Source of the DNA: Gammaproteobacteria bacterium
GTDB taxonomy: Bacteria; Pseudomonadota; Gammaproteobacteria; Eutrophobiales; Eutrophobiaceae
Reading direction: 5' to 3'
Assembly: GCA_016193395.1 (NCBI GenBank)
Contig: JACPSH010000010.1
Location: forward strand, 1-43,891
DNA: 43,891 nucleotides
Positions within the stretch are counted from its first letter, which is position 1; each line of letters opens with the position of its first letter. Below the pieces are notes generated by a model. The model was not told where the DNA came from. It did not search any database and worked only from the letters and a program-made list of their open reading frames with translations. This document shows, piece after piece, positions 1 to 43,891 of this stretch. Both the position numbers and the translations under genes were made by a program.

Positions 1-860
1 CGATCATCCATACGCATTTCGGCGCGCAGAAAGTCAAGGACGCGGTCGTGGACCAGATCCGCGCACGCACCGGCCGGCGCCCCTCCGTGCAGAAAACACG
101 GCCCGATCTCCGCATCAACGTGTATCTGTACCATGACCAGGCAACGGTCAGCCTGGACCTGTCCGGCGAGAGCCTGCACCGCCGTGCTTATCGTTCCGAG
201 CGCGGCAAGGCGCCGCTCAAGGAAAACCTGGCCGCGGCGATCCTGGCGCGGGCCGGCTGGCCGGAGATCGCACGCGGGGGCGGTGCATTGATCGATCCGA
301 TGTGCGGGGCGGGCACTCTGCCAATCGAAGCGGGGCTCATCGCGGCGGACATCGCCCCCGGCCTGTTGCGGCAGTATTGGGGTTTCGCCGGCTGGAAACG
401 GTACGATGCGCAGCTCTGGTCAGGTCTGATTTCAGAAGCCCGGCAAAGGCGCCTCGCGGGTTTGCGGCGCGTCGCGCCGATCCGCGGCTACGACAACGAC
501 CGCGGCGCGGTCGACACCGCGCGGCGCAACGTGCGCCAGGCAGGACTCGACGGCAAGGTCGTCATCGAGCGGCGCGATATTGCGGACTGCGTCGTGGAAG
601 ACGATGTCTTGGCCGGGATCGTCGTGGTCAATCCACCGTATGGCGAGCGCATGTCGGATCGGTCCGACGTGCCGGAGCAATACCGGCAACTGGGTTCGGC
701 GCTGAAACGCTGCTACGCGGGTTGGCGCGCAGCGGTATTTACCGGCAATCCCGAGGCCGCGCATCATCTCGGTTTGCAGGCTCACAGGACCCACACGCTT
801 TACAACGGCGCCATTGCCTGCAAGTTGCTGCACTACCGGATCCATCCCAAGCGCGACTGA
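1..860 (+). CDS. rlmL: 23S rRNA guanine-N2 methyltransferase RlmL (3' part, gene starts outside window)
   Basis: The frame is open from base 3 and its start lies upstream of the window. RlmL methylates G2445 of 23S rRNA with S-adenosylmethionine during 50S assembly. The visible part begins at the end of the THUMP region (FGAQKVKDAVVDQIR), followed by the typical stretch LYHDQATVSLDLSGESLHRR. The methyltransferase fold follows, with DPMCGAGTLPIEAG as the SAM-binding motif and VVNPPYGER as the NPPY catalytic motif of N-methyltransferases. The protein ends about 35 residues after KCYAGW, so it lacks the RlmK half that is fused to RlmL in E. coli. It is the stand-alone RlmL type. Family assignment is secure; the exact base modified is inferred from homology. 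Confidence 0.9.
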   Translation, partial: IIHTHFGAQKVKDAVVDQIRARTGRRPSVQKTRPDLRINVYLYHDQATVSLDLSGESLHRRAYRSERGKAPLKENLAAAILARAGWPEIARGGGALIDPMCGAGTLPIEAGLIAADIAPGLLRQYWGFAGWKRYDAQLWSGLISEARQRRLAGLRRVAPIRGYDNDRGAVDTARRNVRQAGLDGKVVIERRDIADCVVEDDVLAGIVVVNPPYGERMSDRSDVPEQYRQLGSALKRCYAGWRAAVFTGNPEAAHHLGLQAHRTHTLYNGAIACKLLHYRIHPKRD

Positions 861-897
861 AACCGTCATGACGACGATCCACCGTGCTGAAGTGTTA

Positions 898-945
898 AAA
901 AAGGGGACAGATTTATTTTCCGGAAAATAAATCTGTCCCCTTTTT
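898..945. repeat. 48-bp perfect palindrome
   Basis: Two 24-base arms pair without mismatch about the central CCGG at 920-923. The arm reads AAAAAGGGGACAGATTTATT followed by TTCC. It sits 37 bases after the rlmL stop. The flanking A and T runs would let the transcript hairpin end in a U-run in either direction, so it could act as a bidirectional terminator. I recall GGGGACAGATTTATT-type sequences as dispersed repeats near REP-associated transposases in other proteobacteria; that is memory, not shown here. Confidence 0.85.
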
Positions 946-1009
946 CGCTGCGTCCCGCCTGGCTCAAGGAGGCGCGCGACAGGTTCCACAAGGGACAGTG
1001 ATCTACCGC

Positions 1010-1037
1010 TTGAATATTAATAGTAACGCGTTACAAT
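1010..1037 (+). promoter_or_regulatory. sigma70 promoter with palindromic operator, probably leaderless
   Basis: TTGAAT (1010-1015) and TACAAT (1032-1037) are separated by 16 bases and match the -35 and -10 consensus well. A perfect 12-base palindrome, GTAACGCGTTAC (1023-1034), overlaps the -10 box, where a repressor would block polymerase. Only six bases separate the -10 box from the ATG at 1044, so transcription should start at or next to the A of the start codon. No Shine-Dalgarno sequence precedes it. Autoregulation by the first gene product is an inference. Confidence 0.6.
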
Positions 1038-1043
1038 AAATAG

Positions 1044-1508
1044 ATGACACCGAAGCGAAGCCGTCGCGGGCGGCCGCGATCGGCGAACCCTCTCACTCCG
1101 GCCGAGCGCATGCGCGCCTACCGGGCACGCAAGCGGGCCGCGGGCCTGAGGCGTGCCGCGGGTTGGGTGCCGGCCGAAACCTCCGAGTCCCTGACTTGGT
1201 CGGACCACCGCTTGCTGGAAGTCCGGAGCCTGGCGCTGCATTGCTTGATTGCGCGCAAGATTTCCAGGGACGCGCGCCTGCTGGCTGTCCCACGTCGCAA
1301 CCTCGAACGCTGGCAGCAGCGGACCTCGGAATCGGTGCCGGACTATCTGCTCGAATGGAAGCGGATCCTCGAGCGACCCTGGCCGGTGATAGCCGAATTC
1401 ATCACCAGCCGTTCGGAGAAGGCGGCGGAACTTCGACAATCCTCGCCATTTGCCGGTGTGCTCGACCCCGGGGAACGCAAGCGGATTTATGACGCGTTCC
1501 GAGCTTGA
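1044..1508 (+). CDS. Basic AT-hook-like protein, candidate antitoxin/regulator of nucleotidyltransferase module
   Basis: This is a 154-residue protein with a strongly basic N-terminus. RRGRPRS (residues 7-13) resembles an AT-hook and is followed by a helical stretch, LTPAERMRAYRARKRAAGL. The rest (about 40-154) is predicted helical, with Trp- and Arg-rich segments, and I do not recognise a named family. The start is chosen because the promoter places transcription onset at this ATG; the next Met is at residue 23. The gene overlaps the following nucleotidyltransferase gene by 20 bases, which suggests translational coupling and a shared function. A DNA-binding antitoxin or repressor role is an inference from the basic N-terminus, the palindromic operator and gene order. 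Confidence 0.6.
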   Translation: MTPKRSRRGRPRSANPLTPAERMRAYRARKRAAGLRRAAGWVPAETSESLTWSDHRLLEVRSLALHCLIARKISRDARLLAVPRRNLERWQQRTSESVPDYLLEWKRILERPWPVIAEFITSRSEKAAELRQSSPFAGVLDPGERKRIYDAFRA

Positions 1509-2016
1509 GCACCTCATTCGCGCCAGCGGCGCCATCGTCGACGACAATGAATTGGTCATCATCGGCAGTCCGGCCATCCTCGGACAATTCCCTGAAGCCC
1601 CCGCCGTACTACGCAGATCCATGGAAGCCGATCTGTACCCCCGTCATGATCCTTCGCTCGCGGAACTGGTAGATGGTTCGATAGGGGAAGGCTCGTCCTT
1701 CCACGAACAGTTTGGCTATTACGCCCAAGGTGTCGGCCCGGATACGGCCGTACTGCCCGCAGGCTGGGAGGAGCGCCTCGTGCGCGTGGACAATGCCAAT
1801 ACCCGGGGGATCGCCGGCCTGTGCCTGGAAGTGCATGACCTGGCGATCTCCAAATATGTCGCGGGCAGGCCCAAGGGCTTGGCGTTCACTTCGGAATTGG
1901 CGCGGCACAAGATGACCGACCATAAAGTCCTGCTGCGGCGACTGGCAAAGACCAGGACGCCGCGCGCGGTTCGCGTCCGGGTCAAGTCCAGGATTGCTGC
2001 CGATTTCGCCCGATAG
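1489..2016 (+). CDS. DUF6036-type nucleotidyltransferase, candidate toxin
   Basis: The 175-residue protein starts at the ATG that gives MTRSELEHLIRASG, inside the 3' end of the previous gene. It has the minimal nucleotidyltransferase layout: a Gly-Ser strand-turn (VIIGSPAIL, about residues 23-31) and, some 20 residues later, the acidic pair in MEADLYP (about 45-51). It continues with the family pattern IGEGSSFHEQFGYYAQGV and CLEVHDLAISKYVAGR. This resembles DUF6036, related to AbiEii/MenT-type nucleotidyltransferases, whose characterised members include toxins that modify tRNA or other targets with nucleotides. Which substrate this one uses cannot be read from sequence. Coupling to an upstream basic protein supports a toxin-antitoxin reading, but a stand-alone metabolic role is not excluded. 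Confidence 0.7.
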   Translation: MTRSELEHLIRASGAIVDDNELVIIGSPAILGQFPEAPAVLRRSMEADLYPRHDPSLAELVDGSIGEGSSFHEQFGYYAQGVGPDTAVLPAGWEERLVRVDNANTRGIAGLCLEVHDLAISKYVAGRPKGLAFTSELARHKMTDHKVLLRRLAKTRTPRAVRVRVKSRIAADFAR

Positions 2017-2036
2017 CTCAATACGGCAATGACGGG

Positions 2037-2865
2037 CTAGCGCGACTCCTCCAGCCACCGCTTCCACATTTTCCGGTATAGCCCTTCCAGGTCCCGCGCC
2101 ATGCCGGCGTCGTCGCAGATCGACGAAGCCGCCATGCGTCCGCGCACTTCGCGGTGCAAAGCCTGGATGCGTGGCACGTCGCTGGCGAGCGCTGCGGCGA
2201 TGTGTACGTATTCCTCCTCCGTCCGCGCCGCCAGTTCCGGCAAGCCGAGGATCTCCAGGATCGAGGCGCTCATGCGGCCACGGAACATGTCGCCGCGCAG
2301 CGCGACGACCGGGACGCCCATCCACAGGGCCTCGCAGGTGGTCGTGCCGCCGTTGTAGGGCATCGGATCGAGCGCGATGTCGAGGTGGCTGTACTCGGCA
2401 TAGAAGTTCTTCTTGTCCGTGGGCGGCACGGTGATCACGCGTCCTCCGGCCACGCCTGCATCAACGAAGCGCTTCTCGACGACGCCGCGCACTGCATCGT
2501 CGGCGAAGGACAGCGACTTCAGCAGCAGCCGCGTGCCCGGTGCGGCCTCCAGCAGGCGCGACCAGAGCCGCACTGTCGTGTCCGAAAGTTTCTGCAAGGC
2601 GTTGTAGGAGCCGAAGGTGACATGGCCGTTCGTGCCGACCGGCGCCTCCGCCGGCGACGGCGCCGCTTCCGGAGGCGCGAAACACCAGAAGCTGCGCGGC
2701 AGCCGCGCGACGCGCTCCGTGTAAAAACGATCGTGTTCCGGCGGACACACGCGCTGGTCCGCGATCAGGTAATCCACTTCCGGTAGGCCGCTCGTGCCGG
2801 GATAACCGATGTAAAGCACCTGGATCGGCGCCGGCCGGGAGCGCAGCACGCGGGCCCGGTTCTGC
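2037..2865 (-). pseudogene. C-terminal remnant of O-GlcNAc transferase (GT41, SPINDLY-type)
   Basis: The segment encodes only the second Rossmann half of a GT41 glycosyltransferase. It starts at the stretch resembling NRLRVFARRPAPIQV (here NRARVLRSRPAPIQVLYIGY), then YPGTSGL, FGSYNALQKLSDTTVRLW, DIALDPMPYNGGTTTCEALW and MGVPVVALRG (UDP-GlcNAc-binding region). GT41 proteins normally carry TPR repeats and an N-terminal Rossmann half before this point, and both are missing. Upstream of about 2865 homology stops and a GTCACCCCGG-ended repeat begins at 2893. No convincing start codon with a ribosome site is visible. I read it as a truncated, inactive remnant; expression of a stub from a local GTG is possible but unlikely to give an active enzyme. 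Confidence 0.75.
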
Positions 2866-2892
2866 GTTGCAACTGAGCGTACCGCACCCACC

Positions 2893-3026
2893 GTCACCCC
2901 GGAAGCCGCGAAACGGCTGTCCGTGGACCCCGGCTCGCGCGCCCCCGGATCAAGTCCGGGGCAAGCTTCGGGGGCTTGACCGGGGAGACAAAAAGAGGGT
3001 GGCCTTTGGGGCTTGGCCGGGGTGAC
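2893..3026. repeat. MITE-like intergenic repeat, copy 1 (GTCACCCCGG variant)
   Basis: A 134-base block opens with GTCACCCCGG (2893-2902) and closes with its exact inverse CCGGGGTGAC (3017-3026). The interior is GC-rich with further short inverted repeats (for example CCCCGGATCAAGTCCGGGG). It has the same layout as the blocks at 21485, 22861 and 23833. It lies between the glycosyltransferase remnant and the aldehyde dehydrogenase terminator and carries no plausible gene. Confidence 0.65.
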
Positions 3027-3030
3027 GAAC

Positions 3031-3063
3031 AAAAAAGGGGCCGGAGCACGTGCTCCGACCCCC
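3031..3063 (-). terminator. Rho-independent terminator of the aldehyde dehydrogenase gene
   Basis: Read on the minus strand, a GC-rich stem (GGGGTCGGAGCAC / GTGCTCCGGCCCC, one G-U pair, tight loop) is followed by a run of six or more T. It starts 17 bases after the TAG stop at 3080. Shape and position are those of an intrinsic terminator. Confidence 0.85.
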
Positions 3064-3079
3064 GGATTGCAGCGTTGAT

Positions 3080-4591
3080 CTAGATGCGGACGGTAACCGC
3101 CTTGCTCTCGGTGTAGTTCTCCAGCACCGCCTCGCCCATCTCCCGGCCCCAGCCGGACTGCTTGTAGCCGCCGAAGGGCAGGGACGCATCGAAGATGTTG
3201 AAGCAGTTGATCCACACCGTGCCGGCCTTGAGCCGCGCGGCCAGCGCGTGAGCCTTACTGACGTCGCGCGTCCAAATCCCGGCGGCGAGACCATAGATCG
3301 TGTTGTTGGCCTGGCGCACCAGCTCGTCGTCGAACTGCCTGAACGGCATGGCCGTGACGACCGGCCCGAAGATCTCCTCGTCCACCACCTTCATGCCGGG
3401 TTTGGCATCCACCAATACCGTCGGCTCGACGAAGAAGCCCTTGCCCTCGCGCTTCTTGCCGCCGGCGATCGCCTTCGCGCCCTCGCGGAAGCCGGACTCG
3501 AGAAAGCCGCAGACACGCGAGAACTGGATCTCGGAGACCAGCGGTCCCATCTGCGTGCTGGGGTCGAGGCCGGGGCCTAGCTTGATCTTCTTTGCTTCTT
3601 CGGACACGCCCTCGACCACCTGGTCGAAGATCTTCTGTTCGACATAAAGCCGTGAGCCCGCGCAGCAGCACTGGCCGTGGTTGAAGAAGATCGCACTCGC
3701 CGCGCCGGGGATGGCGGTTTCGAGATCGGCATCCGCGAGGATGATGTTCGGCGACTTGCCGCCGAGTTCCAGAGACACCTTCTTCAGATTGTTCGTCGCG
3801 GCCTTCACGATCAGCCGGCCGACTTCCGTTGAACCGGTGAACGCGATCTTGTCCACGTCCGGGTGTGCGGCCAGGGCCGCACCCGCGGTCTCGCCAAATC
3901 CCGTGATGATATTAACTACGCCAGCGGGCAGACCGGCTTCCTGCATGATCTCGCCGAGGCGCAGTGCCGAAAGCGGTGTCTCTTCCGCGACCTTCAACAC
4001 GACCGTGCAGCCCATGGTCAGCGCCGGGGCGAGTTTCCACGCGGCCATCAGCAGCGGGAAGTTCCAGGGGATGATCTGACCGACCACGCCGACCGGTTCC
4101 GGCCGCGTGTAGCTGTGGTACTGCACGCCGGGGGTGTAGAGACAATCGACGGGAAGGGTGACGCCGTGGCGCTTGGTCGCCCAGCCGGACATGTAATGAA
4201 ACATGTCGGCGGACAGCGCGACGTCCGCGGCGCGGGCAACGGCCACCGGCTTGCCGTTGTCGAGCGATTCGAGCTCGGCCAGCTCATCCGCGTATTTCAG
4301 CATCAGATCGCCGATCCGGTGCAGCAACTTGCCGCGATCCGACCGGGACATCGCCGGCCAGGGGCCGGTTTCGAAGGCCTTACGGGCGGCCTTGACCGCC
4401 TTGTCGACGTCGGCCTTGTCGCCTTCCGCGACCCTGGCGATCTGCTCTCCCGTCGCGGGATTGATGACGGGGAACGTTTTGCCGGATTCGGCATTCGTCC
4501 ACTTGCCATCAATCAAAAGCTGCCTCGGCTTGGCGATGAATTTCGCCGCCGCCGCGCCGACGGTGAAGACTTCTTTTGGAACTGCGCTCAT
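3080..4591 (-). CDS. NAD(P)-dependent aldehyde dehydrogenase
   Basis: A 503-residue aldehyde dehydrogenase of the usual family length. It oxidises an aldehyde to the acid via a cysteine thiohemiacetal. Visible motifs in order: NPATGEQIARV, the cofactor strand PWNFPLLMAAWKLAPAL, FTGSTEVGR (cofactor loop), the general-base Glu in LELGGKSPN, the catalytic Cys within GQCCCAGSR, EEIFGPV, and the C-terminal FGGYKQSGWGREMG. The combination resembles betaine, phenylacetaldehyde or retinal-type dehydrogenases, but the substrate cannot be fixed. The ATG is well supported by an AGGAGG site eight bases upstream. The gene stands alone, with its own terminator and no metabolic partner nearby. Confidence 0.9.
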   Translation of the reverse strand: MSAVPKEVFTVGAAAAKFIAKPRQLLIDGKWTNAESGKTFPVINPATGEQIARVAEGDKADVDKAVKAARKAFETGPWPAMSRSDRGKLLHRIGDLMLKYADELAELESLDNGKPVAVARAADVALSADMFHYMSGWATKRHGVTLPVDCLYTPGVQYHSYTRPEPVGVVGQIIPWNFPLLMAAWKLAPALTMGCTVVLKVAEETPLSALRLGEIMQEAGLPAGVVNIITGFGETAGAALAAHPDVDKIAFTGSTEVGRLIVKAATNNLKKVSLELGGKSPNIILADADLETAIPGAASAIFFNHGQCCCAGSRLYVEQKIFDQVVEGVSEEAKKIKLGPGLDPSTQMGPLVSEIQFSRVCGFLESGFREGAKAIAGGKKREGKGFFVEPTVLVDAKPGMKVVDEEIFGPVVTAMPFRQFDDELVRQANNTIYGLAAGIWTRDVSKAHALAARLKAGTVWINCFNIFDASLPFGGYKQSGWGREMGEAVLENYTESKAVTVRI

Positions 4592-4907
4592 GTTGACCTC
4601 CTCCTGCGGGGATTATCTCGGCCGGCCTTGGGCCCGCCATGGTCGTATGTTAGCACCGGGCCGTGGCGGCCGCCCTGAAGCTCGGATTGCCGGCTGAATG
4701 TGCGGGTATGGACCCGCCTGGAGTTGGATTCCACGGCAGCCGACCAGCGGCCAACTGCATGGACAAGACTGGCGCCGGGCCATGGTTTCCCGGTTGCGGC
4801 ACTGCCGCATCCGGTCCGTGGCCCGGCGCCCTGGGGAGCCTGTAGAACTCCCTCTCACCCCGGCGCGTAAACGTGCCGGGGGACGCGCCCCTTGCCCTCC
4901 GACCCTA
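4592..4907. other. Gene-free stretch holding a 60-base hairpin (4771-4830)
   Basis: This 316-base gap lies upstream of the aldehyde dehydrogenase and past the stop of the small membrane-protein gene. No frame in it looks like a gene. Its one clear structure is a compound hairpin. The outer arms GGCGCCGGGCCA (4771-4782) and TGGCCCGGCGCC (4819-4830) are perfect inverses. Inside lies a second stem, TGCGGCA-C-TGCCGCA (4795-4809), extended by CCGG on each side. No T-run follows, so it is not a typical intrinsic terminator; it resembles a REP-like element. Confidence 0.6.
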
Positions 4908-5102
4908 TCAGGTCCCGAGCAGGTAAACGGCGACCACCAGTACAACGACTGTAATGACCTGACTGGCGACGCGCGCAAACATCAATTCGGTCGCGTGTTT
5001 ATCGTCGAACTCCCCGCCGTGCGCCATCGACCAGACCCCGACGCCCAAGGCGAGCACGGTCAAGAATAGGCCAATGGAAACCAGAATCGTGGCGAGCAGC
5101 AT
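4908..5102 (-). CDS. Small two-helix membrane protein, HIG1-like (twin transmembrane protein)
   Basis: A 64-residue protein starts at MLLATILVSIG, with a strong GGAGGAGGT site ahead of the ATG. It has two hydrophobic segments (about 2-23 and 45-62) joined by a short polar loop containing SMAHGGEFDDKHATELMFAR. That loop matches the HIG1-like bacterial twin-transmembrane proteins often found near cytochrome oxidase genes. HIG1 proteins in mitochondria help assemble or modulate respiratory complexes; a similar inner-membrane role here is an inference. A longer reading frame extends upstream, but it lacks a ribosome site and has no membrane-protein character before this Met. Confidence 0.75.
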   Translation of the reverse strand: MLLATILVSIGLFLTVLALGVGVWSMAHGGEFDDKHATELMFARVASQVITVVVLVVAVYLLGT

Positions 5103-5269
5103 CGACCACCTCCTCCGGGGCGAGCCCGGGATCGACCGGATGCTGAACAAATAGCACATGTCCCGGCGGCTGCCTTGACAAAGATCAACGGTGGGCGCTT
5201 GACAGGGGCCGGGTGACCTTCGCCAAGCCGCCGCACGTGCTCGATTCGCTGGCCGCGGGTGCGGGGAAA

Positions 5270-5299
5270 GTTCCCAATTGTGGAACTTCATGTTATGCT
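5270..5299 (+). promoter_or_regulatory. Putative higBA promoter/operator
   Basis: A possible -35 (TTCCCA, 5271-5276) lies 17 bases before a -10-like TATGCT (5294-5299). The inverted repeat GTTCC (5270-5274) and GGAAC (5282-5286), flanking CAATTG, overlaps the -35. This is where a HigA antitoxin would be expected to bind. The -35 match is weak, so confidence is moderate. Confidence 0.4.
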
Positions 5300-5326
5300 T
5301 GTGAAGGTGTAACTGGCGAGGAAGGG

Positions 5327-5623
5327 ATGCGCATCGTCGGGCTCGAAATGTTGAATGAATTCTCCACCACGTACGGGGAAGCGCGTTGCTGGATCGCCAA
5401 CTGGGTGGCGGAAACCACGGCGGCGACCTGGACGAAACCTCAAGACATCAAGGAGCGTCATGCCTCCGCGAGCTTTCTGCCCGAAAATGTCGTCAACTTC
5501 AACATCAAGGGCAATTGGTATCGGCTGGAGACGCAGATTTCACATGAGCTTGGTGTCGTGGGCATCCGTTGGGTCGGGACGCACAGTGCATACGACCGGC
5601 GGACAAAGCGGAGCCGGCAATGA
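5327..5623 (+). CDS. higB: Type II toxin HigB (mRNA interferase)
   Basis: A 98-residue RelE/ParE-fold toxin of the HigB family, which cleaves mRNA on the ribosome. The pattern fits HigB well: WIANWVAETTAATWTKPQDIK, SASFLPENVVNFNIKGNWYRLE and the closing IRWVGTHSAYDR. Unusual toxin-first order is normal for higBA. The start ATG is preceded by GAGGAAGGG; an upstream in-frame extension has no family similarity. The stop overlaps the start of the antitoxin gene (ATGA), so the two are translated together. Family assignment is confident; activity is untested. Confidence 0.88.
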   Translation: MRIVGLEMLNEFSTTYGEARCWIANWVAETTAATWTKPQDIKERHASASFLPENVVNFNIKGNWYRLETQISHELGVVGIRWVGTHSAYDRRTKRSRQ

Positions 5624-6051
5624 TTGAGCCGAAGATCATAAAGACGAAAAAGGAGCACCGAGCCTTCCTCGCGGAGGTCATGCGTCTGGTCGCTGAAGAT
5701 CCGCGGCGCGGCACTCCGGAGGGCGACCGGCTCGAATTGCTTGCCAAGCTCGTGGAGGATTACGAGAAGGAGCGCTTCAAGTTTGAGAAGCCGGATCCCA
5801 TCGAAGCCCTCCGCTTCCGAATGGAGGAGCAGGGGCTGCGTCAAAAGGACTTGGCGCCAATTCTCGGCGGCAAGAACCGTGTCTCGGAAGTGTTGAACCG
5901 CAGGCGTCCGCTTACGCTGGGCATGGCGCGTGCCCTCAGCGAATCGCTCGATATTCCAGCCGAACTGCTGATCCGCGAGCCGAAAGGGGAATACTCAATT
6001 CGTCGACCCGGCTTGAAAAAACGCGGGACGCGACGACGGGCCGGAAAATGA
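5620..6051 (+). CDS. higA: Antitoxin HigA, XRE-type helix-turn-helix
   Basis: This 143-residue protein neutralises HigB and represses the operon. Its N-terminal half (1-60) is helical with YEKERFKFEKPDPIEAL, typical of HigA of this subgroup. A helix-turn-helix lies at about residues 73-97 (LRQKDLAPILGGKNRVSEVL), followed by SESLDIPAELLI. The ATG is inside the higB stop (ATGA). The tail is very basic (KKRGTRRRAGK). Its own stop overlaps the next ATG in the same ATGA manner, so the following oxidoreductase gene is coupled to the toxin-antitoxin operon. Confidence 0.88.
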   Translation: MIEPKIIKTKKEHRAFLAEVMRLVAEDPRRGTPEGDRLELLAKLVEDYEKERFKFEKPDPIEALRFRMEEQGLRQKDLAPILGGKNRVSEVLNRRRPLTLGMARALSESLDIPAELLIREPKGEYSIRRPGLKKRGTRRRAGK

Positions 6052-7631
6052 ATATCGCAGACGACATCGTCGTCATCGGCTCCGGCCATAACGGCCTGGT
6101 CGCGGCCGCCTATCTGGCGGTCGCAGGCAAGAAAGTGCTGGTGCTGGAACGGAACGGCTGGTTCGGCGGCGGCGTGATCACGCGCGAGCTGACCCTGCCG
6201 GGGTTCAAGCATGACCAGCACAGCATGGCGCACATCTTCATCCAGGCGAACCCGCTGATCAAAAACGACGAGTTGAAGCTGCTCTCGAAGTACGGCCTGA
6301 AATACATCCGTCCCGAGATGCCGCTGATTTCGGTGTTCAGGGACGGCACGACCCTCGGCCTGCACTGCGATCGCGGGAAGAACTACCGGGAGATCGCGAA
6401 ATTCTCGAAGAAGGACGCGGAAGCCTACCTGCGCTTCTCCGAGCTTGCCGAAGGCTACCTGCCGGCCCTGGTCGGCACGCTGTATTCGCCGCCGGCGCCG
6501 ATCGGCGCGATGTACGCGATGATGGACCAGAGCCGCGAAGGCAGGGAGCTCATGCGCATCATGCAGCGCAGCGCCTACGACATCGCCCTGGACTGGTTCG
6601 AGGACGACCATGTGCGCCTGCACTTCATCCGCATGATGAGCGAGAACCTGATCGGCCCGGAAGAGAAGGGCACCGGCGTCGGCCTGTTCATGTTTCTCGC
6701 CTTCCTTGAAAAATACGGGATCGGCGTGGCGGTCGGCGGCAGCGGCATGCTCTCGCAGGCATTGATCCGCTGCATCGAGGATCACGGCGGCACGGTCATG
6801 GCGAATGTTTCGATCAACCGCGTGCTGGTGAAGAATGGCCGCGCGGTTGGCGTCCGCGCCGACGACGGCCGGGAATTCCCCGCGCAGGACGCCGTCATCG
6901 GCGCAATCCACCCGCACCTGCTTGGCCGCTTCATCGAGTGCATCGACCCGAAGGTGGCCGCGGACGCCGCCAAAGTGCAGCTCACGCCGAACTGCGTGCT
7001 GACGATCCACGCGGCGCTGAAGGAGCCGCTGAAGTTCTTCGCCGGCGAACACGTGGGCCGGGCGATGATGATCGAACTGCTGCCGGACAGCCTGGAGCGC
7101 CTGCGCGAGCACTTCGACGATCTGCGTTACGGCCGCATCCCGCGCCACTCCCTCATCGGCCTCGGTTCGGCCTCCAATATCGATCCCAGCCGCGTGCCGC
7201 CCGGCAAGGCCATCATGCACGCTTGGGACTACGTGCCCTATGAACACCCGGACGGCGGCGCGCAACGCTGGGACGAACTCAAGCGGCCGTTCGCGGAGGG
7301 CATGTTGAAGAAGATGGGCAACTACATCGAGAACCTCACGCCGGACAACATCCTTGCTTACCATTGCGACAGCCCGCTCGACATGGAGCGCACCTCGGCG
7401 AGCTTTCTCAGGGGAGACATCCATGGCGTCGCTCCTTACCTGTACCAGTTCGGCGCGCACCGGCCGACACCGGATCTCGGCCAGAACACGGTGCCGGGGA
7501 TCGAACGCTTCTACCTGGTCGGCCCGTTCCAGCACCCGGGCGGCGGCGTGTTCGGCGCGGGCCGCGCGACCGCCATGAAGATGTTCGAGGACCTGAAACT
7601 GAATTTCGACAAGGTGGGCGAACGCGCATGA
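6048..7631 (+). CDS. Phytoene dehydrogenase-like FAD-dependent oxidoreductase (CrtI/PYROXD2-type)
   Basis: A 527-residue flavoprotein. The dinucleotide-binding motif VVIGSGHNGLVAAAYLAVAG is at the N-terminus (about 8-27), followed by VLVLERNGWFGGG and the histidine-rich stretch FKHDQHSMAH. The C-terminal FAD motif is IERFYLVGPFQHPGGGVFGAGRATA-like at about 485-510. Architecture and length match CrtI-like dehydrogenases of the PYROXD2 branch, whose natural substrates are mostly unknown. It is unlikely to be a carotenoid enzyme, since no carotenoid genes are nearby. The ATG overlaps the higA stop, and a small truncated gene overlaps its own 3' end. Confidence 0.85.
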   Translation: MNIADDIVVIGSGHNGLVAAAYLAVAGKKVLVLERNGWFGGGVITRELTLPGFKHDQHSMAHIFIQANPLIKNDELKLLSKYGLKYIRPEMPLISVFRDGTTLGLHCDRGKNYREIAKFSKKDAEAYLRFSELAEGYLPALVGTLYSPPAPIGAMYAMMDQSREGRELMRIMQRSAYDIALDWFEDDHVRLHFIRMMSENLIGPEEKGTGVGLFMFLAFLEKYGIGVAVGGSGMLSQALIRCIEDHGGTVMANVSINRVLVKNGRAVGVRADDGREFPAQDAVIGAIHPHLLGRFIECIDPKVAADAAKVQLTPNCVLTIHAALKEPLKFFAGEHVGRAMMIELLPDSLERLREHFDDLRYGRIPRHSLIGLGSASNIDPSRVPPGKAIMHAWDYVPYEHPDGGAQRWDELKRPFAEGMLKKMGNYIENLTPDNILAYHCDSPLDMERTSASFLRGDIHGVAPYLYQFGAHRPTPDLGQNTVPGIERFYLVGPFQHPGGGVFGAGRATAMKMFEDLKLNFDKVGERA

Positions 7632-7741
7632 AGATCTATTCGCAGGACGGCAGCGAACTGATGGACGTCAGTTCGCTGGAGCAGGACGGCAACCAGTTGG
7701 TGATTAGGGGCAAGGTTTCAGATTGGCGTGGTTCCTGCTGA
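7628..7741 (+). pseudogene. Truncated small conserved gene overlapping the FAD oxidoreductase 3' end
   Basis: A 37-codon frame starts with an ATGA overlap at the oxidoreductase stop and reads MKIYSQDGSELMDVSSLEQD, then GNQLVIRGKV. I recall this opening from small proteins of about 55-65 residues that follow such oxidoreductases and continue past KGKI with a helical half. Here it breaks off after GKV into SDWRGSC and a stop, 30 bases before a GTCATTCCGG repeat unit. I read it as a 3'-truncated gene; a genuine short protein is the alternative. Confidence 0.5.
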
Positions 7742-7771
7742 CGCTATTTTTCCGCCGCTGATCTCTCTACC

Positions 7772-7814
7772 GTCATTCCGGGCAAGCACGCGAAGCGTGC
7801 GCGACCCGGAATTC
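7772..7814. repeat. Single GTCATTCCGG repeat unit
   Basis: This is one half-unit of the intergenic repeat family: GTCATTCCGGG at the left, an internal hairpin GCACGC-GAA-GCGTGC, and ACCCGGAATTC at the right. It follows the truncated gene closely and is not within a coding frame. Confidence 0.6.
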
Positions 7815-7824
7815 ATGTACGATC

Positions 7825-7951
7825 GAGCCGTAGGGTGGATTGAGCCGTAGGGCGCATAGAGCCGTAGGGTGGATTGAGCGCAGCGAAATCCACCATTTGA
7901 CAGGTGGGATTCGCTGACGCTCATCCCACCCTACGTTCATCCCACCCTACG
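7825..7951. repeat. GTAGGGTGGATT repeats: 17-bp tandem copies plus long inverted repeat
   Basis: Three 17-base tandem copies begin with GAGCCGTAGGG at 7825, 7842 and 7859; the first and third are identical, the middle one diverges at its end. The third copy merges into a long imperfect inverted repeat. CGTAGGGTGGATTGAGCGCA on the left faces GCTCATCCCACCCTACG on the right, and one extra CATCCCACCCTACG copy follows. I know similar GTAGGGTGG-type elements as dispersed intergenic repeats in other proteobacteria. No gene is seen here. Confidence 0.7.
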
Positions 7952-7999
7952 GGAATGATGTGGGACCGGATTATTCCGTCCAACCATGAGGGTGGACAC

Positions 8000-8296
8000 A
8001 TGCATTTCCTGATGTTCTATGAATTCGTGCCGGATATTCTGGAACGCCGCGCACCGTTCCGCGCCGCACACCTGCAATACGCGTGGCGGGCCCATGAACG
8101 CGGTGAGCTGATCCTGGGTGGCGCCTATGCCGATCCCGTCGATGGCGCCGTGCTGCTCTTCAGCGGCGATTCGCAGCGCGTTGCGGAGCAATTCGCGGCC
8201 GAAGACCCGTATGTCAAAGCGGGCCTCGTGACGCGCTGGCGCGTCCGGCAGTGGGTGACCGTGGTTGGAGAGGATGCCGCCACGCCGATACGCTGA
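8000..8296 (+). CDS. YciI-like (YCII-domain) protein
   Basis: A 98-residue single-domain protein with the YCII ferredoxin-like fold pattern. It reads FYEFVPDILERRAPFRAAHL with the conserved Arg-His pair, GELILGGAYADPVDGAVLLF, and DPYVKAGLVTRWRVRQWVTV at the end. Some YCII proteins have been proposed as small enzymes or as domains fused to dehalogenases and sigma factors; no precise reaction is assigned. The ATG at 8000 has GAGGGTGG about five bases ahead. Upstream lie only repeats. The next gene starts 32 bases downstream on the same strand, so the two probably form an operon. Confidence 0.8.
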   Translation: MHFLMFYEFVPDILERRAPFRAAHLQYAWRAHERGELILGGAYADPVDGAVLLFSGDSQRVAEQFAAEDPYVKAGLVTRWRVRQWVTVVGEDAATPIR

Positions 8297-8328
8297 TACA
8301 TTGCACGCCGTCGTTGCGAATCGGCCAG

Positions 8329-8790
8329 ATGAACACCCGCCAGGCACTGTCCTTCATCCGCAAGCACGGTGTGGTGCTGGTGTCCGCGCGCGGCCCCGTT
8401 CCGAATCTCGCGGAGGCCATTGCCGGCGAGCGGATCCACGGAAGCTGGTGGGGACACGCGAAATCGCAGCAGATTTTCAATGTGCTGGAGGAGGTGCGTG
8501 ACTCGGACGAGGTGCTGGTTTGCCGGCTGGTCGGGGGCAAAGTGACGCTGGTGCACCGCCGGCTCTGGCCTGCGTTGATTCGTCTTGCCGGGCGCTTCCC
8601 GAAGCGGAGCCTGGATGCGATCCGCGAGGAACACACCGCGAGCGGCCGGCATCGCGTGATCGCCACGCCATACCCGCGCTGGGTGCCGAAGGTCGTCCTT
8701 GCCCAGGGCAAACGCCTCAGTGTCGAGAAGGCCCTTTCGCTATTCGACCCCGCCGCCGTAATAATGTCGTCATTCCGGACCGGCCCGTAG
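8329..8790 (+). CDS. Conserved protein of unknown function (GSWWGH motif)
   Basis: A 153-residue soluble protein that I recognise only as a recurring uncharacterised family. Notable segments are RKHGVVLVSARGPVPNLAEA, GERIHGSWWGHAKSQQIFN, DEVLVCRLVGGKVTLVHRRL and REEHTASGRHRV. The Trp-Trp-Gly-His and Arg-rich strands suggest a nucleic-acid-binding or winged-helix-like fold, but this is speculative. Its last residues (SSFRTGP) and TAG stop come from the GTCATTCCGG repeat beginning at 8768, so the native C-terminus has been replaced or extended by the repeat. Confidence 0.65.
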   Translation: MNTRQALSFIRKHGVVLVSARGPVPNLAEAIAGERIHGSWWGHAKSQQIFNVLEEVRDSDEVLVCRLVGGKVTLVHRRLWPALIRLAGRFPKRSLDAIREEHTASGRHRVIATPYPRWVPKVVLAQGKRLSVEKALSLFDPAAVIMSSFRTGP

Positions 8791-8808
8791 GCCGCGTCCG
8801 GAATCCAG
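8768..8808. repeat. Single GTCATTCCGG repeat unit overlapping a gene end
   Basis: The unit GTCATTCCGGACCGGCCCG with its inverse half GCGTCCGGAATCCAG spans the last 23 bases of the preceding gene, including its stop codon. It ends 31 bases before the amidase start. Confidence 0.6.
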
Positions 8809-8839
8809 GTACGAGGAGTATCACCCCGGAAAAACTTGC

Positions 8840-10348
8840 ATGTATACGACGAGACGAAGACTCCTTAAATACTCCGCCAGCCTTCTGGCCACGCCGCTCC
8901 TTCCGGCTCCCGCCCGCGCGGCCATCCGTCTCGGCACGAGAAGAACCGAAGACGAGCTCTGCGCCCTCGGAGCGACCGACGCCATCGCGCTCATGAAATC
9001 CGGCGATCTGAGGGCGGAGGATTACGCCGCGGCGCTGCTCGCACGGGCGGAACACAAAAAGAATCTCAACGCATTCATCGCCCTCGATCCTGAGCAAGTG
9101 TTGGAAGCCGCCCGCGCCGCCGATAAGCTGCGCGCATCCGGCAATCCTCTCGGCCGTCTGCACGGCTTGGCCGTCCCGGTCAAGGACAGCATCCTGACCG
9201 CGGACTACCCGACCACCGCCGGCACGAAGGCATTCGGGCCGTTATCGCCGCGCCGTGACGCGCCCATCGTCCGGCGGCTGAGAGAGCAGGGCGCCATCGT
9301 CATGGGCAAGACGAACCTGCACGAACTTTCCTCCGGATTCACCAGCAACAACGAGATCTTCGGCCCGGTCCGCAATCCATACGATCTCGCGCGCATTCCC
9401 GGCGGCAGTTCGGGCGGAACCGCGGCGGCGATTGCATCCGGCATCGCGCCGCTCGGGATCGCCGAGGACACGGCCGGATCGATCCGCGTGCCGGCCGCGC
9501 TGTGCGGCGTGTTCGGTTTCAGGCCGACGGTCGGCCGGTATCCCGTGGAGGACGTCGCCCCGCTCGTACCGCTGTTCGATACGCTCGGGCCGCACGCGCG
9601 CGACGTCCGGGACATCGTGATCTTCGATTCGGTATTAACCGGCCTCCCCGCAAGCCCGAAACCCGTGTCCCTCGACGGCGTCAGGCTGGGCGTGCCGCGG
9701 ACCTATTTCTACGAAGGCGTGGCGTCCGAGGCGTCGATCGTCATCGAGAACACGCTGGTCGCTCTCGAAGAATCCGGCGCGATCCTGGCCGAGGCCGATA
9801 TCCGGGATGCGAAAACGCTGATCGAACAGACCTTCATGCCGATCCTGTTCCATGACACCTACGGCGTTCTCGATGCGTGGTTCAAATCCGTCGGCGTCTC
9901 AGGCGGCCTGGAGACGATTCTCGTGGAAGCAGGTCTGCGAATACGCGAAGCGTATACCACCGTCCTCTCGCCAGACGGCCCGAGCGCCATTCCGCGCGAG
10001 GTCTACGAGAACGCGATCAATGTCGCGCGCCCGGCGCTGAAGCAGGCAATTCAGCGATACTTCGCGGACAACCGGCTTGACGCGATGATTGTCCCGGCGA
10101 CCCTCTGCGCCGCCCCACTCATCGGCGAGGAAAACGAGACGACCATCGACGGCCGCAAGGTCTCCATCTTTGATGCCCTCGGCCACAACGCCGTGCTCGC
10201 GCCCTCGTGCGGACTGCCGGCGCTCACTGTCCCCGCGGGGCTGACGAAATCCGGACTGCCCGTGGCCATCGAAGTGGATGTGCTTGCGGGTGGCGATGAA
10301 AAGCTGCTGGCGCTGGGGCTCGGCATCAGGGAAAGCGCCTTCGGGTAG
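8840..10348 (+). CDS. Exported amidase (amidase-signature family)
   Basis: A 502-residue amidase-signature hydrolase that cleaves a carboxamide with a Ser-cisSer-Lys triad. The Lys is in AVPVKDSI (K115), the cis-Ser in IPGGSSGGTAAAI (S190/S191) and the nucleophile in AEDTAGSIRVPA (S214). The N-terminus TTRRRLLKYSASLLATPLLP, ending in PARA, looks like a Tat signal (twin Arg, hydrophobic core, A-x-A site), so the enzyme should act in the periplasm. Relatives include indoleacetamide hydrolases; the substrate is undetermined. It starts 31 bases past a repeat unit and converges with the truncated-hemoglobin gene. Confidence 0.88.
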   Translation: MYTTRRRLLKYSASLLATPLLPAPARAAIRLGTRRTEDELCALGATDAIALMKSGDLRAEDYAAALLARAEHKKNLNAFIALDPEQVLEAARAADKLRASGNPLGRLHGLAVPVKDSILTADYPTTAGTKAFGPLSPRRDAPIVRRLREQGAIVMGKTNLHELSSGFTSNNEIFGPVRNPYDLARIPGGSSGGTAAAIASGIAPLGIAEDTAGSIRVPAALCGVFGFRPTVGRYPVEDVAPLVPLFDTLGPHARDVRDIVIFDSVLTGLPASPKPVSLDGVRLGVPRTYFYEGVASEASIVIENTLVALEESGAILAEADIRDAKTLIEQTFMPILFHDTYGVLDAWFKSVGVSGGLETILVEAGLRIREAYTTVLSPDGPSAIPREVYENAINVARPALKQAIQRYFADNRLDAMIVPATLCAAPLIGEENETTIDGRKVSIFDALGHNAVLAPSCGLPALTVPAGLTKSGLPVAIEVDVLAGGDEKLLALGLGIRESAFG

Positions 10349-10357
10349 CCCGGGACG

Positions 10358-10379
10358 CGGGCGCGGATGCATGCGCCCG
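10358..10379. terminator. Weak hairpin between convergent genes
   Basis: The arms CGGGCGC and GCGCCCG enclose an eight-base loop, nine bases after the amidase stop and 20 bases before the end of the convergent hemoglobin gene. No T-run follows, so it is at best a factor-dependent or bidirectional terminator. Confidence 0.3.
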
Positions 10380-10398
10380 TCAACGCCGATTCCCTGTT

Positions 10399-10836
10399 TT
10401 ACTGATGGATGATTTCTTCCCGCATCGGCGCGAGCAGGCTCAATAGCCTGTTGCGGGCCGAGTGGGGGATGCCGGTCCCCACCATCGCGTCGGTTAAGCG
10501 TTCGACAAAGGCGTCGAATTCCGCCTCGTTGATGTCCATGCCGGAGTGCGCTTCGGACATCGAGCGTCCCTTGTATTCGCACGGTCCGCCGCTCAGATAA
10601 CAGATCTGATCCTGGAGCTGCCGGATCAGTTCCGCATCGTTCATTTTCTCGAACAGGAAGCTGATGCGCTTATCCGAATGCGCGAGCCGCACCGTGGCGG
10701 TGACCAGTCTCTCCACGCCCGGCTGGCCGCCGAGATCTTCGTACAGGCTGCGGCCGCCGGGTCCCGGCGTCGCGGCGCAGGCAACGACGAGCAGCAGCAC
10801 GGGTAACGGCGTGCAAGGAAGCATCGATGAGCGCAT
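10399..10836 (-). CDS. Group 1 truncated hemoglobin, predicted lipoprotein
   Basis: A 145-residue truncated (2-on-2) globin that would bind heme and a diatomic gas such as O2 or NO. The globin core starts at SLYEDLGGQPGVERLV (about 30-45) and carries QICYLSGGPCEYKGRSM. The proximal heme His is in EAHSGMDI (H97). The N-terminus has a signal and lipobox (LLLVVAC, Cys20), which predicts a lipid-anchored protein outside the cytoplasm; most characterised truncated globins are cytoplasmic. The helix-B position usually aromatic in this family appears to be Thr here, which may alter ligand handling. The ATG directly abuts the stop of the DUF3034 gene (TGAATG), so the two are translated together. Confidence 0.87.
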   Translation of the reverse strand: MRSSMLPCTPLPVLLLVVACAATPGPGGRSLYEDLGGQPGVERLVTATVRLAHSDKRISFLFEKMNDAELIRQLQDQICYLSGGPCEYKGRSMSEAHSGMDINEAEFDAFVERLTDAMVGTGIPHSARNRLLSLLAPMREEIIHQ

Positions 10837-11766
10837 TCAATACGTCCCTTCGACGCTGAAATAGAATCCGTCCTGGCCGGACTTGCCCGCCACCGAGCCC
10901 AGGTCAATCCATGCGCCGGTCAGGCTGAGATACTTGTTCGGGAACCAGGCGAGAAAGGCGTCCTGCCAGTCGTCTTCCGCCGCGAAGCTGAGGTTGTCCG
11001 GCTTCTGCCTGTATTCGTAGCCGAGCAGGAGATCGCGCCGCAGGAGGATGCCGGCGCTCGCCTCAAAAAGCGTGTCTCGGCTGCCGTCCTTGTCGCCGCC
11101 GAATCCGAGCAACCCCAGCTGGTTCGCCCGCGAGAAACGCAGCCCGACATTGACCAGCACCGGATAGCCGTAGATCCCGGAAAGCCACAAGCGGCTCGCG
11201 TTCAGATAAAAATCGATATCATCGTCGTCGCGCGCGCCGGTGAGCGCGGGAACGTCGAAGTCGGCGTTATGCTTGTACTGCAGGCCGGCGCTGAACTGCG
11301 GCACGACGCCATAGATCAGATCGCCAAGCAACCGCGCCTTCACGCCGACGATCTCCTGCCGCAGCGTGTCGTCGGGCAGACCGAGATCGTCGGCGAGATC
11401 GTCAATGTCGAGAAGCTGCGTCGAGAGCGAGAATTCCACCCGGTTGCCGAACGCGACGGAGACCCCGGCCGCGCCCAGCGCATAGTCATCGGTCCGGGCA
11501 TAGGTGACGAACAAATCGCCGCCCCATTCGTCCTTCTGCCCGTAGCCCGAAAGGACCGCCCAGGGCACCAGTCCGCCCCCCGCGGCGCCTTCGATCTGGG
11601 TGATGCCGCCGGTGGCGAGCAGGCGACTGCCGGTGTCGAAGCCTTGGACGGGAGGCAGCGCTATGCCGAACAGGACTACGCCCATCACCCGTTGCAGGAT
11701 TCCGCGCCACGGTCCGGATCTGTGCCGGGGGCGTCGCTGATGGATCGGGTTTCCTGCGGTTCGCAT
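10837..11766 (-). CDS. DUF3034 family outer-membrane beta-barrel protein
   Basis: A 309-residue protein with alternating polar/hydrophobic strands. Recognisable DUF3034 features are RLLATGGITQIEGAAGGGLVP at the start of the mature part, WAVLSGYG, DLFVTYARTDDYALGAAGVS and FPNKYLSLTGAWIDLG. The end, FYFSVEGTY, is an aromatic barrel-type C-terminus. A hydrophobic signal (VMGVVLFGIALPPVQG) follows a long basic N-region, so the true start may be the Met at residue 28. DUF3034 has no known function; an outer-membrane porin-like role is inferred. It is the first gene of a two-gene unit with the lipoprotein globin and is divergent from the cupredoxin-kinase operon. Confidence 0.8.
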   Translation of the reverse strand: MRTAGNPIHQRRPRHRSGPWRGILQRVMGVVLFGIALPPVQGFDTGSRLLATGGITQIEGAAGGGLVPWAVLSGYGQKDEWGGDLFVTYARTDDYALGAAGVSVAFGNRVEFSLSTQLLDIDDLADDLGLPDDTLRQEIVGVKARLLGDLIYGVVPQFSAGLQYKHNADFDVPALTGARDDDDIDFYLNASRLWLSGIYGYPVLVNVGLRFSRANQLGLLGFGGDKDGSRDTLFEASAGILLRRDLLLGYEYRQKPDNLSFAAEDDWQDAFLAWFPNKYLSLTGAWIDLGSVAGKSGQDGFYFSVEGTY

Positions 11767-12031
11767 TCGGCCGGGTTTCAGCTAAATAACCTTAATAGGA
11801 TAATATAATTGCATGATATTTCAAGGATTCAGTTTATGCTCTCCTGACTTGGCCGAAGCGGCAGACCGCCCCGCATTACCGGATGCGGGTACCGGCACGC
11901 GGACGGGCGCGAATGTGAAAGACCCCACAGGCGGCAGACGTTCCGGGTGGAATCCACGCTCCGCGGCGGGTTCTAATACTCAAACCGCCGTCGTGGACGA
12001 GCCGGACCTTTCATCGATTCGGAGGTATTGG
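11767..12031. promoter_or_regulatory. Divergent regulatory region between DUF3034-globin and cupredoxin-kinase operons
   Basis: This 265-base region contains no convincing gene. Its left part is strikingly AT-rich for this window (11780-11840) and contains a perfect TATAAT at 11804-11809 on the plus strand, although no good -35 lies 16-18 bases before it. A plus-strand transcript from there would have a leader of about 215 bases before the cupredoxin ATG. The leader is GC-rich, and I could not match it to a riboswitch class I know. Confidence 0.4.
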
Positions 12032-12718
12032 ATGCGAACGACCCTGCTGACCCGTGTCTTGTGTTTGCCAGCCCTGCTCGGCGCCGTGAATGTCGCCGCC
12101 GCGGATTTCAACGGCCGGGTGTCGCTTGCGGAACAGGGCAAGTCCGCGGCCGCCGAGGAATACGCGGACGTGGTCGTGTACTTCGTGCCGGACAAGCCGG
12201 CGGCCGCACCTGCGCCGCTGACGGGCCCGGCGCAGATGCGCATGGAGAATAAGGAATTCGCTCCGAGGGTTCTGCCGGTGACGGTGGGCACGGAGGTCAG
12301 CTTTCAAAACTTCGATCCCATCCTTCACAACGCCTTTTCCACCTCCACGAACAACGCCTTCGACCTCGGCTTCTACGCCGGCGGCGAGGCGCATTCGCAC
12401 CAATTCGCCGACACCGGACTGGTCCGCGTGTACTGCAACGTGCATCATTCGATGGTGGCCTACGTCCTGGTCATGAACACGCCGCATTTCTCGGGTGTTT
12501 CCGGCGGCGGGGAATTCACGCTGAGCAATCTCCCGGCGGAGACCGGCACGCTCTACATCTGGCATCCGCGCGCCGACGTGGTGAAAAACTCCATGGATTT
12601 CAGCCAGGCCGGAGTGCCGAAGGGCGAATACAAGCTGGACCTGACGCAGCGGCGCATCCCGACGCACATGAACAAGGAAGGCAAGTCCTATCGCAGGAGC
12701 CGCGAGCGGGAATACTGA
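12032..12718 (+). CDS. Periplasmic cupredoxin-fold protein (methylamine-utilization-protein-like)
   Basis: A 228-residue secreted protein with signal peptide (TRVLCLPALLGAVNVAAA). The first half starts FNGRVSLAEQG, a strand-rich carboxypeptidase-regulatory-like region. The centre carries a type 1 copper site: His99 in PILHNAFS, Cys135 and His138 in VYCNVHH, Met141 in HSM. So it probably binds copper and transfers electrons, or senses redox state, in the periplasm. Proteins of this type are often annotated as methylamine utilization proteins, but no mau genes are seen. A GGAGG site seven bases before the ATG supports the start. It is followed after one base by the kinase gene, so both are in one operon. 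Confidence 0.85.
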   Translation: MRTTLLTRVLCLPALLGAVNVAAADFNGRVSLAEQGKSAAAEEYADVVVYFVPDKPAAAPAPLTGPAQMRMENKEFAPRVLPVTVGTEVSFQNFDPILHNAFSTSTNNAFDLGFYAGGEAHSHQFADTGLVRVYCNVHHSMVAYVLVMNTPHFSGVSGGGEFTLSNLPAETGTLYIWHPRADVVKNSMDFSQAGVPKGEYKLDLTQRRIPTHMNKEGKSYRRSREREY

Positions 12719-12719
12719 C

Positions 12720-15350
12720 GTGAAGCTCGGCCTCGGACAACGGATCTTTCTCGCCTTCGGCGGGTTGCTGGTGCTGGTGCTCGGACTTGCCGCGGGGGTC
12801 ACCTACTATCGCGGCAACAGGATCGCGGGCCAGGCCGTGGTCGAGGCGCTGGAAAACATCCGCGCGGTCCAGTCCGGATATGAATCCCAGCGTTTCCGGC
12901 AACTGCGCCTGATCTCCGAAATCTTCGCCTCGGATCCCTATTTTTCCAGTTACGTGGCGGAGGCGACCGGCGGCGACCTGGGCCTGGGCGGCGGGGTGGA
13001 CAAGACGTCGATTGCGGATCTGCTCTCGGAACGCCAGGAAGACCTCGGCTTCGATTTCGCGATGGTGCTGGACAACGCGGGCAAGGTCATCGCACGCACG
13101 GATTTCCCGGGATTGTCCATGGATGATCTCGCCGGCGACGCCGTCGTCGGCCCGGTCGTCCAGTCGCTTGAATCCGCCGCCGGTTACTGGTTCCGCGATG
13201 ATGGCGCCTACCAGATCGCCGTCGTCCCGCTGGCCGATGAGGAAAACCTCGTCGGTTTCCTGCTGACCGGCCTCGTGGTCGGCGATCGCTTCGCCGAGGA
13301 GATCAAGGACATCAGCGGCTCCGAGCTGGTGTTCCTCCTGAACGGAAAGGATGGCCTGCAGCCCGTCGCCGGCACGCTGGATGACAGGGAACTGGATGCG
13401 CTCGCGCAGCAGCGGTCATCCCTGATGGCCGCGCAGCAGGGCGCGCCGGTCGAGATCGAGATCGCCGGCCGCCACTGGCTCGCTTCGGTCAGTCCGGCGG
13501 GCAGTCCCGATTCGGGAGGGCTCGCGGTGGCGCTCACTTCGCTGGATGAGGCGCTCGGCGACTTTCGGGACATCACGAACGGCCTCCTGATCGCCACCGG
13601 GATCAGCATTCTTCTGGCCCTGCCTTTGTCGCTGCTCGTATCGCGGGGCGTGCTCGCGCCGGTCAGACGGCTCGCCACGGCGGCGCAGGCGGCGGCGCGC
13701 GGGAACTATCAGCAGCGCTTTGAAGCGGGCGGCAAGGACGAGGTCGCGCAGCTCACGGCTTCCTTTGACTCGCTGCTCAGCGACTTGCGGGAAAAGAGCG
13801 ACATGCAGGGCTACATGGCGGCACTCGCCAAGTTCCTGCCCGACATGCTGGATACCAAGGGTTCCGGCTCGGCCCGCAGGAGCATCGGCCACCAGCCCTC
13901 GGCTTACGGCCCGTTCGCCTTGCTCGGCATCGACATGCGCCGGTTCGCCAGACAGGTGGACAAGACCGCGCCGGAGGAAGTTTTCAATCTGGTCAACGCC
14001 AACCTGGAAACCATCGAGGCCCTGGTCAAGGCGCACGCCGGCAGGATGGTCGGCATGTCCGGACATCGCGTGCTGGTCGTCTTCGACGGGCAGGACGGCT
14101 ACAAGCGCGCGCTGACCGTGGCCGGCAGCGTGATGTCGAACCTCGTGAGCCAGGGGGAAGGGATCGCGGCGGCCGTCGTGCAAGGCCATGCCGCGTCCGG
14201 ACGGATCTACGTCGGCGAAGAGAGCGCGGAGAACCTGCTCGGGCTGGCGGTGTATCAGCTCGATCGCCTGCTGCAGGAGGCCGTTTCCGGCCAGTTGTTT
14301 TTCACCAAGGAGATTCACGAGGCGATCCGCAAGGAGGTGCCCGATTTCAAGCCGTTGATCTCCCAGGGCGTGGTCAGCAAGAACAAGTTTTATGCGCTCA
14401 ATGCCGCCGACACCAACGTGTTCCAGGTGGAAGGCGAGGAGGCGACGATCCCGGGCGGCGGCGTCACGCTGGCGAGCGTCGCCACGCAGATGGGGGATGG
14501 ACGACCAGGCCGCAGAAAGGTGAAGGTCATGCCGGGCATCACGCTCGGCGATCGTTACGAGATCATCTCCGAACTCGGCGCGGGAGGGATGGGCGTGGTC
14601 TACAAGGCGCACGACCACGAACTGAATGACCTGGTGGCCCTGAAGATGCTGAAGATCTCGGGCGCCGAAGGCGAGAAGGAATACCTGGAGGCGATGAAGA
14701 GCGAGATCCGGCTGGCGCGGAAGATCACCCACCCCGCGGTGCTGCGCACCTTCGATTACGGCGAACTGGAGGGCGTGCCCTACATCTCCATGGAATACGT
14801 GCGCGGCCTGACGCTGAAATACCTGCTGGCGCAGCGCGGCCGGATCCCGTATTCGGCGGGACTGCATATCGCCAAGCAGGTCGCCGCCGGACTGCAGGCC
14901 GCCCACGCGCAGGGCGTGCTGCACCGGGACATCAAGGCGGAGAACGTCATTCTTGAACATAACGGCAATGCCAAGCTGATGGATTTCGGCATCGCGCGCC
15001 AGGTGTCCGGTCCGGGGCTGGGCGACCTCGAAGGGGCGGTCGTCGGCACGCCGCGCTATGCCGCTCCGGAGCAGTTGATGGGCAAGCCGGTGGACGCGCG
15101 CGCCGACATCTACGCGGCGGGCGTGTTGATCTACCAGATGTACACGGGCGAGTTCCCGTTCAAGGTCAAGCGCATCAGCGAACTGGCGAAGGCGAAGAAC
15201 GAAGAGGATCCCATCAAGCCCTCGACGTACTGGAAGGAGATCCCGCCGGCGCTGGAGGACCTCATCATGCGCTGCATCGCGCGCAATCCGGACGACCGGC
15301 TGCCGAGCGCGGAAAAGCTGCTCGAAGGGCTGGAACAGCTCCGCGCATGA
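12720..15350 (+). CDS. Membrane sensor: Cache-HAMP-cyclase-like-Ser/Thr kinase fusion
   Basis: This 876-residue protein starts at GTG. A first membrane helix (about 8-28) is followed by an extracytoplasmic double-Cache-like region (about 35-285), a second helix (about 288-310), HAMP (about 311-362), a class III adenylate/guanylate cyclase-like domain (about 395-560) and a C-terminal Hanks kinase (about 604-876). The kinase is complete: GAGGMGVVYKA, the ATP Lys in ALKML, HRDIKAEN (H735, D737), DFGIA and TPRYAAPE. The cyclase part looks degenerate. The first metal Asp is kept (GIDMRRF), but the second falls at GHR instead of GD, and the Asn of VNxAAR is replaced (AVYQLDR). It probably serves as a regulatory coupler rather than an enzyme. 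It should phosphorylate cytoplasmic targets in response to a periplasmic signal. Confidence 0.88.
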   Translation: MKLGLGQRIFLAFGGLLVLVLGLAAGVTYYRGNRIAGQAVVEALENIRAVQSGYESQRFRQLRLISEIFASDPYFSSYVAEATGGDLGLGGGVDKTSIADLLSERQEDLGFDFAMVLDNAGKVIARTDFPGLSMDDLAGDAVVGPVVQSLESAAGYWFRDDGAYQIAVVPLADEENLVGFLLTGLVVGDRFAEEIKDISGSELVFLLNGKDGLQPVAGTLDDRELDALAQQRSSLMAAQQGAPVEIEIAGRHWLASVSPAGSPDSGGLAVALTSLDEALGDFRDITNGLLIATGISILLALPLSLLVSRGVLAPVRRLATAAQAAARGNYQQRFEAGGKDEVAQLTASFDSLLSDLREKSDMQGYMAALAKFLPDMLDTKGSGSARRSIGHQPSAYGPFALLGIDMRRFARQVDKTAPEEVFNLVNANLETIEALVKAHAGRMVGMSGHRVLVVFDGQDGYKRALTVAGSVMSNLVSQGEGIAAAVVQGHAASGRIYVGEESAENLLGLAVYQLDRLLQEAVSGQLFFTKEIHEAIRKEVPDFKPLISQGVVSKNKFYALNAADTNVFQVEGEEATIPGGGVTLASVATQMGDGRPGRRKVKVMPGITLGDRYEIISELGAGGMGVVYKAHDHELNDLVALKMLKISGAEGEKEYLEAMKSEIRLARKITHPAVLRTFDYGELEGVPYISMEYVRGLTLKYLLAQRGRIPYSAGLHIAKQVAAGLQAAHAQGVLHRDIKAENVILEHNGNAKLMDFGIARQVSGPGLGDLEGAVVGTPRYAAPEQLMGKPVDARADIYAAGVLIYQMYTGEFPFKVKRISELAKAKNEEDPIKPSTYWKEIPPALEDLIMRCIARNPDDRLPSAEKLLEGLEQLRA

Positions 15351-16495
15351 CGAGCGCCGCGGCGGGAGGCCAGGACGGTTCCGATTTGCGCATCGAGGGC
15401 GATGCCTCTTTCCTGTCCGGACTGCTTTTCCTGCTGCTGTTCCCGTTGACCCAGCCCTGTGTCGCGGCAGATCCGCCGGTGGCGGAGGACCTGGCGGCAA
15501 TGGAGCGCAGCTTCGAGTACTTTGCCGACGCGCGGTTGCGGGGCGATTTCGTGCGCGACCTGCCGCGGCCGATCGAGAAGGACTTCGAGCGGGGAACGAT
15601 CCGCGTCCGGCCGGGCATATCGTGGTTTCCGAATGAAGTCCTGGAATTCGGGGTCGCGGCCAGAATCAACCTGAGCACGCAGGGCAACAGCAAGACGCGC
15701 TTTAACCTGGACAACGAGAAGGCCGATGATGTCCTGCTCGACGAATTGTTCATGACGGCGCACCTGTCCGAAGAGACCGAACTGCTTGTCGGACAGAGCC
15801 AGTTCCCGTTGCGGTTGAGCCCGATGCTCTGGGACCAGGACCTGCGCCCCCAGGGTGTGTCGCTGCGCCACCGTGTCGGGATCGGAAATTTCAATTCCTT
15901 CGAGGCGCTGGGCGGCGCGTTCCTGGGCAACCACCTGTATGGCGATGATTCGAAAATCCAGGCCGCGCAGGCGGCCCTGCGGATCGGCGAAGGCAAGTCG
16001 ATCCAATACCTGCTTCTGCTCTCCTGGGTGGACTTCGACGATCTCGACGAACTGGCGCGCAAGGGCCTGGGCCGGACGAACCTTTTGAATCCTGACGGCA
16101 CGTTCGCGGACGATTTCAACATCGCCGATCTGCAACTGGGCGTCGAATTCACGGCGCGGAACTGGCCCGTCCGGGCGCGGATCGATCTGGCCCGCAACAC
16201 GGCGGCGGGTGAGGACGGCTTCGGCGGCCGCGCCGATCTCGTGATCGGCAACAGCATCCGGCGACAGGGGTTCGAATTCGGCGTCGCGCACCAGCGCGTT
16301 CAGAGACAGGCGGTGCAGGCCGCCTTCAACGACGATGACTGGTGGTTCCGATCCAGGATGCGCGGCACGATGGTCTGGCTGGGTTATGGATTCAGCGAAT
16401 CGCTGCGCATCCGCCTTGCCGGATTCAGCGAGCGGCTGGATGTTGCGCAGAACCGGAACGAGCGCGGCCTGGTCGACCTGGAGTGGTTCTACTGA
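15347..16495 (+). CDS. Outer-membrane beta-barrel protein (putative porin)
   Basis: A 382-residue protein whose ATG overlaps the kinase stop (ATGA). A hydrophobic signal (FLSGLLFLLLFPLTQPCVAA) follows an unusually long N-region of about 20 residues. The mature protein shows repeated amphipathic strands (FGVAARINLSTQG, DELFMTAHLSEETELLVGQS, SIQYLLLLSWVDF) and ends in LVDLEWFY, an aromatic C-terminus that fits barrel insertion. I cannot name the family more closely. Coupling to the sensor kinase suggests it supplies or shares the signal at the outer membrane. Its stop overlaps the stop of the convergent MFS gene. Confidence 0.7.
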   Translation: MTSAAAGGQDGSDLRIEGDASFLSGLLFLLLFPLTQPCVAADPPVAEDLAAMERSFEYFADARLRGDFVRDLPRPIEKDFERGTIRVRPGISWFPNEVLEFGVAARINLSTQGNSKTRFNLDNEKADDVLLDELFMTAHLSEETELLVGQSQFPLRLSPMLWDQDLRPQGVSLRHRVGIGNFNSFEALGGAFLGNHLYGDDSKIQAAQAALRIGEGKSIQYLLLLSWVDFDDLDELARKGLGRTNLLNPDGTFADDFNIADLQLGVEFTARNWPVRARIDLARNTAAGEDGFGGRADLVIGNSIRRQGFEFGVAHQRVQRQAVQAAFNDDDWWFRSRMRGTMVWLGYGFSESLRIRLAGFSERLDVAQNRNERGLVDLEWFY

Positions 16496-17742
16496 CTCGC
16501 CACCGATTCCAGCCTGTCCACCGTTCTTAGCGAGGGAAACATCTTCGCCCACAGGGCGACCACCAGCACCGTGCCGATGCCGCCGATGACGACGGCCGGC
16601 ACCGTGCCGAAAAACGCGGCGCTCACGCCCGCCCGGAACTCACCCAGCTCGTTCGAGGCGCCGATGAACACGGATTCGACCGCGCTGACGCGTCCGCGCA
16701 TCTCGTCCGGTGTCGCGATCTGGATCAGCACGCGGCGGATGATCACGCTGACCATGTCCGCTGCGCCGAGCAGGGTCAGCATGGCCAGCGATACCCGCAG
16801 GTCGGTGGAGACACCGAAGGCGATCGTCGCCAGACCGAACACGGCCACCCAGCCCAGCAGGGCGAAGCCCGTGTTACTGCGGATCGGGAAGCGCAACATG
16901 ATGACTGCGGCGATGAGCGCGCCGACCGCCGGCGCGCTGCGCAGGATGCCGAGGCCGGAGGGACCCACTTCGAGAATGTCCCGCGCATAGATCGGCAGGA
17001 GCGCGGTCGCGCCGCCCAGCAGGACCGCGAACAGGTCCAGCGAGATCGCGCCCAGCACCAGCGGATGCGTGCGGATGAAATGCACGCCCACCAGCGTGGA
17101 TGACCAGTCCATGCCCCGGACTTTCTGCGCAGCGCCGGCCAGTTGCAGTGTCATCACCATCGCGGCCGAGAGGATGAGCAGCAGCACACAGACGCCATAG
17201 GTCGTCACGGGACCCACGAGATAAAGGATCCCTCCGAGGGCCGGCCCGAGGATCGAGGCGGTTTGCCACGCCGTGGAGACCCACGCCGCTGCGCTGGGAT
17301 AGGCAATCGGCCTGACCAGGTTCGGCATCAGTGCAAACGATGCCGGCACCTGGAACGCGCGGGCGGAACCGGTGAGCACAAGAATGAGGAAGATCCAGCG
17401 CGGATCGCGGTTGCCGGCCACGGTGAGACCGAGCAGCATGGTGACGCATGCGCCGTCGAGCAGGGTTGCCAGCGCGAGTACCCTGCGCCGATCGTAGTGA
17501 TCCGCAACCTGCCCTGTAATCAGCGCCAGGGCCAGCTGCGGCAGGAACAGCGAGAGCCCGACCCAGCCGAGATCGATCGCGCGCCCGGTCATGTCGTAGA
17601 CCTGCCAGCCGACGGCGACGGCCTGCATCTGGCTGGCCGCGCTGCCATACAGGCGCGCGATCCAGTAGCGCCGGAATTGCGGGTAGCCGAGGGCGGATTC
17701 GACCATCTCCCGTTCGGGAGCAGGCTGGGGTCCGGTGGTCAC
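16489..17742 (-). CDS. MFS transporter, EntS-like exporter family
   Basis: A 417-residue transporter with about 12 hydrophobic segments. The first motif-A-like loop is GQVADHYDRRRVLALATLLDG, and the second half has PDEMRGRVSAVESVFIGASN, typical of the EntS/MFS_3 group. Such proteins export small molecules such as siderophores by proton antiport. There are no siderophore genes nearby, so the substrate is unknown. It starts at GTG; a later Met (MVESALGYPQFRRYW) is a possible alternative start closer to the usual N-terminus. It converges with the barrel gene, and the two stop codons overlap. Confidence 0.85.
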   Translation of the reverse strand: MTTGPQPAPEREMVESALGYPQFRRYWIARLYGSAASQMQAVAVGWQVYDMTGRAIDLGWVGLSLFLPQLALALITGQVADHYDRRRVLALATLLDGACVTMLLGLTVAGNRDPRWIFLILVLTGSARAFQVPASFALMPNLVRPIAYPSAAAWVSTAWQTASILGPALGGILYLVGPVTTYGVCVLLLILSAAMVMTLQLAGAAQKVRGMDWSSTLVGVHFIRTHPLVLGAISLDLFAVLLGGATALLPIYARDILEVGPSGLGILRSAPAVGALIAAVIMLRFPIRSNTGFALLGWVAVFGLATIAFGVSTDLRVSLAMLTLLGAADMVSVIIRRVLIQIATPDEMRGRVSAVESVFIGASNELGEFRAGVSAAFFGTVPAVVIGGIGTVLVVALWAKMFPSLRTVDRLESVASQ

Positions 17743-17792
17743 GGTGGCGGACTATAATGGAAATCCAGTGAAACGACGAAAAGCGCCGCTCA

Positions 17793-17927
17793 GTGCTCGA
17801 ATGGTTCGAGGGGCATCTGCGACCGGCCCCTGCCTCCAGCACGGACCAGTATTCAGGCGTGGTGCGGGAAGTGCTGCAGCGGCAGACGGAGGGCCAGACA
17901 GGACCGGTGACGGTTCGCACCTGGTGA
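17793..17927 (+). CDS. Possible short gene of 44 codons, doubtful
   Basis: A small frame begins at GTG and reads VLEWFEGHLRPAP, then STDQYSGVVREVLQRQ, and ends TGPVTVRTW. The composition looks protein-like, with an amphipathic helix, and the frame lies between a plus-strand TATAAT (17753-17758) and the next gene, 25 bases upstream of its start. There is no clear ribosome site and I do not recognise it. It may be a real small protein, a remnant, or chance. Confidence 0.3.
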   Translation: MLEWFEGHLRPAPASSTDQYSGVVREVLQRQTEGQTGPVTVRTW

Positions 17928-17952
17928 AATTCATCTTCTTATTGACTGGCAC

Positions 17953-18213
17953 GTGACGGACGAGGAACAACTACGGCAGCTCCTGGAAGTCGCCCGCGAG
18001 ATCCGCGACGCGCAGCGCGAGGTCGTGTCCCTGCTCTCGGCGCAGCGCGCGCTGATCGAGGAGCAGGTGCGGCGATCGCGTGATTCGGTAGGGGAATCGC
18101 TTGCGTTGCAGCGCACCGCGCTGCGGCGGCAGAAGGAGATTAGCTGGATCGCCGTGCCCGGGATCCTGGCCTGCATCGCGGCGATCGCCTATCTCGTGTT
18201 CCGCTACTTCTGA
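17953..18213 (+). CDS. Small tail-anchored coiled-coil membrane protein
   Basis: An 86-residue protein. Residues 1-60 form a charged heptad-like helix ([36 protein letters not shown]). A single C-terminal hydrophobic segment ([20 protein letters not shown]) is followed by FRYF. It would sit in the inner membrane with the helix in the cytoplasm, possibly as a dimer. The start is a GTG without a clear ribosome site. It lies 11 bases ahead of the HD-hydrolase gene, so the two are probably cotranscribed. No known family or function. Confidence 0.65.
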
Positions 18214-18224
18214 TCGGGTGCGCG

Positions 18225-18779
18225 GTGAAGACTGAACCGGAAGGCGCGGCCAGGTTGCTGAACGCAGTCGCCTTCGCCGCGCACAAGCATCGGGACCAGC
18301 GGCGCAAGGGCGAGGACAAGTCGCCGTACGTCAATCACCCCATCGAGGTCGCTGAATTGCTGGCGGGCACGGGCGGCGTCGGCGAGATGAACGTTCTGAT
18401 GGCCGCCGTCCTGCACGACACGATCGAGGACACCGATACCACGTTGAAGGAGCTGGAGGCGGCCTTCGGCTCCGAGGTCCGCGCGCTGGTGGAGGAGGTC
18501 ACGGACGACAAAAGTTTGCCCAAGGACGTGCGCAAGCGGCTGCAGATCGAGCACGCGGCGCGTCTCTCGGATGCCGCCAAGCTGATCAAGCTGGCAGACA
18601 AGATCGCCAACGTCCGCGACATGACCGACCATCCGCCGAGCGGCTGGCCGTTGCAGCGCCGGCTGGAATACCTCGACTGGGCCGAACGGGTCATGGCGGG
18701 TTGCCGCGGCGTCAATGGTGCGCTTGAGAAGCTCTTCGACGCCGTGCTGAAGAGGGCACGGGAAACGGACCTGTCCTAG
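18225..18779 (+). CDS. HD-domain (p)ppGpp hydrolase-like protein (Mesh1/SAH type)
   Basis: A 184-residue stand-alone HD hydrolase. The metal and nucleotide motifs match the hydrolase half of RelA/SpoT enzymes: [14 protein letters not shown] with His and Arg-rich loop, [12 protein letters not shown], the HD pair in [30 protein letters not shown] and [12 protein letters not shown]. Proteins of this size and layout (small alarmone hydrolases, Mesh1) remove the 3'-pyrophosphate from (p)ppGpp; some also act on NADPH. No synthetase domain is present, so hydrolysis only is expected. It starts at GTG. The upstream membrane protein may recruit it to the membrane, which is an inference from gene order alone. 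Confidence 0.85.
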
Positions 18780-18814
18780 GCCAGTCGCTGCCGTCCTGTC
18801 CTGGATTTAACCGC

Positions 18815-19750
18815 CTACCGCGGCACTTCGCCGGCGACGGTAGTGCGGTACAGTTCGCGGCGATGCCCGTCGTAGTCGTTGAACGCCTGGTGGACGCACA
18901 GGCGGTTGTCCCATAACGCCAAAGTTTTCGGCTCCCAGCGAAGGCGGCAGGTGAAGGCAGGCTGGGTCAGGTGCGCGGCCAGGAAATCCAGCAGCGCCTC
19001 GGCCTCCTGCGGCGCCATTCCCTCGATGCCGACCGCATAGGAACCGTCGCAGTAGAGCGATTTCTCGCCGGTCACCGGATGCGTGCGCACCAGCGGGTGA
19101 AACGCGCCCTTGATTTTTCGCTGCACGTCCTCGGGTAGCGCGCCGCTGCCCTTGAGCGCGGCGAGGCGTCCCGCCGGCGTGTCGCCGGGCGTGGCGTAAT
19201 CCATGACGGAGGCCACCACGTTGATCATGGACATGTGCACTCTCAGGGGCGCAATCAATTTCTGCATGGTCTCGCTCAGAGTCGCATAGGCGAGCGCCGC
19301 ATTCGCCCAGATCGTGTCGCCGCCGTAGGGTGGAATATCGACGCCGTAGAGCATGCTGATTGCAGGTGGCTCGGCCAGGAACGGCGAGTCGGTGTGCCAG
19401 CCGGAGCCGAAAATGTGCGCGTCGCGCGCGTCCGCTTCCCGGATCAGCGGCTGCACGTCCGGATGCTCGGCTATGCCGCGGGTGTAGGCGTCTTCCGCAA
19501 ACGGCCCGAAGCGCAGGCTGAACGCCGCCTGGTCGCCACGGGTCAGTTCCTGCCCGCGGAAGAAAATCATCTTGTGGTGGAAGAGTGCGTCGCGGATCTC
19601 GTCGAACTGCTGATCGTCGAGTCGTGCGATGATCACGCCGCGAATTTCCGCTCCCATCGCCGCGGCGATGGGCACCGCCTCGATCTGCTGGTAGGTCCTG
19701 GCGTGATTGTCGAACCTGCCGGTGGGGTGGACGAGTATGGAACGCTTCAC
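18815..19750 (-). CDS. TauD/TfdA-family Fe(II)/2-oxoglutarate dioxygenase
   Basis: A 311-residue enzyme with the facial triad of the TauD family. The His and Asp are in GSGWHTDSPF and the distal His in DNRLCVHQAFNDY, with the 2-oxoglutarate Arg in HRRELYRTT. Other family segments are MGAEIRGVIIARLDDQQFDE and FHHKMIFFRGQEL. It would hydroxylate a small substrate with O2 and 2-oxoglutarate, as taurine or 2,4-D dioxygenases do; which substrate is not visible. It starts at GTG, nine bases after the M28 peptidase stop, so the two share a transcript. Confidence 0.87.
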   Translation of the reverse strand: MKRSILVHPTGRFDNHARTYQQIEAVPIAAAMGAEIRGVIIARLDDQQFDEIRDALFHHKMIFFRGQELTRGDQAAFSLRFGPFAEDAYTRGIAEHPDVQPLIREADARDAHIFGSGWHTDSPFLAEPPAISMLYGVDIPPYGGDTIWANAALAYATLSETMQKLIAPLRVHMSMINVVASVMDYATPGDTPAGRLAALKGSGALPEDVQRKIKGAFHPLVRTHPVTGEKSLYCDGSYAVGIEGMAPQEAEALLDFLAAHLTQPAFTCRLRWEPKTLALWDNRLCVHQAFNDYDGHRRELYRTTVAGEVPR

Positions 19751-19759
19751 GGTAGGTAC

Positions 19760-21430
19760 CTATTCTCTTACGGCCGCCAGCGCCGCCTTGCGCGCTGCCT
19801 CGAACTCGTCGCCCGGCACCCAGGCCGGCAGCTCGTCCGCGTTGGCGATTTCCAGTCCGACGTAGAAGCCCAGCCGGGCGTCGTCGATCATCCCGTCGAA
19901 GTTCCAGCCGTCATCGATCTCGTCGCTGGGCTGGTGGTAGCGCTCGTTCTCGAACTCCTCGATCCGGTCCTGGCCCCAGCCCGCGGGCCGGCCGATGAAT
20001 TCCGTGCCGATGTCGAGATAGAGCGCCGGGACGCCGATGCGGGCGAAGTTGAACTGGTCCGAGCGGTAGAAGTGGCCGCGATCCGGGTATTGATCGGGTT
20101 TGACGGCCCGCCCCTGCAGTGCCGCGTGGCGCTCGACAATCGCGTCCAGCGTGGACTTGCCCTTGCCGATGAAGGCGATGTCGCGCGCGCGGCCCCAGAT
20201 GTTGCCGCCGTCGTAGTTGATGTTCGCGGCGATCTTGCCCGCGGGCAGGGTCGGGTGGGTCGCGAAATATTCCGACCCGAGCAGGTTCTGTTCCTCCGCC
20301 CCGACGAACAGGATCAGGATGGAACGCCGCGGCGGTGCGGGCAGGGCCTTGAATGCCTTCGCGATCGCCAGCAATTGCGCCATGCCGGCGCCGTTGTCCA
20401 GCGCCCCGTTGTAGATGTTGTCGCCTTCTGCGTCGGGCGTGGCGATGCCGAGATGGTCGTGGTGGGCCGTGTAGATCACGGCCTCATCCCGCAGCGCCGG
20501 ATCGCTGCCGCGCAGCAGACCGAAAACGTTGAAACTTGTCTTCTGGCTGACCTCGTTGGCGAAGCTCATTGAAGTCCGGATGCCGAGCGGCACCGGCGCG
20601 AAGTCGCGCTTCTTCGCGGCCTCCACGAGTTGCCCGAGTTCCTGGCCGGCGAGCGCAACGAGTTCTTTAGCCGCGTCCTCGGTGACCCAGGCTTCGACCT
20701 GCACGCGTGGCTCATCTTTTTTGGCGGGCAGCTCGAACTTCTCGCTCTCGGAGGAGGCCTGGAGGACCTGAAACGGATAACCGGCGGAAGGGGTGGTGTG
20801 GATGACGATGGCGCCGGCCGCGCCCTGGCGCGCCGCGCTTTCGTACTTGTAGGTCCAGCGGCCGTAATAGAGTCGCGTATTGCCGGCGAACAGTTGCGGA
20901 TCCCAGTCCGGATCGTTGTTCAGCATCAGCAGCACCTTGCCCTTGAGGTTCTGCCCCTTGAAATCGTCCCACTGGAATTCGGGCGCCTGGATGCCGTAGC
21001 CGACGAACACGACCTCGGCGTTCTTGATCGTCGATTGTGGTTTCTGCACGCCGCTCGAGGCGAGGAACTCCTCGTAACGCTTCAGCGGCAGGTTCCGGTC
21101 GCCGTGGCTGAAGACCCACTGCTCGGGCACGGCGGACTTGATGCCAATGATGTCGAACGGCTGTTTCCATCCATTGGCGCCGGCCGCCGGTTCATAACCC
21201 AGCGACTTGAGTTGCTCGATCAGATAGTCGCCCGCCTTCTCGCCGCCGGGGGCGGCGGTGCCGCGCCCTTCGAACTCATCGGCCGAGAGTTTCGCGACCT
21301 GAGCGCGCATGTAGTCGGCCGTGATCTGCTTCGCGGCGGAGGTGTCTTCGGCGCGTACGCCGGGAGTGAGCGCGATCATCGCCGTCATGCACGCGGCGAC
21401 GGGAAGGGTGGCATGGCAGTGTATTTTCAT
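19760..21430 (-). CDS. Secreted M28-family zinc aminopeptidase
   Basis: A 556-residue periplasmic or secreted peptidase with a signal peptide (ATLPVAACMTAMIALTPGVRA). A PA-type insert with VVFVGYGIQAPEFQWDDFKG precedes the catalytic part. The zinc site residues are visible in YTAHHDHLG, NGALDNGAGMAQ, LFVGAEEQNLLGSEYF (catalytic Glu-Glu), INYDGGN and the last His in RYHQPSDE. It probably removes N-terminal residues from peptides. The ATG follows GGAGAAACCCTGAGCC. Immediately upstream is a MITE-like repeat, so its promoter must lie in or near that element. Confidence 0.88.
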   Translation of the reverse strand: MKIHCHATLPVAACMTAMIALTPGVRAEDTSAAKQITADYMRAQVAKLSADEFEGRGTAAPGGEKAGDYLIEQLKSLGYEPAAGANGWKQPFDIIGIKSAVPEQWVFSHGDRNLPLKRYEEFLASSGVQKPQSTIKNAEVVFVGYGIQAPEFQWDDFKGQNLKGKVLLMLNNDPDWDPQLFAGNTRLYYGRWTYKYESAARQGAAGAIVIHTTPSAGYPFQVLQASSESEKFELPAKKDEPRVQVEAWVTEDAAKELVALAGQELGQLVEAAKKRDFAPVPLGIRTSMSFANEVSQKTSFNVFGLLRGSDPALRDEAVIYTAHHDHLGIATPDAEGDNIYNGALDNGAGMAQLLAIAKAFKALPAPPRRSILILFVGAEEQNLLGSEYFATHPTLPAGKIAANINYDGGNIWGRARDIAFIGKGKSTLDAIVERHAALQGRAVKPDQYPDRGHFYRSDQFNFARIGVPALYLDIGTEFIGRPAGWGQDRIEEFENERYHQPSDEIDDGWNFDGMIDDARLGFYVGLEIANADELPAWVPGDEFEAARKAALAAVRE

Positions 21431-21484
21431 GGCTCAGGGTTTCTCCGGAGGAGGCTCGGCATGGCAATCTGTCATTTCGCATCC

Positions 21485-21612
21485 GTCATTGTCCGGCATC
21501 CATGCTGTTGCGAAGGGGTTCATCGTACACCATGGATTCCGGGTCGCGGCTGCTCCGCAGCCTTGCCCGGAATAACGGAGGAAAATCCGGCGCTTCGGTC
21601 GCCCGGAATGAC
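21485..21612. repeat. MITE-like intergenic repeat, copy 2
   Basis: A 128-base block opening with GTCATTGTCCGG and closing with CCGGAATGAC (21603-21612). It fills most of the gap between the M28 peptidase start and the FAD-monooxygenase stop. Inside are CATGGATTCCGGG and a short hairpin, CGGCTGCTCCGCAGCC. Confidence 0.65.
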
Positions 21613-21621
21613 ACCCATCCG

Positions 21622-22824
21622 TCATTGCAGCATGGGCCTGCCGCGCGTACCGAACAGCGAGAGCATGTTCTGGCGCATGATTTCAGGATGGCTGGTGACG
21701 TGGCGCAGATTCTCGCGATCCCGGCGCCGCCGTTCCGGGTCCTTCTCTCCGAGCAGCCGCCGGTATTCGGTGGCCGCGGGCGTCGTGACTTCCAGGAACA
21801 CGCGCCGGCGCTCGTCGGCGTAGAAATCGAGCACGGATTCGTGCGCCTTGCCGTGGATGACCGCGCCGAGGGCGTCGATCAGCGCCTGCGCGTCCATGAG
21901 ACCGGTGGTCAGTCCCATGCCTCCGCAGGGGTTGCACACGTGCGCGGCGTCGCCGGCGAGCAGCACGCGGCCGACGCGCAGCTTCTCGCTAATCCGTTCA
22001 TGTACGCGGTAGGGGGAGACCGCGACCAGCTCGTAGCGTCCCAAGTCCGGGAAAAGCTCCGCGTACCGTTGCGGGACGCGCCGGATCGCCTCCTCGTCGG
22101 AACAGTCGCCGTCCTCGTTGTACGTCACCCGCCACAGGCCGGTCCGGCTGACGACCGCGACCACCGCCCAGCGCACGGGGTGGGAAAAGAAGTTCGCCAG
22201 GCCGAGGCCGTAGCGATCAAAGTGGTCATAGCGCACGTTGGTCGCGACGAAGCGTTCCGGCCAGGTGTGGCCGTCGAAGGAGAGGTTGAGCGCCTTGCGC
22301 ACGCCACTGCGGCCTCCGTCGCAACCGATCAGCCAGTCGCAGCGCAGCTCGGCGTCGCCCCTCGGCGTGCGGGCGGTGGCCGTCACGCCGCCGGAGTCCT
22401 GCGCGATCGCGACGAGGCGCGTGTTGAAGCGCACTTCGGTCTCCGGTATTCCGGCCAGGCGCCGGTGCACGAGCTCGGCCAGCTCGTTCTGGCCGAAGTG
22501 AAGCTGGTAGGGATAGCGCGTGTCGCCGCGGAGGACCGAGGGCGAAAGGACGTAGGCCTCGTCCGCGTCGCGGTAGCGGATCTGCAGCTTGTCGTTCTGC
22601 ACGCCGATCGCGTGCGCCTCGTCCACGATGCCGAGCCGCTCCAGGAACTCGAGCGTGACCGGGAAGTAGACCGCCGCCCGCGGAGAATCGTTGATCTTCT
22701 CCTCGGCCTCGATGACGGTGACCGGGATCCCGGCGCGCGCCAACCCGAGCGCGGTGATGAAACCCACCGGACCGGCCCCTGCGATCAGCACTCCACCCGG
22801 CTTTTCCACCCGGAAGTCCCTCAC
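21622..22824 (-). CDS. FAD-dependent aromatic-type monooxygenase
   Basis: A 400-residue class A flavoprotein hydroxylase. It has the N-terminal GAGPVGFITALGLARAG dinucleotide fold with a trailing Glu (VTVIEAEE), the central DG motif CDGGRSGVRKAL, and GRVLLAGDAAHVCNPCGGMG near residue 290, which contacts the flavin and NAD(P)H. It would insert one O atom from O2 into an organic, often phenolic, substrate. It starts at GTG and ends at ...GRPMLQ. Its TGA stop lies ten bases from a repeat, in a stretch reading GTCATTGCAG. Divergent from the alpha/beta hydrolase; a shared catabolic role is possible but not shown. Confidence 0.87.
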   Translation of the reverse strand: MRDFRVEKPGGVLIAGAGPVGFITALGLARAGIPVTVIEAEEKINDSPRAAVYFPVTLEFLERLGIVDEAHAIGVQNDKLQIRYRDADEAYVLSPSVLRGDTRYPYQLHFGQNELAELVHRRLAGIPETEVRFNTRLVAIAQDSGGVTATARTPRGDAELRCDWLIGCDGGRSGVRKALNLSFDGHTWPERFVATNVRYDHFDRYGLGLANFFSHPVRWAVVAVVSRTGLWRVTYNEDGDCSDEEAIRRVPQRYAELFPDLGRYELVAVSPYRVHERISEKLRVGRVLLAGDAAHVCNPCGGMGLTTGLMDAQALIDALGAVIHGKAHESVLDFYADERRRVFLEVTTPAATEYRRLLGEKDPERRRRDRENLRHVTSHPEIMRQNMLSLFGTRGRPMLQ

Positions 22825-22860
22825 TTACAATGGCCGTATTCTAACAATCGCGGCAATCAC

Positions 22861-22988
22861 GTCATTGCGGACGCGGCCCCGGAAGCGGGTCCGGGGCAGG
22901 CTGCGCGGCTGTCCGGAATCCAGTCTTTGCCTGGCGTGGCATGGATTCCGGGCCGCCCTCCGCTGCCGTTACGGTCGCCCGGAATGAC
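22861..22988. repeat. MITE-like intergenic repeat, copy 3
   Basis: A 128-base block opening GTCATTGCGG (22861-22870) and closing CCGGAATGAC (22979-22988). It is made of two opposed halves: the left ends in CCGGAATCCAG, the right begins CATGGATTCCGGG. It occupies most of the divergent promoter region between the FAD monooxygenase and the hydrolase. Confidence 0.7.
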
Positions 22989-23010
22989 GAAAAACGTAAG
23001 GGGAGCAGCG

Positions 23011-23814
23011 ATGGCAGAGCATGGCGAGCGCGTTTCCGGGATGCCGCAGGGTTTCGACCGGAACGAATACACGATCAACGGCGTCAAGACCGTGGTCTAC
23101 AGCGCGGGGCAGGGCCGCCCGCTGGTGTACTGGCACGGCGCCGGCACGTTCAGCGGCATCGACTTCGCGCGCGAGTGGACGAAGCGCTTCAGGGTCATCC
23201 TGCCGTTTCACCCGGGATATGGCGAGTCCGCGGACGCGCCGGGGATCGGCTCGATGAACGACATGCTGCTCCACTACCTCGACGTGTTCCACAAGCTGAA
23301 GCTGACGCAGTTCGACCTGGTGGGGATTTCGCTCGGCGGCTGGATGGCGGCCGAGTTCGCGGTGGCCCACGGACACCTGCTGCGCAAGCTCGTCCTGGTC
23401 GCGCCCGCCGGTCTCAGCGTGCCGGAACATCCGTTCCCCGATCTCAGCGGCGTCCAGCCCGGAGATCTTTTCTCGTATCTGGTCCATGACCTGAATTCGA
23501 TCCGCGCCTATCTCCCGGAAGGGGGCGCGGATGCAACGGAACTCGCCGCGAAGATGATGCGCGAGATGCAGTCCACGCGGCGCGTGGCGCCGGCCGGCCC
23601 GGTGAATCCGCGGCTGGAATACTGGCTGCACCGCGCCACCATGCCGACGCTGCTGATCTGGCCGCGGATGGATCGCCTGATCCCGGTGGGCCAGACCGCG
23701 CAGTGGATGAAGTGCCTGCCGAATGCGAAGCTCCGGATCATCGAGGACGCCGGCCACCTGGTCCTGAACGAATCGAAGCAGGCGCGGCAGGCGGTGGTGG
23801 ATTTTCTGGCGTAA
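23011..23814 (+). CDS. Alpha/beta-fold hydrolase
   Basis: A 267-residue serine hydrolase. The oxyanion region is VYWHGAGTFSG, the nucleophile elbow is LVGISLGGWMAAE (Ser107), the acid is the Asp in IWPRMDRLIPVG and the base is the His in EDAGHLVLNES. The residues resemble meta-cleavage-product hydrolases and related esterases, but the substrate is unknown. The ATG at 23011 has GGGGAGC ahead of it. The open frame continues upstream for over 500 codons, but that part is opposite the FAD-monooxygenase gene and has no family similarity, so it was not used. Confidence 0.87.
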   Translation: MAEHGERVSGMPQGFDRNEYTINGVKTVVYSAGQGRPLVYWHGAGTFSGIDFAREWTKRFRVILPFHPGYGESADAPGIGSMNDMLLHYLDVFHKLKLTQFDLVGISLGGWMAAEFAVAHGHLLRKLVLVAPAGLSVPEHPFPDLSGVQPGDLFSYLVHDLNSIRAYLPEGGADATELAAKMMREMQSTRRVAPAGPVNPRLEYWLHRATMPTLLIWPRMDRLIPVGQTAQWMKCLPNAKLRIIEDAGHLVLNESKQARQAVVDFLA

Positions 23815-23832
23815 GGAGCTCGTCGTTTTTGC

Positions 23833-23975
23833 CGTCATTCCGGACCGAGCCCGGCGCAAGCCGGGTGAGCGTGCGGAATCCAGGCACGAGGAATAAGACC
23901 CGCGTCATCGTGACTCATGGAGCACGAGGGCTGGATTCCGGCTCGCGGCTGCTTCGCAGCATTGGCCGGAATGAC
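23833..23975. repeat. MITE-like intergenic repeat, copy 4
   Basis: A 143-base block opening GTCATTCCGG (23833-23842) and closing CCGGAATGAC (23966-23975), a perfect 10-base terminal inverted repeat. The left half ends CGGAATCCAGGC and the right half begins GGGCTGGATTCCGGC, so the whole is a long imperfect hairpin. It lies between two convergent genes. Confidence 0.75.
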
Positions 23976-23983
23976 GACGTAAT

Positions 23984-24589
23984 CTATTTCCGGCCGATCA
24001 CCAGCGAGTAGTACCCGTACGTCGCGGTCGCGCTCACGTCCCTGAAGCCCGTCTTCTCCAGCAGTTCCGCCAGCTCGTTCAAGGTGAACTGGCGTCCTTC
24101 CGTGCCGAGGAGCATGAGCACGGAAAAAGCCGCGGCCGTGAGGGGTCCGTCGCCACTGCCGTTGACCAGCATTTCGTGCAGGAAAATGCGGCCGCCCGCC
24201 GGCAAGTTCGCGAAGGCCCTGCGCGCGAGTTCGGCGCAGGTCTCGAAGCTCCAGTCGTGGAAGATGTTGGAAAAAAAGACGGCGTCGTAACCGGGAGGCC
24301 ACTCCTGCCGGAACATGTCGACCGCGCACGTATCGACGCGATCGGCGACCTCGCCCTCGCTGAGGCGAACGGCGAGAAAGCCGAGCGCGGCGAGCAGCCG
24401 AAAAAGCGCTTCCATGCCGCGTGCCGAGAACCCCGTGTGCCGGATGAGATCCTTCACCGTGCCGGGGTTCTGCGAGATGGTATCGAAGAGATCCAGCTCA
24501 TCGGCCGCCGTGACCGCCGGCATCCAGAGGGACGACAGCCACACGTCCCAGATCGGGCGATCATCCGTATTCGGCATCTCGTATTTCAT
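23984..24589 (-). pseudogene. Internally deleted SAM-dependent O-methyltransferase
   Basis: The 201 codons join two ends of an acetylserotonin-type O-methyltransferase. The N-terminal dimerisation part (PIWDVWLSSLWMPAVTAADE, GFSARGMEALFRLLAALGFL) runs straight into the C-terminal catalytic part (ADRVDTCAVDMF, GYDAVFFSNIFHDWSFETC, GGRIFLHEML). Family members are about 330 residues. Here roughly 120 residues are missing in frame at GFLAVRLSEGEVADRV, including the glycine-rich SAM-binding motif (DxGGGxG). Without it the protein cannot bind cofactor in the usual way, so it is almost certainly inactive as a methyltransferase. Translation is otherwise intact. Confidence 0.75.
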
Positions 24590-24667
24590 TTGCGTATGAT
24601 AATGTGCCGCGCGGAGTGATTGCATCGCGCAGTCCGCCGACCTCCATCCCCGTGATCGCACCCTGAC

Positions 24668-25351
24668 ATGACGCCGCGCGTTACTCTGCAAACCTGCATC
24701 ATTGCCGCGCTGCTGGCGATCGTCGCGGCAGGCCACGCCGGGGAGAACCGGTTCGACTACGACGCCATCGCGGAGAAAACGTTCTGGGAAGTCCTCTATC
24801 CCGACGGGGGATGGACGCTGTATTGCGGCATGCGCTTCGGCGCCGATCGGCGCGCCGAGGACGGCGGAACCGTGGTCATCGACCATGTTTACCCGACGGA
24901 GTCCATGCTCGAGTTCACGGGTTGCCGCAATCGCAGCGCCTGTCGCGACAGCCGCAACGCGAAATTCGCGAAGATGGAAGCCGACATGCACAACCTCTAT
25001 CCCATCCAGCAGTCGCTGTTCACCTTTCGCAATGGCCGCAGGTACGGGCTCGTCGAAGGCGAGGACTGGCGCTTCGATGATTGCGACATCGAGTGGAAGG
25101 ACGAGGTGTTCGAACCCCGGCCGCTGGCCCGCGGCAACATTGCCCGTTCGATCCTGTACATGCGAGCGACCTACCGCCTGCCGGTGGATGCCGCACTGCT
25201 GCAACTGCTGAAGGAATGGAACCGCGAAGATCCGCCGAGCGAGCAGGAGACGGCGCGCAATGACCAGATAGAGACATTGCAGGGGATGCGCAACCCTTAC
25301 ATCGACGACCCATCGCTCGCCGATCGCCTGAAACCCCCCACGCCGAAGTAA
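24668..25351 (+). CDS. Endonuclease I (EndA-type, secreted)
   Basis: A 227-residue beta-beta-alpha metal nuclease with signal peptide (LQTCIIAALLAIVAAGHAG). Family landmarks are VVIDHVYPTESM (catalytic His73), GCRNRSACR, EADMHNLYPIQQS, the metal-coordinating end of RNDQIETLQGMRNPYIDDPS, and ADRL. It digests DNA without sequence preference in the periplasm or outside the cell. Cysteines at FTGCRNRSACR and DDCDIEW may form a disulfide. The stop is only three bases before the next ATG, so it is probably cotranscribed with the cytoplasmic exonuclease-helicase pair, a mixed-compartment arrangement. Confidence 0.87.
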   Translation: MTPRVTLQTCIIAALLAIVAAGHAGENRFDYDAIAEKTFWEVLYPDGGWTLYCGMRFGADRRAEDGGTVVIDHVYPTESMLEFTGCRNRSACRDSRNAKFAKMEADMHNLYPIQQSLFTFRNGRRYGLVEGEDWRFDDCDIEWKDEVFEPRPLARGNIARSILYMRATYRLPVDAALLQLLKEWNREDPPSEQETARNDQIETLQGMRNPYIDDPSLADRLKPPTPK

Positions 25352-25354
25352 ATA

Positions 25355-27939
25355 ATGAACGAGCGCGGTATTGCATGCGCTGAAAGCGGCTTTACCGTGG
25401 TGGCGGCGAGCAGCCGCCTCGCGCAACGCCTGCAATACGAATTCGCGCGCCGTCGCCTCCAGGAAGGCCGGACCGCCTGGGAATCCCCCGACGTCCTGCC
25501 GTTGTCCGCGTGGCTGGATCGGACGTGGAGGGAAACGCGCCGCTTTGCTGCCGAGCGCCCGCTGCTCCTGAGCCCGGCGCAATCGCTGTGCGCGTGGCAG
25601 CGGATCATCGAGGAATCCGGCTTCGGCCGGAACCTGCTGCATCCGGGCGCGGTCGCGCGGCAGGCCATGGAAGCCTGGGAGAGACTCGCCGCCTGGCGCC
25701 TGAAGCCCGCCCGGCCGGATCGGGGCATGAGCGAGGATGCGCGCGCCTTCGGAACCTGGGCCGGCGCGTACGCGGCACAATGCGCGGCGCGCGGCTGGCA
25801 GGATCCATCCAGCCTCGCGGAGGAATTGCTGTCTGCGCCGGCGCGCGGCCCGTCGGCGGGGCCCGCGCGGCTGGCACTGATCGGTTTTGACGCCCCCGAG
25901 CCGGGCCTGCTTGCACTCGCACGTTCGCTGGCGGATCGGGGTGCGACGGTCGAATGGATCGTGCCCGGAACGCGCAACCGGTTCGTGGCCGCGGAAGGGT
26001 TTGCCGACCGCCGGGCCGAGATCCGCGCGGCGGCGGCCTGGACGCGGGAACGGCTGGGCGCGCGGCCCGGTGACAGCATCGGCATCGTTATGCCGGATCT
26101 CGCGGCCCGGCGCCGTGCGCTGGAGTACGAGTTCGATGGTGTGCTCTTCCCCGGCGCGTACACCCGGCCGCCCGGGGAGACCGCGCGGCCCTACAGCATC
26201 GCGCTCGGCAGCCCGTTGACCGAGTATCCCGCGATCGCCGCAGCGCTGCTCATGCTGCATGCACTGCACGAACCCATCACTGCTCCCGAACTGGGCAGCC
26301 TGCTGCGCTCGCCGTTTCTCGCCGACGCCGAAAGCGAAGCGGCGGCGCGCGCCGGCCTGGATGCGTCGCTGCGGCGTCGCGGTGCATTCCGGCACGATCT
26401 CGCGTCCCTGATCAGGGCGACGACTACCTTCAACGCCAGGCACCGAGGTTGCGAAGGACTGCTCGCGCGATTGCGCGATGCGGCGCAGTTGCTGCGCTCG
26501 GCGCGCGGCATGCAGTCCACCGCGACCTGGGCGGAACTTTACTCGCGTATGCTCAGGACACTGGGGTGGCCGGGTTCGCGCGCGCCCGACAGCACCGAGT
26601 ACCAGTGCATGCAGGCCTGGCTGGACGCCTTGTCCGAGTTGGCGTCGCTGGAGCCGATGCTGGCAAGACTCAACGCCGCGTCCGCGCTCGCGGAACTGCG
26701 GCGGGTCGTGGCGCAACAACGCTTCCAGCCCCGCACCGGGGAAGCGCCGGTCCAGGTCATGGGGCTCTCGGGCGCGGCCGACATGCAGTTCGATCACCTG
26801 TGGGTCATGGGGCTGCAGCAGGAACTCTGGCCCGGTCGGGCGCAGCCGAATCCCTTCATCCCGCTGCGACTGCAGCGCGAGCAACGCATGCCGCATGCTT
26901 CACCGGAGGTGGAATTGGCCCGCTGCCGCGAGCTGACCCGGAATCTGGTCGCCTCCGCGGAGAATGTCGTGCTCAGCTATCCATGCAACGAGGACGACAG
27001 GCCGTTGCGCCCGAGCCCGTTGATCGCGGCGTACCTGCGGGCCGCGGGGCAGTCAACGGTCGCGCGGCCGACGGCCTACGCCGCTTCAATCCAGGCGGCA
27101 CGCAGCGTGGATTTTCTGGTGGACGAGTCGGCGCCGCCGGTGCCGACGGATCAAACACAGTCGGGCGGCGCGGCATTGTTCCGCGATCAGGCCGCGTGTC
27201 CATTCCGCTCATTCGCACGCCACCGCCTCGGGGCCCGCGCGCCGGACGAGGTCGACGCAGGATTGGGTCCGCCAGAACGCGGGACGCTCGTGCACCGGGT
27301 CATGCAGAACGTGTGGGAGACGCTTCGCGATCACTCCACGCTGACGACGGCCGGTCACGCGCGGCTCGATGCCGTCATCGGATCGGCGGTGGATTCGGCG
27401 CTCGACGCGATCCGGGATCGGCGCCCGGGAGGACCGGCGCCGCGCTTTGCCGGACTGGAACGAACCAGGCTGCGGCGGCTTGCACGCGCCTGGCTGGAAA
27501 TGGAGCGGCAGCGCGACCCGTTTTCCGTCGAGGCGTGCGAGCGTGAACAGGAAGTGACCTTCAGTGGATTGCGGTTGCGGAACGGCCCGATGAACCGCAA
27601 TTGCCGCTGTACGCGGTCGCCACGAACACGCAGGTGTCCGTGGTGGCATTTGCGCTGATCCGGGCGGGCGTTGCGAAATTCAGCGGCGTCAGCGCCGCGC
27701 CGGGCGCGATGCCTGGGGTGGAAGCGATAACCGAATCGCGGGCCTTCCGCGAGCTCGGCGCCTGGGAACCGCTGCTGGAGCATTGGCGCGCAGCGCTGGC
27801 GACGCTCGGCGCGGAATTCCGCGCCGGCGACGCGCGCGTCATGCCCAAGGGACCGCAGGCCTGCCGCCAGTGCGATTTGCACGCGCTATGCCGGGTGAAC
27901 GAATTGCAGCCGGAGCAGCCCGAGGAAGGATATGAATAG
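25355..27939 (+). pseudogene. AddB-like PD-(D/E)XK nuclease, frameshifted with loss of the catalytic segment
   Basis: The gene matches the proteobacterial double-strand-break repair protein related to AddB (about 900 residues). The first 740 or so codons are intact (FTVVAASSRLAQRLQYEFAR, PDVLPLSAWLDRTWRETRRF, VMGLSGAADMQFDHLWVMGL, PERGTLVHRVMQNVWETLRD). At about 27575 the frame runs out into MNRNCRCTRSPR and stops at 27658. The correct ending continues in another frame as ERPDEPQLPLYAVAT and ends in the cysteine-bearing CRQCDLHALCRVNE. The usual ID...IDYKTG nuclease motif between these two parts is absent. So about 35 codons plus the frame have been lost; the nuclease is dead or the assembly is wrong here. 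Confidence 0.75.
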
Positions 27940-30900
27940 TCCGATTGCCGATCGCGCGCAGCGCGATCGGGCCGTGGAGCCCGATGCATCGTATATCGTC
28001 AAGGCGCCGGCCGGGTCCGGCAAGACCGGTCTCCTGATTCGCCGCTACCTGCGCCTGCTGCAGGGGGTGGCGCATCCCGAGGAGATCGTAGCCGTGACCT
28101 TCACCATCAAGGCGGCAGCCGAGATGCGCGACCGGATCGTGACGGCGCTCGAAGGAGCCGCCACGGGCGCTTCACCGCAGGATGAACATGCAGCGGCGAT
28201 CCAGGAGCTGGCCCGGCGCGCGCTGGCCCGCGACGCGGAACTCGGCTGGGACCTGCTCAACAATCCGGGGCGCCTGCGCATACAGACCATCGACGCGCTG
28301 TGCGCGCACCTCACGCGCCACATGCCCATGCTGGCGCGATTCGGGGCGCAGCCGGAGACGCTTGAGGACTGCGGGGCTTGTTACCGAGAGGCGGCCCTCG
28401 CCACGCTGGAAGAACTGGAAGGCGGCGAATTTTCCGAACCCGTTGCGGTGCTGCTCGCCCATCTCGACAACGATCTGCGGCGCGCCAGGGACCTGCTAGC
28501 CGACACGTTGGCGCGGCGAGATCAGTGGCTGCGGCACGTGGTCGGCGCGCGGCGTGAAGCGCTGGAAGGGGCCCTGCGCCGACTGGTGGAAAGTACCCTG
28601 GTTGCCGCGCGCGCCGCGATCCCGGCGGACGCGGTGGTGGAACTCACGGCCTTGCTGCGGTACGCGGCCGCCCATCTTGAACGGGACGGCAGTGGATCGG
28701 CAATCCGGGGTTGCGCCGGGATGCGCGAACTTCCCGGGCCGGACGCCGATCAATTGAATTTGTGGAAAGGGATTGAAGGGTTTCTGCTGGCGCAGTCGGG
28801 CGATTGGCGAAGGAAGGGAAACGTGAGTCTCGGTTTCCCGCCGCCCGGCAGAGGCGGGGCGGAGGCGGAACTCCGGCGGGAAACGAAGGATCGCTATGAA
28901 GCCCTGCTTGCGCGTCTGTCGGGGAACGAAGCGCTGCGCCTGCAACTGGAAGAAACCCGGTACCTGCCGGTTCCGGCCTACAGCGTCGACCACTGGCAGG
29001 TGATCGAGGCCCTCTGCCGGCTGCTGATCGTGGCGGATGCGAAGCTGCGCATCCTGTTTGCCCGGCACAATCTGATGGATTTCGCGGGCATCGCCATGGC
29101 CGCGGCGGACGCCCTGGGCGGGGACCAGGAGCCAACCGATCTCGCCCTGCACCTCGACTATCGGATCCGCCACGTGCTGGTGGATGAGTTCCAGGACATC
29201 TCCATCAACCAGTATGAGTTGCTGCGCCGGTTGACGGCGGGTTGGGCGCCCGGCGACGGGCACACTTTGTTCCTGGTCGGCGATCCGATGCAGTCCATTT
29301 ACCGCTTCCGCGAGGCGGAGGTCGGCCTGTTCGTCGACACATGGAACCAGCGGCGGTTGGCGCAGGTGCCACTGGTGCCGCTCGAGATCAGCGTGAATTT
29401 CCGCTCCACGCGCGGAATCGTCGACTGGGTGAACCGGACCTTCGTGCGCGTACTGCCGCGGACCGCGGACGCAGCGCGCGGCGCGGTCACCTATGCACCG
29501 GCCGAGACGTTTCATGCCGAACGGGAAGGTGAGCCGGTGCTGCTGCACGCGCTCGCGGTCCGCGATCCGGCGCGCGAGGCCGGCATCGTGCGCGACCTGA
29601 TCCTTGCGGCGCGGCGTCAGAGCCCGGAGGGGAACGTCGCGATCCTCGTGCGTAACCGTTCTCTCCTGACGCACATCATCGCGCGGCTGCAGCGGGACGG
29701 GCTGCGCTTCCGCGCGGTCGAGATCGAGGGCCTCGGGCACCGGCCGGCGATCCAGGACCTGCTGGCTTTGACGCGCGCGCTGCATCACCTTGCCGATCGC
29801 GTAGCCTGGCTCGCGATCCTGCGCGCCCCCTGGTGCGGATTGACACTGGCGGACCTGCTCGCGCTCTGCGGCGAAGCGGAACAGGGATCGGTCTGGGAGC
29901 GCATTCTCGACCGGGATCGCGTGGCCGCCATGAGTGCGGACGGCCAGTTGCGGCTTGCCCGCTTCAGAGATTCCCTGGCTCCAGTTATGGCGCAGCGCGG
30001 CCGGTGGACTCTCCGGCGCTGGATCGAATCGGCCTGGCTCGCGCTCGGCGGGCCCGCGACCCTGCCCGAGCCGACCGATCTGGTGAATGTGCAGACTTAT
30101 TTCGATTTGCTGGAGGAATTCGACGCCGGCGGCGATCTGCTGGATGCTGTCCGGTTCGATGCGCGCGTGAAGGCGCTGTTCGCGGCGCCTGACGTCGAGG
30201 CGGACGATCGGCTGCAGGTGATGACCATCCACCGCGCCAAGGGTCTTGAGTTCGACACCGTGATCGTGCCCGGACTGGAGCGGTCGCCGCGCGGGGACCC
30301 ACCGCGCCTGCTGTTGTGGTCAGAGCGGCCCGGCGCTGATGGCGGTCAGGATCTGCTGCTCGCGCCGATACGCGAAGCGGGTTCCGATGTCTCGCCGATT
30401 TACGAGTGCATCCGCCGCCTGCTAGATGAAAAGGCCGGTTATGAAGAAGGCCGGCTTCTGTATGTGGCGGCGACGCGCGCCAGGTACCGCCTGCACCTGA
30501 TCGGATCGGTGAATGTGAAACCCGACGGTATCGCCGCGCCGCGCTCGGGCTCGCTGCTTGCGCAGTTGTGGCCGGCCGTGCGTGAAGAGTTCGAGCGCCG
30601 GCTTGCGGGGGCCGCCGAGACGCCGCCGGATTACGCGGCCGAGCCGGGGATGGGCCAGCGTCGGTTGGGACGATTGCCGTTGGAATGGCGTGCGCCCGCC
30701 GCACCGGCGCCGGTCATGCTGCCCGCGGAATTTCTGCTGACCGCGCCCGGCCCGCAACCTGCAATCGAATTCGAATGGGCAGGCGAGACCGTGCGGCACA
30801 TCGGCACGGCCTACCACCAGTGTCTGCAGTGGTGGGGGCGGCTGGGCGAAGCCGCCGCTCCGACTTCGTCGCCCGGGGATCGGGCGGCGCTGCGCCACCT

Positions 30901-31306
30901 CCTTGAACAACTCGGTACGCCGCAGGCGGATCTGGAATGGGCGGTGGGGGAACTTGCACGGGCCGTGGCGAACACGCAGGAGGACGAGCGCGGACTCTGG
31001 CTGTTTGCCGGCACGCACCGGGACGCGCGCGGCGAGGTTGCCCTGAGCGGCATGCACGGGGGCCGGCTGGTCAACGTGAAGATCGATCGTACCTTCGTCG
31101 ATGCGGATGGCAGGCGCTGGATCGTGGATTACAAGACTAGCCGGCACGAGGGCGCGGATGTGGAGGCGTTCCTGGATCGCGAGCGCGAACGGTATCGAGC
31201 GCAACTGGAGCGCTACGCGGACCTGATGCGCGCGATCGACCCGCGCCCGATCCGTCTCGGTCTGTACTTCCCCCTGCTGCGCGGCTGGCGCGAGTGGCCC
31301 TATTAA
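27932..31306 (+). CDS. AddA/UvrD-like helicase-nuclease
   Basis: A 1124-residue superfamily 1 helicase. Walker A is APAGSGKT (residues 25-32), motif II is DEFQD (418-422), with QSIYRFREAEVGLF, NFRSTRGIVDWVNR, VMTIHRAKGLEFDTV and YVAATRARYRL following. The C-terminal RecB-type nuclease has IVDYKTS (D1066, K1068) and a final YADLMRAIDPRPIRLGLYFP. It unwinds and resects DNA ends for homologous recombination, normally as a heterodimer with the AddB-like partner. Its ATG lies within the last eight bases of the partner gene. This protein is intact while the partner is broken, so the complex would rely on this nuclease alone. Confidence 0.9.
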   Translation: MNSPIADRAQRDRAVEPDASYIVKAPAGSGKTGLLIRRYLRLLQGVAHPEEIVAVTFTIKAAAEMRDRIVTALEGAATGASPQDEHAAAIQELARRALARDAELGWDLLNNPGRLRIQTIDALCAHLTRHMPMLARFGAQPETLEDCGACYREAALATLEELEGGEFSEPVAVLLAHLDNDLRRARDLLADTLARRDQWLRHVVGARREALEGALRRLVESTLVAARAAIPADAVVELTALLRYAAAHLERDGSGSAIRGCAGMRELPGPDADQLNLWKGIEGFLLAQSGDWRRKGNVSLGFPPPGRGGAEAELRRETKDRYEALLARLSGNEALRLQLEETRYLPVPAYSVDHWQVIEALCRLLIVADAKLRILFARHNLMDFAGIAMAAADALGGDQEPTDLALHLDYRIRHVLVDEFQDISINQYELLRRLTAGWAPGDGHTLFLVGDPMQSIYRFREAEVGLFVDTWNQRRLAQVPLVPLEISVNFRSTRGIVDWVNRTFVRVLPRTADAARGAVTYAPAETFHAEREGEPVLLHALAVRDPAREAGIVRDLILAARRQSPEGNVAILVRNRSLLTHIIARLQRDGLRFRAVEIEGLGHRPAIQDLLALTRALHHLADRVAWLAILRAPWCGLTLADLLALCGEAEQGSVWERILDRDRVAAMSADGQLRLARFRDSLAPVMAQRGRWTLRRWIESAWLALGGPATLPEPTDLVNVQTYFDLLEEFDAGGDLLDAVRFDARVKALFAAPDVEADDRLQVMTIHRAKGLEFDTVIVPGLERSPRGDPPRLLLWSERPGADGGQDLLLAPIREAGSDVSPIYECIRRLLDEKAGYEEGRLLYVAATRARYRLHLIGSVNVKPDGIAAPRSGSLLAQLWPAVREEFERRLAGAAETPPDYAAEPGMGQRRLGRLPLEWRAPAAPAPVMLPAEFLLTAPGPQPAIEFEWAGETVRHIGTAYHQCLQWWGRLGEAAAPTSSPGDRAALRHLLEQLGTPQADLEWAVGELARAVANTQEDERGLWLFAGTHRDARGEVALSGMHGGRLVNVKIDRTFVDADGRRWIVDYKTSRHEGADVEAFLDRERERYRAQLERYADLMRAIDPRPIRLGLYFPLLRGWREWPY

Positions 31307-31568
31307 AGCGATTCTTTAAGTGGGGTCAGGCCTGCATTCTTGCGGAAAAAAATCGGCCCGGTCAGTGCCAACAGGGGGAGGAGGGTAGGGGCACCGCCGG
31401 GCCAGCCACAAACATCATTAGGGAGGTAATGATGCAGTTTAAGAATAGGAAACCGGCCGGCTGCCCGGCGTGATTGATCTCACAACTCTGCACAATTTCC
31501 GCAATAATTCGGTCCTTCCTGTGATCGGGTTGGCAGGCGTCCTGGCCGGTCTGTCCCGGCGCGGGTTC
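31307..31568. other. Intergenic stretch with transposon-type repeat and a tiny open frame
   Basis: The 262 bases hold AAGTGGGGTCAGGCCTGCAT and ATTCTTGCGG at 31319-31348, a string I recall as a dispersed repeat near transposase genes elsewhere. The inverted pair GGCCCGG / CCGGGCC (about 31354 and 31397) comes next. A 14-codon frame with a good AGGGAGG site (31429-31473, MMQFKNRKPAGCPA) may be a leader peptide or the beheaded start of a lost gene. No larger gene is seen. Confidence 0.4.
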
Positions 31569-31976
31569 TCAGGAGCAGGGTGCGAAAACCGGGTAAGTCG
31601 CGGCGACGCGCCCGGCAATGCGGTTCAGATACGTGCGCTGGATGGAATACGCTTCGCGCTCGCGGGCAAGCTGGTGATCGCAGACCTGCGGATCGTACTT
31701 GCCGCTGAGATCCTGGAGGTAATGCACCAGCTCGTGCACGATCACGCTGCGCACGACCGGGTCCTCGAGGTCCTCCACGCGGTCGTCGAGGTAGATCGTG
31801 TCCCTGTCGTCGTACCACGCGACGGCGCGGCAATTGCGTGGCTCGCCGGTACAGGCGTGTTCCACCAGGAATTTGTGTCCGACGCGGTTCAGCTCGGGCA
31901 CGGTGTCGGGGTAGGGGTAGCCCGACAGGTGGGCTGCCCAGCTCAGCAGCACGGCGATCAGTTGCGAGGTCTCCAT
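31569..31976 (-). CDS. Putative zinc metallopeptidase-like protein (HExxH, DUF6647-like)
   Basis: A 135-residue protein with a canonical zinc-protease motif in VRSVIVHELVHYLQDLSG, where the two His bind zinc and Glu is the base. A downstream Glu in REREAYSIQ could be the third ligand. Upstream are VAWYDDRDTIYLDDRVEDL and two Cys (ACTGEPRNC) that may pair; a third lies in QVCDHQ. It has a mildly hydrophobic N-terminus (LIAVLLSWAAHL) but no clear signal-peptide site. It resembles small metallopeptidase-like proteins of the DUF6647 group; function unknown. The gene stands alone between two repeat-rich gaps. Confidence 0.72.
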   Translation of the reverse strand: METSQLIAVLLSWAAHLSGYPYPDTVPELNRVGHKFLVEHACTGEPRNCRAVAWYDDRDTIYLDDRVEDLEDPVVRSVIVHELVHYLQDLSGKYDPQVCDHQLAREREAYSIQRTYLNRIAGRVAATYPVFAPCS

Positions 31977-32022
31977 ATATTCATTGTGCCACCGAAGGCG
32001 ACGCCGTGCCGCGCGTTCCCTG

Positions 32023-32360
32023 CACGGCCGGATTCACTTTGCATGGATCGGCGGGCGGGTCCTGCCATCGGGTACCGTCTTCGTGCTCGCTACCGCTGTG
32101 CGCGAAGAGCGGTGACCCGATGTCACCCGCCCGGTATGCACCCGATCCTGAATCCGGCCGGATTCACACGCCAGCGCTGAACGGACGGGTGGCACCGGGC
32201 ATTCCCCTTCTTCCGCGCGCAAGCGAGGGAACGAGCGAGCACGGAAAAGGGGTGCCCGGGGACAGGACCCGACTGGCACCATGAGCAAAGATGAATCCGG
32301 CCGGACGTCACCGGGTGACAGGACCCGTCTGGCACACTGCCCCAATAAATCCGGCCGGGT
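32023..32360. repeat. Repeat block with ATCCGGCCGG words and direct repeats
   Basis: The word ATCCGGCCGG or its inverse recurs at about 32023, 32152, 32292 and 32348. The 32151-32166 copy is a perfect 16-base palindrome, GAATCCGGCCGGATTC. Two direct copies of ACAGGACCCG followed by CTGGCA lie near 32263 and 32317. GGGCATTCCCCTTCTTCC faces GGAAAAGGGGTGCCC as an imperfect hairpin. GCGCTGAACGGACGGGTGGC (32174-32193) recurs at 42294. This is part of the 556-base gene-free gap 31977-32532. Confidence 0.6.
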
Positions 32361-32363
32361 TAG

Positions 32364-32519
32364 CAGGCCGATGCAAAACTCGTTTTGCATCGGCCTGTGG
32401 CGTCCCAGGGACGGGACGCATCATTTACCAAGCACGCAAGTGCTTGGTAAATGGAGCGAGGCCGAAGCTTTGCTTTGGCCGAAGCGAGATGCAAAAGTCC
32501 AGGGATGGACTTTTGCATC
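32364..32519. repeat. Array of consecutive unrelated hairpins
   Basis: Four stem-loops follow each other with almost no gap, each with a different stem. They are CAGGCCGATGCAAAAC (16-base arms, 2-base loop, 32364-32397), CATTTACCAAGCAC (14-base arms, loop GCAA, 32422-32453), GGCCGAAGC / GCTTTGGCC (32460-32480) and GATGCAAAAGTCCA (14-base arms, loop GGGA, 32488-32519). A smaller one, CGTCCC-A-GGGACG, lies at 32401-32413. The word GATGCAAAA occurs in the first and last stems. It ends 13 bases before the fabB stop. Confidence 0.85.
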
Positions 32520-32532
32520 AACCTGTTAGGTA

Positions 32533-33747
32533 CTAGGAAAAGCGGCGGAAGACGAGGGTGGCGTTCGTGCCGCCGAAGCCGAAGCTGTTCGACATGACCG
32601 TGTGCAAGCCGGCACCATCGATGCGCTTGCGGACGATCGGCAGTCCCTCCGCTGCGGGATCGAGCTTCGTGATATTCGCGGACTCGCAGACGAAATCATG
32701 CTTCAGCATGAGCAGCGTGAAGATCGCCTCGTTGACGCCCGCAGCGCCGAGACCGTGACCGGTCAACGCCTTGGTGGAGTTGATGAGCGGAATCTTTTCG
32801 CCGAAAACTTGGCGCACCGCGGCGAGTTCGGCCACATCTCCCGCGGGCGTGCTGGTCGCGTGGGTATTGATGTACTGGACCGGATCCTTCACGTCCGCCA
32901 GCGCCTGGCGCATGCACCGGACCGCGCCTTCGCCAGACGGTTTGACCATGTCGAATCCGTCGGAAGTGGCCCCGTAACCGGCGATCTCGGCGAGGATCCG
33001 CGCGCCGCGCCTGCGTGCATGTTCCAACTCCTCGAGCACCACGATCCCGCCGCCGCCGGAGATGACAAAGCCATCGCGCCCCGCGTCGAACGGGCGCGAA
33101 GCATGCGCGGGGTCATCGTTGTAGCGCGAAGACAGCGCGCCCATGCCGTCGAACAGCAGCGTATCGGTCCAGTGTATTTCGTCCGCCCCGCCGGCGAAGA
33201 TGATGTCCTGCTTGCCGGCCTGGATGATCTCGCAGGCGTTGCCGATGCAATGCGCGCTGGTGGCGCACGCGGAACTGATCGAATAGTTGACGCCCTTGAT
33301 CTGGCAGGCTACCGACAGGCACGCGCTCACCGTGCTCGCCATGATGCGCGGAACCATTGTCGGCAGGACTTTCCTGGCGCCCTTCTCGCGCAGCGTGTCC
33401 ACCGCCAAGAGCAGGTTCTGGGTGGACGAGCCGCCGCTGCCGGCGATCAGTCCGGTGCGCGGGTGGGAAACCAGCGCTACCGCCAACCCGGCGTCGGCAA
33501 TCGCGTCCTTCATCGCGAGATAGGCGAACCCGGCCGCATCGCCCATGAAACGCCTGAGCTTTCTATCGATGAGCGCGTCGAGGTCGAGGCGGATCGGGCC
33601 GTGCACGTGTGAACGAAACCCGAGTTCCGCGTATTTCCCGCAGAATTCGATCCCGGAGCGTGCGTTTCGCAGCGAATCGAGCGCTTCGGCTTCGCTGTTG
33701 CCAATGCTGGACTTGATGCCAAGGCCGGTGACGACGACGCGACGCAT
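32533..33747 (-). CDS. fabB: 3-oxoacyl-ACP synthase I (FabB)
   Basis: A 404-residue condensing enzyme that elongates acyl-ACP with malonyl-ACP and is needed for unsaturated fatty acids. The Cys-His-His site is complete: Cys161 in [10 protein letters not shown], His296 in [12 protein letters not shown] and His331 in [14 protein letters not shown] with Lys326. [15 protein letters not shown] closes the protein. Adjacency to fabA identifies it as FabB rather than FabF. It starts 14 bases after the fabA stop and its 3' end faces a hairpin array that may end or stabilise the transcript. Confidence 0.95.
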
Positions 33748-33761
33748 AGCCCGTCCCGGAT

Positions 33762-34283
33762 TCAGAAACTGTTGGTCGCGCGGAACAGCCCGACGCGCAG
33801 ATCGCGCGCGACGTAGATCTGTCCGCCGTCGACTTCCATGCGTCCGTCTGCGACGCCCATGACCAGTTTGCGCTTCACAATCCGCTTTATGTCGATGACG
33901 TACCTGATCAGCCGGTTATCGGGCGTGACCTGGCCGCTGAATTTTACCTCGCCGGCGCCCAGCGCGCGCCCGCGACCTTGGGCGCCGGACCAGCCGAGGA
34001 AGAAACCGACCAGTTGCCACATGGCGTCCAGCCCGAGGCAGCCGGGCATCACCGGATCGCCCTCGAAGTGGCATTGGAAGAACCACAGGTCGGGATGGAT
34101 ATCGAGCTCCGCCGTGAGGTATCCGTGGTTGAACGCGCCGCCCGTGGCGCTGATCCCGGTGACGCGATCCACCATAAGCATGTCCGGCAGCGGCAGCTGC
34201 GCGTTGCCCTTGCCGAACAGTTCGCCGCGCGCGCAAGCGAGCAGGTCTTCGCGGTTGAATTCGTGTCTTTCGCCGACCAGCAT
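33762..34283 (-). CDS. fabA: 3-hydroxydecanoyl-ACP dehydratase/isomerase (FabA)
   Basis: A 173-residue hot-dog-fold enzyme of normal FabA length. It dehydrates 3-hydroxydecanoyl-ACP and isomerises trans-2 to cis-3-decenoyl-ACP, the entry into anaerobic-type unsaturated fatty acid synthesis. The catalytic His72 is in [14 protein letters not shown] and Asp86 in [12 protein letters not shown]. The ATG at 34283 gives the usual N-terminus ([15 protein letters not shown]), though no strong ribosome site is visible. First gene of the fabA-fabB unit, divergent from ispG. Confidence 0.95.
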
Positions 34284-34416
34284 GGGGCGCGTAGTATCGC
34301 ATGGGAACGAGCCTTTTGCCCCATCGGAGGGCGATGAGCATTGCCGCGCAGGGGGCGATTGGAAAGGGCGATCCGGCGGGTCGAATATAGAATGTAGAAT
34401 ATAGGGGTCGCATTTC

Positions 34417-35658
34417 ATGTCTACACAGCACGTCATGCTCTCCAGACGAAGAAGCATCGGTGTCAGGGTTGGCCCCGTTCTGATCGGCGGCGGCGCGCCG
34501 ATTGTCATCCAGTCCATGACCAATACCGACACCGTGGACGCCGAGGCCACGGCGCGGCAGGCGCAGGAGCTGGCCGCGGCCGGCTCCGAGCTCGTGCGCA
34601 TCACCGTGAACACCGAAAAGGCGGCGGCGCAGGTCGCGCGTATCCGCGAAAAGCTGGATGCGATGGGCTGTGGCGTGCCGCTCATCGGCGATTTCCACTA
34701 CAACGGCCATAAGCTGCTGACCAAATTCCCGGACTGCGCGCGGGCGCTGGCCAAGTACCGGATTAATCCCGGCAATGTCGGCATGGGGGAGAAGCGGGAC
34801 ACCCAGTTCGCCATCATGATCGAGAAGGCCATCGAGCACGACCGTCCGGTGCGCATCGGCGTCAACTGGGGCAGCCTGGATCAGGATCTGCTCACACGCA
34901 TGATGGATGAAAACGCCAGGCTGTCCGAGCCTAGGGACGCCGAGGAGGTCATGCGCGAAGCGCTGATCGTCTCGGCGTTGTCCAGCGCCACGCGTGCCGA
35001 GGCACTGGGGCTGTCGCGCGACCACATTGTCCTGTCCTGCAAGGTCAGCGGCGTGCAGAAACTGATCTCGGTTTACCGCGATCTCGCGGCGCGCTGCGAT
35101 TATGCGCTGCACCTCGGACTGACCGAGGCCGGCATGGGGTCGAAAGGCATTGTGGCGTCCACTGCCGCGCTCGGCGTCCTCCTCCAGGAAGGGATCGGAG
35201 ACACGATCCGCATCTCGCTGACGCCGGAGCCGGGCGGCGATCGGACGCGGGAAGTGATCGTGGCGCAGGAGATCCTGCAAACCATGGGGCTGCGCTCGTT
35301 CACGCCGCTGGTGACCGCGTGTCCCGGCTGCGGCCGCACGACCAGCACCGTGTTCCAGGAGCTGGCGAACAGCATCCAGGCCTACGTGCGCAGCCAGATG
35401 CCGATCTGGCGCGGCAAATACAACGGCGTGGAGGACCTCAACCTGGCCGTGATGGGGTGCGTCGTCAACGGCCCCGGCGAAAGCAAACATGCGGATATCG
35501 GCATCAGCCTGCCCGGTTCGGGCGAGGCGCCCGCCGCGCCGGTATTCATCGACGGCAAAAAGGTCACGACGCTGCACGGCAGGAACATTGCCCAGGATTT
35601 CCAGCGCATCGTCGACGAGTACGTGGAGCGGCGTTACGGCAAGGCCGGTTCCGATTGA
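34417..35658 (+). CDS. ispG: 4-hydroxy-3-methylbut-2-en-1-yl diphosphate synthase (IspG/GcpE)
   Basis: A 413-residue iron-sulfur enzyme that reductively opens methylerythritol cyclodiphosphate to HMBPP in the MEP pathway. The TIM-barrel part has [29 protein letters not shown] and INPGNVG; the [4Fe-4S] ligands are in [11 protein letters not shown] and [10 protein letters not shown]. Length is typical of the bacterial enzyme. The upstream 133 bases include an AT-rich stretch (34384-34404) with repeated GAATATAG, a likely promoter area shared with fabA. The downstream acs start is 46 bases away on the same strand. Confidence 0.95.
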
Positions 35659-35704
35659 TTGCCTATGCGCAATCCGGGACAAATCGTCGAACGGGGAGAA
35701 GCGC

Positions 35705-37639
35705 ATGCCTGAAGTCGTTTATCCGGTCCCGGAATCGCTGGCCACTAAGGCCCATCTCAGGACGCCGGAATACCTGGAGATGTACCGGCGATCGCTCGCC
35801 GAGCCGGAGGCGTTCTGGGCCGAACAGGCGCGCCGGTTTATCGGCTGGACCCGGTCCTGGGACCGGGTACTGGACTGGGACTTCACGGCCGGCCGCATCC
35901 GCTGGTTCGAGGGCGCGCAGCTTAATGTGTCCTGGAACTGTCTGGATCGACACCTAGCTGAACGCGGGGACCAGACCGCGATTATCTGGGAGGCCGACCA
36001 GCCGGGGCAGGGACGCCGCATCACGTACCGTGAACTGCACAGCGACGTCTGCCGGTTCGCGAACGTCCTGAAAGCGCACGGAGTCCGCAAGGGCGACCGC
36101 GTATCGATTTACCTGCCGATGATCCCCGAGGCTGTCGTCGCCATGCTCGCCTGCGCGCGCATAGGCGCCATCCATTCGGTGGTATTCGGCGGCTTTTCCG
36201 CGGAGGCACTCAAGGATCGCATCCTCGATTCGGATTGCCGCATCGTCATCACGTCCGACGAAAGCATCCGCGGCGGACGTCGGACGCCGCTGAAGGCGAA
36301 TGTCGAACAGGCACTCACGCACTGCCCGATGGTGCACACGGTCCTGGTCGTGCGCCGATCGGGGGGAGACGTTCCCTGGAAAGCAGGGCGCGATCACTGG
36401 TATCACGACGAAATGGAACGCGCCGCGCCGGAATGTCCGGCCGATGCGATGGACGCCGAGGATCCCTTGTTCATCCTTTATACCTCCGGTTCCACCGGCA
36501 AGCCGAAGGGCGTCCTGCACACGAGCGGCGGCTATCTCCTGTTCGCGGCCATCACGCATAAATACATCTTCGATTATCAGGACGGCGAGGTTTTCTGGAG
36601 CACGGCGGACATCGGCTGGGTCACCGGCCACACCTATATCGTCTACGGCCCGCTATGCAACGGTGCGACCACGTTGCTGTTCGAGGGCGTTCCCACCTGG
36701 CCCGATGCCGGACGCTTCTGGGAAGTCATCGATCGCCACAGGGTGAATATCTTCTATACCGCGCCGACAGCCTTACGCGCGCTGATGGCGCTCGGCGATT
36801 CGCACGTGACGAAATACTCACGCCGCAGCCTGCGCATCCTTGGTACGGTGGGCGAGCCGATCAATCCGGAGGCCTGGGAGTGGTACCACCGCGTGGTCGG
36901 CGATCGCCGCTGCCCGGTGGTCGACACCTGGTGGCAGACGGAGACGGGTGGCATCCTGATCACGCCGCTGCCGGGCGCCACCGATCTGAAGCCCGGTTCG
37001 GCGGCGCTGCCGTTTTTCGGCGTCGAGCCCTGCCTGGTCGATGACCAGGGCCGCGAACTGGAAGGCGCGGCGGCCGGCGCGTTGTGCATCAAGCGCCCCT
37101 GGCCCGGGCAGATGCGCACGGTGTACGGCGACCACCCGCGTTTCGTGGACACGTATTTCCGGACCTTCCCGGGAAAATACTTCACGGGCGACGGCGCCCG
37201 GCGCGACGCGGACGGTTACTATTGGATCACGGGCCGCATCGACGACGTGCTGAACGTGTCGGGGCACCGGATCGGCACCGCGGAAGTGGAGAGCGCGCTG
37301 GTGCTGCACCCGGCGGTCGCCGAGGCGGCCGTGGTCGGCTATCCCCATGACATCAAGGGACAGGCGATCTACGCCTACGTGACGCTGATGTCCGGGCTTG
37401 AGCCGAGCGAGGCGCTGCGCACGGAACTGGTGCGCCACGTGCGCAAGGAAATCGGTCCCATCGCGACGCCGGACATCATCCAATGGGCGCCGGGACTGCC
37501 CAAGACCCGCTCCGGGAAGATCATGCGCCGCATCCTGCGCAAGGTCGCGGCCAACGAACTGGAGAACCTCGGCGATACCAGTACGCTTGCAGACCCCTCA
37601 GTTGTGGACGAACTTATCATCAACCGCGCCAATCGTTGA
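35705..37639 (+). CDS. acs: Acetyl-CoA synthetase (Acs)
   Basis: A 644-residue AMP-forming ligase making acetyl-CoA from acetate, CoA and ATP. It has [12 protein letters not shown], the P-loop-like [45 protein letters not shown], the hinge [17 protein letters not shown] and the C-terminal regulatory Lys in [12 protein letters not shown], which is acetylated in studied homologues. Size matches Acs, and the acetate-specific Trp in DTWWQTETG favours acetate over longer acids. The ATG is preceded by GGGGAGAAGC. It feeds acetyl-CoA to the nearby malate synthase and PHA genes. Confidence 0.95.
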
Positions 37640-37722
37640 TCGCGCTTTAAATCAGTATCTTATTGTTTTAAATATGTTTTATTCACTATCTCCGCTCCGG
37701 GGACCGAGCTCCTAAACAGCGG

Positions 37723-37751
37723 TTGACACCCCGGGTCAATTCTCTTATTGT
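37723..37751 (+). promoter_or_regulatory. sigma70 promoter of the phasin gene
   Basis: A perfect -35 TTGACA (37723-37728) and TATTGT (37746-37751) as -10 are separated by 17 bases. The likely start is about 37758, giving a leader of some 50 bases with GGAGGG before the ATG. Confidence 0.7.
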
Positions 37752-37755
37752 GCAC

Positions 37756-37781
37756 TGCATCATAATTGATGCAATGCATCA
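37756..37781 (+). promoter_or_regulatory. TGCATCA repeats, possible PhaR-type operator
   Basis: TGCATCA (37756-37762), its inverse TGATGCA (37767-37773) and a second TGCATCA (37775-37781) sit right at the expected transcription start. PhaR repressors of phasin genes in other bacteria bind TGC-rich inverted sites at such positions and are released by PHA granules. No phaR gene is in the window, so the regulator is inferred. Confidence 0.45.
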
Positions 37782-37809
37782 AATGCCATATACGACGGAG
37801 GGTCAAGTC

Positions 37810-38214
37810 ATGCAAAACGCCTTTATCGACTCATTTCAGGACGCCAACGCCCCGGGTTACCGCACGCTGCAGGAACTGAACGAGATTGCATCACGAGCGG
37901 TGCGCAAGCTCGCTGAGATCCAGTACAAGATCGCCGCCATCGGCATCGACGGTACCGTCGGACAGGCCAAGCTTCTGACCAACGCGTCCGGCTATGCCGA
38001 GTGGGTACAGGCCCAGCAGAAACTGGCGAGCGAATGCGGCAGCCGTCTGGTCGCTGTGAGCCGCGAGGCCGCCGAGGTGCTGGCCGAATCCCGCGATGAA
38101 TGGGTGGCATGGATGGAGAAGGGCATGTCCGTGGCCACGCTGCCGGGAAAGGCAAAGACCCAGGTCAAGGCGAAGGGAACGGCTCGGCGCGCGGCAACCG
38201 GAAAGGCGGCCTGA
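37810..38214 (+). CDS. Phasin family protein
   Basis: A 134-residue amphipathic helical protein that would coat polyhydroxyalkanoate granules. The pattern YRTLQELNEIASRAVRKLAE, then QYKIAAIGIDGTVGQAKLL and SREAAEVLAESRDEWVAWME, matches proteobacterial phasins. The C-terminus (KAKTQVKAKGTARRAATGKA) is Lys/Ala-rich and probably disordered. Preceded by a good promoter and GGAGGG, and followed by a strong terminator, it is a separate transcript placed between acs and the aceB-phaEC operon. Confidence 0.83.
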   Translation: MQNAFIDSFQDANAPGYRTLQELNEIASRAVRKLAEIQYKIAAIGIDGTVGQAKLLTNASGYAEWVQAQQKLASECGSRLVAVSREAAEVLAESRDEWVAWMEKGMSVATLPGKAKTQVKAKGTARRAATGKAA

Positions 38215-38250
38215 CGGGCCTCGCAACAATTTCGATCTCCTCCTCAAATC

Positions 38251-38290
38251 GAGCCCGGATTGTCAGAAATCAATCCGGGCTCTTTTTTTT
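38251..38290 (+). terminator. Rho-independent terminator after the phasin gene
   Basis: A perfect 11-base stem (GAGCCCGGATT / AATCCGGGCTC, ten-base loop) is followed by eight T. It ends the phasin transcript and separates it from aceB. Confidence 0.92.
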
Positions 38291-38382
38291 CTTCCCGGGT
38301 TGCAGGGGTTTGATGCAGAATTTTTTTCCATGTGCATTACCTGTCCCGAAACCGGTGGCGGTACAGGCCGGGAGAATACGCA

Positions 38383-39993
38383 ATGACCCAAACCGAAACT
38401 CCACTTCGCGCGCGCGCCAGCGTCCAGATTCTCGGTCCCGTAACGCCAGCATATGAATCGTTGCTGACCGCCGGGGCGCTTTCCTTCATTGAGGATCTGA
38501 CCCGCCGCTTCGCGCCGCGCGTGCGGGAACTCCTGGCGCGGCGCGCGGAATTCCAGAAGCGGCTGGATTCCGGTGAGCGCCCGGACTTCCTCGCTGAAAC
38601 CGCACACATCCGTGCGGCTGACTGGAGCATCGCGCCGTTACCCGCCGATCTGCTTGACCGACGCGTCGAAATCACCGGTCCCGTCGATCGGAAGATGATC
38701 ATCAATGCCCTGAATTCGCGGGCGCGGGTATTCATGGCCGATTTCGAGGATGCGTCAACGCCCTCCTGGCAGGTCATGATGGACGGGCAGTTGAACTTGC
38801 GCGACGCGGTAGCGGGTACGATTGAATATTCCGCGCCGGGCGGCAGGAAATACACACTGGCCGGGCAAACCGCCGTGCTCAAGGTGCGGCCGCGCGGCTG
38901 GCATCTAATCGAGTCCCACGCTCTCGTAGACGGCAAACCCGTTCCCGCGGGGCTGTGGGACTTCGGGTTGTTTCTGTTCCATAACGCCGCCAACCTGGTC
39001 GCCCGTGGAACGGGGGCGTATTTCTATCTACCGAAGCTGCAGAGCCATCTCGAGGCGCGTCTCTGGAACGAGGTATTCAACCACGCCGAGGATACCCTCG
39101 GACTCAGGCGCGGAACGATCCGGGCGACCGTGCTTATTGAAACGATCCTGGCCGCTTTCGAGATAGATGAGATCCTCTACGAACTGCGCGATCATGCCGC
39201 GGGCCTGAACTGCGGGCGCTGGGATTACATTTTCAGCTTCATCAAATGCTTCAGAAACCACCCGGACTTTGTGCTTCCGGATCGTGCGCAGGTCACCATG
39301 GAATCGCACTTCATGCGATCCTACTCGCGACTGGTTATCAAGACCTGTCACCGGCGCGGTGCCCACGCCATCGGCGGCATGGCCGCGCAGATCCCGGTGA
39401 AGGACGATCCTTATGCCAATGACATGGCCATGCTCAAGGTACGCCGGGACAAGGAGCGGGAAGCTCGGGATGGGCATGATGGCTGCTGGGTCAGCCATCC
39501 GGCCCTCGTGCCGTTGTGCACGGAGATATTCGACCAGTACATGGCGGGCCCCAACCAGATCAGCAAGCGCCTGGCGGATTTCGACGCTTCGCGGGAGGAT
39601 TTGCTGCGGGTCCCCGAAGGCAGCATCACGTTGCATGGCCTGACGGGCAACGTCAGCGCCGCGCTGCGCTACACGGAGGCGTGGCTGGGAGGTCAGGGCG
39701 CCGTGCCGCTGTACAACCTTATGGAAGATGTGGCTACAGCCGAGATCGCCCGCGCTCAGGTCTGGCAGTGGATCCATTTCCCAGGCGGCATTCTCGATGA
39801 CGGGCGTAGAGTGACGGCACAACTGTTCCGCGAAGTGCTGGCCCATGAATTGGAGACAATCCGGCTGCAGTTCGGCGATGCGCATTTCCAGGCTCGGCGT
39901 TACCGGCTCGCCGCGGACCTGCTGGAACGGATGGTCACGGGCGACGTGCTGCCGGATTTCCTGACGCTTGAGGCATACCATTATCTCGAGTGA
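38383..39993 (+). CDS. aceB: Malate synthase A (AceB)
   Basis: A 536-residue malate synthase of the A type, condensing glyoxylate with acetyl-CoA to malate. Landmarks are SRARVFMADFEDASTPSWQV, FYLPKLQSHLEARLWNEVF, IRATVLIETILAAFEIDEIL (metal-binding Glu), GRWDYIFSFIKCF, MGGMAAQIPVKD-like GGMAAQIPVKDDP and a final LTLEAYHYLE. The ATG at 38383 has GGGAGAAT ahead; the upstream frame is not conserved. No isocitrate lyase is in the window. It overlaps phaE at GTGA, so the glyoxylate enzyme and PHA synthase subunits are translated from one message. Confidence 0.95.
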   Translation: MTQTETPLRARASVQILGPVTPAYESLLTAGALSFIEDLTRRFAPRVRELLARRAEFQKRLDSGERPDFLAETAHIRAADWSIAPLPADLLDRRVEITGPVDRKMIINALNSRARVFMADFEDASTPSWQVMMDGQLNLRDAVAGTIEYSAPGGRKYTLAGQTAVLKVRPRGWHLIESHALVDGKPVPAGLWDFGLFLFHNAANLVARGTGAYFYLPKLQSHLEARLWNEVFNHAEDTLGLRRGTIRATVLIETILAAFEIDEILYELRDHAAGLNCGRWDYIFSFIKCFRNHPDFVLPDRAQVTMESHFMRSYSRLVIKTCHRRGAHAIGGMAAQIPVKDDPYANDMAMLKVRRDKEREARDGHDGCWVSHPALVPLCTEIFDQYMAGPNQISKRLADFDASREDLLRVPEGSITLHGLTGNVSAALRYTEAWLGGQGAVPLYNLMEDVATAEIARAQVWQWIHFPGGILDDGRRVTAQLFREVLAHELETIRLQFGDAHFQARRYRLAADLLERMVTGDVLPDFLTLEAYHYLE

Positions 39994-40979
39994 ACGTGGA
40001 CGGACCGGACGCATCTCTCGGCGGATTTGACTGGGCGGGGGCGCAGAAACGCTTCCTTGACGCCGTGTCGGCGTTCGGCGTCGCGCAGGACGCGGCGCAG
40101 CCCGTTCCGAACCCGTGGCAGCGGGCAATCGACTTCTGGTGGCAGGGCGTGCGGTCCGCCGTCCCCGACCGCGATCGCGCCATCTTCGAGAACCTGGTGC
40201 GCCAGTCGCGCGCCTTCTATTCCGTTTCCGGGCAGTTCAGCAGGATTCTGGCGGCAATGTCCTCGCCCCAAGGCGGGCAGGACTGGGAAGCGCTGCTGAA
40301 TCAGCAGATGGAGGCGTGGAGAGCGCAGGTTGTCGCCGCGGAGGATCCCGTCCTTCATGGGCTGCTCGCCATCTGGCAATTGCCGGCCGATACCTGGCAG
40401 CGGACGCAGGCGCTGTTTTCCATCGCGCCCGGCGGGGCGGTACCCGGTTATGCGCAGGAATTCCATGAAAGGATCCACGTCGGGGCGCGGTTGTGGGAAG
40501 AGTACCAGCATGCATTGCAGGATTACCGGACGAGCCTGGCCACGACAACGGTCGTGGCGCTCAATCGCCTTCAGGAACGCATTCTGGCGCGGGGGACGGC
40601 GGGCCAGGGGCTGAACAGCCTGCGCGAGATATTCGATCTCTGGATCGAATGCAGCGAGTCGGCCTGGGCCGAACAGGTCTTTACCGACGAATACGCGCGG
40701 CGCTACGGGCGGCTGGTCAATGCGCTGATGGCGTTCAAGTGCCACGTGCAGGGGCTGGTGGACGAGACGCTGGCAGCCGCGAACATGCCGACCCGCGAGG
40801 GCATGGACTCCCTCCAGCGCTCGCAGCGCGACATGAAGCGCGGGCTCCAGGCCGCCGCGGCGCAGGGCACCGCCAACGCGGAATCCCTGAGCGAGATCCG
40901 CAGGGAACTGGAATCCCTGCGCCAGGCGCTGTCCGGGGAGGGACAGTCAAAGCCGGGACGCGACGGGGAGGCGACATGA
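39990..40979 (+). CDS. phaE: Class III PHA synthase subunit PhaE
   Basis: A 329-residue helical protein that forms the active class III polyhydroxyalkanoate synthase with PhaC. PhaE features are WQRAIDFWWQGVR, FYSVSGQFSRILAAM, EIFDLWIECSESAWAEQVF and FTDEYARRYGRLVNALM. A Glu/Arg-rich coiled coil at the end (SLSEIRRELESLRQALS) precedes a short tail. The start is GTG, overlapping the aceB stop. The stop overlaps the phaC ATG. Confidence 0.92.
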   Translation: MNVDGPDASLGGFDWAGAQKRFLDAVSAFGVAQDAAQPVPNPWQRAIDFWWQGVRSAVPDRDRAIFENLVRQSRAFYSVSGQFSRILAAMSSPQGGQDWEALLNQQMEAWRAQVVAAEDPVLHGLLAIWQLPADTWQRTQALFSIAPGGAVPGYAQEFHERIHVGARLWEEYQHALQDYRTSLATTTVVALNRLQERILARGTAGQGLNSLREIFDLWIECSESAWAEQVFTDEYARRYGRLVNALMAFKCHVQGLVDETLAAANMPTREGMDSLQRSQRDMKRGLQAAAAQGTANAESLSEIRRELESLRQALSGEGQSKPGRDGEAT

Positions 40980-42040
40980 ATCCATTCGCCATCACTCCCG
41001 AGGCCGCGGTGCGGGAGATCAGCGAATTCAACGCGAAACTGGCGCAGGGCCTGAATACGATTGGCCGCCTTGGCGGCATCGAAGTGGGGACGTCGCCAAG
41101 AGATCAGGTCTACGCCGAGGACAAGCTGGTGCTGTACCGTTACCGGCCGCGCACCGAAAGCCAGAATCCCGTGCCGGTGCTGATCGTTTATGCGCTGGTC
41201 AACCGTCCGTACATGGCCGACCTCGAAGGAGGGCGTTCGCTGATCCAGTCGCTGCTCGACCAGGGGCTGGACCTCTATCTCATCGACTGGGGATACCCGG
41301 ACGATGGCGACCGCTACCTCAGTCTGGACGATTACATCAACGGTTACATCGACCGCTGCGTGGACGCGGTTCGCGGTCAGCGCGGCGTCGATCGCATCAA
41401 TTTGCTCGGCATCTGCCAGGGCGGCACCTTTGCGCTTTGCTACACGGCGCTGCACCAGGACAAGGTCAGCAATCTGATCACGACCGTCACGCCGGTCGAT
41501 TTCCACACGAAGCGCGATCTGCTCAGCCACCTGGTGCGCCACGTCGACGTGGACCAATGCGTCGAGGCCTTCGGCAACCTGCCCGGCGAGGTGCTTAACT
41601 GGACCTTCCTGGGGCTGAAGCCGTTCCAGTTGCTGGTGCAGAAGTATCTCGACCTCGTGGACATCCTCGACGATCCAGATCGTGCGGCCAATTTCCTGCG
41701 CATGGAGAAGTGGATCTTCGACAGCCCTGACCAGGCTGGCGAGGCCTTCCGGGAATTCATCGGCCAGTTCTACCAGGAAAACCGGTTGGTCAAGGGCACG
41801 CTGTCAATCGGGGGCCGGCCCGTGGACCTTGAGACCGTGACGGTCCCCGTGCTGAACATCTACGCCCGCGACGACCACCTCGTGCCGCCGGACTCGTCCC
41901 GCGCGCTGGCGGGTTGCATCGGCTCGAGCGACTATCAAGAGGTGGAATTTCCAGGCGGCCACATCGGCGTATACGTGAGCAACCGGGCGCGGGAGATGCT
42001 GCCGCCGGCGATCGGCCGGTGGCTGAATGAACGCACCTGA
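40976..42040 (+). CDS. phaC: Class III PHA synthase subunit PhaC
   Basis: A 354-residue alpha/beta-hydrolase-fold polymerase that joins 3-hydroxyacyl-CoA units, typically 3-hydroxybutyryl-CoA, into polyester. The lipase-like box is GICQGG with nucleophilic Cys147; Asp300 is in YARDDHLVPP and His329 in FPGGHIGVY. Length near 355 residues and the phaE partner define class III. The ATG overlaps the phaE stop (ATGA). Precursor enzymes (phaA, phaB) are not in the window. Confidence 0.95.
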   Translation: MNPFAITPEAAVREISEFNAKLAQGLNTIGRLGGIEVGTSPRDQVYAEDKLVLYRYRPRTESQNPVPVLIVYALVNRPYMADLEGGRSLIQSLLDQGLDLYLIDWGYPDDGDRYLSLDDYINGYIDRCVDAVRGQRGVDRINLLGICQGGTFALCYTALHQDKVSNLITTVTPVDFHTKRDLLSHLVRHVDVDQCVEAFGNLPGEVLNWTFLGLKPFQLLVQKYLDLVDILDDPDRAANFLRMEKWIFDSPDQAGEAFREFIGQFYQENRLVKGTLSIGGRPVDLETVTVPVLNIYARDDHLVPPDSSRALAGCIGSSDYQEVEFPGGHIGVYVSNRAREMLPPAIGRWLNERT

Positions 42041-42384
42041 ATTTCCGGGCGTCGGCAAACCGGGGGCGTATCGCCGGTTGCTCGCCCTGCTAAGTCCTCG
42101 GTATTGGGCGGGTTGCCGGGTATTCGTTGCGCTTAATCTTGCCGCACATCCCTGTGCGGCTGCGAATCTGTACTCGCAAGCCGTTCTGTCCTGAACGGCT
42201 CGCTGCGCGTGACGCTTCACGAACACCCGGCAAGCCGCCTCAGACGGTTCACGGTTGCTCTGGCGATGGCGTTCGGAAGCCGCCGGTCCGGTGGCGCTGA
42301 GCGGACGGGTGGCAGCGGGTACCGTCGTCCGCGCGCAGCGGAAGGGTCCCACCGACCAATACGAAACCGGCTCGGTAGCCGGTT
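42041..42384. repeat. Gene-free stretch with hairpins and a dispersed repeat
   Basis: The 344 bases carry GCCGCAC / GTGCGGC (42141-42160), CCGTTC / GAACGG (42181-42198) and GAAACCGGCT / AGCCGGTTTC (42363-42386), all short perfect hairpins. GCGCTGAGCGGACGGGTGGC at 42294-42313 is nearly identical to a stretch at 32174. A 55-codon frame at 42027-42194 was judged chance. The last hairpin overlaps the hpnA stop and could act as its 3' stabiliser. Confidence 0.6.
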
Positions 42385-43371
42385 TCAGCAGTAACCGTTT
42401 TCGCGGAACCAGGCGATCGCCGCGGCCATCGCTTCGCGGGCCGGGCGCGGGTTGTAGCCGAGCTCGCGCGCGGCCTTCTCGTGGGAGAAGTACATGAACT
42501 TTCGCGCCATGCGGATCCCGTCCACCGTGGCGAACGGCTCGACCCCGGTCAGTTTCGCGAACTGTTCGGCGGACCAGGCGAGAGGCAGCACCACGTCGTG
42601 CGGGATGCGGATCCCGGGCGCGGGGACGCCGCTGATCCCGGCGATGGCATCGAGGATCGCCTTCAGGCTCAGGTTCTCTCCGCCGAGTATGTAGCGCTCG
42701 CCGGGCTTGCCCTTTTCATGTGCGAGCAGGTGTCCTTCGGCGACGTCATCGACGTGGACCACGTTCAACCCTGTTTCCACATAGGCCGGCATGCGCCGGC
42801 GCAGCATGTCCAGGACGATCCGCCCGGTCGGGGTCGGCTTGATGTCGCGCGGGCCCATCGGCGTGGAGGGATTGACGATGACGATCGGCGCCCCGGCTTC
42901 GCGCACGAAATCGAGCACGGCTCGTTCCGCAAGGTACTTGGAGCGTTTGTAATGCCCAATCATGTCGGCCTCGCCGGCCGGCGTGGTTTCGGTCGCGGGC
43001 CGGCGATCCGGGCTGATGCCGAGTGTCGCCACGCTGCTCGTGTAGACGACGCGGGACACGCCGGCCTCCAGGGCGGCGCGCATCAGGTGCCGGGTCCCCT
43101 GCACGTTGGTCCGGTAGATGGATTCAGGCTCGCGAACCCAGAGCCGGTAGTCCGCCGCAACGTGGAACAGGTTGCTGCAACCGGAAACGGCGCGTTGCAG
43201 CGAGGCGGCATCGTTCAGATCCCCGGTCACCACCTCGACCGGCAGATCCGCCAGGTTGCGCCGATCGCTGGCGGGACGCACCAGTGCGCGGACTTCGTGG
43301 CCGGCATCGAGCAATTTGCGCAGGACCGCCGCGCCGACGAAGCCGGAACCGCCGGTCAAGAGTGTTTTCAT
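42385..43371 (-). CDS. hpnA: Hopanoid-associated NAD-dependent sugar epimerase-like protein (HpnA)
   Basis: A 328-residue extended short-chain dehydrogenase. The dinucleotide motif LLTGGSGFVGAAVLRKLL is at the N-terminus, the active-site YxxxK is in HYKRSKYLAERAV, and VVYTSSVATLG supplies the catalytic Ser. Conserved HpnA stretches are VFHVAADYRLWV-like LFHVAADYRLW, RTNVQGTRHLMRAALEAG, VIVNPSTPMGPRDIKPTPTG and NVVHVDDVAEGHLLA. HpnA is linked to hopanoid side-chain sugar modification, though its reaction is not firmly proven. Its ATG overlaps the stop of the upstream phosphatidyltransferase gene. Confidence 0.9.
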   Translation of the reverse strand: MKTLLTGGSGFVGAAVLRKLLDAGHEVRALVRPASDRRNLADLPVEVVTGDLNDAASLQRAVSGCSNLFHVAADYRLWVREPESIYRTNVQGTRHLMRAALEAGVSRVVYTSSVATLGISPDRRPATETTPAGEADMIGHYKRSKYLAERAVLDFVREAGAPIVIVNPSTPMGPRDIKPTPTGRIVLDMLRRRMPAYVETGLNVVHVDDVAEGHLLAHEKGKPGERYILGGENLSLKAILDAIAGISGVPAPGIRIPHDVVLPLAWSAEQFAKLTGVEPFATVDGIRMARKFMYFSHEKAARELGYNPRPAREAMAAAIAWFRENGYC

Positions 43372-43891
43372 GTGGGCGCCCGGCCGCGGAGCGCCAGGAA
43401 TTCCCGCAGCACCCATAGCGCGAACAGCGGCGCGCCGATGGCGGCGAGGATCAGGAACGGCTGCAATTGCCCGGCCAGGCTGATCACCGGCAGCAGGTAG
43501 AGCACATCTTCCGCTTCCATTCCCCCGGCATGGGGCTGGCGCGCGTCCAGCTTGCCGACAGCCTGTTCGATCGCGTTGCGCATGTGGAAGATCGCCGCGA
43601 CCGCGGCGCCGGCAAGGACGCCGAGCAGAATGGCGGTCTCGCCCAGCGGTCCGTGGCGCAGGCCAAGCCCGATGCCGACGAACAGCAGGATGTTCACGAG
43701 CGCATCCGACGCCAAGTCGTAGTAATGGCCGAACCGGGTCATGTTGCCGGTGAGCCGAGCCAGCTCGCCGTCGGTATGGTCGAGGAAATTGGACACCGCG
43801 AAGCACAGCGCGCCGATATTCGACCAGAAATATCCGCCCGCGGACAGCGCGGCGCAGGCCAGCACGCCGAACAGGAGCCGCAGTGTCGTCA
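43368..43891 (-). CDS. CDP-alcohol phosphatidyltransferase family protein (start outside window)
   Basis: The frame is open to the window edge, so the N-terminus is missing. The visible 170 residues have the signature of the family with its metal-binding acids in LDHTDGELARLTG, followed by RFGHYYDLASD (variant of DG...AR...G...D...D). At least four hydrophobic segments follow. It would join a CDP-activated lipid to an alcohol in the inner membrane; the acceptor is unknown. It is upstream of hpnA with an ATGA overlap, which ties it to hopanoid or envelope lipid synthesis. Confidence 0.82.
   Translation of the reverse strand, partial: TTLRLLFGVLACAALSAGGYFWSNIGALCFAVSNFLDHTDGELARLTGNMTRFGHYYDLASDALVNILLFVGIGLGLRHGPLGETAILLGVLAGAAVAAIFHMRNAIEQAVGKLDARQPHAGGMEAEDVLYLLPVISLAGQLQPFLILAAIGAPLFALWVLREFLALRGRAPT

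Follow-up and report, generated by a model that had tools for sequence, protein, structure and literature searches.

The locus studied here raised the question of whether five adjoining genes for envelope proteins belong to one undescribed system and, if so, what that system does. In the window, which is the whole 43,891-nucleotide stretch of DNA analysed, these genes form two divergent units either side of a 265-base gap (11767-12031). On the minus strand, a DUF3034 protein (10837-11766; PF11231, E 2e-103) is followed with zero gap by an exported group 1 truncated globin carrying a VVAC lipobox (10399-10836; PF01152, 1.8e-12; truncated haemoglobin matches in the PDB), and the stop and start codons of the two genes are fused as TGAATG. 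On the plus strand, a periplasmic cupredoxin (12032-12718) is followed after 1 bp by a membrane receptor kinase (12720-15350), which in turn overlaps by 4 bp (ATGA) the gene for an outer-membrane porin (15347-16495; weak Porin_5 match, PF16930, 2.2e-5). The sequence-only reading had placed the five genes at these positions, in two tightly coupled units around an AT-rich region; their identities were established by Pfam together with PDB and profile comparison, and the arrangement was borne out. The 66-base core of the gap (11780-11845) is 71% A+T against 35% for the whole window, and only 0.03% of the 66-mers of the window are equally A+T-rich. No FNR, NorR or CueR-like match was found in the divergent region, and a promoter scan performed no better than shuffles, its only sigma-70-like hit (minus strand) being no better than expected by chance; a conserved regulator site in this region was therefore rejected. 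Among the window proteins, the globin, DUF3034, HAMP and kinase matches were above the Pfam cut-offs; the cupredoxin and the Cache ectodomain themselves fell under the curated cut-offs and were secured via relatives. Elsewhere in the window, the translations revealed acetyl-CoA-synthetase-like and malate-synthase-like genes (35489-39993) and a phasin-like ORF (37723-38214) that follows a stretch of locally lower GC.

The sequence-only reading had proposed a coherent, undescribed envelope system, for which the check would be co-occurrence of its genes in other genomes. In the present study, 398 genomes drawn across the phylum were surveyed for DUF3034 and the flanks were taken, together with those of two named relatives; the neighbour tallies represent ORF-level homology rather than annotated gene models. 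DUF3034 was present in 39 of the 398 genomes. In each of the 41 intact loci the globin adjoined it and was encoded on its strand; a cupredoxin lay nearby in 34 and a dCache-HAMP receptor in 33-34 of these loci. The four genes lay on one strand throughout in 23 loci and divergently, as in the window, in 8, and no neighbour family outside the core exceeded 6 of 42 loci. Moreover, named plasmids of Caballeronia and Novosphingobium carry the same four genes under the names 'DUF3034 family protein', 'group 1 truncated hemoglobin', 'EAL domain-containing protein' (the receptor) and, for the cupredoxin, 'methylamine utilization protein' or 'carboxypeptidase regulatory-like'. These data confirmed that the gene set is real, widely conserved and beyond a chance neighbourhood, and that its constant core consists of the cupredoxin, the dCache-HAMP receptor, the DUF3034 barrel and the globin. 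No description of the set was found in the open PubMed Central literature on DUF3034, cupredoxin, truncated hemoglobin, c-di-GMP and the Cache domain. The proposal of an undescribed coherent system is therefore upheld by the co-occurrence across many families and by this search; of the five-gene set, the four-gene core recurs across many families, but the porin is confined to one operon type and the kinase is not constant. Six loci have DUF3034 and the globin without cupredoxin and receptor. In one genome (L071; G078:C3), a second DUF3034 copy and its adjoining globin are both broken and decaying together, and none of the other four genes is found near two distant DUF3034 relatives of about 100 bits in the family of the window (L085, L086).

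The DUF3034 protein is predicted to be a 12-stranded outer-membrane beta-barrel. Its AlphaFold model has 12 strands with a pLDDT of about 90 across the barrel and matched FapF, KdgM, OmpG and NanC in Foldseek, and this likeness of the model is best taken as a generic barrel match rather than an indication of function. The true start may be an internal Met at about 11685, just ahead of the signal peptide.

The window globin matched PF01152 with 47.9 bits (cut-off 21) and PDB entry 3aq5 at 2e-14, which places it among the group 1 truncated globins. The haem ligand is intact: the proximal His F8 is conserved in 52 of 52 homologues, as are two Cys residues. Position B10 is Leu, Val, Ile or Met in 51 of 52 and Asn in one, with no Tyr in any of them; all 52 have apolar residues at E7 and E11, the latter being L, F, I or V. 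The globin had been called a lipoprotein, which holds for the window copy and for export in general; lipidation, however, is not a defining feature, with a lipobox in about 26 of 44 homologues and the remainder appearing to be Sec-exported without one. The fold of the family and the proximal His are held in common with trHbN of Mycobacterium tuberculosis (PDB 1idr) and with 3aq5; unlike these, the present globin is exported and has a conserved Cys pair and an apolar distal pocket, and the Tyr B10/Gln E11 network of trHbN-type NO dioxygenases was absent from the 52 homologues. In H-NOX proteins, apolar pockets follow a known NO-selectivity rule. A distinctly unlikely alternative is accordingly an NO or CO sensor, analogous to H-NOX/HaCE but located outside the cytoplasm, in which the pocket of the globin would prefer NO by preventing O2 from binding stably, and the ligand-bound globin would signal by way of the receptor. 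The apolar residues at B10, E7 and E11 fit this proposal, as does the commonest receptor output, a c-di-GMP phosphodiesterase-type protein. Against it, the globin is often missing from cupredoxin-receptor pairs, and the NO-response marker NnrS is not enriched in DUF3034 genomes (20 of 39 versus 210 of 398; Fisher p 0.87), so that a link to NO through NnrS was rejected.

The cupredoxin of the window gave PDB matches to blue-copper proteins and a weak match to PF00127 (Copper-bind; 17.7 bits against a cut-off of 21.2). Its type 1 copper ligands, a His plus the motif C-x2-H-x2-M, are intact in 70 of 70 cupredoxins. The same copper loop is found in the amicyanin-type cupredoxins from which the label 'methylamine utilization protein' derives; in contrast to these, the present protein has an extra C-terminal domain and a receptor as partner, with no other recurrent neighbour family, and no methylamine utilization (mau) context was seen, as judged from the neighbour-family tally rather than from individual mau models. 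The pairing with the receptor was assessed with a cupredoxin-profile search of 274 genomes of the class. Of 23 full-length cupredoxins, four of them seeds of the profile, 21 had a homologous receptor gene on their own strand no more than 3.5 kb away; with the alignment seeds left aside the count was 17 of 19, and in all the loci gathered, a set biased by the choice of loci, it was 80 of 86. No cupredoxin-receptor fusion was seen. Many of the pairs lack DUF3034 and the globin. The genome of the window itself has a second cupredoxin, next to a dCache-HAMP-GGDEF-EAL receptor (L125; G000:C37, 4023-8029); the 14 kb retrieved for this locus contains neither DUF3034 nor a globin. One genome thus possesses both receptor types. 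The invariant copper ligands, and the presence of cupredoxin partners in both superclades of the receptor described below, could point to a system for handling or sensing copper, in which copper would be transported or buffered by the barrel together with the cupredoxin, and the copper load would be signalled by the receptor. This we regard as very unlikely: no copper exporter, oxidase or regulator is recurrent among the neighbours at DUF3034 loci, the globin would be left unexplained, and type 1 copper sites usually serve in electron transfer.

The identity of the receptor was drawn from Pfam, profile comparison, PDB matches, catalytic residues and a structure model. It comprises a dCache ectodomain, a transmembrane segment, a HAMP domain (about 13635-13793, plus strand), a degenerate class III cyclase-like domain (about 13899-14420) and a Ser/Thr kinase domain (about 14556-15320). 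Cache-type Pfam matches of the window protein were weak and below cut-off and the HAMP match was above it; the orthologue in L117 reached 26.6 for dCache_3 against a cut-off of 25.7. Moreover, profile comparison with GGDEF-EAL receptors aligned 433 columns at a probability of 99.6, spanning the full ectodomain, the membrane segments and HAMP and running into the next domain, and this whole-length match to dCache_3 receptors identifies a dCache-HAMP transmembrane receptor. The middle domain, an addition to the sequence-only reading, was recognised by class III cyclase matches in the PDB (best E 0.005); the second metal-binding Asp of such cyclases is present in 0 of 22 and the first in 5 of 22. 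In the kinase, the Hanks-type catalytic Lys, Glu, HRD, Asn and DFG are each present in 20 of 20. Judged from these residues, the cyclase domain is degenerate, with its metal site lost, and the kinase behind it is intact. A Foldseek search with the full receptor returned only kinases among its matches, and the structure model had low overall confidence (pTM 0.36).

The sequence-only reading had treated the kinase and the porin as general members of the system. Instead, the kinase is one of several exchangeable outputs on a conserved ectodomain, as most homologous receptors end in GGDEF-EAL and others in a class III cyclase (L118, L183, L185), a histidine kinase (L180), a bare Ser/Thr kinase (L190-L192) or no output at all. 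Among 29 aligned homologous loci, the GGDEF-EAL end was found in 29, dCache_3 in 28 and HAMP in 26. The EAL motifs of the GGDEF-EAL receptors are intact in nearly all, and the GGDEF motif is degenerate in many, including A1 receptors such as those of L033, L034 and L055, which suggests a putative phosphodiesterase output with a regulatory GGDEF domain in the A1 receptors. The full window-type receptor was seen in the family of the window (L081-L084) and in 19 loci of family f20. The porin lies after the kinase in all 21 cyclase-like/kinase loci that are not truncated at the edge of a contig, although in L153 it is in two pieces, and it is thus linked only to this operon type. The window-type operons of f20 lack DUF3034 and the globin, apart from the globin of L153. 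Some receptors next to a cupredoxin (L163-L170, L172, L173) stop directly after HAMP, and six f20 loci with such an output-less receptor and a cupredoxin also carry DUF3034 and the globin, as does L171 of f20, whose receptor has the ectodomain and kinase and is missing the cyclase-like domain.

The trees placed the cyclase-like/kinase type in one separate deep clade for both cupredoxin and receptor, with a stem of about 2.2, and a recent swap of output from GGDEF-EAL to kinase was ruled out on this basis. The DUF3034 proteins beside window-type receptors, in contrast, are nested at ordinary depth (stem 0.27) among those linked to GGDEF-EAL receptors, which indicates that the DUF3034-globin pair has joined more than one cupredoxin-receptor branch. 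In a wider receptor tree, two superclades were resolved, one of kinases and output-less receptors and the other of GGDEF-EAL receptors with nested cyclases and the histidine kinase; a quick method required six output changes on this tree versus 26 with shuffled labels. Cupredoxin partners, and members with DUF3034 and the globin, occur in both superclades, which places the constant part on the extracytoplasmic side. The common denominator is the cupredoxin with the dCache-HAMP receptor, often joined by the outer-membrane barrel and the exported globin, and the simplest reading of these sequences is that the cupredoxin may be the partner of the receptor and the output exchangeable.

With about an even chance of being right, we propose that the locus encodes an envelope sensor in which the periplasmic blue-copper cupredoxin and the inner-membrane dCache-HAMP receptor would form the sensing pair, and the DUF3034 barrel and the exported haem globin an accessory module for delivering, conditioning or sampling the stimulus. 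The cupredoxin would dock on the dCache domain, and the signal may be the state of its copper, its redox state or a ligand that the globin hands over; a gas bound by the globin and a ligand crossing the barrel are further candidates. The kinase would be switched on or off via HAMP; in the lineage of the window, the output would be an active Ser/Thr kinase behind the degenerate cyclase domain, with the porin next to it. The two halves also occur separately, however, as in the six DUF3034-globin loci and in most kinase-type operons of f20, which suggests that they can work apart, and some receptors end after HAMP without an output of their own. Gene linkage alone would fit a sensor and a receptor-regulated electron-transfer or metal-handling unit equally well. 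An envelope redox or respiratory pathway is an unlikely but serious rival; in such a pathway, electrons would pass between cupredoxin and globin, DUF3034 would admit the substrate and the receptor would only regulate, for example motility or biofilm via c-di-GMP. It could account for a redox cupredoxin lying next to a haem protein that is exported, for DUF3034-globin pairs without a receptor in several genomes and for the missing output domains, but it sits less well with the cupredoxin's closer association with the receptor than with the globin, and with the many cupredoxin-receptor pairs, L125 among them, that lack DUF3034 and the globin.

About one in ten of the sampled phylum genomes carries DUF3034, and the gene names around it are uninformative or misleading, 'methylamine utilization protein' being an example. 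The gene set offers a testable role for DUF3034 and for one clade of truncated globins that are exported. Should sensing prove to be the task of the cupredoxin, a copper protein would act as the receptor of signals passed on to almost all types of bacterial signal output. We tentatively suggest, while leaning slightly against it, that cupredoxin-coupled receptors may represent a general class of envelope sensor in bacteria that has gone unrecognised. In this class, a dedicated blue-copper protein would be the subunit that binds the signal in the periplasm for one dCache-HAMP family, the outputs of which include c-di-GMP enzymes, a nucleotide cyclase, a histidine kinase and a Ser/Thr kinase, and DUF3034 and the exported globin would form its outer-membrane-facing extension.

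Several known systems resemble parts of this arrangement. The kinase domain, with all its catalytic residues, is like that of the PknB-like Ser/Thr kinases; it is preceded here by the dCache-HAMP-degenerate cyclase front, whereas those kinases have PASTA repeats, and the PASTA kinase (PknB/Stk1) model covered the kinase domain only, with 279 bits against a cut-off of 450. In the H-NOX/HaCE and NosP c-di-GMP systems, a haem protein is likewise tied to GGDEF-EAL or kinase receptors. Here, in contrast, that role falls to an exported truncated globin rather than to a cytoplasmic H-NOX or NosP, with no H-NOX match among the five proteins of the window, and the cupredoxin and DUF3034 stand alongside it. 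LuxP-LuxQ, TorT-TorS and HbpS-SenS are receptors with periplasmic partners, and the likeness to them lies in a soluble or exported protein whose gene lies next to that of a membrane receptor with its sensor domain in the periplasm, an association known here from linkage. Unlike in those systems, a type 1 copper protein takes the place of the partner, the receptor family has five output classes as well as members with none, and an outer-membrane barrel and a globin are attached.
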